From the NCBI GenBank assembly GCA_958009055.1, contig OY253653.1, positions 930,001 through 994,000 of the forward strand: DNA of 64,000 bases, read 5' to 3'. Origin of the DNA: Choricystis sp. odSpoLacu1 (taxonomy: Eukaryota; Chlorophyta; Trebouxiophyceae). Of the stretch, positions 1 through 64,000 are shown in pieces. The notes under the pieces were generated by a model. The model was not told the DNA's origin and searched no databases. It worked only from the letters and a program-made list of their open reading frames with translations. Both the position numbers and the translations under genes were made by a program. Every line of letters begins with the position of its first letter. Positions within the stretch are counted from its first letter, which is position 1.

Positions 1-775
1 CAGCTGGGCCGCCAGGAAGGCGCCCAGCACGGCGTACGAGGCGTCGCCCCCCGGGGCGCGGCGGCCGGCGTGCACGTGTCGAATGCCGGTCGCGCGTTTG
101 GGCCACGCCAGGTAAGCCCCATACACATAGAACAGGGCCAGGTGGGCACGGGCTGCGGTGGCGCCGTGAGCGGACGCCCAGGAGCGGGCGGTGGTGAGGG
201 CGGTGGTGAGGGTGGCGCGCAGCGGGGAAGGTGCTGGTGTGGCAGCAGCCGGCACGTCTCGCCGGCGCGGCGGCCACGCGTCACTGCCGCCGCTGGCACC
301 CCCGTCCAGCATATAAGGCACCGCCGTGCGCAGCAGCACGTAGGCGGCCCGCCGGGCGGGGCCGGGGGGAGCGCCAGCAGCAGAGGCGGCGACGCCTCCA
401 CGACCCCCACCCCCTGCCACCTGCACCAAATCACAGTACTCCTCCCCTGGTGTCGCCACCCCGACTCCCGTCGTCAGGCCGTGGTACAGCAGGGTGGCTG
501 CCGCCCGCGCCTCGCGCGACCAGGCAGCTGCCGTCGCCGGCCCCGCAACGCGGCGGCTGGCGTCGGCCAGGGAGTCGCCCAGGGCGCGTTCGTAGGCGTC
601 ATCCTTTTGGGAGGCGCGCACCAGGTCGGGGGCGGAGGCCAGGGGGAAGGGTGGCGGGGCGCTGGGGGGTGGGGAGGGGGGGATGTCAGCATGGAGAAGG
701 ACAGCACCACACACCCATGTGCGCGCCCGCCCGGTGTTCACCCGCCCTCACTCAACACACTCACTCTTCGGCCAT
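1..775 (-). CDS. PEX10: Peroxisome biogenesis factor 10 (PEX10), N-terminal part
   Basis: Peroxisomal membrane E3 ubiquitin ligase subunit that helps recycle the import receptor PEX5. Exon 1 is 775-765 (codes MAED with the next exon); intron 764-662 starts GTGAGTG and ends CAG; exon 2 runs from 661 off the left edge. The protein has the family signatures RASQKDDAYERAL near the N-terminus, LTTGVGVATPGEEYCD in the middle and the helical stretch AHLALFYVYGAYLAWPKR followed by TGIRHV, which matches the PEX10 membrane domain. The C-terminal RING finger would lie outside the window, so the gene is cut by the edge rather than broken. The start was chosen because the four-codon first exon joins in frame to the conserved part. 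Confidence 0.88.
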
Positions 776-957
776 GGTCGTGTGTGGTGTGGGGAGTGCG
801 CCGCGCGCCACGCGCGAGACGGAAAAAGAGAAACGCGAGAGTGTTTTTTTTTTTTTTCGCTCACTCCCGAGCCAGAAAAGCGTGTTCCGCCCTGGGGTGG
901 GGCTCCGCGAATTCGCCTCTGCACACCCTTCTCTCACCCGCGTCTCACACCCCACAA

Positions 958-2229
958 ATGCGACAGGGCACAGCCCTGCCCGCGCGCGCCGCGCCCGCGT
1001 GCGCGCCGCGCGCCGTGCCGCGTGCGCCGCCCACCGGCGCGTGCCCCCGCCGCGGCGACGTGGCGGTTGTGCGGGTGAGTGTGTGAGAGAGGAATACGCG
1101 CGCGAATTGGTGGTGGGGTGAAGGGTGGATGCTGTGCGACGGGCGGGAGGCGAGAGCGCGTCGGCCCCCTCGACCGCCCTCGACCACCACGGCGGCCCGC
1201 GTGTCGGCGTTCTGGCTGTGTGGCCCGCCGACACGCCGACACCGCCACACTCTCCCCGCCATCGGCCCTCATTGCGAGTCGACATGCCTTTCCCATCTGC
1301 GCAAAACAGACACGCACCACGCCCACACCCGCCCACAAAAACAAAACACACACCCTCCGCAGGTCATCCCGCAACTCGGCGCCGACGGCCGCAAGGCGCC
1401 GCCCGACCTGCCCTCATTCCTACTGAAGGAGAGGATCGTGTACTTGGTGAGCGTGGATGGCGTGTGTGGGGAGGAGGAGGAGGCGGTGAGAGATGGGGAA
1501 GCACAACGCGAAGAAGGCACCCGCCCTCACCTCCCCACCACCACTCCCCACAGGGCATGGCCCTCGTCCCCTCCGTCACCGAACTCCTGGTGGCGGAGAT
1601 GCTGTACCTGCAGTACGATGACCCCCGCAAACCCATCTACCTCTACATCAACTCTGCGGGCGTGGTCGGAGGGAAACGTGGCTCCCGCCTCGGCTACGAA
1701 ACCGAAGCCCTCTCCATCTACGACACCATGCGCCACGTCAAGCCCCCCATCCGCACGCTGTGCGTGGGGACGGCGTACGGGGAGGCGGCGCTGCTGCTGG
1801 CGGCGGGGGAGAAGGGGACACGCGCGGCGCTGCCGTCGGCGTCCATCATGTTGAGGCAGCCGATGCAGCGGTATGCTCAAATGCAGGCATCCGACGTGGA
1901 CATCTACAGGAAGGAGATGAGGAAGACGAAGGCCAAGCTGGTGAGTAGTGTGGGAGTAGTGTGGGAGGAGAGAGAGAGAGAGAGAGAGAGAAACACGCAT
2001 CATCATTCCAACCAACACCACCACCCCACCACCACCACCACAGTTCGCCCTCCTCGCCTACAACACCGGCCAAGACGTGGAGCAGCTCAACGCCGACCTG
2101 GCGCGGCCCAAGTATCTGGACCCCTACCAAGCGATTGATTATGGAGTGATCGACCGCGTGCTGACAGACGATGATGATGCGACGCGGGCGATGGTGCGGT
2201 CGAGTGACTTCAACACGGACAGGGCGTGA
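958..2229 (+). CDS. CLPR4: Plastid Clp protease inactive subunit, ClpR4-like
   Basis: Non-catalytic ring subunit of the plastid-stroma ClpPR core. Exons are 958-1074, 1363-1446, 1554-1940 and 2044-2229, all joined in phase 0. Residues 1-39 are an Arg/Ala/Pro-rich, acid-free transit peptide. The Clp fold follows: LVPSVTELLVAEMLYLQYDD, KPIYLYINSAG and LCVGTAYGEAALLLAAG. The active-site Ser of GQAASMG is Gly here (GTAYGEA) and the catalytic His of the IMIHQP region is Arg (IMLRQP), so the protein is inactive, as expected for ClpR. The wording of the strands resembles ClpR4 more than ClpR1 or ClpR3; the paralogue assignment is less certain than the family. Confidence 0.87.
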
Positions 2230-2328
2230 GAGAGAGAGAGAGAGTGGGCGTGTGTGTGTGTCAAAGCTTTCTTCTCATTGCTTACCCAAAAAACCAATTC
2301 TCAAAAACTGCCTCTTCTGCCCCCACTC

Positions 2329-3598
2329 TCACTGCGACGCCTTGCGCAACCGCGTCAACAGACCGTTGGCCGGCTTGCCATCCACAGCAGCAGGCAGCCT
2401 GGCGTCGCACCAAGCAACAATATCAGCGTGAATCTGATCAGACCCAGGCTCCCGCGTCAGCACGTGCCACCGCCCCGGCATGATGCGCACCGTTTTGTCG
2501 TTGGAGTAGGCACGCGCTCCCAACGCCACAGTCCCAGCAGGCTCGGTCAATGTGTCTGCGTCGCCGTGAAACGCGAGAAAAGGGAAGGTGACGCTTTCGA
2601 GGCGGGTGCCGAGTGTCGCCGTCACGCGCAGGTACTCCACCGCGTTGCGGGCGCGCGTGGGAAAGTGGGCGCACAACGGGTCGTTGTCCCACAGCGCCTG
2701 CAGGGCAGGGTGGAGCGTGTTCTTGGGCATGCGGGCGACGGGGAGAGAGGGGACGAGCCAGGAGATGAGGCCAGCGACGTGCACTAACAACGCGTTCAAA
2801 CCGCGCTTGGCCACCGCATCAATGGACAGCATGGGGGCCAGCAGCACGACGCCCGCAAACGCGTGGGGGGCCCTCTGGGCGGCGTGCAGCGAGATGCAGC
2901 CGCCGAGGGAGACGCCGACGAGGAAGGTGGGGAGGCCCGCCCGCACGCCCGGGGCGGCACCGCCATGGTGCAGGGCATCAGCAAAAGCCAGCACGTCGTC
3001 CACATAGTCGTCAAACCGGTCCACATAGTTGCGCAGGCCGGACGCGGTGTGGGCGGAGGGCGGGCCGCGGTGCGCGCCCGCGTCGGGAGAAGCAACACCG
3101 TCCGAGAAGCCGCACCCACGGTTGTCGATGCCGGCCACGGTGTAGCTGGCCGCATTCCAAGCGGCCGCCCACGAGTTGGCGTAGGTCGGGGGGGTGCCAG
3201 CAGCCTAGGTAGGGTGGGGAAGGGGAGGGTGGGTTTCTGTCCGATCCCCCAGTGTCCTCCTGCATCCCCCTTTTTGCGTTCTTCTCCCAGCACACACTCT
3301 CTCTCCACTCCCTTACCTCGATCGCCAACACTTCGTGCATCAGGTAGGACCCGTGCCCATGCACAAACAGAATGACTCCCTTGGCCTCCCCCTCCGCCGG
3401 CCACACATACGACGCCAGCCGCAGCCCCACCCCGGGCGCGCCCGCCGGGTAGAAGGGGCGAGCCACGCCGTGGGATCCCAGGGCGGCGTCGGAGGGGGCG
3501 CCGGTGAAGAGGTGGGCCGCACCAAACGCGGCGCCCGCGGCGGTCACTTGGGGGGGGACGACCGAGTCGGTGAGGGGGGGGCCGAAGCGGGGGTCCAT
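2329..3598 (-). CDS. Monoacylglycerol-lipase-like alpha/beta hydrolase
   Basis: Serine hydrolase of the monoglyceride lipase/caffeoylshikimate-esterase group. Exon 1 is 3598-3317 and exon 2 is 3204-2329, joined in phase 0 across a 112-base intron (GTAAGG...TAG). An oxyanion-hole motif LFVHGHGSY sits near residue 80. The nucleophile elbow LVGVSLGGCISL (GxSxG) is in the middle. The acid (FHGDADTLTEP) and the His (GRWHVLTREPG) are near the C-terminus in the correct order. The predicted protein is about 385 residues, a little longer than usual because of the N-terminal extension. The substrate cannot be fixed; other lysolipid or ester substrates are possible. It is tail-to-tail with CLPR4, only about 100 bases away. 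Confidence 0.8.
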
Positions 3599-3802
3599 GT
3601 TGGTTGTGGTGGGGTGAGAGGCTGGTGCGATGTGGGGCGCGCAACAAGCGCGGTCGGCGGCGGAGGGGAAGGTCGCTGCGCCAATTGGTCGTGCGGCGTT
3701 GCTTCGCTCACACTTTCTCAAGGCGTTTCTTTTTCTGTGTGCCCGCGGGCGCTCACACACGCGCGCGCACACACAACACACACACACACACACTCCCACA
3801 CC

Positions 3803-5870
3803 ATGCTGTCCCGCACCGCGACCGCCCTGGCGGCGCGCGCCGTGACGGTCGCGGGCGCGCGCGCGCTCGCGTCTCTGCCCGCGGTCGCCGACGCGGAGTC
3901 GCCCTTCCTGCGGTTTGCATCGCCCGCGCCCGCCAACGTGGACCTGACGCCCGCGCTGGCGGGGCTGCCGGAGACCAAGGTGTGGGGGAGGGAGGGGAGG
4001 GCAGGACGGTGAAAACACGCGGCGCCCCAGGGGAGGGGGCGATGGGCGGACGCGCGCTGCGTGCCAGCTCGGAGTGGCGCGCCCGCCTGCCTCTGCCCTG
4101 CCCAACGCGACCGCCGCACTGGCTTGCACTGAAAGGGGGAGGTGCCAGGGGCGGGACCGCAGCTGAGAGACGGGGGAGAGAGAGGGTGACGCGCACACGC
4201 GGCGGCCATCCGTGTGGCGCCCTGCAATTGTGCCCCTCCTCACACACACACACGCCCACACTCTCCCACACGCCCGCCTGCCTCTGCCCTGCCCAACGCG
4301 ACCGCCGCACTGGCCTGCACTGAAAGGGGGAGGTGCCAGGGGCGGGACCGCAGCTGAGAGACGGGGGAGAGAGAGGGTGACGCGCACACGCGGCGGCCAT
4401 CCGTGTGGCGCCCTGCAATTGTGCCCCTCCTCACACACACACACGCCCACACTCTCCCACACGCCCACACACACAGGTCACCACCCTGCCCAACGGCCTG
4501 CGCGTCGCGTCCGAGGCGCTGCCCCACGCGGAGACGGCGACGGTGGGCGTGTGGATCGACGCGGGGTCGCGCTACGAGTCCGCCGCCACCAACGGGGCGG
4601 CCCACTTTCTGGAGCACATGGCGTTCAAGGGGACGACGGTGAGAGAGTGTGTGAAGAGAGAGAGGAAAACGGCGCAGGGGGAGGCTTGCCCTCGACTCAC
4701 CTCAACCCACCCTCCACCACCTCTCAGTCCCGCGACGCGCGCGCCCTGGAACAAGAAGTCGAGGACATGGGCGGCCACCTGAACGCGTACACGTCCCGCG
4801 AGCAGACAGCCTACTATGCTCGTGTGCCAGCAGCCAAGCTGTCGACCGCTGTCGACATCCTGTCCGACATCCTGCAGCGCTCCCGCCTCGACGCCGCCGC
4901 CGTCGAGCGCGAGCGCGACGTCATCCTGCGCGAGGCTCAGGAGGTGGAGGGCGTGCCCGAGGAGGTCGTGTTTGACCACCTGCATGCGACCGCGTTCCAG
5001 CGCACGCCGCTCGGGCGCACGATCCTGGGGCCCGCCGCCAACATTCGGTCCCTCACCCGGGACGACCTCGCCTCCTACATCGCCGCCAGCTACATCGCCC
5101 CCCGCATGGTGGTGGCGGCGGCGGGCGCGGTCGACCACGGCGCCCTGGTGGAGCTGGCCAAGAAGGCTTTCGGAGGGTTGCCGACGGGCGGCGCGCGCAC
5201 GGCCGACCTGGTCAAAGCGTCGCCCGCCCACTTCACCGGCTCTGAAGTGCGCGTCCGCGACCCCGACATGGACAAAGTCCACTTTGCGGTCGCGTTCAAG
5301 GGTGCCTCCTGGTCCGACCCGGATGCAGTCCCCCTCATGGTGGCGCAATCGATGCTGGGTGCATGGGACGCGGCGTCCGGCGCGGGCGACGCGGCCTCCC
5401 CCCCCCTCGCCCAACGCGTCGCGGCCAACGGCCTGGCCGACTCCTACATGGCCTTCAACACAAACTATGCGGACGCGGGCCTGTTTGGCGTGTACGCCAC
5501 CGCGGACGCGGGCGGCCACGTGGACGACCTGGCGTGGGCCATCATGAGGGACGTCGCGTCCCTCGCCTACACCGTCGACGCCTCCTCCCTCGCCCGCGGC
5601 AAGGCCGCCCTCAAAGCCTCCCTCCTGTACGCCGCCGACGGGCCCGCCGGCATCGCGGAAGAGATTGGGAGGCAGCTGCTGGTGTATGGGCGGCGCGTGC
5701 CGCTGGCCGAAATGTTTGCGCGCATCGATGCCGTGACGCCCGCCGTCATTCAAGCCGCTGCCCAACGCTTCATCTGTGACAACGACGTCGCCATCGCGGC
5801 CCTGGGAGACACGCAGAACCTGCCGGACTACACCTACTTCCGGCGCCGCACGTACATGCTGCGCTATTGA
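3803..5870 (+). CDS. Mitochondrial processing peptidase beta subunit
   Basis: Zinc endopeptidase (M16 family) that removes mitochondrial presequences; in plants and many algae it is also the core 1 subunit of the cytochrome bc1 complex. Exons are 3803-3979, 4477-4638 and 4728-5870, giving about 493 residues, normal for the family. The first 40 residues are an Arg/Ala presequence. The zinc motif HFLEH lies at residues 102-106, with the distal Glu (VILRE) near 182. [18 protein letters not shown] and a C-terminal tyrosine-rich end follow the beta-MPP pattern rather than alpha-MPP, which lacks the full motif. Intron 1 contains a recent 191-base tandem duplication (see the repeat at 4080). Confidence 0.93.
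4080..4461. repeat. 191-base tandem duplication inside an intron
   Basis: Two adjacent copies, 4080-4270 and 4271-4461, lie in intron 1 of the beta-MPP gene. They look identical apart from one T/C difference in the middle (GGCTTGC against GGCCTGC). Each ends in the CA-rich tract that precedes the splice acceptor, but only the material after the second copy carries the AG used. Near-identity indicates a recent duplication. Confidence 0.93.
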
Positions 5871-6075
5871 GTGTGGGGGGTCGGAAGGGAGAGAGAGTGG
5901 TGGTGGTGGGGTGACGACAAAACAACACGTGTAGGGGGAGGTTTTTGTGCGCCCACTTCTTCTTTTTCCTTTTTCTGTGATGTTTCCTTGGTGCAAAGAA
6001 AAGGCGTGCGTGTGCTGAGCACGGCGGAGGAAAAAACAAATCAAGTTCAGTGTCTTTTTGCACCATCTCTTCATC

Positions 6076-7620
6076 TCACCCACCCGCCCTCAACCGCTTG
6101 CCGTGCGCCACTTCAGCCGCCGTGCGGTCCCTCTTTTTAACAGCACTCCTGTCGACGCCATGGCTCAGCCCAGCGTGCGCCCCCGCGCGGCGCACGCGCA
6201 CGCGCGCGCTGCCGCCACCCACTCTCACGCACACCTGCTGCCGCCCCAGCGAGTCGGTGGTGACGCCCGCCCGCCCGCCTGTCGCCTCCACCAGGGCGGC
6301 AAACGCGGCGTCCGCGTCGCCGGGGGTGGAGAACACGAGGAACGTTTTGGAGGGGCCGCCCGCGTCGGCGACGGAGAGCGCGGGCGCCAGCGCGGTCGGC
6401 GCGACGGCCGACAGTGCAGCCACCGCGTCGACCGGGGTCATGCCGGCAGGCATGCCATGGACTAACAATCTGCTCAGTTCTTCCCGGGTCAGCTGCACTT
6501 TGGGTGGCGGCAGCAGGCGCCGCCCCGTGGCGCCGCACACAGCAGCCGCTGCAAGCGACGGCACACCCGCTGCCGACGCGGCCGCCAGCGCCAGCATGGC
6601 GGCCGCGGCCGCATCTTTTTCACAGCAGTGAGCGGCTCCAGCTGCGCGCAACGGGGGCCCTCCCACGACGGCGGCATGCAAGTCTGCGAGCGACGGCGCG
6701 GCGCGTGGCAGGCCCTCCCACCCATAGCACAGCGCGGTGTCGATGACGCGGGGGGCGCGGCCCAGGGCCAGCTGCAGGGCGGCCACATCGTGGTGCAGGG
6801 CGTGGCCGATCAGGACGGGGGGAGGGGCGCCCGTGGCGGCCGCGGCGGTGGCTGCGGCGGAGAGTGCTGCCGCGACCGCCTTGGCCGCGCTGCGCCGGGC
6901 AAAGGGGGCGGCCACGAGCGCACCCGGCCCCAGCCCCGTGATGGCGGGTCGCCAGTTGGTGATGGTGGCTTTGGGGCGGACGGCGGCAGAGAGCACGGTG
7001 TCGATGGCGGCCGCGCCAGCGGTTGACATGACAGCGGCGCCCGCGTCACCGGCCGCCGCGTCGGCGCCATCACCACCACTGCCACCAGCCCGCCACCGCA
7101 CCGCTACCAGCGCCACCCGCACCACGTCCGTGGTGGAGGCATCCGTCTCCACCATCTCGCAGTCCAGGGCCAGCAGGGGTGGCGGGTGGGCGCCGGAGAG
7201 TGTGGCGGCGTCACCAGGCGGCGCCGCCACGCTCGGGGCGGCCACCCAGCCCGCATCCCCAGTCAAGGGGCGGATGTTGAGTTCGTTGTAGCGTGGGTGG
7301 GCTGCCGAGGCGCGGACCAGGGCCTCGATGGCCGCCGCGTCCGCGGCGCCCGGAGCGCGCGGCGGGGGCGCGGATGATGATGGCGGCGCCTCCGCGACGG
7401 CTGGGGCCTCCACCGCCGCCACCAGCCGCTCCCCGCGACGACTGTCTGCAGCCAGCGCGTCCGCGAACGAGCGCAGCAGGGACGCGGGCGCGCGGGCGGG
7501 GTCGGCGTGCGCGCCGCCCGCCGCATCGACGTGGGCGTGCCACCTCTCTTTCAGCCTGGCGTCCCGCTGACTGGCTTTGACCAGGTCTTCAAGAGCGGCG
7601 CGGGGCAGGGTTTGGGCCAT
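6076..7620 (-). CDS. DEDDh 3'-5' exoribonuclease, small RNA degrading nuclease (SDN)/REXO-like
   Basis: Single-exon gene of 514 residues. The exonuclease core starts at LLALDCEMVET, whose Asp and Glu are the first two metal ligands. PVLIGHALHHDVAALQ supplies the next Asp and HCCEKDAAAAAM the final His and Asp, giving the DEDDh set. HPRYNELNIRPL upstream of the core and a weak RRM-like fold after it (TFLVFSTPGDADAAFAALVE) match SDN and REXO5-type proteins. A basic tail (VKKRDR, GKRLRAGG) suggests nuclear location. SDN enzymes trim methylated small RNAs in plants, and REXO relatives trim snRNA and snoRNA; the sequence alone does not decide the substrate. Confidence 0.77.
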   Translation of the reverse strand: MAQTLPRAALEDLVKASQRDARLKERWHAHVDAAGGAHADPARAPASLLRSFADALAADSRRGERLVAAVEAPAVAEAPPSSSAPPPRAPGAADAAAIEALVRASAAHPRYNELNIRPLTGDAGWVAAPSVAAPPGDAATLSGAHPPPLLALDCEMVETDASTTDVVRVALVAVRWRAGGSGGDGADAAAGDAGAAVMSTAGAAAIDTVLSAAVRPKATITNWRPAITGLGPGALVAAPFARRSAAKAVAAALSAAATAAAATGAPPPVLIGHALHHDVAALQLALGRAPRVIDTALCYGWEGLPRAAPSLADLHAAVVGGPPLRAAGAAHCCEKDAAAAAMLALAAASAAGVPSLAAAAVCGATGRRLLPPPKVQLTREELSRLLVHGMPAGMTPVDAVAALSAVAPTALAPALSVADAGGPSKTFLVFSTPGDADAAFAALVEATGGRAGVTTDSLGRQQVCVRVGGGSARVRVRRAGAHAGLSHGVDRSAVKKRDRTAAEVAHGKRLRAGG

Positions 7621-7838
7621 AGTAAAATGTTGAGAGGAGGAGGGAGAGGGCGGAAAACACCGCGGCCGCAGAGAATGCAGCCGCAGTCTGTGTCGGCCTT
7701 TTTTCTGCTGCTGCTTGTTTAACGCCCGCCGGCTGGCGGGGGCGTGTCTTCCCGCCCCGTCACCAACGACACACAGCGCCCTCCGACACACACACGCCAC
7801 AAAACGGCTGGACACACACACACACACTGCTCACAGCC

Positions 7839-9491
7839 ATGGGGTCACGCTTTGCGTCGCCGCCGCTCGCCGCGCTGGCGGGCGTGTGCGCGTGGGCGGC
7901 GGTGGGTATCTCGATGTGGCAGGTGTGTGTGTGTGTGGAGTGAGAGACGTCTGCTGCGTCATGGAGGCGGCGAGGCGGCGTGCGTGTGAGAGAGGGCGGG
8001 GAGGAACCTCTCTCGCGAATGGGCATCGCGCGCGCCCGACACAAAAAGCCGACACTGCCCCCCACTCCCTCCCCCACACACACTCCCAGATCATCTCCCA
8101 CTTGCGCTCCTACACCCAGCCCACGTACCAGCGCTACATCGTGCGCATCGTGTTCACGGTGCCCGTGTTCGCGGTCACCTCCTTCTTTTCTCTGTTGTTT
8201 TGCAAGGCTGCCGTCTACTTTGAGGCGGTGCGCGGATGGTGAGTAGTTGGCTTGGTTTGGATGGGGAGGGACGAGGGATAGCAAGCACATAAAATGCAGG
8301 CACCCACAACACAAACCACCCCACCCTCCCCACTCTCCCAGCTACGAAGCCTTTGTCATCTACAACTTCATGGCTCTCTGCCTGGCCTACGTGGGCGGCC
8401 CCGGCCGCGTCGAGGTGGCCTGTGCAGGCACCGTCCTCGCCCCCTCCCTCGCGCGCTGCACGTGCTGCCTCGCCTCCACCCCCGTCAACGGCGCCTTTGT
8501 GCGGCGCTGCAAGCGGGGAGCGCTGCAGTATGTGCTGCTGAAGCCCGCGCTGGCCATCATCACTGTCGTCCTGGCAGCGCGTGGGCTGTGGCGCGAGGGC
8601 ACGTGGTCTCCCGGGGGCGGCTACTTTTGGGTGCAACTCTCCGCCAACGCCACCGCCACGGTCGCCCTCTACTCCCTGGCCCTGTTCTACTTTGGCGCGC
8701 ACGACCTGCTGGCCCCCCACTCCCCCGTGCTCAAATTTTTGGCGGTGAAAGCCATCGTGTTTGCCACGTTTTGGCAGGGGGTCGCCATCTCCGCCGCCCT
8801 GGCGGCGGGCGGCCTCGCCTCCCCCGACGACGGCAAAGCGTTGCAAGACGGGCTGCTGTGCGTGGAGATGCTGCCTGCCGCGGTGGCGATGGCTGCCGCC
8901 TTTCCTGCCAAGGAGTATCACACGGGGGGTGGTCCCTCTGCAGGCCTCGACGCGGCCGCCGTCTCCCACGCCATCTCCATCCGGGACGTCGTCGCCGACA
9001 CCGTGCACCAGTTTGCGCCCGCCTACCACGACTATGTGCTGTACGATGGTGGCGACGGCGGTGGTGGTGGAGGGGGAGGGGGGAGGGGGAAGGGCACGCC
9101 GCGCACCGCGCGGGCAGCCACCTTCATTGCGGTCGGCCGGGAGACGGCGACCGGGGCGACGCCCGCGGCTCGCCCGGCTGCGGGTGGAGGGCTGCTGGGC
9201 GACGTGGAGTTGGGGGGCGTGCCCCCCGTCCGCGGAGGGCGGCGGCCTCCGCCGTCCCACCTGCCCACCGTCGACGACGGCGATGAAACCACGTCCCTGG
9301 ACGCCGCCAGCGCTGGGGACGCTGGCGGGAACGACTCGCCTCGAGTGGCGGCCGTGGTGGACGCGCCGGCGCCGCCGCCCCCCCGCCGCGCGCGCGGCGG
9401 GCCGCCGCCGGCGCCCACGGCGGCTGCCCCGTTGGCAGAGGGAGGTGAAACCCCCGTGTCGCCCGCATGGCGGGACGTGGACTTGAGGTGA
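7839..9491 (+). CDS. LAZ1/TMEM184-like membrane protein (DUF300)
   Basis: Multi-pass membrane protein of the DUF300/organic solute transporter alpha family; plant LAZ1 sits in the tonoplast and affects brassinosteroid signalling and cell death. Exons are 7839-7922, 8090-8238 and 8342-9491, about 460 residues. Signatures are SHLRSYTQPTYQRYIVRIVF, FEAVRGCYEAFVIYNFMALC spanning the last junction, and the Lys-Pro helix LKPALAIITVVL. The last 150 residues are disordered and rich in Gly, Pro and Ala. A Cys-rich insert (CTCCLAS) follows the third helix, in the position where relatives have Cys residues. The transported molecule is unknown. Confidence 0.85.
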
Positions 9492-9758
9492 CTGTTTTTT
9501 GAGTGGGTGTAGAATGAAACGACTTTTGCGGAGACCTCGGCAGCGCAGAAAACCCTCCCAAAACCCTCTCCTTTTTTGGCGCTCTCTCTCAGCACTCGCC
9601 AACGTGCTTTTACACACGCCACCAAAAAACCAAAAGGTAAGACGCCATCCCCCCGCTCTCTCACAAACAAGTGGTGAAGAAAAAAATGATGGTCAAAAAT
9701 GAAAAGGTAAGTTTTTTTGCCCCTGCAAAACACACACACACAACACACGCACTCCTCC

Positions 9759-10047
9759 TCACCCCTCCAGCGACAGGTCGCGCAGCGCGGCGTACGACAC
9801 CCGGCACGCCGGCCCGTGCGTGGCGCACAGGGACGCCGTCTTCCAGTACACCCCCTTCGCGCCGGGCGGCCGGTTGGCATCAATGGATTCTTGCACCGCC
9901 TTCAGGTTTTGCAACAGTTTGGCCGCGTCAAAGTTGGAGCGACCCATGGCCACGTGCACGTTGCCCGCCTTGTCGGCACGGTACTCCACTTTGCCGCCCT
10001 TGAAGTCGCGCACCGCGGCCGCGACGTCGGGAGTGACCGTCCCCGCT

Positions 10048-10080
<33 letters not shown>

Positions 10081-11176
10081 GCGCGCCCCAGGCGGGCCAC
10101 CTTGGGCATGAGGTCGGGGGTGGCGACCAGCTTGTCAAAGTCCTGAGGGGGGTGGGGGTGTGGAGGTGTGTGGGGAGGGTGTGAGTGTGGAGTGTTTGGG
10201 GTTTGGGAGCCAAAAGGCAAGAAGAAGAGTGATGTGCTGACGTGGGTGACTGCCTCAGTCTCCTCTCCCACCACGCCACTTCCCACTCCACACTTACCAT
10301 CATGCCGCCCGCGATCTGGTCGATCAACTCGTCCTCCCCCACGTAGTCGGCGCCCGCCTCCTTGGCTGCGGCCGCGTCGTCCGCCTTGCAGAGGACGGCC
10401 ACGCGCAGCTCTTTCCCCGTGCCCGCAGGCAGGGACACGGTGGCGCGCAGCTGTTGGTCGGTGTACTTGGGGTCGATGTTGAGGCTGTTGAGTGGGTTGT
10501 GTGAGTGTGCGGGGAGGCAGGAGGGTGAGTGTGGTGGTCGGGAAACACAGACGAAAAACCTCTCCGCTCCACCCACCCCCCTCCCCTCTTTACCCACTCT
10601 CACTCACCGCGCGTGGAACTCCACCGTCTCCGTGTACTTGGCCGTGGACGTGGCCAGCACGGCGGCGATGGCGGCGGCGGGGTCGAGGGCGACCTCTTTG
10701 GAGGGGACCTATGTGTGGAGAGGGTTGGTGGGTGGTGAGACGTGCGAGCGGCGGCCGGCGCTCTCTCTGTGCGTTCCCGCGCCCGCGCGGACCAGCCCTT
10801 CTCCCCTCCCATTCTCCCGGCCCGGACGCGCATTCCAGCCTTGCGCGTCCTGTACAGGGGTGGACTGCCGCAGAGGACCGCAGAGGCGGCACAGGGGGGG
10901 GCGCCATAAACAACCACGCTCGCCCTCTTCTCCAAGCCCCCGATTCGCCGCCCACGCCCTGCGCACCTTGGCCCTGGCCTCTTTGAACCTGCGGCTGCGC
11001 TTCTTCTCCAGCAGCTGAGCGCTGCCGCCCGTCGCCTCGGCAGTGACGATGACGAGGTCGGCGGGTGGTGCGGCCGTCGCGTCGGCCGACGCTGCGCGGC
11101 GCACGACGCGGGCGCGCGTGCCCGAGGGGCGCGCCAGCACGCGGGTGTTGCCCGCAGGCGCGGAGATGCGGTGCAT
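9759..11176 (-). CDS. RPL1: 50S ribosomal protein L1, plastid
   Basis: Large-subunit protein of the plastid ribosome at the L1 stalk. Exons are 11176-10967, 10708-10608, 10484-10298 and 10142-9759, about 293 residues. Residues 1-40 are an Arg/Ala-rich transit peptide. The mature part has [29 protein letters not shown], the L1 signature around [20 protein letters not shown], and [20 protein letters not shown]. These are bacterial-type L1 features, not cytosolic L10a, and with the leader they indicate a plastid protein; a mitochondrial L1 is less likely because of the close bacterial match. Exon phases agree at all three junctions. Confidence 0.92.
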
Positions 11177-11360
11177 TGTTGCCTTTTGAGGTGGGGCGAG
11201 CAGAAGGAGAGGCGGCGCGCGGGGCGGAGGGCGGAGAAACGCCGAGCGAGAGTGGGGCGCCGACGTGTTTTCGTTCCACTACTAGTCGGGCGAATTTCCG
11301 TCCGCCTCTCTCCAAACCAACGCTCGTCCCTTCCCTCCTCTCTCCCCCCCCCCCCCCGCC

Positions 11361-12440
11361 ATGACTGACTCCCCCTCCACCGACGCCGAACCCCTGGCCG
11401 AACTCGTCGCCTTCCTCGACGCCCCGCGCGCAGACGTGCGCGCCGCCGCGCTCGACGCGGCCGCCTCCCTGTCCGGCACACCGGACGGCGTGCAGTCGCT
11501 CGTGCAAGCGGGCGAACCCCTGCTGCGTGCCCTGCTGCGGCGGGCGGGCGGGGGTCCCCCCGGCGACGCGGCCGCCGCGCGCGCGCTTGTCAATTTGTCG
11601 GCCGACGAAACGGCCGCCACCGCCCTGCTCGCCGTCAACGGCGTGGGCGTCGCCATGGACGCTCTGCGCGATGCTGCCCTGTCCAGCAGCGTGGAAATCG
11701 TGGCGAGGGGTGGTGGTGGTGATGACAACAGCGACGTCCCCACGCTGCTCCTGTCCCTGCTCTCCAACCTGACCTCCACCGACGCCGGTGCCTCCGCCCT
11801 CCTGCAAGCAGACGCAGGCCCCGCCCTCGCAGGCTTCAACCTGGCCCTGCTGGTGGACGCCTTTTTGGCGGGGCGGGCGGACGGGGCGGGGCCCCTGCTG
11901 GCCAACGCGACGCGCGTCGCGGACGGCCGCCGCCTGCTGGTCGAGCCTTCCGGCGTGTGGGCGGCCGCCACGATGGCTGTGTGTGCGACAGAACGTCCCT
12001 CCTCCGCCCGCCTGGCGGTGGCGGCCGCCCTGCGCAACTGTGCGCTGGGGGCGGAGGCAGGCGGAACACTGGCCTCCATAGCGGCAGACACCGCCTCCCT
12101 CTCCCGCCTGCTGACCCCGCTGTGTGGTGCAGCCCAGGACGACGGGTCCACCACCCCTAAAGACACCCACCCGGGTGTCCGGTGTGCGATCGCGGAAGCA
12201 GTGCTGGCGCTGGCAGCCACTGACGCTGGGCGCGGCGCCCTCTGGAGTGTCTCCGCCCCCGAAGCCCTGAGGCGGGCGTATGAAGACGAAGACGATGAGG
12301 GTGCGTGCGAAGCCATGGAGCACACGGCGACTCTGTTTTTGGAGGGGGCGGGGGCGGTGGAGGAGGAGGATCAAGGGGTGGAGGAGGGTGGCAAGGAGGA
12401 GGGTGGCGCCGTCGTCGAGGCGGCGGCTGCAGAGGCTTGA
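11361..12440 (+). CDS. HGH1-like armadillo-repeat protein
   Basis: Single-exon gene of 359 residues made of helical repeats. HGH1 is a cytosolic adaptor that brings translation elongation factor 2 to the TRiC chaperonin. The segment AAARALVNLSADETAATALL resembles an armadillo repeat. The C-terminal block (CAIAEAVLALAATDAGRGAL, then EALRRAYEDEDDEGACEAME) matches the HGH1 C-terminal domain, in which a gain-of-residue ACE motif follows an acidic turn. The tail is Glu-rich. A poly-C tract and a CA-poor leader precede the ATG. Another armadillo protein is the alternative. Confidence 0.68.
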   Translation: MTDSPSTDAEPLAELVAFLDAPRADVRAAALDAAASLSGTPDGVQSLVQAGEPLLRALLRRAGGGPPGDAAAARALVNLSADETAATALLAVNGVGVAMDALRDAALSSSVEIVARGGGGDDNSDVPTLLLSLLSNLTSTDAGASALLQADAGPALAGFNLALLVDAFLAGRADGAGPLLANATRVADGRRLLVEPSGVWAAATMAVCATERPSSARLAVAAALRNCALGAEAGGTLASIAADTASLSRLLTPLCGAAQDDGSTTPKDTHPGVRCAIAEAVLALAATDAGRGALWSVSAPEALRRAYEDEDDEGACEAMEHTATLFLEGAGAVEEEDQGVEEGGKEEGGAVVEAAAAEA

Positions 12441-12649
12441 AGTTGGATGAATCGTGTGATCCCTTTCTGCGTGCGCTTTTGTGCGTTTCTCACTTTTAAA
12501 GGAGGTGCACGTGTGGAGGCGGGTGGTGGTGGAAGCCAGGCGCGCGAAAACAAAGACACAACCGGCGGCGCAAAGTCGACGCATGGTGGTGGGGAGGCGC
12601 GGCGCTCAACCCTCGCGCATCCTCCTCCTCCCCACCTCTTACCCCTCAC

Positions 12650-13178
12650 ATGACGACGCCAGGCGCCCCCCCTCCCCCTCCCGACGCCCAGGCCGCCGCC
12701 GTCGCGGCCGACCTGGCCGCGCTGGCGTCGCCCGACGTCGACGCGCCTTTTGCCTCGCTCGAGGACGCGGTGCGGCGCCTGCTGCCGTACCACGTGAGTG
12801 GGTTGTGGAAAGGAAGAGAGCGTGTTGCGTGCGTGTGGGAAAGAAGAGCCGCAAACAAGATCAACCCACCACCCTCGTTTCCCCTAGCTCCTCGCCCAAG
12901 AAGAACCCGAGGCCGCCGACACCGACGAAGCCGCCCAACCGCCCGCCCGCCTGCTGCTGTCCCGGCGGGACGCGTGGCTGGAGGTGGCGTCCCGGCGGGC
13001 GGCGGCGGCCGCCGCCGACGCAGACGCGGCGGCCGCGGCAGCTGCCGCAGCGGTCACGCGCGCAGAGGCGGCGGTGGCGGCTGCGCCCAGGAAGGAGGAG
13101 CTGGTTTTATCGGCTCAACTGGCGGCTGACGTGGCCAAGGCTGAGGTGGAGGAGCGGAGGCGAAAACAGAGTTTTTAA
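12650..13178 (+). CDS. GLTSCR1/BICRA-domain protein (SWI/SNF subunit-like)
   Basis: Small protein of about 144 residues; exons 12650-12793 and 12888-13178. The stretch DVDAPFASLEDAVRRLLPYH, with LLAQEE directly after the intron, is the core of the GLTSCR1 conserved domain, which anchors BRD9-containing SWI/SNF complexes in animals and BRIP subunits in plants. The rest is an Ala-rich helix that is probably a coiled coil. No other domain is visible, so this is close to a stand-alone GLTSCR1 module. ARP7 at 27068 is another SWI/SNF-type component in the window, though unlinked. Confidence 0.62.
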
Positions 13179-13287
13179 ACAGGTGCAGACAAAAACAAAA
13201 AACAAAAAAACGAACAGGCAGAGGTGCGGTGCGCCCTCTCTCTCTCTCTCACACAAAAAGCAACTATGCAAGTCAACCTTCAAACCG

Positions 13288-14896
13288 CTACGGCGTCGTC
13301 CGGCTGCGGCGCGGCGTCTGGCGGCGACCACTGGCGCCACTCTCGCTAAGCGGCGGCGGCGGTGCGGCGCGCTTGGCACGCGGCTTCACCGGCCCCTTGC
13401 GGTGCGACAGGATGGCCCACGCCAGACGCAGCGCGTCCGGCGTCCACCCAGCGTCCCCAAACTCGCGAGCCACCACGCGCCAGTCGAGGCGGGTGCGGCC
13501 ACGTGCGTCGCTGATCGCGCGCGCGGCGGCCACCGCCGCGCGAAACCGCGCGAGCGCCCCCTCGTCCAGCTTGTCCACCCGCGCCCCCGCCGCCATCGTC
13601 GCGGTGGCCACCGCCCGCGCCCGGCACTGGACATCGGTGCGGGTGCCGACAACGGTGGCGACAGCAGCCCAGTTGGAGCCGTGCAGGCGCACGCCGCGTG
13701 CGAGGGCAGCATCCTCCCCCCCAGTCCACACCCCGCGCCGCACGCCCGACGACACGCCGTGCACGGCGCGGTAGCGCATGAGGCACTGTTTGGGCTGTTT
13801 GCCTGGGACGCAGGCTGCCACCGCGTTCCAGTCTTGACCCCCGAATTGGGCAACCGCGGCCGCCAGGGCCGCGTCGTCCGCGGGTGTCCAGAACGCGGTG
13901 GAGGAGGATGGGGCGGTGGTGGTGGTGGTGGCAGCAGCGCCACCAGTGCCTGCCCCTGCCTGGCGCCAGCGCGCAAACACGGCAAAGGGCGGGCGCCGCT
14001 GTGCCGCGCCGCCGGCAGAGGAAACGTCTCGTGACACACCATCCCAGTCTGCCTCCCCGCGCGCCGCAACAGAGGCAGCCAGGGCGGCGTCCTCGGCCGC
14101 CGTCCAGTCACCCGCGGCCGCGGTGGAGGGGCGCACCGCGTGCCGCCAACGCGACGCCGCGTCGGAGGGGGTGCGGGAGGGGAGGTGGGCAGCGGTGATC
14201 CGAGCCCACGCCGCCGCCGGCAGGGCATCAATCTCGGCCTCCACACCAGGCGACGTGAGGGAGAGAGACGCCACCGCGTCAGACGCGGACGCGACCCGGT
14301 CGGCGGGCGTGGCGGTGGAGGGGGCGGGTGCATCAAAATCGTCTTCCGCCGCGGTCACGCCGCCACCCCCCCCCCCCTTCCCGCACCAGCGCCGCAAACC
14401 GGGCCTCCCGCACCACCGTCAACGCGCCGGCCGCCAGGGCGGCGTCGTCGGCGGGGGTCCAGGGGGTGACGGCAAAGGCGGAGGGGGCGAGGGCGAGGGC
14501 GGGCGCGACCGCCACAGCATCAGCGTTGGGGGCAGGCGTGCGCCCCCCCACCCTCCAAAACAGGGAGACGCCGGGCGGCGCCCGGGGCGCGGTGCGAAAG
14601 GGGCCCATCTTGCCCTTGGCCACGTGGCGCGGGAGCGGGCGCGGCGACGACGGCAGCGCGGGCGACTGTGTGTCGGGGCCCGCAGCCCGCAGGCGGGCGG
14701 CCAGCGCAGAATTCGACGCCAGCAGCCCGTCCAGCGTGCGCAGACCGTCGCGCAGGGTGGACTGGAGGGCCCGGTTGGCGGCCAGGGCGGCGGTCAGGGA
14801 GGTGGTGGCAGCGGCGTCCGGGGGTGGGGCGGACGCGGCCGCGTCGGGGGCGGGGCGGGCCGCGGGCGCCCCTCGGCGGGGCCGGGGGGCTACCAT
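13288..14896 (-). CDS. SNAPC4-like multi-Myb protein, frame break at a C12 run
   Basis: Likely large Myb subunit of the snRNA-activating protein complex, which drives transcription of small nuclear RNA genes. The start ATG is at 14896. The first frame covers the N-terminus and one half-repeat (TPWTPADDAALAAG). At the 12-C run 14366-14377 the frame changes, and the second frame carries the remaining repeats: WTAAEDAALAASVAARGEAD, WTPADDAALAAAVAQFGGQD with CLMRYR, and WTGGEDAALARGVRLHGSNW with VGTRTDVQCRAR. Removing one C joins the frames in a Gly-rich linker. The tandem repeats with QC..R endings resemble SNAPC4; an R2R3-type or other Myb factor is possible. Confidence 0.6.
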
Positions 14897-15171
14897 GGTG
14901 GTGGCTAGAGGAAGAGAGGGAGAGTGTGTGGTGGCGAGGCGCGCACGCCAGTCCGCGTGGAGTGGGGAATGGAAACGCAAGTTCACGGAGTGCCTCGACT
15001 CGAGCGAAAACACAAAAAAGATACCCATCTTCCCTCTCCCGCGTGCTCACCGAGAGACGGGCGCTCTCGCAGAGCACACGCACCCACCCACACGCTTCGC
15101 ACACACACGGCACACACACACCACCGCGCGCGCGCACCCCTCCCCCCCCCCAAAAAAAAAACCAAATTCCA

Positions 15172-16424
15172 ATGGACCGCGCCGCGACGCGCTGCGCCGT
15201 CGTGCTCGACCTGCTGGCCGCCGACCCGGCCTACTCGGCGACGGCGCTGGTGACGGTGTTGAGCGAGGCACCGGTGAGTGTGTGTTGAGAGGACGCGAGA
15301 GGAGGAGAGAGGAGGGCGCGGTCCCCCCGCTCGACTCGAAAATTCCAAAGCGCGCGCATCGCTCACCCCTTCTCCAACCCTCTCTCCATAGCTCGGCCCC
15401 GACCGCATCCTCCCCTTCCCCGCCTCCGCCCGCGTCGGCCTGCGCCTGGTGCAGGCCCTGGCGTCGGGGCGCGCCCACCGCGCGGCGGCCGACCGCCTGG
15501 ACCGCGTGGCGACCGAGCTGGCCGACCTGGCGCCCTCGGTGACGGCGGGGCACGCGGAGGCGGTGGCCAGCGTGAAGGCTCAGGTGAGAGAGAGAGCAAG
15601 AGAGAAATGAAGGGAAGGTGGCGCTGTTTTTTCTTTCCTTCTCACCCACCCCCCTCTCCACTCCACAGCTCCTGCGCCTCTGCATCGTCACCGCCGCCGC
15701 CCGCGTGGCCTCGGGCGAGCCCCTGGACGCCGCCGTCGCCGCAGAGTGCGGGGCCGGCGTCCCTGCCGCCTCGGTGGAGGCGCTGGCGTCGGACGAGGGC
15801 GCGCTCTCTGCCGCGCTCTCCGCCGCCCACGCCGACTCGGACGCTGCTGCGACTGCGGCAGGCGCCCTGGCCCAGGCCGTCAGTGGCGCCCTGGGCGCGC
15901 TGGCCATCGACGTGCTGCTGGACCTGAAAGAGACCGCGTTGACGGGGGGTGGCGGCGCCGGCCGCACGCCCACCGCTGTCGCCCCCGCGCCGCTGCCCGC
16001 GCGCCGGGGCCCGGCCGCCGCCGCCGCCGCCGCCGCCGCGGGCGATGTGGCGCGGTGGTCATCCGACGACGAGGGGGACGCCCCCCCCCCCGCCCGCCGC
16101 GCGCGGCGCGCGACCACGCTCGTGCGCGGCGCCACCGCGCCGTCCGCCGCCGCCCCCACCGACCCCCACCGCCTCACCGCGCGCGGCCGCACCCGCCGCG
16201 CCACCAACCGGTGGTCGGATGAAGAAGTGGAGACCCTGGTGCGGCTGGTGCAGGAGCATGGGGAGGGGCGGTGGACCGCGATTCTCACGGCCGGGGGCGG
16301 CACGTTCAGCTCGCGCACGCGCACGGCCGTTGATCTGAAAGACAAGTGGCGCAACCTGGCGCGCGCGTCGGAGAGGGCGCGCGAGGCGCCGGCGCGGCCG
16401 GCGTTGAACATCATCCTGATGTGA
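15172..16424 (+). CDS. Telobox Myb-domain protein (TRF-like)
   Basis: Exons 15172-15273, 15392-15583 and 15669-16424 give 349 residues. The C-terminal 60 residues are a single Myb/SANT repeat, RWSDEEVETLVRLVQEHGEG then RWTAI, ending in VDLKDKWRNL, the telobox signature of proteins that bind double-stranded telomeric repeats. The first 180 residues are Ala/Leu-rich helices that may be a dimerisation region like TRFH, although no residue pattern proves that. A basic, Pro-rich linker with an acidic patch (WSSDDEGDA) connects the two. A plant TRFL or single-Myb-histone type is the alternative; no histone H1 domain is seen. Confidence 0.72.
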
Positions 16425-16438
16425 TGCGGTGTGATTTC

Positions 16439-16501
16439 TCACCCAGCGGCCGCCCGGCCGACGGGGGGCAGGGCGCGAGATGTGGAGGCGGAGAGGCGCA
16501 T
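16439..16501 (-). pseudogene. Relic of a targeting-peptide first exon
   Basis: A 20-codon reading frame starting MRLSASTSRALPPVGRAAAG. It closely matches the first exon of the gene at 53595 (MRSAFLSASTSRALLPVGRA), including the CAGC before the ATG, with a 9-base gap and a few substitutions. GTGAG follows the match, as a splice donor would, but no continuing exon is visible before the next gene (3' end at 16424). Best read as a duplicated, abandoned exon. Confidence 0.55.
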
Positions 16502-16608
16502 GCTGGGTCAAATGGGCGGGGGAGGAGGGTTTTTCGTTGCAGAACTCTCTTCTCCTGTTTGCCTCTCTCTTCTCTCACCCTCTTCTCGCACCCTCTCCCC
16601 CTCTTATC

Positions 16609-16805
16609 TTACCCGCCCTCCACGCCGCCAAAGGTCGCCGCGTAATCCAGCAGGTCCGCCACGTCGCTCTGGCAGAGGTTCAGCTTCGCCCACTCCTCCA
16701 GTGCGGCCGCCACCAACGGACCGCTCAGCAACCACAACTGCGTGATCAGAGCTTTGACGTGGTCCCCCGTGAACGCGACGCCCGAGTTGCCCGCGCGCGG
16801 GCAAC
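16609..16805 (-). other. Unassigned open segment, possible orphan exon
   Basis: About 65 codons without a stop (FTGDHVKALITQLWLLSGPL, then EEWAKLNLCQSDVADLLDYA), with codon use like the surrounding genes. It ends in GGGTAAGA, which is both a TAA stop and a good splice donor. No ATG, family or partner exon was found. It lies between the 3' ends of the telobox Myb gene and DiT1, and its upstream end falls in a perfect palindrome. It may be a decayed gene piece together with the relic at 16439. Confidence 0.3.
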
Positions 16806-16810
16806 TCGGG
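16781..16810. repeat. Perfect 30-base palindrome
   Basis: CCCGAGTTGCCCGCG is followed at once by its exact reverse complement, giving two 15-base arms and no spacer. It could form a strong hairpin or cruciform. It is just downstream of the DiT1 stop on the minus strand and could also act as a 3' end or termination hairpin. Confidence 0.95.
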
Positions 16811-17050
16811 TGTGATGGGTGTGGGAGGGTGTGTGGGAAGAGAGAGAGAGGGAAAACGAGGGAGAGGCTGCGCCCGCGTGTGTAAAAGCAGACACCCTCC
16901 GCCCTGCTCGATTTTTTTTTTCTCTCCCTCTCGCGTGGGGTTGTTGTAAGGTGTCACACACGCACATAGGGGCGGGCCGGAAAGACCGTTCCCCACTCCA
17001 AAAATGAAAAAGGAAACCCACACACCTCTCTCTCTCCTCCCTTTCTCTTT

Positions 17051-19059
17051 TCAGTACAGCCCGATGGCCTTCCACCACACGCTGCCCAGCCCCAGCCAGA
17101 CGACCAGGTAGACGACGGAGAAGAACAGGCCAAGCTGGTACCACTTGGACTGGGGGACGTACCCCGCGCCAAAGTAGGGGGGGGCCGACCCGATGCCGTA
17201 CGTCGTCAAGCAGCCCATCAGGTTGGACAGCTGGCCGAGAGCCACGGCGGCCAGCATCCCCGGGGTGCCGCACGCGGTGGCGACGGAGAGGAAGGCGGTG
17301 TACATGGCCCCGATGTGGGCGGCACCAGATGCGAACAAATAGTGCGAGTAGAAGTAGAGCAGCGTGATGGCGCCAAACGCGGCCTGCCACGACAGGCCAA
17401 AGCCCGAGATCATGGTGACGACCTTGTCCGAGAACCAGGAGATGAAGCCGTACTTGTTGAGGTAGGAGGCCATGCCAATTAGCGCGGCAAACCAGGTGAG
17501 CGTGTCCCACGCCTGGTTGTCGGACAGGCACTCCTTCCAGGTGACGACGTTGGTGATGAGGAGGATGGCCAGGCCGACCAGGGCGGCGGCGACGGCGTTG
17601 ATGCCGAGGGAGCCGCCAAAGATCCACAGCGCGACGGTCGTGGCGAGCGCGCCGGCCGTGATCTTTTCGTCCGTCGACAGAGGGCCCAGCTTTTTGAGCT
17701 CCTCCCTCGCCTTGGCGGGCGCGTCCGGCGTGTCCTTGACTTGGGGCGGGTAGATGACGTACAGAATGGCGGGCACAGCGATCAGACACGTCAACCCAGG
17801 GACCAACCCCGCAAGCGCCCACGTGCCCCACGAGATCGTCTTGCCCAGCGCGTCGGCCGCCAGGTTGACGGCCAGCGGGTTGGCCGCCATGGCGGTGATG
17901 AACATGGCGGAGGAGACGCAGGAGGTTTGGAACAGGGTCTGCATCACGTACGCGCCCATCTTGTCCTCGGTGCCGTTCTTGGGGTCGGACCCACAGGCCA
18001 GGCACAGCGCCTTGGCCAGCGGGAAGAAGATGCCGCCCGCGCGGGCGGCGACGGAGGGGATGGCGGGGGCGAGCAAGGCTTCAGCGAAGACGAGCGAGTA
18101 GGTGAGGCCGAGCGTGGTGGAGCCAAAGAGGGACACGATGCCGTAAGCAATGCGCGACCCCAGCCCCGACTTGATGAAGCCGCCCGACAGCCAGAACGCG
18201 ATGGCGATGAGCCAGGGAATCTCGGAGGCAAACGCGGAGAAAGCAGCTGGGAAGGTGAGCACATTGGTGACCATCGACGCACCGAGCCCCAGCATGGCCA
18301 CCGCGCCCAGGGGGAGGGGCTTGGTGATGATGCCGACGATGGTGCCCAGGAAGATGGCGAGCAGGTGCCACGCTTCGGCCGTGACGCCGGTCAGGGCGGG
18401 CAGGAACCAGGTGACCGCCGCGATGCCGATGGAGATGGCGAGGTTCTTCATGTCGGCGCCCCTAGGGGATGGAGGGAAAGGGTGGGAAAGAAGGAGGAAA
18501 AGGGATCCGTGAGCGGGATGATGTGTGGGGGGCGGGCAGACGGCGGGAAAAACAGGAGGGTTGAACCGCCGGCCTTTTTTTGGGCGCAGGAACGGGTCGA
18601 GCGCGCGCCGCCACCCCCTCATCCGCCTAGGTTGCAGCCACCCACCGCACGACCGCCCCCCCCCACTACCCCCCACACGCTCTCCACGTCAAAGTGGGGG
18701 CGGTGGCGGCGCGGGATGGGGGCGGGATCTGGAGCAGCACGCCCGCAATGCCGCGAACAAAAAAAAACGTTGCGCCAATTCGCTCATCCAGCGAAACACA
18801 CCCGCGCCCCCACACCATCCGCTCGGATTCACCACCCCACTAACCATTTGAAGGGCGCGGGCGCGGGCACGGACGCGGCAGCGACGACGGCGCCGGTGGA
18901 GGCGGGCGGCGGGAGGGGCGTGCGGGGGGCGGGTGTGAACGCGGGCGCGGGCGCGCGCCGGACCGGGGCGACCGCGCGGCGGGGCGCAGCCACGCGTTTG
19001 GCCAGGCGAGGCTGAACGCGCTGGATGGGGGTGGTGCGCAGGGCGCGGGAGGTGAGCAT
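17051..19059 (-). CDS. Plastid 2-oxoglutarate/malate translocator (DiT1-like)
   Basis: Inner-envelope antiporter that imports 2-oxoglutarate for ammonia assimilation in exchange for malate. Exon 1 (19059-18845) codes a 70-residue transit peptide rich in Arg, Ala and Pro; exon 2 (18461-17051) codes the carrier, joined through a TG|G codon across a 383-base intron with a GTTAGT donor. Family landmarks include FPAAFSAFASEIPWLIAIAF, AEALLAPAIPSVAARAGGIF, YPPQVKDTPDAPAKA, KECLSDNQAWDTLTWFAALI and the C-terminal WWKAIGLY. Twelve or more hydrophobic helices are evident. About 541 residues, normal for the family. DiT2 (glutamate/malate) is a close relative, but the KDTPDAP and WDTL wording fits DiT1 well. 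Confidence 0.88.
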
Positions 19060-19352
19060 GATGGTGAAGCAGGCGAGGGCGGGAAGCAGGAGTAGGGTCT
19101 CGAGAGGGGATGTGAGTGCGAAGCGTGAGAGTTTTTGTTCGTTGTTGACCTGTTTTTGTTCGTTGTTTACCTTCTTCCCCTCCCCCCCCAAGTCGTTTCG
19201 TGTACAGCCCACACAAAACGCCACAGGACAAGCCCAGACCAGAGTGTGCGTGCGGGTGTGTTTCTCTCTTTGTGTTTGCAAAACAGAGAGAGAAGTAAAA
19301 AAGAAAAAACTGTGCCACCGCTCTCCCCCACCTCCGCTCTTTCCCCCTCCCT

Positions 19353-20573
19353 TCACGCGGCCCGCCACCGCCAGATTTTGCAAGTTGAACGCTTGTCACC
19401 GACTGCCACAACACCACCAGGCGCGACCGCCAGGGCGCGAGCATCAGTCACCCCGCCCAGCACCCCCCTCTCCGCGAACGAGGGCACGTCCCACACGCGC
19501 ACACACGCGTCGTCCGCGTGTGACGCCAGCAGCACAGCGCCACCGCGTGCATCGGTGGATCCTGCCAGCGCCAGCACGCCGCCAAAGCCGGCGGCGGCGG
19601 CGCCGCCCGGGGGGTGGGTGTAGGAGGGGGCGGGCTCAAGCACAGCGCCGGGGGCAGGCGGGTCGCGCGGTGCCCACACTTTGAGGGCGCCATCGAGGCC
19701 GGCTGTGACGACGTGCCCCTCCCACGTCAACGCGCCCATGATGACGCCATCGTGGGCACCGGGGATGGTTTGGACGGCGGTGGCGGCCGTCATGTCCCAC
19801 ACTTTGAGCGTGCCGTGCCAGTCCCCCGAAACCAGAAACGCGCCGGCTGGGGCCAACGCTTGCACGGGGGCGGCGTGGCCTCCACGCGCGGCATCCAGCA
19901 CACCGACAAGGCGGAACGTGGAGGCAGACGCGTCATGCCCCCACACGCGGATGGTGCCGTCCTGGCCGCCCGAAAAGAGGGACCCGGTGGCGGCAGCCAG
20001 GCACAACACTTGCCCGGTGTGGCCATCCAGCACGCACGTCCCGCCCGTGGCTAAGTGAAAACCCTTGACAGCACCCGCGTGAGTCGGTGTGTGCATGCCC
20101 ACAAACAGCCAGCCGCCCTCGAGCAACAAGGAGTCGACCGCGCCCCCGACGTCGACGACGGGGCCTGGCGCCCCGGTGTCCACAGACCATGCACGCACGG
20201 TGCCGTCCTGGGACCCGGTGTAGAGCGTGCCAGACGCTGCATCCAACGCGGCCGCCGTCACCTGCTTGCCGTGGCCGCGCAGGACGCGCACAAAGTCGAT
20301 GTCGGCAGGCTGGCCGTCGAAGCGGGCGGGGCCGGTCGCAAGTGGGGCGCCGCCCCGGCCGCCGCGGCCACGGTAGCCGCCGCGGGGGGCGCCTGTGAGA
20401 GGTGTGTGGTGTGTGGGAGGGGTGAGGAGGCGGGGAGGGGTGGGGGATCGGGTGCGTGCTGGGTGTCTCCTCCTCCCCATCGCCCTCCACCTCTCCCTCT
20501 CACCTCGCGCCCCCCACGTCGCGTTGCCGCGTCCACGCCCGCCTCGTCCTCCTCCCCCGCCGCCACCGTAGGC

Positions 20574-20607
<34 letters not shown>

Positions 20608-20699
20608 AGAAAGGACGACCCGTTCCGCCCGCCGCCGCCGCCGCGGTAGCCGCCGCGCCCGCCACGGCCGCGGCCGCGGTAGTCGCCCGTGTCCATCAT
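19353..20699 (-). CDS. ZFWD-like WD40 protein with RGG/polyQ N-terminus
   Basis: Exons 20699-20504 and 20392-19353 give 411 residues. The C-terminal 330 residues form a WD40 propeller whose order matches plant ZFWD proteins: GHGKQVTAAALD, YTGSQDGTVRAWSVDTG, GQDGTIRVWG, HDGVIMGALTWEGHVVTAGL, VPSFAERGVL, and a final KIWRW. Plant ZFWD proteins have one or more CCCH zinc fingers before the propeller. Here no Cys/His cluster exists; instead there are Arg-Gly-Gly repeats and a run of ten Gln. The RGG region still suggests RNA binding. The N-terminus looks like a lineage-specific replacement. Confidence 0.72.
20577..20607. repeat. (CTG)n trinucleotide run coding polyglutamine
   Basis: About ten CTG units on the plus strand, read as CAG on the minus strand, code the Gln run in the N-terminus of the WD40 protein. 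A pure trinucleotide run of this kind is likely length-variable between strains. Confidence 0.9.
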
Positions 20700-20900
20700 G
20701 GTGGATGGTGTGTGGTGTGCTGCGATGCGGGAGGGCGCGACCGCGCGTCGTCCCCGCGCGTGCGCGCTGTTTTTTTTGGCTTGCTTGTTTCGCACACAAT
20801 TTTCTGTTTTCGGTTGTCTGCCGGCGCTCTGCCGCGCACGCACACAGGCCACACCTCGCCTCCCACCCACCGCTCCACCCCACGAGCGGGTGGACGGTGC

Positions 20901-23797
20901 ATGCGAGGCGCGCTGCTGGCAGCGCGCTGGGCGCGCGCCGCGCCGCTCCACCGCCGTCGAGCCGCGGCGGCAGCCATGGGGGGCGACACGCCGGTGAGTG
21001 TGTGGGGGAGGAGCAAGAGATGATGCTTGTGTGTTTGAGAGAGAGAACAGAAAACCAACAAACCTCCCTCCTCTCTCTCACATAGCTCCAGCGCGCCGTC
21101 GTGCGACTTGTCGACGGCGACCCCTCCCTCACCATCACCCTCTCCCTCGCCGGCCGCACCCGCTACATGTCGCGCCCTCGGGGTGAACCCCTGGCCAAGT
21201 GCCTGGACCGCATGGCCCGGTCGGCCGCGCCCCCCGCCGCCAAAAAGCGGGGCGCGGCGGCGGTCGACGCGCCGCCCCCCGCCGTCTGCGACCCTGTTTT
21301 CCGACGCAGACCGCACACGCCCTGTCCCAGGCACCACCCCCAACGGCGACGCCTGGACGGCGGGCGGCCTGCTGGAGGTGGGGGGGGAAGCGTACTCGGT
21401 GGTCGTGAACCCACCGACTGTCGCGCGCGTGTCACTCAACGGCGCCCCCATCGTTGGCTGCCCCCTGGCCCCGGCCCTGGAGCTGGCGTTTGCGGAGAGG
21501 GAGGCGTGCCGTTACCAGTGGCAACGCAGGCGGGAGGCGGACGGGCGGCCGCCGGCTGCGTCTGCCGCGACGGGCGCGCCGCTCGCGCCGCCCCCCGCGC
21601 CCGGGGCAGACGGGTGGGAAGCCGTGACCGCCGACGACGGCAATGATGGCACGGGCCCATCCTACACGCCCACAGCCGACGACATTGGGTGGACGCTGCG
21701 CGTGGTGGTGACCCCCGGCAGCGTGGTGGGGGGGGGCGAGCCAGGCCCCTGGTTTGGCGACGCGGCCGTGGCCGTCGCGCCCGGCCCCACCGAGGCCGGC
21801 CCCCCGTCCCGCGCGTCAGACGGGCGCGCGGATCCAGTGCCGACTCCCACGACCCCGCCCCGCCTGCGTGTCGTCACCTACAACCTGCTGGCCGACCAAT
21901 ACGCTGCCACCGCCACAGCGAAAGACGTTTTGTTCGCGCACTGCCCCCCGCACCACCTGGACCCGTCCTACCGCCGCTCCCTGGCAGCGGCAGAACTCGT
22001 GTCCTATGCCGCAGACGTCATCTGTCTGCAGGAGGTGGACGAACGCGCGTTTGAGGGGGTGCTGGCCCCTGTGCTGGGGGCGGCCGGCTTCTGCGGCCGC
22101 CACACCAACAAGGCGTCGTCCGTGAGGGAGGGGGCGGCCCTGTTCTGGCGGGACGACAGGTTTGAGTGTGTGGCCTGGCGGGACGTCGTGCTGAAGGACG
22201 TGTTTGCAGTAGTGTTGCGGGGAGGGGAGGGTGGTGGCGAGGGTGGTGGCGGCGATGACGCCACCCCCACCCCATCCTCCCCCCCCTCCCTGGCCGCCCG
22301 CCACCAGCGCCTGCTGCCCGTGCTACAGTCATCCGCCTGGCTGCGGGACGCGCTGGCCAAGGTGTCCACCGTGGCCCAGGTCGGGTTGTTGGTGCCGCGC
22401 GGTCGCGCGGTCGCGCCACCCACTCCCGACACCCCCCTCCTCGTCACCAACACGCACCTCTTCTTCCACCCGGGCGCCCCCCACATCAGGACGCTGCACG
22501 TGGCGGCCGCGTTGACGGAGGCGGCGGACGTGGCGGACCGCGCACGCGCGGCGGGGGTCATCGTGATGCCCCCCGCGCCCCTTTTCTGTGGCGACCTCAA
22601 CTCAGACGTGAACGACGGCGTGCCCGGCACCGTGGAACTGTTGCGCGAGGGGGTGCTGTCGTCCGGCTTCTGGGACTGGGGGCTCGGCGCCTCGTTTCGG
22701 TATGATGCCGATGGGGTGGCCGACGCCGAGCCGGGGACGCCGCTTGCACCGCCCAGTCCCCGCACCGCGCCGCGCGACGGCCTCACCCCCACCGACATCA
22801 CCATCCCGTTCCACCTGGCCCCCTCCGACGGGCTGGCCACCCCCTACACCAACCTCGTGCGCGGGTACGCGGGCCTGCTGGACTATGTGTGGACGGATGA
22901 GCGTGTGCTGAAACCTGTGGGTGGCCCGCCCCCCCCCCCTCGACCGCGTGTGTGGCGAGGACTTCATCCCCAACGCCGTCTTCCCCTCCGACCACGTCGC
23001 CGTCATCGCCGACCTGGAGTGGAAGCCGATGGAGGAGCGGGACGCGGTGTGGGTGGCGGGCGGGGGCGCGTCGCCGACCCCGCGCGGGCGCCCGCCCCCC
23101 CCCCTTTGCGCCGCCGCGCGCCGGCGGCCCCCCCGCCCCCTCCGTCGCCGCCGACGACGCCGGCCTGGCCGCCTCCCTGCTGGCCCTGCGCTCGGGCGCC
23201 CTACTCCTGTTGCCCACGGACACGCTGTACGGGGTGGGGGCGGACGCGTGCTGCCCGTCCGCTGTACAAGCTGTTTACGCGGCGAAAGGGCGGGACAGCC
23301 ACGTTCCGCTTGCGATTTCAGTCGCCGACGTTGACGACGTGGGGAGGTATGGCGACGTGACGAGTCTTCCCGCCGGCCTGCTGGATGCCCTGCTTCCCGG
23401 CGCAGTCACCGTGTTGCTGACGCGGCGCCCAGACGCGCCGCTCTCGGCCGCGCTCAACCCAGGCGTCGCCACCGTCGGCGTGCGCGTCCCTGCCGCCCCC
23501 TGGATCCGGTCCCTGGCCCGGGCCCACGGCGGCGCCATCGCCCTGACGTCGGCCAACGAGTCGGGGTGCCCGCCCGCGCGCACAGTGGATGAAGCTGCCG
23601 CGATCGTTGGCGCGGTGTCGATTGTTGTCGACGCAGGCACCGTGGGCGCCGGCAGGGCGGGATCCACAGTGGTCGACCTGTCGGCTGTGACCGGCACGGA
23701 CCCCCCGCACAACGCGTACGCGGTGCTGCGGGAGGGGGAGGGGGTGGAGGGGGTGCGGGCGGTGTTGCGGGAGTGTGGGTTGGTCGAAGCGGTGTGA
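20901..23797 (+). CDS. PDE12-like phosphodiesterase fused to YrdC/Sua5 domain, mitochondrial
   Basis: Exon 1 (20901-20993) codes a 31-residue Arg/Ala-rich mitochondrial-type leader; exon 2 starts at 21086. First half: the PDE12 N-terminal domain (VNPPTVARVSLNGAPIVGCP, YTPTADDIGWTLRV), then the EEP nuclease fold with RVVTYNLLADQYA, DVICLQEVDERAF, NTHLFFHP, FCGDLNSDVNDG and VFPSDHVAVIADLEW. PDE12 is a mitochondrial deadenylase and 2',5'-phosphodiesterase. Second half: a complete YrdC domain (LLPTDTLYGVGADA, AVYAAKGRDSHVPLAI, LLPGAVTVLLTRRP, GAIALTSANESG, GSTVVDLS), which makes threonylcarbamoyl-AMP for tRNA t6A37. The frame changes at three C runs (21275-21280, 22929-22939, 23095-23104), each repaired by one fewer C. 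No convincing ATG or spacer separates the halves. Two overlapping genes remain possible. Confidence 0.74.
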
Positions 23798-23859
23798 GAA
23801 AAAAAAGCGGGCGTGCATTCACAGAAAAAAACGCTTTCTCCTCTCCCAAAAAAAAACTT

Positions 23860-24579
23860 ATGGCCGCCTCTGCCGCCCGCCCCTTTGCGCCGCGGGCGCG
23901 CGCAGCCGCCCGGCGGCGGGCCGCGCCGGCGGTCGTGTCGCCGCGCGGCGCGGTGGGCCGGCCGACGTCGGTAAGAGGGAGAGCGAGAGAGGCCGCCGCG
24001 AAAAGGCGCACACGGCGTGTGGTGTCCTCGGTGTGCACGCACGACGTCTCAATGCTGCGTGTGATTGGGGGGGGAGAGGCGGAAGGAGAGAGACGCAGAG
24101 TCAGACAGACACCCCCGACCCACCCCCCCCCGCTGACCCTTTTCCACTCAGCCTCCACCCACTCCCTCCACCACGCCCCACGCCCTCGTCGCCGCCCTGG
24201 CCTCCGCCGGCGCCCTGGAGACCGCCTACCTGACGTGGGCCAAGCTGGCGCACGCGCCGGTGGCCTGCCCGTCGGGTGGCGGCGGGTGCGCGTCGGTGCT
24301 TGGATCAGACTATGCCACCCTGTTGGGCGCCATCCCCCTGCCCGCGGTGGGCTGTGCCACCTACGCCATCGTGGCGGGGCTGGCCGCCCGCCGGGCTGCG
24401 GGCGCGGACGACGGGGACGGCCCCCTGGCGGCGGGCGCGGCCGCGCTAGCCACTGCAAGCGCGGCACTGATCACCCTTTTAACCACCCGCTTCTCCGCTG
24501 AACCGTGCGCCTGGTGCTGGACGTCGGCGGGGCTGTCGGCCGCCATTGCGGCGGCCGTGTTTGGGGGCATGGGGTCGAG

Positions 24580-24615
<36 letters not shown>

Positions 24616-25183
24616 CAGGGAGGGAGGGAGGAAGAAACACGCAGACAGAGGCTCACCCTTTCCTCCCTTCTCACACAGCCAACTCAAAGCCGTGGCCCTG
24701 CCCTCCGCGTCAGCCGCCCTCGCCACCGTGCTCGCCCTCACCCTGTCGTGGGCCGGCATCGACCCTCCGTCCGCGTTCGCTGCCGATTCCCTCCCCTTTG
24801 CCGAGCCCGAGCTGACGCGCACCTCGTCCCGGCGCGCTCTCGACCTCGCCCGCCGCCTGCGCGCCGCCGGCGCCCGCATGTACGGCGCCTTCTGGTGCTC
24901 CCACTGCTTTGAGCAGAGGCAAGCGTTTGGCGTGGGCGCGGCTGCCGACCTCCCTTACGTGGAGTGCTACCCCAACGGCTTCTCCCGGGGCGCCGGCCCC
25001 GCCCCCGCCTGCGTGGCCGCCGGCATTGAAGGATTCCCCTCCTGGGTGGTTGGGGGGGAGACGCTGGAGGGGGAACAGAGTTTTGGGGAGTTGGACGCTG
25101 CGCTCGCGCGCGCGGCCGCGCGCGGCGCGGTGAGGGCAGCGGGGGCGGGGGCGGGGCTTTCGGTGGCGCCGAGTTTGAGGTGA
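23860..25183 (+). CDS. LTO1: Thylakoid VKOR-thioredoxin disulfide oxidoreductase (LTO1-like)
   Basis: Forms disulfide bonds in thylakoid-lumen proteins. Exons are 23860-23970, 24152-24579 and 24679-25183, about 347 residues. The first 37 residues are a transit peptide. The VKOR domain follows: TAYLTWAKLAHAPVACPSGG then CASVLGSDYATLLGAIPL, with the paired loop cysteines, and the active-site CAWC motif (EPCAWCWTSAGLS). After the last membrane helix comes the lumenal thioredoxin-like domain with the redox motif CSHC (MYGAFWCSHCFEQRQAF) and VECYPNGFSRG. The same fusion order is found in plants and cyanobacteria. Transcribed in the same direction as, and only 62 bases after, the PDE12-YrdC gene. 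Confidence 0.92.
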
Positions 25184-25422
25184 GTGTGAGTACAGGAGGT
25201 GTGGTGTGGTGTAAAAACTGTCCACCCTGGGAGAGAAGCAGGGGTCATTTTTCATGTGGCCGGCACGGGCACACAAGCGCATTCGCTTTCCTCTGTCGCT
25301 CCCCCCCCCCCCGCCTCTCGCTCCAGCGCACGCCCCGCCGGGCGCTGGGCGTGCGTCGTCAGGCTACACCGCACACACAGTTCTGTGTGTGTCTCTAAAA
25401 ACACGCGGCACCAGCACTCAAA

Positions 25423-26931
25423 ATGCAGGCCGACCCCGAGGTCCCACCGCCCACGGCCGCAGAGAAACTGGCCGCAGCCCGCCCCCACACCACCGACCCG
25501 CCCACCCGCCACGCCGCCGCCGCCACGCCCGACACGTCCCTGGCCGCCGTGCTGCGCCTCCTGCGCCGGCGCCCCCCTTACGCGCGCCTTGTGTTCAGCG
25601 AGGTCCTTTCCTCCCTGATGAACTGGTTTTCGTACGTGGCGATCCTGCGCTCCGTTTCCGAGAGTGCACCACCGCACCAACAGTCTGTGTCGGTGGGCGC
25701 GGTCACCGCACTCAAATACCTGCCTGGAATTCTATTTCCAGCCACTGGGTGGGCAGCAGACACCTACCCACGCGAACTGGTGCTGGCGGTGTCGGCGGCA
25801 GCGTCTGGCGCGGCCATCGCAGCACAAGCGTGCGTCGTCGGCGGCACGGCCGCCTCCTCCACGCCCACCCTCCTCGCCCTCGTCCTGCTGCAAAACACGG
25901 CGGCCGCGTTCTATGATCCCGCGCGTGCCGCGTTGACCCCGCGCCTGGTTGCACGCCACGAGCTGCGCTTGGCCTCCACCATCGACACCGCCGTCTGGTC
26001 GGTGTGCCAAGCCGTGGGCGCGTCGGCAGGAGGTGTCGCCCTGTCCCGCCTGGGGCCCGCGTTCTGTTTCGCGGTGGATGCTGCTTTCTATTTCGTGTGC
26101 GCGGGGGCCGCGCTGTCGCTGCGGGGGCACGCAGACAGGCCGGTGGTGGATGGTGGCGAGCCCGTGGAACTGGCCAAGCTGACGCGGTCAGAGGATGGCA
26201 CGTCGTCATCACCCCGCATCAAGGCGGGGCGCCCCCCCGCCACACCACCGCGCACCCCCACCCGCACCCTGGGCCAAGCCCTGTCGTCCGCAGCCTCCGA
26301 CATCGTCGCCGGCGTGCGCTACTGCGCCCACAACCCCGACGTCGCCATCCTGGCGTCCTGCAAAACGACTGGGTGCCTGGTGTGGGGGCCTGCCGATTTC
26401 TTAAATGTCGTCATCGCGACTTCGCTGGCCAAAGCGAGCCCCCGCTTCGACGCCGACACCATTGCCGGCCTCCTGTTTGGCGCGGTCGGCGTCGGCTGCG
26501 TCGTGGGGTCGGTCGTCGCCAACGCGACCGTGGCCCACACCCGCCCCGCCCTGCTGCGCGCGGTGGCGGGCGCGGCCTGGTCGCTGGCAGCGGGGTACGC
26601 TTTTTTGGCCGCGGCCTCCACCTCCCTCCCCGGCGTGGCAGCCGCGTCCGCGGTGCGGTCGGCCGGGTCCGCGGTGCTGTGGTCGTACTCGACGTTGCTG
26701 TTGCAGCTGTCAGTGCCGGACGGCATGCTGGAGCGGGTGTCAGCGTTGGAGCAGGCGGGCGTGTCGGTCTCGCGTTCCGCGGCCATCGGCGTCGCGGCGG
26801 TCATGGACGCTGGTGGCGCGTCCGTGGCGTCCGCCGCAGTGGGCCTGACGCTGGTGGGATCCATCATCGCGTCCTGGTGGACCGCGTATGCGGCCCGGAT
26901 CGAGCGGCGGGAGAAAATGTTAGAGGGTTAA
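25423..26931 (+). CDS. Major facilitator superfamily transporter
   Basis: Single-exon gene of 502 residues with about eleven or twelve hydrophobic helices. FSEVLSSLMNWFSYVAILR at the first helix, a Trp-Ala-Ala-Asp-Thr loop (GWAADTYPRE) in place of the MFS loop 2-3 motif, and LALVLLQNTAAAFYDPARAA resemble the MFS_3 (EntS/tetracycline-exporter-like) branch. A hydrophilic loop of about 60 residues between helices 6 and 7 is Thr/Pro-rich. There is no clear transit peptide, but the first 45 residues are Ala/Pro-rich with few acids. The substrate is unknown. Confidence 0.7.
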   Translation: MQADPEVPPPTAAEKLAAARPHTTDPPTRHAAAATPDTSLAAVLRLLRRRPPYARLVFSEVLSSLMNWFSYVAILRSVSESAPPHQQSVSVGAVTALKYLPGILFPATGWAADTYPRELVLAVSAAASGAAIAAQACVVGGTAASSTPTLLALVLLQNTAAAFYDPARAALTPRLVARHELRLASTIDTAVWSVCQAVGASAGGVALSRLGPAFCFAVDAAFYFVCAGAALSLRGHADRPVVDGGEPVELAKLTRSEDGTSSSPRIKAGRPPATPPRTPTRTLGQALSSAASDIVAGVRYCAHNPDVAILASCKTTGCLVWGPADFLNVVIATSLAKASPRFDADTIAGLLFGAVGVGCVVGSVVANATVAHTRPALLRAVAGAAWSLAAGYAFLAAASTSLPGVAAASAVRSAGSAVLWSYSTLLLQLSVPDGMLERVSALEQAGVSVSRSAAIGVAAVMDAGGASVASAAVGLTLVGSIIASWWTAYAARIERREKMLEG

Positions 26932-27067
26932 ACTGACGAGAAACGCAGTCTGTGCTTTGGCAAGGGGGGAGGCCGCCGGGAGCGGAGTAGAAAAGAAAAA
27001 ACATGTTTTTTTTTTACACACACACACACTGAAAAATCCACGCGCACAGATTCCCTTTCTCTCTCTT

Positions 27068-28444
27068 TCACGGCGTACACTTTTTGTGCACAACCGCCGG
27101 CCCATACTCGTCATATTCCGCCTTGGTCACCGCCTGCCCCTGCGCAAACACGACGCGAGACAGCACCGCCCCCCCACACCATGCGGCATGGGCCAGCGTC
27201 CCGCCCGGCATGTAGTCTGGGACCGCCACCAGGGGGGCGGCCCCCAAGTGGGACGTGGCCAGGGCGGCGTCGGCGGCCAGCGTGTCGGCCAGGCCGACCG
27301 CGCCCGCGCCGCCGCCGCACACGAGCAAGCCTTCGAGTGCTGACCGCCGGGTGGGGGCGTCCAGGACGGCGCCCGCGCACAGGGCCACCGCTTGGGCGAC
27401 GGTGGGGTCAGTGGGGTCGGGGCTGCCGGAGAGGAGGGCGGAACGCGCGGTCGTGGCATCGGCCGGGAGCAGGGTCGCGCGCGTGCCGCTGCCGAGAGAG
27501 ACTTCCACAGAGGCGCCGGGCTTGGCAGACAGCAGGGCCGCTTTTGCGGCCCGCACCATCTCGATGGGTGTGTCGGGCGGCAACGCCCCGCGTGCTGCAA
27601 GGGCGGCGGCCAGTGCCGCGTCGGCCGCCACGCCGCCCGTGCCGGCCACACGCCGGGTGGTAGGGGGGACAACGGCGCCATCCACGACACAGGCGACGTC
27701 CACGGCATCATGCCCAATGTCCACCACGGTGCCAGACAGGCGGCCGACAGAGTAGAGAGCGAGGACGGGGGCGTCTGCGACGTGCAGGCCGGATACATTA
27801 AACCGTTCAAAGACGAGGGACGCCAGCCGCTCCCGGTCGCGGCGGGGGGTGAGGATGGGGTCGCACCACAGGAGGCCGCCTTCATCGCCGGCCGCCCAGC
27901 CGATCCTGTATGAGGGTGTGGGGAGGGGTGTGGGACGGATGAGCGTGTGCCTTTGTTTCATTCGCCCTCGTTTGCAACTCACACACACGCAGTGTGTGTG
28001 CAGTTCCCCCACCCACAGCTCTCCAACACATACCTGTTGTAAAACGTTTCATGCAGCAGCGCCTCCAGCGCGTCCCAGTCCGCGATGACGCCGTCGACAA
28101 CGGCGCGGCGCGGGGGGGCGGAAGGGGCGTCGGTGTCGGTGAGGGTGGTGGACATGATCTGGTGTGTGTGTGTGTGTGTGTGTAGTGGACGGGGTTTTGT
28201 GAGCAGAAGACTGAGAGCTCGGGCGCGAGGGAGGGGGGGGGAGGGAGGCGCGGAATTGCGAGCGGCCGGGCGTCGGGTCTCGCCCTCTCACTCTCACCAC
28301 CACCACCACCACCACCCCCAGCCTCTCACTCACCACGCTGGGCCCCTCCTCCATGGGGAACGAGGCGCCGTACCCCGCCTTCAGGGAGTGGCCGCCCGCG
28401 TCGATGACGGCGGCGTTGGAGTGCGCCGCGTCGCGGGCAGCCAT
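27068..28444 (-). CDS. ARP7: Actin-related protein 7 (ARP7-like)
   Basis: Nuclear actin-related protein of SWI/SNF remodelling complexes in the plant lineage. Exons are 28444-28334, 28158-28034 and 27905-27068, about 357 residues. Actin-fold landmarks are VIDAGGHSLKAGYGASFP at the N-terminus, GVIADWDALEALLHETFYN, CDPILTPRRDRERLA, FNVSGLHVADAPVLALYSVG, VVDIGHDAVDVACVVDGAV, and the C-terminal GGAVLSRVVFAQGQAVTKAE ending in PAVVHKKC. The IADWDA and FNVSG wording and the C-terminus match plant ARP7 more closely than ARP4 or conventional actin. The nucleotide-binding loops are altered relative to actin, as in other ARP7 proteins. Confidence 0.82.
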
Positions 28445-28791
28445 GGTGGCTGGGTGCGCGGTGGTGGCGGCGTGGAGGCACGAGGAGAGTGAACAGTTGC
28501 CTGCGCTGTCACAGGATGGGGCGGGCGCAGACAAATGCTGCGTTTTTTGTGTGGAGAGAAAAAAAAAAACGCGCCGGCTTGATTTGTCTGCGTCGATCAC
28601 TTTTACACGATCAGCCGACCGCTCACCACCACTCTCAATCCACACCCTCCTCTAGAACGCACGTTTCGTTGAAAATGAAAAAGAAAGTGGCAAGCGATGA
28701 AAAAAGAAAAGAAGTACAAAAAGAATTCGTGTGGTCGTGATCAAACCACCCCCTGTTTCCTCCTCCTGTTCCTCAGACGTCGGGGCAGGGC

Positions 28792-30648
28792 TCACGCGCG
28801 CCCAACATCGCGCATAAATTTGGAGTACTCGACCAACGCGTCCCACAGGCTGGGGTAGCGCGTGTACGTCACCCCCTGCTTGGCGCACTCGTCCGCCACG
28901 ATCTCGGCAATGGCAGGGTAGTGCCCAAACGAGATGTTGGGGAACAGGTGATGCTCGACCTGGAGGGAGAGGCCGCCCGTGAAGAAGTTGGACAGGCCGG
29001 CGCCGTAGTCGACACTGTGTGGGTGTGTGGAGTGTGTGTGTCAGGAAAAGAAAGTCGCCGCTTGCGCCAACCACTCTCTCCCCACACCACCACCCCAACC
29101 ATACTCACCTGGTTGTCACCTGCTGCACGCCCCAGTCGCGCTCAGCCGCGGACCCGGCCGCCAGCGCGTCCCCCGCGGGCGTGGGCGCGGCCCCAGGCAG
29201 GGGAGGCTTGGCGACCGCCACGTTGTGGGAGACCGCAAAAGTGGCGGCCAACACAATCCCCACGGCCGCCACGTAGGCCGTCACCCCCACCGCGGCCGCG
29301 GTGGGGCCGTGCAGGGCGTACGGCACGCCGCCAAGGAGGGCGTAATGGACGAGCTTGCCGACCGCGGCACGTGCCCTCTGCCCCACGCTCGCGCCGTGCA
29401 TGGTGGCCCCGGGCGCCTCCCCTGTAAAAATGCACTTCCAGTCGCCCGCTTGGAAGGCGAGCTGCATGAAGGGGTACAGGAGCCAGCAGTAGATGTGTTG
29501 GTAGGCGTGGAAAAAGAGGCGGGGTTCAGCGGTGTCAAAGCGCAGCAGCGGCCACGCGGAGTGGGCGTCGCTGTCGTCCTCCCCATTGCAGTGGACGTGG
29601 TGGGAGACTTGATGCTGGTACTGCCACGCCAGGGAGGAGCCACCGATCAAGTCGTCGCAGTAGCCGAGGGCGCGGTTGATGGCGGGGTTGGTCGACATGG
29701 CTCCGTGGTTGCCGCAGTGCTGCACAGTCAGGCCAATCCACGCGCCCGCCGCCCCCAGGGCAGCGCCGGTGAGCAGGTTGGGGGCAGCCACGTAGGCGGC
29801 GTAGGCGGCGGCCGCGGTGCCGAGGATAATGGCGGCGGAACGCTCGCTCCCCTGCCGGTGCGCACCCTTGGCTTCACCACCCTCAAACACCTCGGTCCGC
29901 ACCCGCTCCCGCAGCGCGTTGTACAGGGGGGAGTCGTTGGGGCGGGGAGACATGGGCACAGCGTGCACAGGGAAGTCCGGGAGCGTGGGCAGGCGAGACA
30001 GGGAGGCTTTCAAGATGTCTTGGTGCAGGTGCGACGACTCGAGCAGCGCGGTCGCGTCCCGCCCCACGCCCAGGCGCACCAGGTAGGCGCCCCCAGGGTG
30101 CCGCTGCATGAACTCGGTGACGTCGTACGCGGTGCCCCTGTAGATGAGCCAGTCGACGCCCGCCCAGCGCGGGTCGTCGTGCGGGGAGAGGGTCGGGGTG
30201 TCTGCCTTGTCCTTTCCATCCACCAGGCCCTCCAGCCGGGCTCGCACCGCGGCGGCGTCGTCGCCCGATGCTTCGCCCGCGGGCGGAGGGACGGGGGTGG
30301 CGGGCGGAGCCAGGGCGTGGCGGACGACGGAGCGGCGCGCGTGGCGCGGCGCGGCGCGCGCGGGCAGCGCCGGCGCGCGCCGGGGCGTCGTGGACGCGCG
30401 GGTGGCGAGGAGCCTGTTGTGGGAGTGGGTGTTTTTGTGGTCGTGTCAGCTTCCCAGTGTCCCACGCCGCACTCCCCTTCGACACCCACGTGCTCAGTTT
30501 CAGCTGTGGCTGAGTGTGCGGGCGATGTGGCGGTGGAAAGTGGGGGGGAGGCCACGCGCGGCCGTTCCAAAAAAACGGGGCGGCGGTTGGCGGCGACCGC
30601 GCAGACTCTCGAGCTGGCCGCGGCGTCAGCAGAGGCAGTGACACACAT
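28792..30648 (-). CDS. Cytochrome b5 fused front-end fatty acid desaturase
   Basis: Introduces a double bond on the carboxyl side of existing ones in polyunsaturated fatty acids. Exon 2 is 30413-29109 and exon 3 is 29014-28792, joined in phase 2. The cytochrome b5 domain has the haem motif HPGG (VTEFMQRHPGGAYLV). Three histidine boxes follow: HCGNHGA, HQVSHH and QVEHH (SLQVEHHLFPNISFG); the Gln in the third box is the front-end mark. The N-terminus (HARRSVVRHA, Ala/Pro-rich) looks like a plastid leader. Exon 1 is uncertain: an ATG at 30648 with a donor near 30486 fits the phase. Regiospecificity (delta 4, 5 or 6) cannot be read from the sequence. Confidence 0.8.
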
Positions 30649-30838
30649 GATCACGCACCGTCAACATGGGGAAGGAAATGGGGGGACGGGCAGTGCACAG
30701 GGACGCGGGAGAGGGCGCAGCTGCTCGATTTCACTTTCGCTCTTGCGCTGTGTGCAGCCACACCTGCGAGCTGCTTCTCTTTTCCCTCCAATTTTGGTTC
30801 CTTGAACCTCCACACACACCACGCACAACCCTCACACA

Positions 30839-32384
30839 ATGGTCGCCCCCGCCCGCCCCCTGGACGTCGTCGTCTGGGGCGCCACCGGCTTCACGGGGAG
30901 GCTGGTGTGTGAACACCTCGCCCGCGACTACACGGCTCCCAAGGCCGCCCCCGCCCCCCGCCCCGTGCGCTGGGCGCTGGCGGGGCGCAACCGGGCCAAG
31001 CTGGAAGCGTTGCGCGACGAGCTGGCGGTGAAGGCGGGAGTGCCGAGCGTCAAGGTGAGTGCGTGGGTGTGTGTGCCTGCTCGCTTCCGCCACCAGACAC
31101 ACTGGGAAAAAACACAGCGCCCCTTGTCCTCACCCCCCTTCTTCCCACCCACACTGACCACACCAGGACACTCCCATCTACGTCGCGTCCCTGGATGACC
31201 CCTCGTCTTTAGACACGGTGCTTTCCCGTGCGACCGTCGTCCTCACCACCGCCGGCCCCTACACCCACGTCGGCACCCCCCTGCTGGAGGCTGCCCTGCG
31301 GTCGCGCACGCACTACGCCGACCTGACGGCGGAAGGTGAGTGAAAGATGGGTTTCGGGAAAGAGAGAGAAATGATTGTTTTGTTGGACACTCGGTTTTTG
31401 TTCACCCACCCTTCCCTCCACCCCTCCTCCTCCCCTTTTCCTCAGTCCCCTGGATGCGGCGCATGATGGCCGCCCACGCCGCCACCGCCACATCCTCCTC
31501 CGTCAAGATCGTGCACGCCTCCGGCTTCGACTCCCAACCGACGGATCTTCTCTCATACCTGGTCACCGCTGAAACGCGCAAGCGGACGGGCGCCCCCCCC
31601 GACCGCGTGTGCACGCTGGCGGGGGACGCGAAGGGCGGGTTTTCGGGGGGCACAATTGCGTCCCTGCTGGCGGCACTGTATGGGGGGCCTCCTGCTGAGG
31701 CACATGCCTCTGCCCACCCCTACTCCCTGTGCGTCGGCCTGCCCCCCCCCTCCCGCCCGGCCGACAAGGAGCGTGACTTCTGGGCGCCGTCCTGGGTGGC
31801 GCCCGCGGGCACATGGGCGGCTCCCTTCATCATTGCTTTTATCAATTCCCGCGTCGCGCGCCGCTCCGCCGCGTTGCGCCCCGACTTTTATGGGCGCGAC
31901 TACGCCCACACCGAGTTGATGGCGACGAAAGGGCGCGTCGCCGCCACCCTGGTGGCCGCCATCAGTGGCGTGTTTGGCGCGGTGCTGGCGCTGCCCCCCG
32001 CGCGCGCGGTGTTGAAGCGGCTCGCCCCAGCCCAAGGCAGCGGCCCGTCCATCGACTTTTGCAAATCCGGCCACTGGGCCATGTCCGCGGTGGCGGTGTC
32101 GGCCCCCGACCCGGCGACAGGCGCGCGCCGCGTCGTGCGCGCGCGCGCGGGGGGATAAAAACCGCGACCCTGGTTATTGGGGCACCGCCCGCATGCAGCT
32201 GGAACTGGGACTTGCCCTGGCGCTGGAGGGGGACGCGTGCAAGGCTGCGGGGTGCCTGCCGGGCGGCTTCCTGACTCCGGCCACGGCGGGGGGGCCGGTG
32301 CTGATCGAGCGGATGCGGCGGGCGGGGCTGGAGTTTGAGGTGGAGGCGGAGGGGGAGGGGGACACGGTGAAGGGGGACTTTTGA
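30839..32384 (+). CDS. Saccharopine-dehydrogenase-like oxidoreductase, frame break near the end
   Basis: Exons are 30839-31054, 31167-31335 and 31446-32384. An N-terminal Rossmann motif (VVVWGATGFTGRLVCEHLAR) is followed by WALAGRNRAKLEAL, TTAGPYTHVGTPLLEAA, HYADLTAE and VHASGFDSQPTDLLSYL, the SCCPDH family order. At the G6 run 32149-32154 the frame meets TAA, but skipping one base restores a conserved end (DPGYWGTARMQLELGLALAL, GGFLTPATAGGPVLIERMR). A hydrophobic stretch near residue 250 may bind a membrane or lipid droplet. The substrate is unknown; these proteins are not proven lysine-pathway enzymes. Confidence 0.8.
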
Positions 32385-32607
32385 GAGGGATGGTTTGTGC
32401 TGTGCGCTAGTAAACATATGCCGGAGATGTTGGCGTGGAAGAAACGTGAGTGTCGGGGCGGGTCCAAACGCGGAAAACCTTTCGTTTCTCGGACGTGCGC
32501 GCGCGCGCCGTTTTTTTTTTTTTTTTTTTTTTTTTTTTTCAGTTTTCCACACACTCTGCCTCCCTTTTCACTCTCTCTCCCTCCCTTCCCACCACCCACA
32601 CGAATCC

Positions 32608-33491
32608 ATGTCAGACCCCGACATTCTCGCCTGGGCCGCCGCCGCCGCTGACGCGGCCGGCGTCCCCCCCCCGCGCAGCGCGCTCGAGTCAATCGACATG
32701 CGGGATGGTGCCCTCGCCCTGGCGGCCGCGTCCGCCGCCTTTGGCCCCGACGCTATGCAACAAGCTCTAGATAGAGCCCTTTCCGCGCGTCGTCACGACG
32801 TCCCCGACGCGGGGGACGACGCCCCCGCTGCACATGCTGTGGCGCCCGCGGCGCGCTGGCGCGCGCTGCGGTCTCTGTGGGCGGCCCGCGAGCTGGATGA
32901 AGCCGCTCTGGACATGAGGGCGGTGCAGGTGAGTGAGAGAAGAAAGAAAGGGGGAGAGGAGGCGTGTGAACAGCCAACACACTCACCAACCCTTTTCCAC
33001 CTCCCTCCTTTCTTCAGGCCGGCAACCCGGACGCCAGCCGCCGCCTTCTTTCTTATCTCTATGCACAATCGGCCGACCGGGTCGGCCAAGCCACGGTCGC
33101 CGCCATCGCTGCCGCCCCGGCGATCGCGGCCGCCGCCGCGCGTGGCGGCCGCTTCCCTGCCGACGGCCGCCCCCCGCGCCAGCCACCGTCGCCCGCGTCG
33201 TCGGAAGCGACGACGACGACGCCTGTGGGGGCGGGAGGCGACGGCATGCCGTCTCCTGGCGCTGTGGGTTCGCGGCCAGCGGCCGACGCGGCAGACCGCG
33301 TTGAACTACTCCGCCTCGCCGCCCGCCTGGCCGACGGCCGCACCGACCTGCTGGCCGCGCTGGCGGGGGCGTCCCCCGGGGGGGCTGCCGCCGCGGCGGA
33401 GCCAGTTTTGGTGCGCCTTCAGTTTTTGTTGGCCGAAGCGGTGGCGCGGCGCGCGCGGGCGGCGCGCGCGGCGGCGGCGACAGCCACGTGA
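32608..33491 (+). CDS. Hypothetical alanine-rich helical protein
   Basis: Exons 32608-32928 and 33018-33491 (GTGAGTG...TTCAG) give 264 residues. I do not recognise a family. The first 107 residues look like regular amphipathic helices (ALESIDMRDGALALAAAS, WRALRSLWAARELDEAAL). The middle is Pro/Thr-rich and probably disordered. The last 70 residues are again helical (VELLRLAARLADGRTDLLAA, LVRLQFLLAEAVARRAR). A very long T run (32511-32538) precedes it. The clean intron and codon use support a real gene. Confidence 0.6.
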
Positions 33492-33590
33492 TGGAGTGAG
33501 TGTGAGCGGAGAGAGAGGTGTGTACCAAAACATTGTTTGGGTGATCGCTGTGAAGACAAACAGAGGGAAAACGTTGACAGAAAAAAAAAA

Positions 33591-35395
33591 TCATTCATCC
33601 GCACGCACGCGCTTGGCCGGCCGGTCTCCGCCCTCCTCCTCGCCGCCACCCCCTCCCATGCCCACAATCAGCCTGTCCAGGCGCGCTTTGTCAACCGCCG
33701 CGGCAGCCGCGTCATCGCCTTCAGCCGCCGCGTCCCGCCGCGCCGCGACGCGTCCCCGCAGCGACGCGAGCGGCGTGCGGCGCGCGTGCAACCCCGCCAC
33801 TATCCGCGCCCTCACCCCGGCGTCGCCACTCGCCCAAGCGTGGGCGGCCACCAACGCGGCCGCCTCGGCGGCGGCTCCCCCCGCGTCCGCGACCTGGGCG
33901 GCGGCGAGGGAGGGGTCGCCCGCATCGGCGTCGCCCGCAGCCGCGGCGGCCGACACGCGCGCGGCCGCGGTGACGGCCGCCCCGTCAAACCGGGCGTACA
34001 GCTCCAGCAGGCGGTCCACTTTCTCGTGGTCGGCCTCAACAAACTTGGCTTGCACGCGGCGCAGGAGGGCGGCGGCTTCGGGGGGTGGGGGTGGGGGTGG
34101 GGTGGCGCCCACGACCGCGCCACCCCCGTCGGCCGCGGCAGTCAACCCATCCAGCAGCGACGCCACAATGCTGACCGCCCGCCCGTCCGCGTCGGCATCA
34201 TCGGAGCGCGACCGCCTGGCGGCACGGGAGGTGGCCATGAAGGCGGCAAAGATGGGGCCCAGGCCGCCGCGCGCGACGAGCGCGGCAGCAGCCGCGGGGC
34301 AGCGCGTGAGCGCGTAGTCGAGCGTTTTGAGGGCGCCCCCGCCCGCAGCCCGCCTGCGTTTCAGCAGCAGCAGCATGAGGTCGACGCCTTCTGCGTCCAC
34401 GAAGGCAGCCCTGCCTGCTGGAGTGAGCAGCACCGCCGCCAGCGCGGCAAACAGGTTGGCCACGTGCTCCTTTTCGTCGGGGGTGGCCGCGTCTGCTGTT
34501 CGATACGCGCCGACGCCGCGCAGCAAGGCGTCCACACCGCCACCTGCCACCAGCGCGTCCGCTGCATCCGGTGACGTTTGGGTTAATAACGCCAGGGTTT
34601 CTGAAGCCGCCCCCGTGACGGGGGAGAAAGGGGCTTTGATTGTCACACGGACGAGGAGCCACGGCAGCAGCGGTCCGCGCGCGAGCGACGTCGCGCGCGG
34701 CGCGACGTCGATCTCCACCACATTCTGCAACGCGGCCAGGCCGACGTAGATGGATTCGGCTTCTTCGGCAATGGACTCGTCCAACGCAGCGATGCGGGCG
34801 ACGACGGCGTCGAGGGCGCCTGTGTCGGCAAGTGCGGAAACAAGTGCCGCCGCGCCATCAGGATCGTCGCCCGCGGGCTCGTCGTCCGTCAACTCTTGCA
34901 CCACTTCCAGCACGGCGCCCGCGACGTCTGTATTGTCGTGGGCTAAGAGAGAGGCCAGGAGAGACGGGGCGGCGGTGGAGGCGAGGCAGGTGTAGAGTTC
35001 GGGAAACGACGCGACTGCCCGAAACCGGCGCACCGCGGCGTCCAGCTCCAGCTCCGACTCCATGAAGGCGGAGGGGGTGTCGGGGTGCTTGGCCCGGGCG
35101 GCCAGGTTGGCTTGGTACTGTGGTGGTGGTGGTGGTGGTGGTGAGTGAGCGTGCGCGGTTTTTGATGTTTCGTGCCACCCCACCTCCCAACCATCCTTGC
35201 CTTTTTCTCCAGCAAGCTGACCAGCCGCTTCACCCCCGCCTCATCCAGCAGGCCCTCGTCCTCGGTCGCCCGCCCCGCCGCAGCTTCCGCTTGGGCCAGC
35301 AACGCCGCGCCGTCGAGTGGGCGCGGCGCGCGGGGCGGGGGGGGCGGCATGGAGGTGGTGGAGGCTGTGGCGGCGTCGGGATAGTAGCTGTGTGT

Positions 35396-35438
<43 letters not shown>

Positions 35439-35972
35439 GGTGGGTGGGTGGGTGGGTGGGTGTGGGTGTGTGTGTGGGTGTGTGGGTGTGTGTGGGTGTG
35501 TGTGGGTGGGTGTGTGGGTGGGTGTGGGTGTGTGGGTGTGTGGGTGTGTGTGGGTGTGTGTGGGTGGGTGTGGGTGGGTGTGTGGGTGTGGGTGTGGGTG
35601 TGGGTGTGGGTGTGGGTGTGGGTGTGGGTGTGTGGGTGTGGGTGTGGGTGTGGGTGTGGGTGTGGGTGTGGGTGTGGGTGTGGGTGTGGGTGTGGGTGTG
35701 GGTGTGGAGAGCGCGGCCAGACGCCGGTGGGGAGGGCGGCGGCGCGACGGCGAATGCAATCGGCGTGCGTCGGGTGCTGCCGCCCCCCGCGCGACCGGCG
35801 CACTCTCTCTCCCTTCCCCATGACTTGAGACTCGCCCTTAGCGTGACCAGGTCCAAAGCAAAAGACAGACCGTTTTCTCTCTCCAAACTCACCCTGTGCC
35901 TGCCGGCCCCGTCCCAAAATAGAAGCCGCGCCGCGCGCCTAGAAACGTGGGGGCGGGGGTGAAGGACGGCAT
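33591..35972 (-). CDS. CTNNBL1: Beta-catenin-like protein 1 (CTNNBL1)
   Basis: Armadillo protein bound to the Prp19/CDC5L spliceosome complex. Exons are 35972-35893, 35387-35192 and 35117-33591, about 600 residues. The conserved core starts at SAFMESELELDAAVRRFRAV. It continues with LLAHDNTDVAGAVLEVVQEL, ALDESIAEEAESIYVGLAAL, KRRRAAGGGALKTLDYAL and EADHEKVDRLLELYARF, in the order of animal and plant CTNNBL1. A small first exon adds a FLGARRGFYFGTGPAG segment that runs into GYYPD across the junction. The C-terminus is basic (KRVRADE). Intron 1 (35892-35388) is mostly a TG-rich repeat. Confidence 0.85.
35391..35708. repeat. TG/GGGTGT-rich low-complexity tract in an intron
   Basis: About 310 bases of interspersed TGTGTG, GGTGGG and GGGTGT units with almost no A or C on the plus strand; the second half settles into regular GGGTGT units. 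It fills most of CTNNBL1 intron 1, so the pre-mRNA carries the CA-rich strand up to the splice acceptor. The G-rich strand could form G-quadruplexes. Confidence 0.95.
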
Positions 35973-36529
35973 GATGGTGTGTGGTGAGAAGGGGCGCCCG
36001 TGTGTGTGTGTGGCGCCCCCCCTTTTGATGAGATCAAAAAGTGTGACGACACGAGTTTTTTGAAAACTGAGCGTCGCTGAACCCAAAAACACTTCGCCCC
36101 AATCGTTTCTCTCGCCTCCCAGCCCCGCTGCCCACACACACCCCTCCTCCCGTGCCTCCCCGCGCCAGCGCACACACACGCGCTGAGCGCTGACAACTCG
36201 GCGCGCTTGAAAGGTCGCCAACCGCGGCCCGCGTGTGCGCCCCCTCTTCCGCGCTCGCTCCTCTCCGCGTCGCGCATCGCACGCTCGCCGAGAAGCTGCG
36301 CCCCGTCGCCGCTCTCGCCGCCTCCCCAGCCCGCGCGCTGAATCGAGGCCTGCTCACCAGTCTGTTTGCCGCTGAAGCGGGCGCGTGACGAGACACGCGG
36401 CCGTCTGAAACGAGAGAGGCCGCGCGACTTTGCCTCATTTTTGGTCGGGACGCGCGTTTGAAAACTCGTGTTTTCCCTCCCAAGGAACCCACAAAACAAA
36501 CACGCCTCACCGCCCACACAGACCACACC
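35973..36529. other. Divergent intergenic region between CTNNBL1 and GFAT
   Basis: 557 bases between two start codons that point away from each other, so it should hold both promoters. No gene-like reading frame, tRNA or clear TATA box was found. There are two CA-rich stretches close to each start codon and a GC-rich centre. Confidence 0.6.
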
Positions 36530-38984
36530 ATGTGCGGCATTTTCGGGTACTACAACTTCAAAGTCACCCGCGACCGGCGCGCCGTGCTGGAGCTGCTGTT
36601 CACCGGACTCCGCCGCCTGGAATACCGTGGCTACGACTCGGCCGGCGTCGCGATCGATGGTGACGGCCCCACCGCCGCCGCCCCCGCCTCCGCCACCGCG
36701 GGCGTCACCGCGCGCGTGGCCACGGTGACGGTGCCCGCGTCCCCCGCCAAAGCGACGGGGGGGCACGTGACGGCGGCGAGCGCGGCCGACCCGGCGCCGA
36801 TCACCGCGTCGCCCGCCGTCTTCAAAGCCTCCGGCAAGGTGGACGCCCTGGTGGCGCACGCGTATGCGGAGTCCGCCACGACTGGCCTGGACCTGGACGC
36901 CCCCCTGGCCGCCCACGCCGGCATCGCGCACACGCGCTGGGCGACGCACGGCCCTCCCTCCGCCACCAACGCCCACCCCCACGCCTCCGGCCCCGCCGCT
37001 GAGTTCGTGGTCGTCCACAACGGCATCATCACCAACCACGCCGCCCTCAAAGACTTTCTGACGGCGCGTGGCGCAGTGTTTCTGTCCGACACCGACACCG
37101 AGGTCATTCCCAAGCTCCTCCAATATGTGCACACCTCCCTGGCCGCCCCCGTCTCCTTCCCCGAGCTCGTCATGGAGGTGCTGGCCCAGCTGGAGGGCGC
37201 GTTTGCGCTGTTGATCAAGTCGACGCACTACCCTGGGGAGCTGGTGTGTGCCAAGCGCGGGTCTCCTCTGCTTCTGGGCATCAAGGAAGCCCCCGTCCAC
37301 GCGTCCCCCGCCAAACGCCCCACCACGGGGGACGCGGAGACGATGGCCACGATGGCGGCGGACGCGCTGGAGTGTTTCATTGCCTCCGACGCGTCTGCCT
37401 TTGTCGAGCACACCAAAAAAGTCGTCGTCCTGGAAGACGACGACGTCGCCCACCTGTGCCGCGGCGCGTACGGCATCTACAACGTGGCCGACGTCGCCCG
37501 CCGCGCCCGGGCGGCGGGCGGCGGGTCGATGGGGGCGGCGGCGGCGGCGCGCGCGAAAGGCCTGGCGTCCCCCGTCCCCCGCGTCCTGTCCACCCTGGAA
37601 ATGGAGGTCGCCTCCATCATGAAGGGCGGCTACGACCACTTCATGGCCAAAGAGATCCACGAGCAGCCCGACTCCATCACCCAGACGATGCGGGGGCGCG
37701 TGTCGTTTGCGGCCAAGGGCGCGAGCGGGGCGGACCCCTACCTCGAGCACCGCATCACGCTGGGGGGGTTGTCCGACCACCTGCCCTCCATTCGGCGGGC
37801 GCGGCGCCTGCTGCTGGTGGCGTGTGGGACCAGCTACCACGCGTGTTTGGCGGCGCGCCAGACGCTGGAAGAGGCAAGCGAGGCGGGGTAGTTTGGGAGG
37901 AGGGAGGGAGAGACGCGAAACCACGCCCCACACTCACCCCCCCACACACACACACACACCCAACAGCTGGCCGACGTCCCCGTCTGCCTGGAACTCGCCT
38001 CCGACCTCATGGACCGCCACGCCCCCATCGCGCGCGACGATGCCTGCGTGTTTGTCTCCCAGTCCGGCGAGACCGCCGACACCCTTGGCGCCCTGCGCTA
38101 CGCCAAAGCCGCGGGCGCCCTGTGCGTCGGCGTCACCAACACCGTCGGCTCCGCCATCGCGCGCGACACGCACTGCGGCGTCCACATCAACGCGGGGTGC
38201 GAGATCGGGGTCGCGTCGACGAAAGCTTACACCTCCCAAATCGTCGCGCTGACGATGGTGGCCCTCGCCCTGTCTGACGACTCCATCGCCCGCCGCGCCG
38301 CGCGGGACGCGATCATTGATGATTTGGCCAGGCTGCCGGGGGCGGTGGCCAAAGCGCTGGAGCTGGATGGCGCGATGCGGGAGCTGGCCGCGTCGCTGGT
38401 TGATGAATCTTCCCTCCTGGTCTTTGGCCGCGGCTACAACTACGCCACCGCCCTCGAAGCCGCCCTCAAAGTCAAGGAGGTGGCCCTCATGCACAGTGAG
38501 GGCATCCTGGCGGGCGAGATGAAGCACGGGCCGCTGGCGCTGGTGGATGAGAATCTGCCGATCATCGTCGTCGCGACCAAAGACCGCATGCACGGCAAAA
38601 TGTTGTCCGTCATCGCCCAACTGAGGGCTCGCTCGGCTCGCCTGATTGTGTTGTGCAACGAGGGGGATGATGAGATCGCCAACGCTTGTGGCGAGGCCGC
38701 CAAACTCATCCCCGTGCCGCACGTCGTTGACGCGCTGCAGCCCGTCGTCAACATCATCGCCCTCCAACTAATCTCCTACCACCTCACCGTCCTCCGGGGC
38801 CACGACGTGGACCAACCGCGCCATCTCGCGAAAAGGTATCGATTATTTTGGTGGCTCCCTGCGCGCGTTGAGTTTTGGAAACCAACGGGGAGAGTTGTGT
38901 GTCGAGGCCAGCTTTTTTTTCACTCACCACACACCCTCCCCACCCCTCCACCCTGCCAACAGCGTCACGGTGACGGAAGACTGA
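36530..38984 (+). CDS. Glutamine:fructose-6-phosphate aminotransferase (GFAT)
   Basis: Makes glucosamine-6-phosphate, the first step of the hexosamine/UDP-GlcNAc pathway. Exons are 36530-37873, 37967-38835 and 38963-38984, about 744 residues. The Ntn glutaminase domain begins with Cys2 (MCGIFGYYNF). It has RLEYRGYDSAGVAI, GIAHTRWATHGPPS and VVHNGIITN. Two SIS domains follow with LLVACGTSYHACLAARQ, SQSGETADTLGALRY, GCEIGVASTKAYTSQIVALT and the C-terminal HLAKSVTV. An Ala/Thr/Pro-rich insert of about 50 residues follows the YDSAG segment. Intron 1 is a GC-AG intron (GAG|GCAAGC), chosen because it restores LEE-LADVP exactly; the nearby GT would break the frame. Confidence 0.93.
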
Positions 38985-39314
38985 TTACGCCGTTTCTCGG
39001 ACCGTTGGAAAAAGCCGGAAAGTGGGCGGCGGTCGTCGGGGAGGGGGGTGGAAACGCGAGCGCGGCGATCGAAAACCCTTTTTTCTTTCTTTCCTTCTTT
39101 GTTTACGCACACACGCACAACACAACAACGCCACGCCTTTGCAACACACACAACGCACGCAACTCGAGAAACAAAGACGGTCAGCTGCCCTGGTTGGGGG
39201 AGGGAGCTGGGCAGAGAGTGTTGTGCGACAATGACGGCACACAGACATGCTTGTCACAATTAAAAGGAATACATTACGCCACCAAACCAACAAAAAACAA
39301 AAAACCATTCTCCA
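38985..39314. other. Intergenic region between GFAT and UMP kinase 3' ends
   Basis: 330 bases between convergent genes, more AT-rich than its surroundings. It contains scattered CA repeats and A-rich tracts. No gene was found. Confidence 0.6.
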
Positions 39315-40411
39315 TCAACACCCGCCCGCCGGCCCCGCCCCGTCGCCCGGCCCAAACACGCCCCCCCGCCTGCCGCCCCCACGGCTGCCACCCTCCCTCC
39401 CTCCACCACCACCCCCCGTCTTGCCGGCAGCCGTCACCCGCGTGCCCACGCCAGCGTCCCCCAGCAGCGCGCGCACCACGTGGCCCGCGGTCGTCATGTT
39501 GAACACGACGCAGTCGATGCCGTTGTCGGCGGCCAGCGTGGCAGCCGTGCCATCCATGAACGCCAGCTTGCGGGTGACGACGTCGTCGATGGTGAGGGCA
39601 GGTAGTAAGGAGGCGGACGCGTGGAGGGCGGGGTCGGCGTCGTACACGCCGTCGACTTTCGTTGCCTTCAACAGTGCGTCGGCCCCCACTTCAGCAGCAC
39701 GCAGGACGGCGGCAGTGTCCGTCGTAAAGAACGGATTGCCTGTGCCCGCACCAAACACCACGACCCGCCCACGCTCCAGGTGGCGCATGGCGCGGCGCCG
39801 GATGTAGGGTTCCGCGACTTGCCGCATCTCGATGGCCGTCTGCACACGCGCAGGCACGCCCGCCGCTTCAAGTGCTCCCTGCAACAACAACGCATTCATG
39901 ACAGTCGCCAGCATGCCCACATAGTCGCCCGTCGCGCGGTCCACGGCGGCGGCCGCGTCCGCGCCGCGGAAATAGTTGCCGCCCCCGACGACGATGGCGA
40001 CTTCGACGCCACGCTCCAACGCGGCCGCGATGTCGACAGCGACAGCCGCCAGAATGGACGCGTCCACACCGACGCCGGCGGGGCCGGCCAGGGCTTCGCC
40101 CGAGAGTTTGAGCAGGACGCGTCTGGGAGGGGAGGTTGGAGAGGGACAGGTGAGCGCCGGCTCTCCCTGCCCTCTCGGCAACCGCACACACACACACGTC
40201 CGCACAAAAAAAACACTCACTTGTACCGGGGCGTCAGCGCGGCCACGTCCGCCACGCTGGCGCCTTCGGCCGCCGGCGCGGCGGCGCGCGCTGCATGCGT
40301 CGGCGGCCGGCGCGGAGTGTGGCGGGAGGGGGGGCGCGCCGCGGGCGGCCGCGGAGGCGTATGCCGAAGCAGCATGACGGCGGGTGCTGCTGAGGCACGG
40401 AGGAGGAGCAT
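39315..40411 (-). CDS. UMP kinase, bacterial-type, plastid-targeted
   Basis: Phosphorylates UMP to UDP; plant PUMPKIN-type enzymes of this family are plastidial and also bind plastid introns. Exon 1 (40411-40221) codes a 60-residue Arg/Pro/Ala transit peptide; exon 2 is 40122-39315, joined inside a Lys codon. Amino-acid-kinase landmarks are [72 protein letters not shown] and [15 protein letters not shown]. The C-terminal 50 residues are Gly/Arg-rich and extend beyond bacterial PyrH, perhaps for RNA binding. About 332 residues. Confidence 0.92.
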
Positions 40412-40537
40412 GGTTTCAAGCGTCGGACGCTGCAGAGAGGGGGAAATGCTGCCGCCGCGGGGTGTGAGCGAAGAGCGCTCGATTTGTCGCTTCTCACTTT
40501 TCCTTTTTCAGAGGGGCGCCTCTCTGCACGCACGCAC

Positions 40538-40570
<33 letters not shown>

Positions 40571-40600
40571 GCACGCACACACCACCACCCCACCACCTCA

Positions 40601-43600
40601 ATGTCCGACGGCCGCGGCGGCGTCCCCCTCGCCGGCGGCCCGGCCGCGGGCGACGACGTGTACGCGGGGACGGACGACCTTGCGCCCTCGATTGACGTTG
40701 GGGCGCCGGGAGATGGCGACGACGGCGGCGACGAGCGGGAGGCGGCGCTGGCCAGGTGAGAGAGAGAGAGAGAGTGAGAGGGTGTGTGGCGGGGGGGGGA
40801 GAGGTGTGGCCGGCGGCGGAACACGCGCTCACCATAATCCCCCCCTCTTTCCTACCTCTTCAGCAAAATGCGGTCCTACACCGCGCCCCAGGCGCTCATG
40901 GCGTCCGTCGCGTCCGACGAGCTGGGCAGCGAGGTGAGTGTTTGTGGTGGGGATTGGGGGCAGGATTGCGGAAGGGGAATCGCGGCCTGCGCGTGGCAGC
41001 CCCTGCGCCTCGGCCCGCGTGTGCGCCACCGTGTGTGTGTGTATGTGTGTGTGAAGGGGCACGGAACGCCGGCATGTGTGTGTGTGTTTGTGTGGCTCGT
41101 GGGCGTGCCCGCAGGTTTGCTGCGAAAAACGCACGCCAACACGACCATCGACCAACCCTCCCTCCGCACCGCCCCTCCACGCAGTCCTCCCTGCTCGGCC
41201 CGTCCCGCCGCATCGTGGACCGCGAGTCCGACTACCACAGGCGCCGCCTGGACCGGGCGCTGTCCCCCGGACGGGCGGACCCGTTTGCGGCGGGTGGGGG
41301 TGCCCCCGCCCCCGGCCGCTCGTACGCCGACACCGTGGCCGAAGCCGCCCTCGCCCGCGAGCGCGACAACACGCTGGCCAACATCCGGGCCAAGCAGCGG
41401 CGGGAGGAAGCGGAGGCGGCGGCAGGCGGTGGTGCAGCTGTCGCTGCCTCAACCCCGCTCGCGCCGCCGCCGCCCAAACGGGCGGGCGACGCCACCATGC
41501 TCCCCCCCACCCCCCAAGAAAGCGCGCAGCGAGTGGGAGAATGAGGAGGCGGGCGGGGATGCTGCCACACCCTCCTCCTCGTCCCGATGGGACGCGACCC
41601 CAGGCACCACGCCGTCGCGGCGCGGGCGGTCGCGCTGGGACGAGACGCCGGTGGGGGGCGGGCGGCCAAGCGCCGTCCGCCTGGGGCGCCACCCCGGGCG
41701 CCACCCCGGTCGCCAGCCTGTCCGGCCTGACGACGCCCCTCGTGCCAGGGCAGGCAGTTGCTCTCACCGCCGACCAGTACAAAGAGTTGAAGGCGGCCGC
41801 CGACGCCGACGCGCGGTCGCGCCCGCTGAGTGACGACGACCTCGACGCCCTCCTCCCCGGCCCCGCCGACGGCTACAAGGTCGTCCCCCCGCCCGCCGCC
41901 TACGTGCCCATCCGCACACCGGCGCGTAAGCTGCTGGCGACGCCCACGCCGTTGGCGGGGGCGCCTGGGTATTATATGATCCCCGCGGATGACACCTCCG
42001 CAGCTGGCGCCGACCTCCCCCCCTCCATCGAGGGCCTTCCCGACCTCAAGCCCGACGACGTCGCCCACTTTGCCAAGCTGCTGGCCACCGTGGATGAAGC
42101 CACGTTGACCGCGGAGGAAGCCAAGGAGCGCAAGATCATGGCGCTGTTGCTGAAAGTGAAAAACGGGGCGCCGCCGCAGCGCAAGTCTGCGCTGCGCACG
42201 CTGGGCGACAAAGCGCGCGACTTTGGCGCCGGCCCCCTGTTCAACGCCATTCTGCCGCTTCTGATGTCGCCCACCCTGGAGGACACGGAGCGCCACGTCC
42301 TGGTGAAGGTGGTGGACAGGGTGCTGGCCAAGTTGGATGACCTCGTCCGCCCGTACGCGCACAAAATCCTGGTCGTCATCGAACCCCTCCTCATCGATGA
42401 AGACTACTACGCCCGCATCGAGGGGCGGGAGATCATCGCCAACCTGGCCAAGGCGGCGGGGCTGGCGACCATGATTGCGGCGATGCGGCCCGACGTGGAC
42501 GCGGTGGACGAGTATGTGCGCAACACCACCGCGCGCGCGCGCTCGCCGTCGTGGCCTCCGCCCTCGGCATCCCCGCCCTCCTCCCCTTCCTCAAAGCGGT
42601 GTGCAGGTCCAAAAAGTCGTGGCAAGCCAGGCACACGGGGATCAAGGTGGTGCAGCAGACCGCGATTCTGATGGGGTGTGCCGTGCTGCCGCACCTCGCC
42701 TCCCTGGTCGACGCCGTCCGCGGCGGCCTCGGCGACGACCACCAAAAAGTGCGCACCATCACCGCCCTCACACTGGCCGCCCTGGCGGAAGCGTCTGCGC
42801 CGTATGGTGTGGAGGCATTCGACGACGTGTTGGAGCCACTCTGGAAGGGCGTGCGCCTGCTGCGTGGCAAGACGCTGGCCGCCTTCCTCAAAGCCATCGG
42901 CCACATCATCCCCCTCATGGACGCCGCCTACGCCGCCTACTACACCAAGGAGGTGGTGCCTGTGCTGGTGCGCGAACTCGCCTCCCCGGATGACGAGATG
43001 AAGAAAATTGTGCTGCGCGTGATCACTCAGTGCGTCGCGTGCGGCGGCGTCCCCCCCGCCTACGTCGCCGACGAAGTCCTGCCCCCCTTCATCGCCCACT
43101 GCTGGGTGCGCCGCATGGCCCTGGACCGGCGCAACTCGCGGGCTGTGGTGGATGCGACGACCGCGCTCGCGCGCAAGGTCGGCGTGTCCCGAGTCGTCGC
43201 CTCCATCGTGGACGCCCTCAAGGACGAGGCCGAACCCTTTCGCCGCATGGGGGCTGAAGCGTTGGACAGGATCGTGGGCGAGTTGGGGGCGGCGGACGTG
43301 GACGCGCGGCTGGAGGAAACGTTGGTCGATGGCCTCTTGTTCGCGTTCCAAGAAGCCGGCGACACGCCCGACGCGGGCGCCGTCCTCAAAGCCTTTGGCA
43401 CCATCATCACCGCCCTGGGCCCCCGCGCCGCCCCCTACCTCCCCCAACTCGTGGGCACCGTCAAGTGGCGCCTCAACAACGCGTCCGCGCGCGTGCGCCA
43501 ACAAGCCGCCGACCTGGTGGCCAAAGTGGCCCCCACCCTGGCCGCCTGCGGTGAGGACAAGCTGTTGGGCCATGTCGGCGTCGTGCTGTACGAGTACCTG

Positions 43601-44587
43601 GGGGAGGAGTACCCGGACGTGCTGGCCTCGATTCTGAGGGCGTTGGCGTCTGTCGTGTGCGTCGTCGCCGCCGACCGCATGGCCCCCCCCGCCAAAGACA
43701 TCCTGCCCCGCGCCACCCCCATCCTCAAGAACCGGCACGACCGCGTCCTGGAAGCCTGCATCGATGTGGTGGGGCGCATCGCGGACCGGGCGGCGGACGC
43801 GGTGCCGCCGCGCGAGTGGATGCGCGTGTGCTTCGACCTGCTCGACACGCTGCGCGCCTCCCGCAAAGCCGTGCGCCGGGCTGCCGTCGCCACCTTTGGC
43901 GCCATCGCGCGCGCGATCGGCCCCTCCGACGTGCTGGTGGCGTTGCTCAACGCGCTGCGTGTCCAGGAGCGCCAGTCGCGCGTGTGTGCCACGGTCGCGG
44001 TCGCCGTCGTCGCGGAGGCGTGCGCCCCCTTCACCGTCGTCCCCGCCCTCATGGCCGAGTACCGCGTCCCCGAGTTGAATGTTCAAAACGGCGTGCTTAA
44101 AGCTTTAAGCTTTCTGTTTGAATACGTGGGCGAACTCGGCAAAGACTACGTCCACGCTGTGACGCCCCTCCTCACCGACGCCCTCACCGACCGCGACCTC
44201 GTCCACCGCCAGACCGCCACTTTTGCGGTGCAGCACATCGCGTGCGGCGTGGCGGGGCTGGGGTGCGAGGACGCGTTGACCCACCTGCTCAACCACGTGT
44301 GGCCGAATGTGTCCGAAACCGGGCGCCACGTCGCGCTCGCCCTGGCGGGCGCCTTTGACGCCCTGCGCGTCGCCCTGGGCGCCCCCCTCCTCCTCAACTA
44401 TGTCCTTGCCGGCATGTTCCACCCCGCGCGCCGGGTGAGGGTGGCGTTCTGGAGGCACTACAACACGCTGGTGGTGGGGTCGGTGGACGCCCTCGTCCCC
44501 GCGTGGCCGCGGCTGCCGGATGACGAGGGTGGCGCCGATGGCCGGGTGCGCCGCTATGCGCGCACAGAGCTGGAGGTGTTCATTTGA
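40601..44587 (+). CDS. SF3B1: Splicing factor SF3B1 (SAP155), three frame breaks
   Basis: HEAT-repeat core of the U2 snRNP SF3b complex that clamps the branch site. Exons begin at 40601, 40864 and 41185. The N-terminus has shortened RWDATPG and RWDETP repeats, where other eukaryotes have many. The HEAT domain is almost collinear with the animal protein: [97 protein letters not shown]. Branch-site-contact lysines in the GIK and QKVRT motifs, known hot spots in human disease, are present. The frame breaks at 41510-41515 (C6), 41653-41658 (G6) and 42531-42542 (GC repeat); removing one, one and two bases restores it. An essential gene is unlikely to be truly broken. Confidence 0.93.
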
Positions 44588-44991
44588 TGTTGGTGTGTGT
44601 GTGTGTGTGGAGTGTTGGTGTGTGTTCTGTTGTTTGGGGTGTTTTGTGTGGAGAGAGATCAACAACGCGCTGCCTGTCCCCCCCCCCCCCCCCCTCCTGC
44701 TTTTGGCGCCCCACCCCTTGGCGTGTAAACGTTTTTTGTGCGTGTGTGTGTGTGTGTTTGTCCTTCTGAACTGAAGCGCTGTGTGTGCGTGTGCGCAGCG
44801 CGGGTTCTCTCGCTCTGGGTCGAAAACAAAAACAAAAAATCAACACTTCCCGCGCGCTCAGCTTCATTCCCTGCACGTCGCTCTCACCGCCGCTTCTCCC
44901 GCCCTCCGGCGGGCAGCAGGCGTGCACGCACTCCACAAACACAACACACACGCACCACACACACACGTCCACCCCCTCCCCCCCACCCCCA
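44588..44991. other. Intergenic region between SF3B1 and KEA antiporter
   Basis: 404 bases with TG-rich repeats just after the SF3B1 stop, a C14 run near 44680, a second TG tract, and a CA-rich leader before the next ATG. No gene was found. Confidence 0.6.
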
Positions 44992-47356
44992 ATGCCGGCG
45001 CGACCGGCGCTGCCGCTCGCGGCGGCGCTGCTGCTGCTGCTCCTCGCCGCCGCCGCCGCCGCCCCCGACGGCGCCGCCGCCCGACGCCCGTCCGACGGAC
45101 ACACGGCGGGTGGCGACGCCGCCGGCGCGGCCCCCACCCCCGCGCCGAGCGGGTCCAAAACAATCGCGCAGCGCATCGACGAAGCGTTGGAAAACGAGTT
45201 TCCGAAAGCTGCCGACCCCGCCGTCGGCAAGACTTACAGCGAGAAGGCTAAATCGGATGATGTGAGTGGAGTGTGGGTGGATGTGGGGAGGGGAGGGGGC
45301 GCGTGGGCGGTCGAGTTTTGTTTGTTTCTCGACGCGCCAGGAAAGCGGGGGCGGCGGTCCGCGCCTCCCACCACCAACCAACCAACCAACCCACACACAA
45401 CTCACAGGCCACCGTCGAAACCGTCGTCAAGGTGTCTTCCAAAGCCCGCGCCGACGACGCCCGCCGCCCGGCCGCGGACAAGCTGCCGGTGCCGACGCCG
45501 CCCTCCCCGCCGCCGCCCACGCCCCCCCCCCGCACTTCGTGGTGGCCCGACCCCCACGCCGCTGAGAAGGAGGCCCGCGCCGCCCGCGAAGCCGCGGCCG
45601 CGGCCGCCGTCGCCAAGCGGGTGCGGGACGCGGGGGCGGCGGCCGCGACCGCGCGCGCGGCGGCGGATGCTGCCGCGGCATCCGCCGGCGCCACTGAAGC
45701 CGACGTCGACCGCATCATCGACTCCCAGGACAATGAGTACGTGCTGTCCCGGCCCAAGGATGCGGGGGCGGGGTTGATGCTGGACCCACAGCTGGTGCGC
45801 GATTTGACGGTGGTCATGGCGGCCGCGACCGCGGGCGGCGCGGCGCTGGAGTCCGCGGGCCAGCCCCAAATCAGCGGCTACTTTCTCGCCGGCTCAGCCG
45901 TCGGCCCGGGCGGCCTGCGCCTCGTCAAAGAGATCGTGCAGGTCGAGTCCCTGGCCCAGCTGGGGGTGCAGCTGCTGCTTTTCACGCTCGGCCTCGAATC
46001 CTCCGGCGCAAAACTGCGCGCCGTGCGCGGCGTCGCCCTCGGCGGCGGCGCCATCCAGTTGGCCGTGTTCACGGGGCTGGGGGGCGTGGGGGCGCGTGCC
46101 CTGGGCGGGTCGGTGGCGCTGGTGAGGCAGAGGAGAGACAGAGAGGGGGGGGGGGGTGCGTGGAGGGGGGGACCGCGCGCGAAGCACGACCTCACCCCCG
46201 TCCGCCACCCTCCCCCCCCTGTCCACAGGGCCTCTTCATCGGCGCCCTCGTCGCCATGTCCTCCACCTCCGTCGTCGTCAAATGCCTGGCGGACGCGCCC
46301 CGGTCCACGCCGTCGCGCACAGGGTCGATTGTTATAGGGACGCTCATCCTCCAAGACTGCGCGGTCGGCCTCCTGTTTGCTGCCACGCCCGCCCTCGCCC
46401 ACGCCGCCCGCGGAGGCGCCGTCACGCGGGCGGGTGTGGCAGCTCTCGCAGGCCGCACTGCCGCCTCATTGATCGCATTCGTCGGCGGCGCGGCCGTCCT
46501 GTCGCGCGCTGTGCTCCCCCGCGCGGCCTCCGCGCTCGGCCGCACCGCCTCCGCCGAGCTCTACCAACTCGCCGTCCTCTCCTACTGCCTCCTCGCAGGC
46601 TGGGCCTCCTCCTCCCTGGGCCTGTCCTCCGAACTGGGCGCCTTTGTGGCGGGCGCCGCGCTGGCCCCCTCCGACCAGCGCGAGCGCGCGGCCGCGGCAC
46701 TCGAACCCGCCAAAGCCCTCTTCCTCGCCCTCTTCATTGCCTCCACCGGCCTCGTCATGTCGCCCCGGTTTCTGCTGGCCCACGCCCGCGTCCTGGTGGG
46801 GGGGCTGCTGCTGACGGTGGCGGTCAAGGCGGGAGTCGTGGCGGCCGTGGTCCGCGCGTGTGGCGCCCCCCCGCGCTCCGCCTTCGCCGTCGGCCTCGCC
46901 CTCGCCCAAATCTCCGAGTTTGCGTTTGTGCTGCTGTCTGCCGCCAGTCAGGCGGGCCTGCTGACGTTCAAGCTGTACCAACTGTTGATGGGCGTCACCG
47001 CGCTCTCGCTGCTGGCGACGCCCTTCCTGGTGAGGGCGGCTGCTTCACTCGCCTCTGCAGGCACCCCCCCCGGCGCCCCCGCCCCACACGACAGCCCCCC
47101 CCCCCCCCCCGTCTGGAGGCAAGTGGGGGGGGGGGGGGGCGGCGGCCGACCAGTCCCGATGTCGAGGGCGGCGACGCGGCGACCGCGTCCCCGCCGCCGC
47201 CGCGGGGGGCGGGGGGGGCGGGGGGGCGGGACGGGGAGGCGCGCAGATTGTTGCAGCGGCACACGGGGAGTGGGGAGGGGTGAGTGGGGGGAAGGGAGGG
47301 AGGGAGGGGGGGGACGTGTTTTTCGAGGGGGGGGGGGGGTGACGCGGTGTTTTTAG
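44992..47356 (+). CDS. KEA-type K+/H+ antiporter (CPA2 family)
   Basis: Cation/proton antiporter of the endomembrane KEA4-6/TMCO3 kind. Exons are 44992-45261, 45408-46121 and 46229 onward. A signal peptide (ALPLAAALLLLLLAAAAAAP) is followed by a long lumenal, Ala/Lys-rich helical region. The transporter domain has SGYFLAGSAVGPGGLRLVKE, QLGVQLLLFTLGLE, AMSSTSVVVKCL, GTLILQDCAVGLLFA, LGAFVAGAALA and AVGLALAQISEFAFVLLSAA, matching KEA proteins; the Gln-Asp pair of the ion site is in LILQDC. The C-terminal tail after a C16 run (47095-47110) and G15 run (47125-47139) is unreliable: one frame stops at 47356, another at 47283. No KTN domain is seen, unlike KEA1-3. Confidence 0.85.
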
Positions 47357-47930
47357 AACAGGGAGGAGGGGGGGGGGGGGGACTGCCTTGTTGAGGTGTC
47401 GATGGGTAGCATGACGTTTGTTCGTTTCACACGCGGGGGGGGGCGCGGTGGTGAGACCGCCGGGCCGCAGGAGGGGGTGGGCTGTGCGGAGGGACGGACA
47501 GGCGAAGCGGCAAAAAAGGGCGGGAGCCGGCAAAACGTTGTGTGTTTTTAGTGCGCGCCGACTCGGAAGCGAGGCTTTTACCACCCGACCGCCCCCGCCC
47601 CGCCGCCCCCCTCAAATCGCGCACGCGGTCCACCAGAGCGTGGGGGGAAACGGAAGCGCCACGCCTGCGTGTGAAAGGTGTGTGTGTGTGTGTGTGTTTG
47701 CGCGACGGCGCTCTCCATTGCCGCGACGGAGCCCCCCTTCCTGACGCCCCCCTCCGCGCGCGCCCGTCCCCCACGCCCCCTCACCGCGTAGGCGAGGATA
47801 CAGCGGTGACTGCTGCGTGGGCCAAGCCTGCGATGCGCGGCGGGAGACGCCTGCGTGGACACCACACGCTTCATTCACTCACGCCCGTCGCCTCCCCCCC
47901 CCCCCCTCCGACCCACCCACAGCAAAAACC
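47357..47930. other. Intergenic region with G-rich and CA/TG tracts
   Basis: 574 bases between same-strand genes. G runs from the end of the KEA gene continue to about 47480. A TG repeat lies at 47676-47700 and a C run just before the next ATG. CCACAG at 47917-47922 could be a splice acceptor for an unseen upstream exon of the BED gene. No independent gene was recognised. Confidence 0.5.
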
Positions 47931-48884
47931 ATGTCCCTCCTCACCGAACCCCGCACCCGGGGCCGCCCCCGCCACTGGTTGTGGGACGAGTTTGTGCCCG
48001 TGGGCGAGGTCAAAGCCTCCACCCGGCGGCGCTCCGCCGTCTGTCGTCACTGCAACCGCACAATCGAGGACGCGCGCCCCGAAAAGTTTGTGTCCCACTT
48101 GACCGAGTCCTGCCCCCTGGCCCCACCCCACCTCGCGACCACCGTGGCCGAGCGCCACACCGCGGAGCGGGCGGCCATGGCGGCCGCCGGCGGCGGGCGG
48201 CGCAAGCGGGAGGGGGGAGAGTTGGCCGCCAAAAAGGCGCGCCCCCCTCCCCCTCCTCCTGGCGCCGAGCTGGCCCCCATCACTGCGGGCGCCCTGGACG
48301 ACATGCTGCTGACGTGGTTGGCGTCGGCGCGCGTGCCTTTAGCTGCGGTGGACGATCCCTCCTTTGCTGACTTCGTTTACCGCCTCGCCCCCTCCTACCA
48401 ACCCCCGTCCGCCGCCCAGCTGGCCATGCGGCAGGCCGCCCTGCTGTCCCAGTCGGCGGCCGCCGTGGCGGCGGCCGCCGCCACGGCGGCCGTGGTGGCG
48501 GCACAGGGGGGGCCGCCATCGACGGGCGACGACGATGACGCGGCGCGGGGGGGGGCGCCTCCACCCGCCCCCCCCGCCCCGCCACCCGTGCGGGAGGGCG
48601 CCCCCATCGCCGACGCGGCCGCCGTCGTCATGGCGGCCGCCGCCGCTGCGACTGCCGCCACCGCGCCGCACTGCGCTGTGGGGGACGCTGCCGACGACGC
48701 CGCCGACCAGGAGGCCGACGTGTCCGCCCTGCTGGACATGGTGAGGGCGGGAGGGGGGGGGACGCTGCGATCGCCCCAGCCGCCGCCCGCGTGGGGGGTG
48801 GCGGTGGGGGGTGAAGGGAAGCGCGGCGAGGGGGGGCCGGGGGCGCCGCCCACGCCGGCCGCGGACTCGGGGCGGGTGGAGTGA
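47931..48884 (+). CDS. BED-finger protein related to hAT transposase N-terminus
   Basis: 317 residues in one exon. Residues 15-60 are a BED zinc finger: HWLWDEFVPVGEVKAS, CRHC and HLTESC, giving the Cys2-His-Cys ligands. After a basic, Pro-rich segment comes LLTWLASARVPLAAVDDPSF followed by RLAPSYQPPSAAQL. That pattern (short helix, P.., P.F.., L.P.Y..PS) is the start of the hAT transposase body just after the BED finger. The rest is Ala/Pro/Asp-rich; the RNaseH-like DDE core and dimerisation domain are absent. No inverted repeats or target duplications were noticed nearby. It looks like a domesticated DNA-binding remnant, though a truncated element cannot be excluded. Confidence 0.6.
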   Translation: MSLLTEPRTRGRPRHWLWDEFVPVGEVKASTRRRSAVCRHCNRTIEDARPEKFVSHLTESCPLAPPHLATTVAERHTAERAAMAAAGGGRRKREGGELAAKKARPPPPPPGAELAPITAGALDDMLLTWLASARVPLAAVDDPSFADFVYRLAPSYQPPSAAQLAMRQAALLSQSAAAVAAAAATAAVVAAQGGPPSTGDDDDAARGGAPPPAPPAPPPVREGAPIADAAAVVMAAAAAATAATAPHCAVGDAADDAADQEADVSALLDMVRAGGGGTLRSPQPPPAWGVAVGGEGKRGEGGPGAPPTPAADSGRVE

Positions 48885-49147
48885 TTTTGGGGCAAAGGAG
48901 GGTGTACACAGAGAACAAGAGAGAGGGAGGGCGCAGAGGAAAGAGAATAGCTTTTTTGGTGTTTTTTTTTTCTTTTCCTTTTTCCCCCCCGCCCCCGTGC
49001 AAACACAACACACGCCCACCCCCACCCAACGGTTTTTTTTTCAGTCGCTTTGGATTGGTGTTGTCTCTCCCAGTTTTGTGTTCATGTCTACAGAAAAAAT
49101 GTTGCACTTTCTTTCACTCGTCACTCGCTCACTCGCTCACACTCTCT

Positions 49148-50724
49148 TCACGCCGCCACCGCCGCCTGCGCCGCCTCCGCCTGCGCCGCCGTCAGGAAGC
49201 GTTCCGCCACAGACATGTCGTCGGGCGTGGTCACCTGGAGGGAGGGGTGGGTGGAAGGGTTGGAGCTTGGGTTGAAAAAAGGGGCGAGGCGTGTGCGGCA
49301 GCAGCTCTCGACACTGGTGTCTTTCCTCCGTGCCGCCGTCTCAAGGGCTCAGAAAGATTCCCATGTTCAGCAAGAGTCCGCAGTCGGGTGTTTAGCCCGT
49401 CGGATGTCTCTATCTACTGTAATTGATTTAGCTGAGATCGTCACTGCCCACCGGAGGCGGAGGAAAAGAAAAAAGGGTGTGTGTGTGCGAGTGTGCGTTT
49501 CCATCCCACCCTACTCACCTTGATATTCGTGTACGCGCCCCGCGTGATGGCCACCGGCTCCCCCAGCGCCTCCACCACGGACACGTCGTCCGTGACGGCC
49601 AGTTGGTTGCGTGCCACGAATTCAAACCCGCGCTTCAACAAGTCGACGCGCACGCACTGCGGCGTCTGCGCCTCCCACAGGGCGGCCCGGTCCAGGGTGC
49701 GCACCACGCGGCCGGCGTCGTCGACTTCCTTGATGGTGGGTTTGACGGGGACGGCCAGGACGGCTGCGCCGATGGCGGCCGCGTCGGCCGCGCACGCGCG
49801 AACATCGTCCGCCCGAATCAGCGGCCGCGCGGAGTCGTGCACCGCGACGATGGGGGTGGACGGCGGCACGACCGCCAGGCCGGACGCGACCGAGTCCTGG
49901 CGCTCGGCTCCCGGGGTGGCCCAGGAAAGAGGGGGTTTGGGGGAGGGCAGGGAGGAATAGTGTTTTTCAAACAACTCCCTGTAGTCTTCGCCACACACAA
50001 TCACGATCGCCCCCACCTCCGGCATGCCCGCAAACGTGGCCAGCGAGTGGGCGGCGATGGGGCGGCCGCAGAGGTCGAGGTACTGTTTGGGGATGGGGGC
50101 CTGGGGGGGGTGGAGGGGGGGGGGGGGGGGGGTTAAAAGGGAAGTGCGGAAAGTGTTTTGAATCGATTCCTCGTCTCTCCCTACCCCAAACACACACACC
50201 CAAACCACTCACCCCCATCCTCTTGCCCGACCCGCCCGCCAGCAGGATGACGGCGAGCGACCCCGGCGCCACGGGGGGCGGCGCGCTCGCGTCGGCGCGC
50301 GCGGCGGCGCCGGCGACGCGGCGGGCGCGCAGCGGGTGCGCAGGCGGTGGTGCGACGATGGAGGTGCGCCGGGCCAGGCGGGCGGAGGGTGTGGTCGGGC
50401 GGGCGGCTGTGGAGGGTGGAGGGAGGGGTGCAAGGTGAGACTCGGCCAAGCCAAAAAAAAAAAAGCAGCGTCTGTGCAGTCGGCTCTACAGAGCATGCCG
50501 CCACGTTGGCGGCCGCATTGGTGTCAATGTGAACGTTCGTGCATGGGCCAGGGTGGAGGCGGGAGGCACGCGACACGTGCTTGCCGCCCAGCAGCGCAGG
50601 GGCGGCTGCGGCAGCGGGCTGTGCTCCCTCCGTGCCCCTCACCCCCGCTCCGCCACGCACCGCACGCTCCGCGCGAGTGGGCGACTGCCACACGCGGCAA
50701 CCGATGTGTGGCGGTCGCACGCAT
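49148..50724 (-). CDS. ISPD: 2-C-methyl-D-erythritol 4-phosphate cytidylyltransferase (IspD)
   Basis: Third step of the plastid MEP isoprenoid pathway. Exons are 50724-50643, 50406-50213, 50100-49519 and 49234-49148, about 314 residues. Exon 1 gives a plastid leader (MRATATHRLPRVAVAHSRGA). It was placed because it joins in the right phase to exon 2, which has no ATG of its own. The catalytic part has LAVILLAGGSGKRMG, PKQYLDLCGRPIAAHSL, VHDSARPLIRADDV, LWEAQTPQCVRVDLLKRGFE, TDDVSVVEALGEPVAITRG and IKVTTPDDMSVAE. Exon 1 is less certain than the rest. Intron 3 (49518-49235) contains a probable C/D snoRNA on the same strand. Confidence 0.9.
49345..49449 (-). ncRNA. Probable intronic C/D box snoRNA, U24-like
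   Basis: Lies in intron 3 of IspD, same strand. A 5' GGGC and 3' GCCC can form the terminal stem. A C-box-like GTGACGA (49444-49438, one mismatch to RTGATGA) follows the stem, and a perfect CTGA D box (49352-49349) precedes the 3' arm. Two antisense stretches, AGTAGATAG...GACA before a CCGA that could be D', and TGGGAATCT before the D box, match the adjacent 25S/28S rRNA sites that snoRNA U24 guides in yeast and animals (rRNA recalled from memory, not aligned). The segment is clearly less GC-rich than its host intron. The weak C box is the main doubt. Confidence 0.5.
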
Positions 50725-50977
50725 TGCGTTGGTTTCGGCGAGCGAGCGGGGGTGGCAAAACCGAAGAGGCGACTGGAGGTCAAACGCACTCTCTCTCTTT
50801 CGCTTGTTTTCCACATCCGTGCACGGAGGGAAACGCGCTCACACACAAGACCCGCCACCCCACCGCGCACGCCGCGACAACCCGTGTGTTCACTCCACCT
50901 GCTTGGCCACGCCCTGTGATCGGGCGTGAGCAACAGACACCAACAAAAAAACCGTTTTTTTTTTTTTCCTCCCAATC

Positions 50978-52544
50978 ATGTCGCTCGCGTCCCTCTCCTA
51001 CCGCGACCTCCAGACCGAGCTGAAGTCGTTGGGCGTCAACGCGCTCGGGTGAGTGTGTGTGGCGTGTGTGTGTGTGGCGTGGGTGTCGGGAGAACGCGCG
51101 TCCGGCGGTCGCATCCACCAGCCGCGCGCGCGCGACGAAAAACGAAAAACCAACACAACACCACCTACCCCCCTCCTTCCCTTTCCACAGCAAGCGCGAC
51201 GACTTGGAGACCCGCCTGGCAGCCGCCCGCGCGGCCGCCCCCAAGCGCTCCACGCAGGCGTCGCCCAAGGTGAGGGGCAGTGGGTGGGCGACCGCGACCG
51301 CCGCGCCGCACGCGCCCCCCACCCCCCCTCGCGTCGTGGTGTGGCGTGTTGTGCCGTCCACCGAGCACGTTTTCGTGGCGCCGACACACCCCACTGACGC
51401 GGCTGCCTTCCCTCTCATCTCCCCCCAGAAGACGCCCTCCCTGGCCGCCGCCGCGCGCACGCCGCTGCCGGCCGAGCCGCGCCGCGTCACGCGCCGGTCC
51501 GCCTCCAAAAAGGGCGCCCCCTCTGCATCTTCCGCCACCCGCCGCGTGGTGCTCGCTCTGGCCGCGCTGGCCGCCCTGACCGCGGGCGCGCGCACGGAGG
51601 CGGGGGCGGCCGCGATCGCGAGCGCGAGCGGGGCGGCGATGACCGCACGCGACGCCGCGATCGCGAGCGCGAGCGGGGCGGCGATGACCGCACGCGACGC
51701 CGCGCTCGCGGCCGGTGGGCCTGCCCTGGCGGACGCCCTCGACCGGGGTGCCACCGCCCTGGCAGCCGCAGCTGCCGCTGCCACCACCGCGGCCGCCCCC
51801 GCCCTGGCGGCGGTGGAGCCGGCCACTGTGGCCGCGCGTGCCGCACTCGCGCGCGCCGCGTCGGCCGCGGCCGACGCGGCGGCCGCCGCGCGGGCGCGCG
51901 CGGGCGGCGCCGCCTCCTCCACCTCCCCCGCGTGCGCGTCCCTGGTGGCGCCCTCCGTGGCGGCCACCATCGTGGACCCCGCGTTCCCGGGGGCGACCGA
52001 CGCGCTGGGGCTCGCGCTGCGCGAGCGGGCAGAGGGCAAAGCGACGGGCGTGCTGCTGGCCGTCGATGACGACGACGCCACCGACGCGTCCTTGTCCTCT
52101 GCCCTGGACGCGGTCGCGGCTGGCCTGCCCCCCGCGTGCGCGTCCTGCACACTTGCCCTGGACGCAGCGTCGCTGACCGCCCCCGGGGCGGCGCAGGCCG
52201 CGCTCGCGCCCTTCTTTGCGCGCTGCCCGTCTGGGGTCGTCACCCTGGCACGCGTCGATGCCCTGCCCCCGACCTCCGTGCCCGCCCTGCTGGCCGCCCT
52301 GGGGGAGGGTGGCGGCTACGAGACCAAGGATGGGCGCGTCGCGTCCAGCGGGGCGCTGGTGGTGGCCACTTCGGCCGCCCCCGCCGGCGCGGCCGTGCGC
52401 GCGGCCGGTGACGACGCCGCGTTTGCGGCCTCCGCCAAGCGCGCCCTGACGGCCGCCCTGACTGAATCCGGCGTGCCGGCCGTGGCCGCGGACGCGCTGC
52501 GCAGGAGGTTTGATGTTGTGGTGCCGGTGGCGGTGGCGGCGTGA
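50978..52544 (+). CDS. SAP-domain protein with one membrane helix, possible inner nuclear membrane protein
   Basis: Exons 50978-51048, 51191-51269 and 51429-52544 give about 421 residues. Residues 1-40 are a SAP domain (LSYRDLQTELKSLGVNALGK then RDDLETRL), a DNA/chromatin-binding motif. A basic Ser/Lys/Arg region follows. Then comes a hydrophobic helix (VVLALAALAALTAGA, near 88-104), an Ala-rich stretch with two 15-residue repeats, and a folded C-terminal domain of about 190 residues (ATIVDPAFPGATDALGLAL, GVLLAVDDDDATDAS, VVTLARVDALPPTSVPALL, ALVVATSAAP). The strand-helix rhythm with a sensor-like VVATS is AAA+-like, but no Walker A is visible, recalling LAP1/LULL1 torsin activators. Function is inferred, not shown. 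Confidence 0.6.
51609..51698. repeat. 45-base direct tandem repeat in coding sequence
   Basis: Copies 51609-51653 and 51654-51698 look identical and add two AAIASASGAAMTARD units to the SAP-domain protein. The length is a multiple of three, so the frame is kept. Exact identity suggests a recent duplication. Confidence 0.95.
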
Positions 52545-52770
52545 GAGAGAGAGAGGGTGGTTGATTTTTGATCGAGAGAGAGTGGGCCCCTTTTGAGAGG
52601 AGAGTTTGTCCCCCCCTTTTTTCTTCACCTTTTTCCCCGTCCCCACGAGATGAACACAATGGGTGCGGGCACAGCCCCCCCTCACAATATGGAATGAACA
52701 AAAACCTACACACAAACTGAGAGAGAAACAAATAAAAACACAAACAAAAAAACAAATCAAACGCCGCGAG

Positions 52771-53412
52771 TCAGGGCCCGCTTCCCACGCACCGCCGCCG
52801 CTCCGCGTCCCAGGCCGCCGCCCGGGCCGCGCGGTCGGCAGCCCAGCGCGCGCGGTGGGAGCGCAGCAAGGCCTGTTGGAAAAAAGGGGGGGAGGAGAGG
52901 TTTTTAATCAAGTAGCAGTGTGTGTGTGTGAAAAACAAAACAAAAAAACACCAACAACCAAACCTCACCTCGACCAATGCACCATCCCCGGCCACCTCCA
53001 CTGGTGGTGGGCTGGGCCGGGTGACGGGCGCCAGCGCCGCGGGTGGCAACCCCGGGCGCGCGGTTCGTGCGACTGCCGGCGTTGGCGGCGCCGGCGTCGG
53101 CGGGCCGGCTGGCGCGCCATCGCCGCGCACCCAGCGCCGGGTCAGAGAGTACAGGGAGTCGGTGTCAGCGTCAGCAGTGGAGACCTGAACGGGGGGGCAA
53201 GCTGGCTTGTGAGCTTTGCCCCGGTCCCTGCTCCCCGCCCACCCACAAAACCTCCTGTCCCTCACAGACACCTTGCGCTCCAGTACCGTCCACGTCTCGC
53301 CGGGGGCGGTGGCGCCGTCGGGCGGGGACGCGAGCGTGGGCGGGGGGGGCAGCGTGTGTAGCGCGGGCGGCGTGACCGCGGTGGAGCCGGGCGTGGGCGG
53401 GTGGGTGGCCAT
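52771..53412 (-). CDS. LIN37-like small protein (MuvB/DREAM subunit candidate)
   Basis: Exons 53412-53266, 53184-52969 and 52872-52771 give 154 residues. The segment TWTVLERKVSVSTADADTDS, then LYSLTRRWVR, resembles the LIN37 core, in which a short acidic strand precedes PLYPICRAWMRN. The C-terminus (LLRSHRARWAADRAARAAAW) is a basic helix like the LIN37 tail. LIN37 belongs to the MuvB core that represses cell-cycle genes. The match is short and the rest is Pro-rich, so this is a tentative call; a plain hypothetical protein is the alternative. Confidence 0.42.
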   Translation of the reverse strand: MATHPPTPGSTAVTPPALHTLPPPPTLASPPDGATAPGETWTVLERKVSVRDRRFCGWAGSRDRGKAHKPACPPVQVSTADADTDSLYSLTRRWVRGDGAPAGPPTPAPPTPAVARTARPGLPPAALAPVTRPSPPPVEVAGDGALVEVRFGCWCFFVLFFTHTHCYLIKNLSSPPFFQQALLRSHRARWAADRAARAAAWDAERRRCVGSGP

Positions 53413-53594
53413 GCGTGGTGTGTGCGTGTGGGGGACGCTTGGAGTGGCACACACAAACGAGCGCGGGCGGGACCGCGCGGGCGCCGATGCCTTTTTCACT
53501 AGACCGACGTTCTGGCCGCAAAAAGCAACGCCACCACTGAGGCGCCACTTTCGACAGCCCCCCCTCCTCTCCCGCACACGCATTTGCACGCAGC

Positions 53595-54553
53595 ATGCGG
53601 TCCGCATTCCTCTCCGCCTCCACCTCGCGCGCCCTGCTCCCCGTCGGCCGGGCGTCGGTCGCCCCCCGCCGTGGCGACCGCAGCGTCGCGCGCGTCGGCT
53701 GGGTGAGTCTGTGTGTGGCCTGTTGTGCGCCCCCGGGCAAGCCTGCCGCCCCCGGGCAACGTGCATTACAGCTGGGGCTGCGCGTTGGGCGGGGGAGGGA
53801 CGCGTGTCGGCGGCACAAAAAACGCGCGCACGGCCGCGCCAGGCTGCGTCGCCGCCTGCCACGAAAAAAACAAAAAACAAACCTCCAACCCCCGTTTTTT
53901 CCTCTCACCACCACACCACCAACCCCACACCAACACAGGACCCGGAAGGCATCCTCGCCGCCCCCCAGGGCGGCCACATCGCGCGCCGGTCCATGGACAG
54001 GGCGATCGCGGAGAACAAGGAGCTGGCTGAACAAGTCGAAAAAGAACGCCTCAAAGCGCGCGAAAAGTTGCTGGCTGCCCGCGAGTCGCGGGCGCCTCCC
54101 ACAACGGGTGGACGCGCTCTGGTCGACTACTTCCTGGACACGGACGCGGATGAAATGGAGTTTGAGATCGCGAGGTGCCGCCCGCTCGTTGATGCAGCCT
54201 TCCTGCAGTTCCTCGACTCCGAAATCGGCGGCCTGCGCTTTGCCAAAACCCCCAACGAGGACGCCCTGGCCGAGCTGGAGATGCTGCGCGACGTGCTGAA
54301 AGACGGCACCGCCGCCGTGGACGCCAACGCGGCCGCGTTGAAGGCGCCCGCGGAGCGGTTGCGCAAACTGCTGACCGCCCCCGACAAAAAGGCCGCCCTG
54401 CTGGCCATGGCGGAAGCCAACGAGGTTGATGCTCCTTTGATCACGCTGCTGCAGCAGAATGTGGATGCTGCCAAAGCGGCGGGCAACACGGACGCGGTGG
54501 CGTTTTTGGAGAAAGTGCGCGACGCGGCGCGCAAGTTTGTGATCACGGTGTGA
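53595..54553 (+). CDS. Conserved organelle-targeted protein, function unknown
   Basis: Exons 53595-53702 and 53939-54553 give 240 residues. Exon 1 is a 36-residue Ser/Arg/Ala leader (MRSAFLSASTSRALLPVGRA), likely plastid. The mature part is all-helical: a charged segment (NKELAEQVEKERLKAREKLL), a middle part (FEIARCRPLVDAAFLQFLDS), and a C-terminal LLQQNVDAAKAAGNTDAVAF ending VRDAARKFVITV. The last motif occurs in several plant chloroplast proteins of unknown role, from memory. Its leader exon has a second, decayed copy at 16439. Confidence 0.62.
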
Positions 54554-54559
54554 GCGTGA

Positions 54560-54565
54560 AATAAA
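54560..54565 (+). promoter_or_regulatory. Possible polyadenylation signal AATAAA
   Basis: AATAAA lies 7 bases after the stop of the gene at 53595. Few other genes here show it, and chlorophytes often use TGTAA, so it may be chance. Confidence 0.25.
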
Positions 54566-54782
54566 AACATTGATTTTTTTTTGTGAAAAAGGTGTCATTT
54601 TTTTGTGCGATTTCGTTTGTGTTGGCGTGTGCGTGTGTATACAAAGCAGGGGCAAAACAATCAAAAGTATTCAACTCGGGTGGCGGGGAGAGTGGTGGGC
54701 CAAACAAACAAAAAACGCGTGCGCTCTCTCTTTTTTTGTGTCTCCCACCCCCCCTTCACACGCCGCCCTCGGCCTCGTCCTC

Positions 54783-55475
54783 CTACTTCTCTTTCTTGGG
54801 CAGCGCCACCTCGTAGTACTTTCCAGAAATTTGGGCATAGGGAGAGTAGCTCAAAAGCCACGCGCGCCCTTTCTTGTCGATGCGCCCACCGCCCTCTTTC
54901 ACCGCGGTCGCCAGCTTGCGCATTTCTTCCAGGACGACGCCCTGGGTGGCGAGCCCCCCCGTCCAGTTGGCCACATAGAACGTTTCCTTGGGGAAGTGCT
55001 TCACTTTGACCTCATCGACCGTCGCGTCGGGCGCGTCCCGTCCGCGCTCCCCCACCCACATCGCCACCACGTAGTCGCACACCACGTCCGCCCCCTCCAC
55101 CTCAAACCCGATGGCCAGGGGGGCGGTGGCGTCCATGGTTTTGCCGGCTTCATTGTTGCCGCGAAAGTAGGAGGAGAGGCGGGCATACCCGCGCGCGCCC
55201 GCCGTCTCCACGCGCGCCGCGTCGGGCAGGGCCGTCGTCACCCACAGGCCAGAGGCGTACACGCGCTCCGTGTAGTTGGACGGGTGCTTGTGGTGGGACA
55301 CGTCTGTGTAGGGGGGGCAGCGCGCCGCGATGCCGGCGACGGGGCAGCCGCCCGTGTCGTCGTTGTCGGTGGCGGCCGCGCGGTGGCGCTGCGCCGGCCA
55401 CGCCAGGGGCGGGAACAAGGGCAAGGCCGAGGCCACGGCCAGCAGGCCGAAAAGCAGCAGGGTGGGGCGCAGCAT
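54783..55475 (-). CDS. SOUL-family haem-binding-like protein, secreted or lumenal
   Basis: 231 residues in one exon. It starts with a clear signal peptide (MLRPTLLLFGLLAVASA). The SOUL fold is suggested by RVYASGLWVTTALPDA, ARLSSYFRGNNEAGKTMDAT, IGFEVEGADVVCDYVVAMWV, KETFYVANWTGGLATQGVVL and YAQISGKYYEVALPKKEK, the usual order of strands and the two-fold repeat. SOUL proteins bind haem or other tetrapyrroles and occur in cytosol, plastid and secreted forms; this one has an endomembrane signal. The ligand is not proven. Confidence 0.75.
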   Translation of the reverse strand: MLRPTLLLFGLLAVASALPLFPPLAWPAQRHRAAATDNDDTGGCPVAGIAARCPPYTDVSHHKHPSNYTERVYASGLWVTTALPDAARVETAGARGYARLSSYFRGNNEAGKTMDATAPLAIGFEVEGADVVCDYVVAMWVGERGRDAPDATVDEVKVKHFPKETFYVANWTGGLATQGVVLEEMRKLATAVKEGGGRIDKKGRAWLLSYSPYAQISGKYYEVALPKKEK

Positions 55476-55692
55476 GGTGAGAGGGAGGTCGGGTGGCTTT
55501 TTGTGATGAGTCGGCAACGATTTTTTTCTGCGCGGTGTGTTTTACTTCCCTCCGCTCTCTCTTTTTCTTTCACTAGCGTCCGACCACACAAAAAACATAG
55601 ACTTCAGTTCACATTGTTGAGCCCCCCACACAGACGAAAACCAAGCCCCACCAGCACGCTCTCCCCCTAAAAACACACACACTCTCTCTCTC

Positions 55693-57281
55693 TCACGCAT
55701 CACCCAACCCACACGCGCGCGAAACGTCCACCAACGCCGCCTCCGCGTCTCCACCCGCCACCAGCTCCGCCCGCGCGGCCAGTGCCTGCCGCACCACCGC
55801 CTCCAGCGCGGAGGCGGGGGGCAGGCCTGCCGCTGACCGCAGGCAGGCGTCCAGATCGGCGGCGACCGCGGCTGCCGCCCCCGCCGACAGCAACCCTCCC
55901 GCGGGCGACGCGGATGGATCAGTGTACGCCAACAGAGACAGAGCGTCTGCCAGGGCATCCACTGCAGCCTCCCCGCCCGCCGCCACCGCGCGCGCCCGGG
56001 TGAGGCGCGCCGCGCCGTGCGCCATCGCGCCATCATCATCCCGCGCGCGCACCAACTCCACAAACGCGCGCACATCCAGCGCAAAGTCGAGGGCGGGGGT
56101 GGCGGCGATGGCGCCCGGGGCCGCGGCCTCGGCGGCGGACCGGGCGGCGGGGATGTCGCCGCGCACGACGGCCGCGCGCGCGGCCGCGCGCGCGGACGCG
56201 GCGCGCGCCGCGTCGGGGGGCGCATCGTCATCGTCATCGTCATCAATCCCCGCGCCTCCCGCACACCCGTTGGGAAAGGAGTCCGCCGCCAGGGCGGCCG
56301 CCGCCCGCCTGGCCCCCACGTGGCGCAGGTGGTCGAGCGCGAGGCGGGCAGCGACCGACGCCGCGACTTTGGTGGTGGTGCTCGTGCCGCCCCCACCATC
56401 CCGTTTTGCACCCGCCGCCACGGCGCGCGCAGTCGCACGGTCACACGCGTCAGCCAGCAGGGCGGTGGCATCCACGGAGAAGGGGGGGGTGAGCGTCGCA
56501 ATGATTTCTTCGCCAGGGGTGCGCAGACCGACGCACGGGTAGAGCCGCGCCTCAGTCACCCTCTCAAACGCCACCCCCAGGTCCACCCCATTCTTGGTGA
56601 ACGATATAGTGCCTTCAGCCCGGTTGAGCAGCAACCCAATGACGTCGCCCGCGCCGTAGCGCGGGCCGTAGGGGCGCCCCGTGCCGGACCCGCGGAACGC
56701 GTGGCCGTCGTCGCCGTGGTAGCCGTACGAGTGGGCGTCCCAGCCGGGGAGGCGGTCCAGCTTGACATCGGGGCCGGCGAAGCCGACGCCTGGGGAGGTG
56801 TGGGGTGGGGAGGGAGGCGTGGTTGGGTGGGTGGGGGGTTGGGGGAAGGCGCCGACGCCAGCGCGGCGCGCCCCATTGTGCCAGCTCTCTCCCCAGCGCC
56901 CTCGCCCGTTCCCCACCTCCCGCCTCACACGCACGCGCCCGCACAGCAGCCCCACTTTCACCGCCCCGCCTACCCCACAGCCGGGGTCCGCGGCGGCAGC
57001 CAAGTGTGCGCTGTCACTTTTCCATTCCCCAATTTCACTCACTCACCAATAAACCCGTCCCTCCCCGTCGACACCACCGTCACCTCCCAGTAGAACACGC
57101 CCACGGTCTCCGGCACAGGCGCGTCCGTGCGCACGGAGGCGGCGTCCTTGTCGGAGGCACCCGGGCCGACATAACGCACGCGCGGGCCGTCGACGTCGAG
57201 GAAGCGCGCGTTGCCGCGGGGGCCGAGGAGGGAGGTGGACCGTTCCCAAGTGGTGGGGGGGCGGGGTGTGGATGATGCCAT
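55693..57281 (-). CDS. RanBPM-like SPRY/LisH-CTLH protein (GID/CTLH complex)
   Basis: Exons 57281-57047 and 56789-55693 give about 443 residues. The SPRY domain spans the junction: FYWEVTVVSTGRDGFIGVGF, GWDAHSYGYHGDDGHAFRGS, YGPRYGAGDVIGLLLNRAEG, TISFTKNGVDLGVAFERV. A helical LisH/CTLH part begins near LALDHLRHVGARRAAAAL, with FALDVRAFVELVRARDD as the CTLH helix, then CRA-like helices to the end. RanBP9/10 and yeast Gid1 share this layout and scaffold an E3 ubiquitin ligase. An Asp-rich loop sits between the domains. Confidence 0.82.
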
Positions 57282-57514
57282 GGTGGTTTGTGCTGTGCTG
57301 TCCACACCGAGGTGGCCAGCTGAAACGAAACAAGGAAAGTGAAGTCGGCTCTCTTCTCTCGACACTCTTCATCTTCTTAGGCATTTCACTTCCTTTCTCT
57401 CTCCCGCCCCGCGTGTGTCGTGTTGGCCGCCTTGTGGGCGTGGTGCGCTGGCCCCTGGACCCTGACAAGCCTCCTGCGGTCACACGCACACACACACACA
57501 CACACACACACCCA

Positions 57515-60500
57515 ATGACGACCCCCGGCCGCGGCCCCCCCGTCCTGCCCTCCGCACCCGCCCTCCCCCTCGACCCGGATGCGTGGGCCGCCGGCCCGGC
57601 CGCCGCCCTCACCGCCCAAGGCGGCACGTGGGCCGACTTTGGGGCGGTGCTGCTGACGCCTCCCGCGGCGTGGACGCCGCCCCCACCCCCCGACCCGGCC
57701 ACGACTCGCGTCTCCCCCGTCCACCAGCCGACACACGCGCTCGGCGCCCCCGCCTGCGACGACCCTCCGCCCGACGACGCTGCCTTTGCAGCCGACTTTG
57801 CCCGGTTCTGTGAGGCGACGGGGCACCCGCCCCCCAAAGCCGCTTTTGTGGTCGCAGGCGTGCCCGTCCTTCTCGCCCGCCTGCACGCCGCCCTGGCGAG
57901 GCGGGGTGGCTACGACGCGGTGTGCGAGGCGCGGGCGTGGCGCGCGGTGGTGGACGCGCTGGAGGTGAGAGAAGGAGAGAGGGGGAGAAGGGTGGGTGGT
58001 CCCTCTCGGACCGCGTCGCGCGAGGGCAGGCCACCCCACCACAAAACGTCTCCCCACCACCACCACCCACTCCACTCCAGCTCGAGGACAAGGCCGGCGC
58101 CACAGCCTACTCCCTTCGTCAGACCTACATGAAGCACGTGCACCCGTACGTGGCCTGGGCGGCTGAGAGTGGTGGCGCGGGCGCGGCCGGCGTCGCGGCG
58201 CGCGCGGCTGGCGCGGCCGCCGCGCAGGCGAGGCTCGACACCTTTCTGGCGGCGGTGGAGTCGGCAGCGCCTCCAGCCCAGGAGGCTGACGCGTCCAAGT
58301 CGCGCCGTGGGGGTGGTGGATCGTCCTCCCGCCGCCGGTCTGGCGCGCCCTCCACCACCGCGTCCGGCTTTCGCCGCGCCCCCGCCACCGAGGACGACGC
58401 GATCCACGCCCTCACCTGCACCCGGTGCCACTCGGGCCACGCGGACGCCGCCATGGTGCTGTGCGATGGGGAGGGGTGTGAGGCGGGCTACCACACGTTT
58501 TGCTTGACGCCGCCGCTGCCCGGGATACCCGAGGGAGACTGGCTCTGCCCGTGCTGCGCACCCCCCGCCTCCACCACTCCCACCCTGTCCCTGGCCGACT
58601 TTCACGCGGCGGACGCGGACGCGCGCCCCCGCGTCCTGGGCACCGCCACGCTGGCGGGGGGGGGAGGGGCGGGCGACGGTGAGGTGGAGGCCATTTTTTG
58701 GGAGGTGGTAGAGAGCGGCGATCGGCCCGCCGACACGCTGGCCGCGCTGGGAGGGGAGGTGCCGCAGTCTGCGACATGTTCCACCGACCAGGCGCCGTGT
58801 CCCTGGCTGCCTCGCCACCTGGCGGCCGACCCGGGCAACGCGCTGCGGCACGCGCCCGTGCGCGCGGGGCCGCCGGGAGCGACGCGCGCAGCACTTGACG
58901 CCGGCATCACGTTCACCGCGTCCCCCTGGGCGCCGCCTCCACTGCCGAGGGCTGCTTCCCTGCACTACCATGCCGCGGGGGCGCCGATCCGGTGGTACGT
59001 GGTGCCGGCAGCGGCGGCCAAAGCTTATTTAAACGCTGTCGCGGCTGCCGCAGCGGATGCAGGCGGCCGCCGCCCGTCCATGCTGCCCCCCCGTGCCCTG
59101 CAGGCGGCGGGCGTGCCCGTGTACGCTCTGACCCAGACCCCCGTCAGCGTCGTGCTGGTGCTTCCGGGCGCGGTGGCGGCGGCAGTGCACTTGGGACCGA
59201 CTGTGGGTGAGCGCGGCGCGCTGGCGACAGCGGCGGGGCTGGCCGACGCCCTGGCGCCGCGGGCAGCGCCCCTATGGACCGACACAACCTCCCCACCCGC
59301 CCTGCCCCTGGACGCGCTGCTGCTGGGGGCGGCGCGGAATGCAGGCCTCCCGCCCGCCGCCGCGCGCGCGGTTGCGCGTGCGCTGCGCCCTCTGGCCGCC
59401 GATGAGTCAGGCGGCCGCCTGGCCGCGTGGGCGGCGGGCGTGACGCGCGTGGAGCGGGAGGCGGTGGACGCGGCGACCGGCCCCCCCTGCACACACTGCG
59501 GGGGCGCTGCCTGGTCGTCGCGCGTCGAGTGTGGCGGCTGCGGGCGCTGCACGTGCGGCCGGTGCGCCCGCGTACGAGGGCCTCTGGCTTGTGGGTGCGC
59601 CCCCAAGAGCGCGCGCCTGGTGTGGCGTGTTTCGGTGGCGAACCTGGAGGGCGCGCTGGGAGAGTTGGAGGGGAGGGTGGGGGCGGTGAGCGACGCCGAC
59701 GCCGACGCCACCGACGCACCCCCTCCTCCGCCCCCGCCGCCTCCTGCGACCGCTCCCAACGGAACCACCTCGGACGCCACCAAACCGCCCCGCGCCCCGT
59801 CCCCGCTCCCCGACGCCGGGCGCAAGCGCGCCCGCCCATCGCGCGCGGCCGCTGCAGCCGCCGCCAAACGCATCGCCGCCACCGCCGACGTACGGCCTGC
59901 TCCTGCCACACCACCGCCACCACACGGAGCTGCTTTCTCCCCCCCCCTGGACGACTCGGACGTGGACGCCGACGCGTTGGACGGGTTCACTGCTCTCGCC
60001 TCGCTTGGCGGGTCATCGGCCGCGGGCGGCGCCGACGCGCTGGCCGACACGGCGGCCGCGCCGCCGCCCTCGGTGGATGAGGGGGCTGTGCTGGCGGCGC
60101 TGATGGCGGAGCGGGATGCCTGGTTGGCGGATGTGGAGGCGGCCACCGGGGCGCGCGCGGCGGCGCCGCGCCGCGCGACGGTCGACGCTCTGCGCGCCGC
60201 TGGCGCACGCGTCGCCTGGGCGCCCGCCGCCGTCGCCGACGACCGGATGACGACCACGCTGACGTCATTGGATGATGCAGCCGAGTGGGATGACGAGGTG
60301 ACCGCCCTGGCGGCGGCTCCCCGCCCCGATGCGGCCGCCGTGGCGGCCGTGTGCGCGCGTGTCGACGCCGCTGGCGGCCGCCCCCCCGTCGCCACCCCCG
60401 CCCTGGACACGCTGCGCGCTGCTGCTGCCGAGTCATCGGCCTGGCGACAGCGCGCGGCTGGACTGGAGGCAGGGGTGGCGCCCACGCTGCAAGCACTGGA

Positions 60501-63500
60501 GGAGGCGGTGGCCGCGGGGAGGCGCCTCACGCTCGCAGAGCCTGGGGTCGACGCCATGGAAGCGAGAACGGCCGCTGCGCGTGCAGCATCCTCCCGGTTG
60601 GCCGCCTTGCTGGACGTGCCGGCGGAGCAGGAGGAGGAGGAAGAGGAGAAGGGTGGCGACGCCGGCGACTGCACGTCGCCGCCGCCTCCACCCACCCGGC
60701 GCGCCTCCAAACGCCGCCGCGCCAGCGATGCCGGCACCACGGACGGCGACGCCGAGTCAGAGGGCGGCGACGATGGCGCTGCCGACGGCGACGGCGACGC
60801 CCCCGCCGCCAGCGACGACGACGACAACGACGCGCCTCTGCGTGGCGCCGACGTGCGGCCGCCCGCGGCCGACCTGGCCGCCGCCCTGGCCGCCGCGGAC
60901 GCGGTTGGCGTGGCCCTGCCGGAGGCGGACGCAGCACGGGCCGCCCTGGCGACTGCGGTGACCGTCGCTGATCGCGTCGCGGCTGCAGCCACGGCGCGCG
61001 TGCCGCGCGCCGACGCGGCCACACTCCTTGCCGACATCGACGCCCTGCCCGTGCGCACGCCTGGCGCGCCCGCCCTGCGGGCTGCAGCCGCCCGCGCAGC
61101 AGCGTGGGATGAAGCGGCGGCCGCGTTGACGGTGTCGTCCAAGACGCCGCTGCGGGCGCTCCGTGCAGCAGCTGCGACCGCGGCCGCGCTGCGCGTCGCG
61201 CCAGACCACGAAGACGCCCTCGCCACCGAGGTGCGCCGCCGGGAGTGGGTGGAGGGAGCGCGCAAGCTGCTGGCTGCGAGGCCACCCGTGGCGTCGTTGG
61301 TGGAGTTGTTGGCGGGCGCGGAGGCGGCAGCCGCGGGCGACAGCGCGCACGCGGCGACCGCGCGCGAGCGGATGACCCGCTGCGTCGAGTGGAGCGCGCG
61401 CGCGGCGCCCGTGGCCGCGTCCATCGCGGCTGCAGCAGCTGGAGCGGGTCCCCGCGTCCCTTTGGCCGATGTGCAGACGCTGTCCGAGGCTGCGGGGGAG
61501 GCAGGGGCCGAGCCAGAGGGGGAGGCAGAGCTGGATGCATTCCTTGCCGACGCGGTCGACGTCGAAGAAAAGGCAGCTGCTGCCCTCGCACGGCGGCGGG
61601 GCGATCCCGATGCCGAGCCGCCTCTGTTGTCCGATGTGCAGGCCCTGGCCGACCGCACCTCCCGCTTCGGCATCGAGGTGCCGTCCGCGGGCGAGCTGGC
61701 CGAGGCGGCGCGCGCGGCCGCGGACTGGCAAGCATCCGCCCCTGCCCGCGTCGCGGCCGCGACCGCGGCTGGCGATGACGCGTCCCTGGACGCGCTGGCG
61801 GCTGAAGCCGTGGCCCTGGGGGTGGCCACCCCCGCCGCGGCAACCCTGGCGGGCAGGGCGGCGGCAGCCGCGTGGGCACACGACGTGCGAACCGCGCTGA
61901 GCGACGCGGCTGCCACCAAACCCAGCCGCGCCGCGCTGGCCGCCCTGGCAGACCGGGGCGCCGCCCTGGGGGACGCTGCGGATGGCGACGCGGCCGCCCG
62001 CCTGGCCGCCGCCATCGCCGCCCTGGACGCGTGGACGGAGCGTGCAGCCGCGTGTGTGCCGCCAGACATCTCGTCCGCCCTGGCGGCCGCGACGGCCGAC
62101 GCGCGCCGCGCCCTCGACCCGTCCTCCGCCACCGCCCCTCGCCGCGACGACAGGCACTGCGTGTGTCGCACTCGGGAGACGGCCGGCGATGGCCCCATGG
62201 TGGCGTGCGACGGGTGTGGGGGGTGGTATCACGCGGCATGTGTGTCCGCGGCGCCCGCCGATCTGGCTGCCGACACGTGGACGTGCCCCCTGTGCGCGTC
62301 CTGCGCGAGTGGCGGCGTGCCGACGTCCGTGCCAGCTCCAGCGGGGGGCAGGGCGGCGGCTGATGGTGGTGGGGCGCCAGTGTTTGACGAGGGTGCAGCC
62401 GCAGCGCTCTCTGCCGAGCGGGCCGCTCTCCCCGCCATCCCCGACGGCAGGGACGCGCTGGACAACGTGCTACAGGAGGCCGCAACCTGGCGTGACACGG
62501 TGGACGGCGCGCTGGCCGCGGACGACGCGGCGGCCGGGGAGGACGGGTCTGACGACGCCCGTCTCCCCGCGTGCTGCCTCTCTGCGCTCGCCAAGGCGGC
62601 CGCCGCCGCCCCCCTGGCCGGCGCCTCCGCCCGCGCCGCCACCGCGCTGGCCGCACTGGCCGCCTCCCACGCGGTCGCCGCCATCGAGGCCGCCATGGCG
62701 CGCGACGGCGACGGCGATGGTAGTGACAGCGAGGAGGACGACGACGACGACGCGGGGTCGCGCGCACGCGCGCGCGCCGCGCGCCGCGAAGCCGAAACCT
62801 TTGCCTCCGCCGTCGCCCGCGCCGACAGTGCCGCAGCAGCAGCAGCAGCCGCAGGCCTGCACGCCACATCAACCGCCCTGGCGGCCTCCTCCGCTCGCGC
62901 CCGCGTGGCGGGTGCTTGGCTGGCCGCCGCGCGCGCCGTGACGACAGCGCTCGGCGCGGTCGCGCGCGCGGGCCGGTCCCCCGTCGACGCGGCCGCCCTG
63001 ACCGCCGTCGCGGCCGCTCTGGCGGACGCGGCGCCGGCGCCTCCTGCCCGCCCCGCCGCAGCTGAGGCAGTGGGGGAGGCCCTGGCGGAGGCGGCGGCCA
63101 CGTACTGTGTGTGCCGGGGGCTCTTCCACCCGGCGCGCGCGATGGTGGCGTGCGACACCTGCGGCACGTGGTGCCACGCCGACTGCGTGGGCAAGACGGT
63201 GGACGGTGACGACAGTGGCGACGATGACGGCGACGATGGCGAGTGGGTGTGCCCCGTGTGCACAGTCAAGGGAGGCGGCACGTACGCGCCGCCCCTCCCC
63301 CCCGCGGTCGCGGCTGCCCTCGCCGCCACCCCCTCCTACGACGCCCTGCCGCCTCCGCCGCCTCCTACAGACCAGCAAGTGGCTGCCCATGGCGCCGCTG
63401 CCGATGCGGCCGCCGCGGGAGCGCTGGACGCGGCGGCCGCGGTGCTGCGGTTGGCGGCGGGCGGGGGCGGGGGCAGCGGCGCGGCACCGCCCGCGCCACC

Positions 63501-63615
63501 CGCCGACGAGGGCGCAGACGATGTCGTCGACTTTGACATGGAGGATCTGGCGGGCGACGATGGAGGCGGCGGCAGCGATGACGATGTGGCGCTGGCGGTC
63601 CCGGCGGACGAGTGA
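57515..63615 (+). CDS. KDM5/JARID1-like chromatin protein with degenerate JmjC domain
   Basis: Exons 57515-57964 and 58081-63615 give about 1994 residues. The order is the KDM5 one: JmjN-like start (LPLDPDAW...LLTPPAAWTPP, about 15-60), ARID (AFAADFARFCEATGHPPPKA to YMKHVHPYV, about 85-175), PHD1 (CTRCHSGHADAAMVLCDG, about 262-309), JmjC remnant (about 426-545), C5HC2 finger (CTHCGGAAWSSRVECGGCGR, about 620-660), a long PLU-1-like helical region, PHD2 (about 1509-1559) and PHD3 (about 1825-1879). In the JmjC part the HxE iron ligands (WHIED in KDM5) are replaced by Ser-Pro-Trp-Ala-Pro, so demethylase activity is unlikely. The finger modules are intact, so it probably reads chromatin. Confidence 0.82.
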
Positions 63616-63910
63616 TCTGTGTGTGTTTGATCTTTTTTGGGTGGGTGGTTGTGGGAACGAGGCGCGCGCCTGTCCCCACACACAACCCTCACCCCTATGT
63701 TGTCCTATGTTTTTGCACTGTTTTTTGTTGGGCTGGCGGCGTTTGGCTTAGAAAAGGGAGAGAAGAGGGGAGATCGTTTTGTGTTGTTGTCATTCAGCAT
63801 TTTTCTTTTGGTTCACACACGCACCCTCCCCCACGCAGAGCAGACAATACAAACACCCGAGAAAAAACTAGCAAGCCAGATAGAACAGAGCACGAAAGAA
63901 AAACACACAC

Positions 63911-64000
63911 TCACGTGCCAGCGTCGTCGGCCGCTGCCGGCGTCTCTGCCGCCGCCTCGCCTGCGTCCCCATCACCCTCCTCCTCTTCACCTTCCTCCTC
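63911..64000 (-). CDS. Acidic C-terminal end (or internal exon) of an unidentified gene
   Basis: On the minus strand the frame reads EEEGEEEEGDGDAGEAAAET and ends PAAADDAGT before TGA at 63913-63911. The same bases (GGCAC|GTGAGTG) form a consensus splice donor for this genome, so it could be an exon end instead. The gene continues beyond the right edge. An acidic tail alone does not identify the protein. Confidence 0.45.
   Translation of the reverse strand, partial: EEEGEEEEGDGDAGEAAAETPAAADDAGT

Follow-up and report, generated by a model that had tools for sequence, protein, structure and literature searches.

In this study, we believe that one gene in the window (the whole stretch of DNA analysed, 64,000 nt at C5:930001-994000 of a 14.6 Mb genome in 19 contigs) almost certainly encodes a single polypeptide that joins a PDE12-like nuclease to TsaC/YrdC, as the initial annotation had proposed. 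This reading is well supported by P0002, an uninterrupted relative, by 26 fused proteins, by one transcriptome record and by broadly agreeing trees of the two domains. The fusion gene lies on the + strand and runs from the ATG at 20901 to the stop codon TGA at 23795-23797, with an intron at 20994-21085, and the GC content of the window, measured per 2-kb step, was 64-78%. The leader, the PDE12-like N-terminal domain, the EEP domain and the YrdC domain expected from the initial annotation were all present on this strand. Our analysis added a GT-AG intron behind the leader exon. The features are as follows.

20901..20993, + strand: exon 1, Arg-rich leader up to the second in-frame Met (sequence; composition; 26/31 identities with P0002)
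20976..20978, + strand: second in-frame ATG, candidate start of a cytosolic form (sequence; context gcagccATGG)
20994..21085, + strand: GT-AG intron, gtgagt...acatag, between codons (sequence; P0002 insert at the same place)
21086..21280, + strand: N-terminal motif region, ending at the first frame break, C6 (55/64 identities with P0002)
21411..21722, + strand: PDE12-like N-terminal domain, PF21171 (profile match)
21861..23022, + strand: EEP nuclease domain with YN/QE/NTH/GDxN/SDH motifs and the C11 break inside (PF03372, structure match, alignment to P0002)
22929..22939, + strand: C11 run, second frame break, inside EEP (sequence; P0002 continuous there)
23023..23182, + strand: linker carrying the C10 run 23095-23104, third frame break (35/54 identities with P0002)
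23183..23797, + strand: TsaC/YrdC domain with KGR 23285-23293, SAN 23549-23557 and TGA 23795-23797 (PF01300, 132.5 bits)

At the intron position P0002 has a 36-residue in-frame insert, apparently its own intron left unspliced. Rfam and tRNA scans of the whole 64-kb window gave no matches. Downstream lies a VKOR-family gene (23860-25183, + strand; PF07884, 58.4 bits), by eye a VKOR-thioredoxin (LTO1-type) protein, whose likely ATG is 62 bases past the fusion stop. Upstream is a divergent WD40-repeat gene (19356-20699, - strand) with an RGG-rich start; its start is approximately 200 bases away from that of the fusion gene, and a promoter region may therefore be common to both.

The window protein matched the PDE12 structure 4zkf with an E value of 4.1e-39, and the PF03372 (EEP) match was 30.1 bits against a cut-off of 24.5. 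The five motifs YN, QE, NTH, GDxN and SDH, which we take to be the PDE12-type EEP motifs with the roles usually assigned to them, were found in the window pieces and in P0002. The N-terminal domain had been called full; PF21171 was indeed found, but the match was marginal, with 23.3 bits in the window search against a cut-off of 27, and 27.0 bits in the genome search, where it scored over the cut-off as the only such locus detected. By its domains and motifs the nuclease half is a PDE12-type 3'-exonuclease, with predicted activity. Human PDE12 differs in that the solved chain (4zkf, 4z0v, 4z2b) stops with EEP at residue 609 and has no YrdC domain.

The other half matched PF01300 with 132.5 bits (E 1.5e-38), which, like the 4zkf match, is far more than chance would give. 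The KxR...SxN tetrad, which tells YrdC from YciO (PMC3223725, PMC10321239), is present as KGR and SAN. The YrdC domain forms the C-terminal end of the protein, and no SUA5 domain was found behind it, PF01300 being the sole match in the YrdC frame at E <= 1. This half is a TsaC/YrdC, a predicted TC-AMP synthase for t6A37 of tRNA. In contrast to Sua5, the fusion protein lacks the SUA5 domain behind TsaC, whereas TsaC/YrdC and Sua5 proteins (T. maritima TsaC2, P. abyssi Sua5, E. coli YrdC) lack its PDE12 front module. HypF, TobZ and TsaN (8ide, TsaD-TsaC-SUA5-TcdA) likewise carry a YrdC-type domain within a multidomain protein; their partners include Kae1/TsaD-type domains (PMC9654439), and a nuclease partner occurs in none of them.

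Together, the three protein searches produced 43 distinct rows, among them P0001, the window's own frame. The search of other algal proteins for EEP and YrdC together, which the initial annotation had suggested, was fruitful: by precomputed Pfam matches, PF01300 and PF03372 occurred in one protein in 26 of the 43 rows. Fused rows made up 20/32, 11/11 (with the YrdC part as query) and 7/12 of the individual searches, and these counts are not frequencies because each search scored only about 8000 candidates richest in common words. The named fused relatives are Elliptochloris bilobata, Micractinium conductrix, Micractinium sp., Myrmecia bisecta, Trebouxia sp. C0005 and Tetradesmus obliquus; Elliptochloris, Micractinium and Trebouxia belong to the Trebouxiophyceae and Tetradesmus to the Chlorophyceae. 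When 23 of the 26 fused proteins were aligned (P0036-P0038 were left out), all 23 matched both families. Among the 26, the five EEP motifs were found in 25 and KxR with SAN in 23, and the same 23 have all of them; the exceptions are P0024, whose record stops before SAN, the Tetradesmus protein P0035, which has no KxR, and P0038, whose model strays. P0024 (ENA, 799 aa) has a hydrophobic, signal-like leader unlike that of the other fused proteins, and perhaps has another destination or comes from another algal group. We conclude that the EEP-YrdC fusion is conserved in green algae. The initial annotation knew of no described protein of this kind, and likewise we found no description in the open-licence literature; databases carry the fused proteins, each named after one of its halves.

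The EEP tree comprised 31 rows, and its 25 fused rows, the window among them, all fell in one starred group of 27 rows. This group also holds P0013 and P0025, which end after EEP and lie near the Tetradesmus protein P0035, and the unfused P0029, P0030, P0039 and P0040 fall outside it; the tree is midpoint-rooted, and the branches of P0029 and P0030 are very long. With 24 rows, the YrdC tree recovered several pairs and triples that also occur in the EEP tree, namely the window with P0002, P0005/6/8, P0007/9/10, P0012/16, P0014/15, P0017/36 and P0033/34, with 8 of its 21 inner branches open. Of the 17 rows not carrying both domains, 6 were used in the trees, and incomplete records (P0024 and P0038 from both trees, P0035 also from the YrdC tree) were left out. 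These results fit a single ancient fusion, after which YrdC may have been lost or may have decayed. In the Tetradesmus-like group P0013, P0025 and P0035, where YrdC is missing or without KxR, either a Sua5 takeover or faulty models could be the reason. According to PMC10321239, Sua5 among green algae is confined to the Chlorophyceae. The missing KxR of P0035 would fit a relaxed need through such a Sua5, a faulty gene model being as likely, and P0013 and P0025 could instead be truncated by an intron or at the end of a contig.

The frame is broken at three places, C6 (21275-21280), C11 (22929-22939) and C10 (23095-23104), rather than at the two C-runs counted earlier, when C6 was missed. The join had been said to hinge on both of those runs; C10 does lie between EEP and YrdC and is the only break separating them, but C11 lies inside EEP, where it matters for the nuclease because the SDH motif (22987-22995) comes after it. 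An intron as the source of the first break was rejected by hand, since a 26-base gt...ag stretch (21284-21309) fails to restore the frame. Every frame piece is conserved relative to P0002, and YrdC most strongly: besides the leader, motif region and linker listed above, identities were 162/194 in the N-domain, 335/385 in EEP and 189/202 in YrdC. A tblastn search with P0002 against the region matched in three pieces, none of them over the main EEP stretch, which the global alignment spans. We infer that the breaks reflect errors in run length, or variants that are tolerated, rather than gene ends. As a separate observation, a cluster of eight runs of C or G, each 8-16 bases long, lies at 47064-47443 of the window, in a stretch that a simple frame model called non-coding.

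Two other readings of this gene were considered. If PDE12 ended and YrdC started as a neighbouring gene, the tight gene packing would be in keeping, the next likely ATG at 23860 being only 62 bases past the stop. However, the window has no ATG in the YrdC frame between the two domains: the only ATG across 22986-23300 is at 23029, in the EEP frame and upstream of C10, and corresponds to Val in P0002. Moreover, 15 of the 26 fused relatives have no Met between SDH and PTDT, the other 11 have it at scattered positions, and the fusion is in a single frame both in P0002 and in P0017, an MMETSP transcriptome record with no species name. Linker Met counts and uninterrupted relatives rule out separate genes in our judgement, and we consider this reading extremely improbable. 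It is somewhat less improbable, and still unlikely, that the gene is truly broken in the source strain, the runs being real and the gene decaying or reliant on C-run slippage. Three breaks fall within 2.9 kb, and P0001 crosses both long runs in the window's frame; its contig measures 631,870 bases (1,219,714 for C5), so a second assembly may carry the same runs, and P0001 may derive from the same raw data as the window. By a crude count over the 48 C/G runs of at least 8 bases in the window, 12 have the same coding frame before and after the run, 1 (in the fusion gene) shifts it and the other 35 give no information; run errors are thus not a general feature of the window. A simple coding-frame model flagged the third break alone as a direct shift, which is weak evidence both ways. 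Against a broken gene stand the conservation of all frame pieces, YrdC above all, and the essentiality of yrdC in E. coli (PMC3223725). A gene unreadable in vivo is unlikely because the assembly would then be left with no TsaC that has the tetrad.

We retain the single polypeptide as the preferred reading. The 14.6 Mb assembly has two PF01300 loci, the fusion gene and L002 (C2:298167-301742), and only the fusion gene has the KxR/SxN tetrad; a more complete assembly could alter this count. A DNA search with 22600-23797 gave the self match only. L002 has SAS in place of SAN, does not keep KGR, carries a PTDS motif as in E. coli YciO and matched Sua5 and YciO structures about equally. It still scores on TIGR00057 (100.2 bits against a cut-off of 123.2), so its YciO-like label rests on the absent tetrad and on PTDS. 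By eye, L002 adjoins a carbamate-kinase-like frame on the opposite strand. Among the transferases, L014 scores 303.6 bits on TsaD, above the cut-off of 296.1, and the adjacent L015 and L016, which we read as exons of one gene, are best on Kae1-type models, these partial pieces being below the full-length cut-offs. The single TsaC with the tetrad would have to serve both the Kae1-type and the TsaD-type transferase, whose compartments we infer from their family types.

The leader has 6 Arg and no Asp or Glu over 25 residues. A second ATG at 20976 is in frame, 25 codons downstream of the first. By the Kozak rule, uncalibrated in this genome, its context (gcagccATGG) grades as strong and that of the first (ggtgcATGC) as weak. 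The shuffle test gave no support for an amphipathic leader: 628 of 1000 shuffles had a moment as high as that of the window leader, and none of 10 leaders exceeded its shuffles (249 to 743 of 1000 as high), which speaks against a classic presequence. Of 16 rows reaching the N-terminal motif, including the window, 10 have a leader of 25-52 residues followed by an internal Met and 6 start at the motif without a leader. The 10 include close kin (window/P0002, P0012/P0016, P0033/P0034), and P0015 and P0037, which have Met within the motif region, are not counted among them; the 16 leave aside 11 fused rows short of the motif. The leader may take the fusion protein to mitochondria. The arrangement resembles yeast Sua5 in having one TC-AMP synthase gene, two compartments and a second in-frame ATG after the leader; in PMC5951830 the dual start is reported for yeast Sua5, and a weak leader accounts for the two locations of human YRDC, whereas the two starts of the fusion gene are predicted from sequence.

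In our reading, the one gene gives one protein, in which a PDE12-type 3'-exonuclease is linked to a TsaC/YrdC predicted to make TC-AMP. The first ATG would give a mitochondrial form, the source of TC-AMP for the TsaD-type transferase, whereas translation from the second would yield a cytosolic form that serves Kae1/KEOPS. The fusion would be kept because PDE12 brings the leader that carries TsaC into mitochondria, and any gain from both activities close to the same mt-tRNA would be secondary. PDE12 may then be a carrier and not a catalytic partner. As a whole, a two-enzyme protein with PDE12 as carrier and a dual start is probably the best explanation, and we would give the dual-start carrier mechanism itself an even chance. 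Alternatively, though we think it rather unlikely, the protein might be a tRNA maturation unit, as the initial annotation had proposed, in which PDE12 strips stray 3' A from mt-tRNAs and the TsaC tethered to it provides a local source of TC-AMP for t6A37 of these tRNAs. Studies have shown that human PDE12 acts on 16S rRNA and mt-tRNAs to remove stray adenylation (PMC9181182, PMC8348895) and that human YRDC and OSGEPL1 make t6A on mt-tRNAs (PMC5951830), and both motif sets are intact in 23 of the 26 fused proteins. However, the TsaC product is a small intermediate, and the transferase (L014) is a separate protein. In the structure model of P0002 the linker is disordered (pLDDT < 50 at residues 721-745), and the SDH-to-PTDT distance varies from 33 to 105 residues among the fused proteins; such a linker is predicted to be flexible and indicates no fixed arrangement of the two halves. 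The carrier with a dual start seems preferable to direct functional coupling.

A fused gene common to related algae looks like a real combination of an RNA-end trimmer and a t6A intermediate maker, and it bears on the delivery of one TC-AMP synthase to several eukaryotic compartments. It would also be a genetic handle, as a single gene expected to influence mt-tRNA 3' ends and t6A together. More tentatively, TC-AMP synthesis in many green algae might run via a single dual-started PDE12-TsaC, with 3'-end control and t6A supply obligatorily co-expressed and co-delivered to mitochondria (perhaps plastids); if this is true, t6A dosage would depend on an RNA deadenylase.
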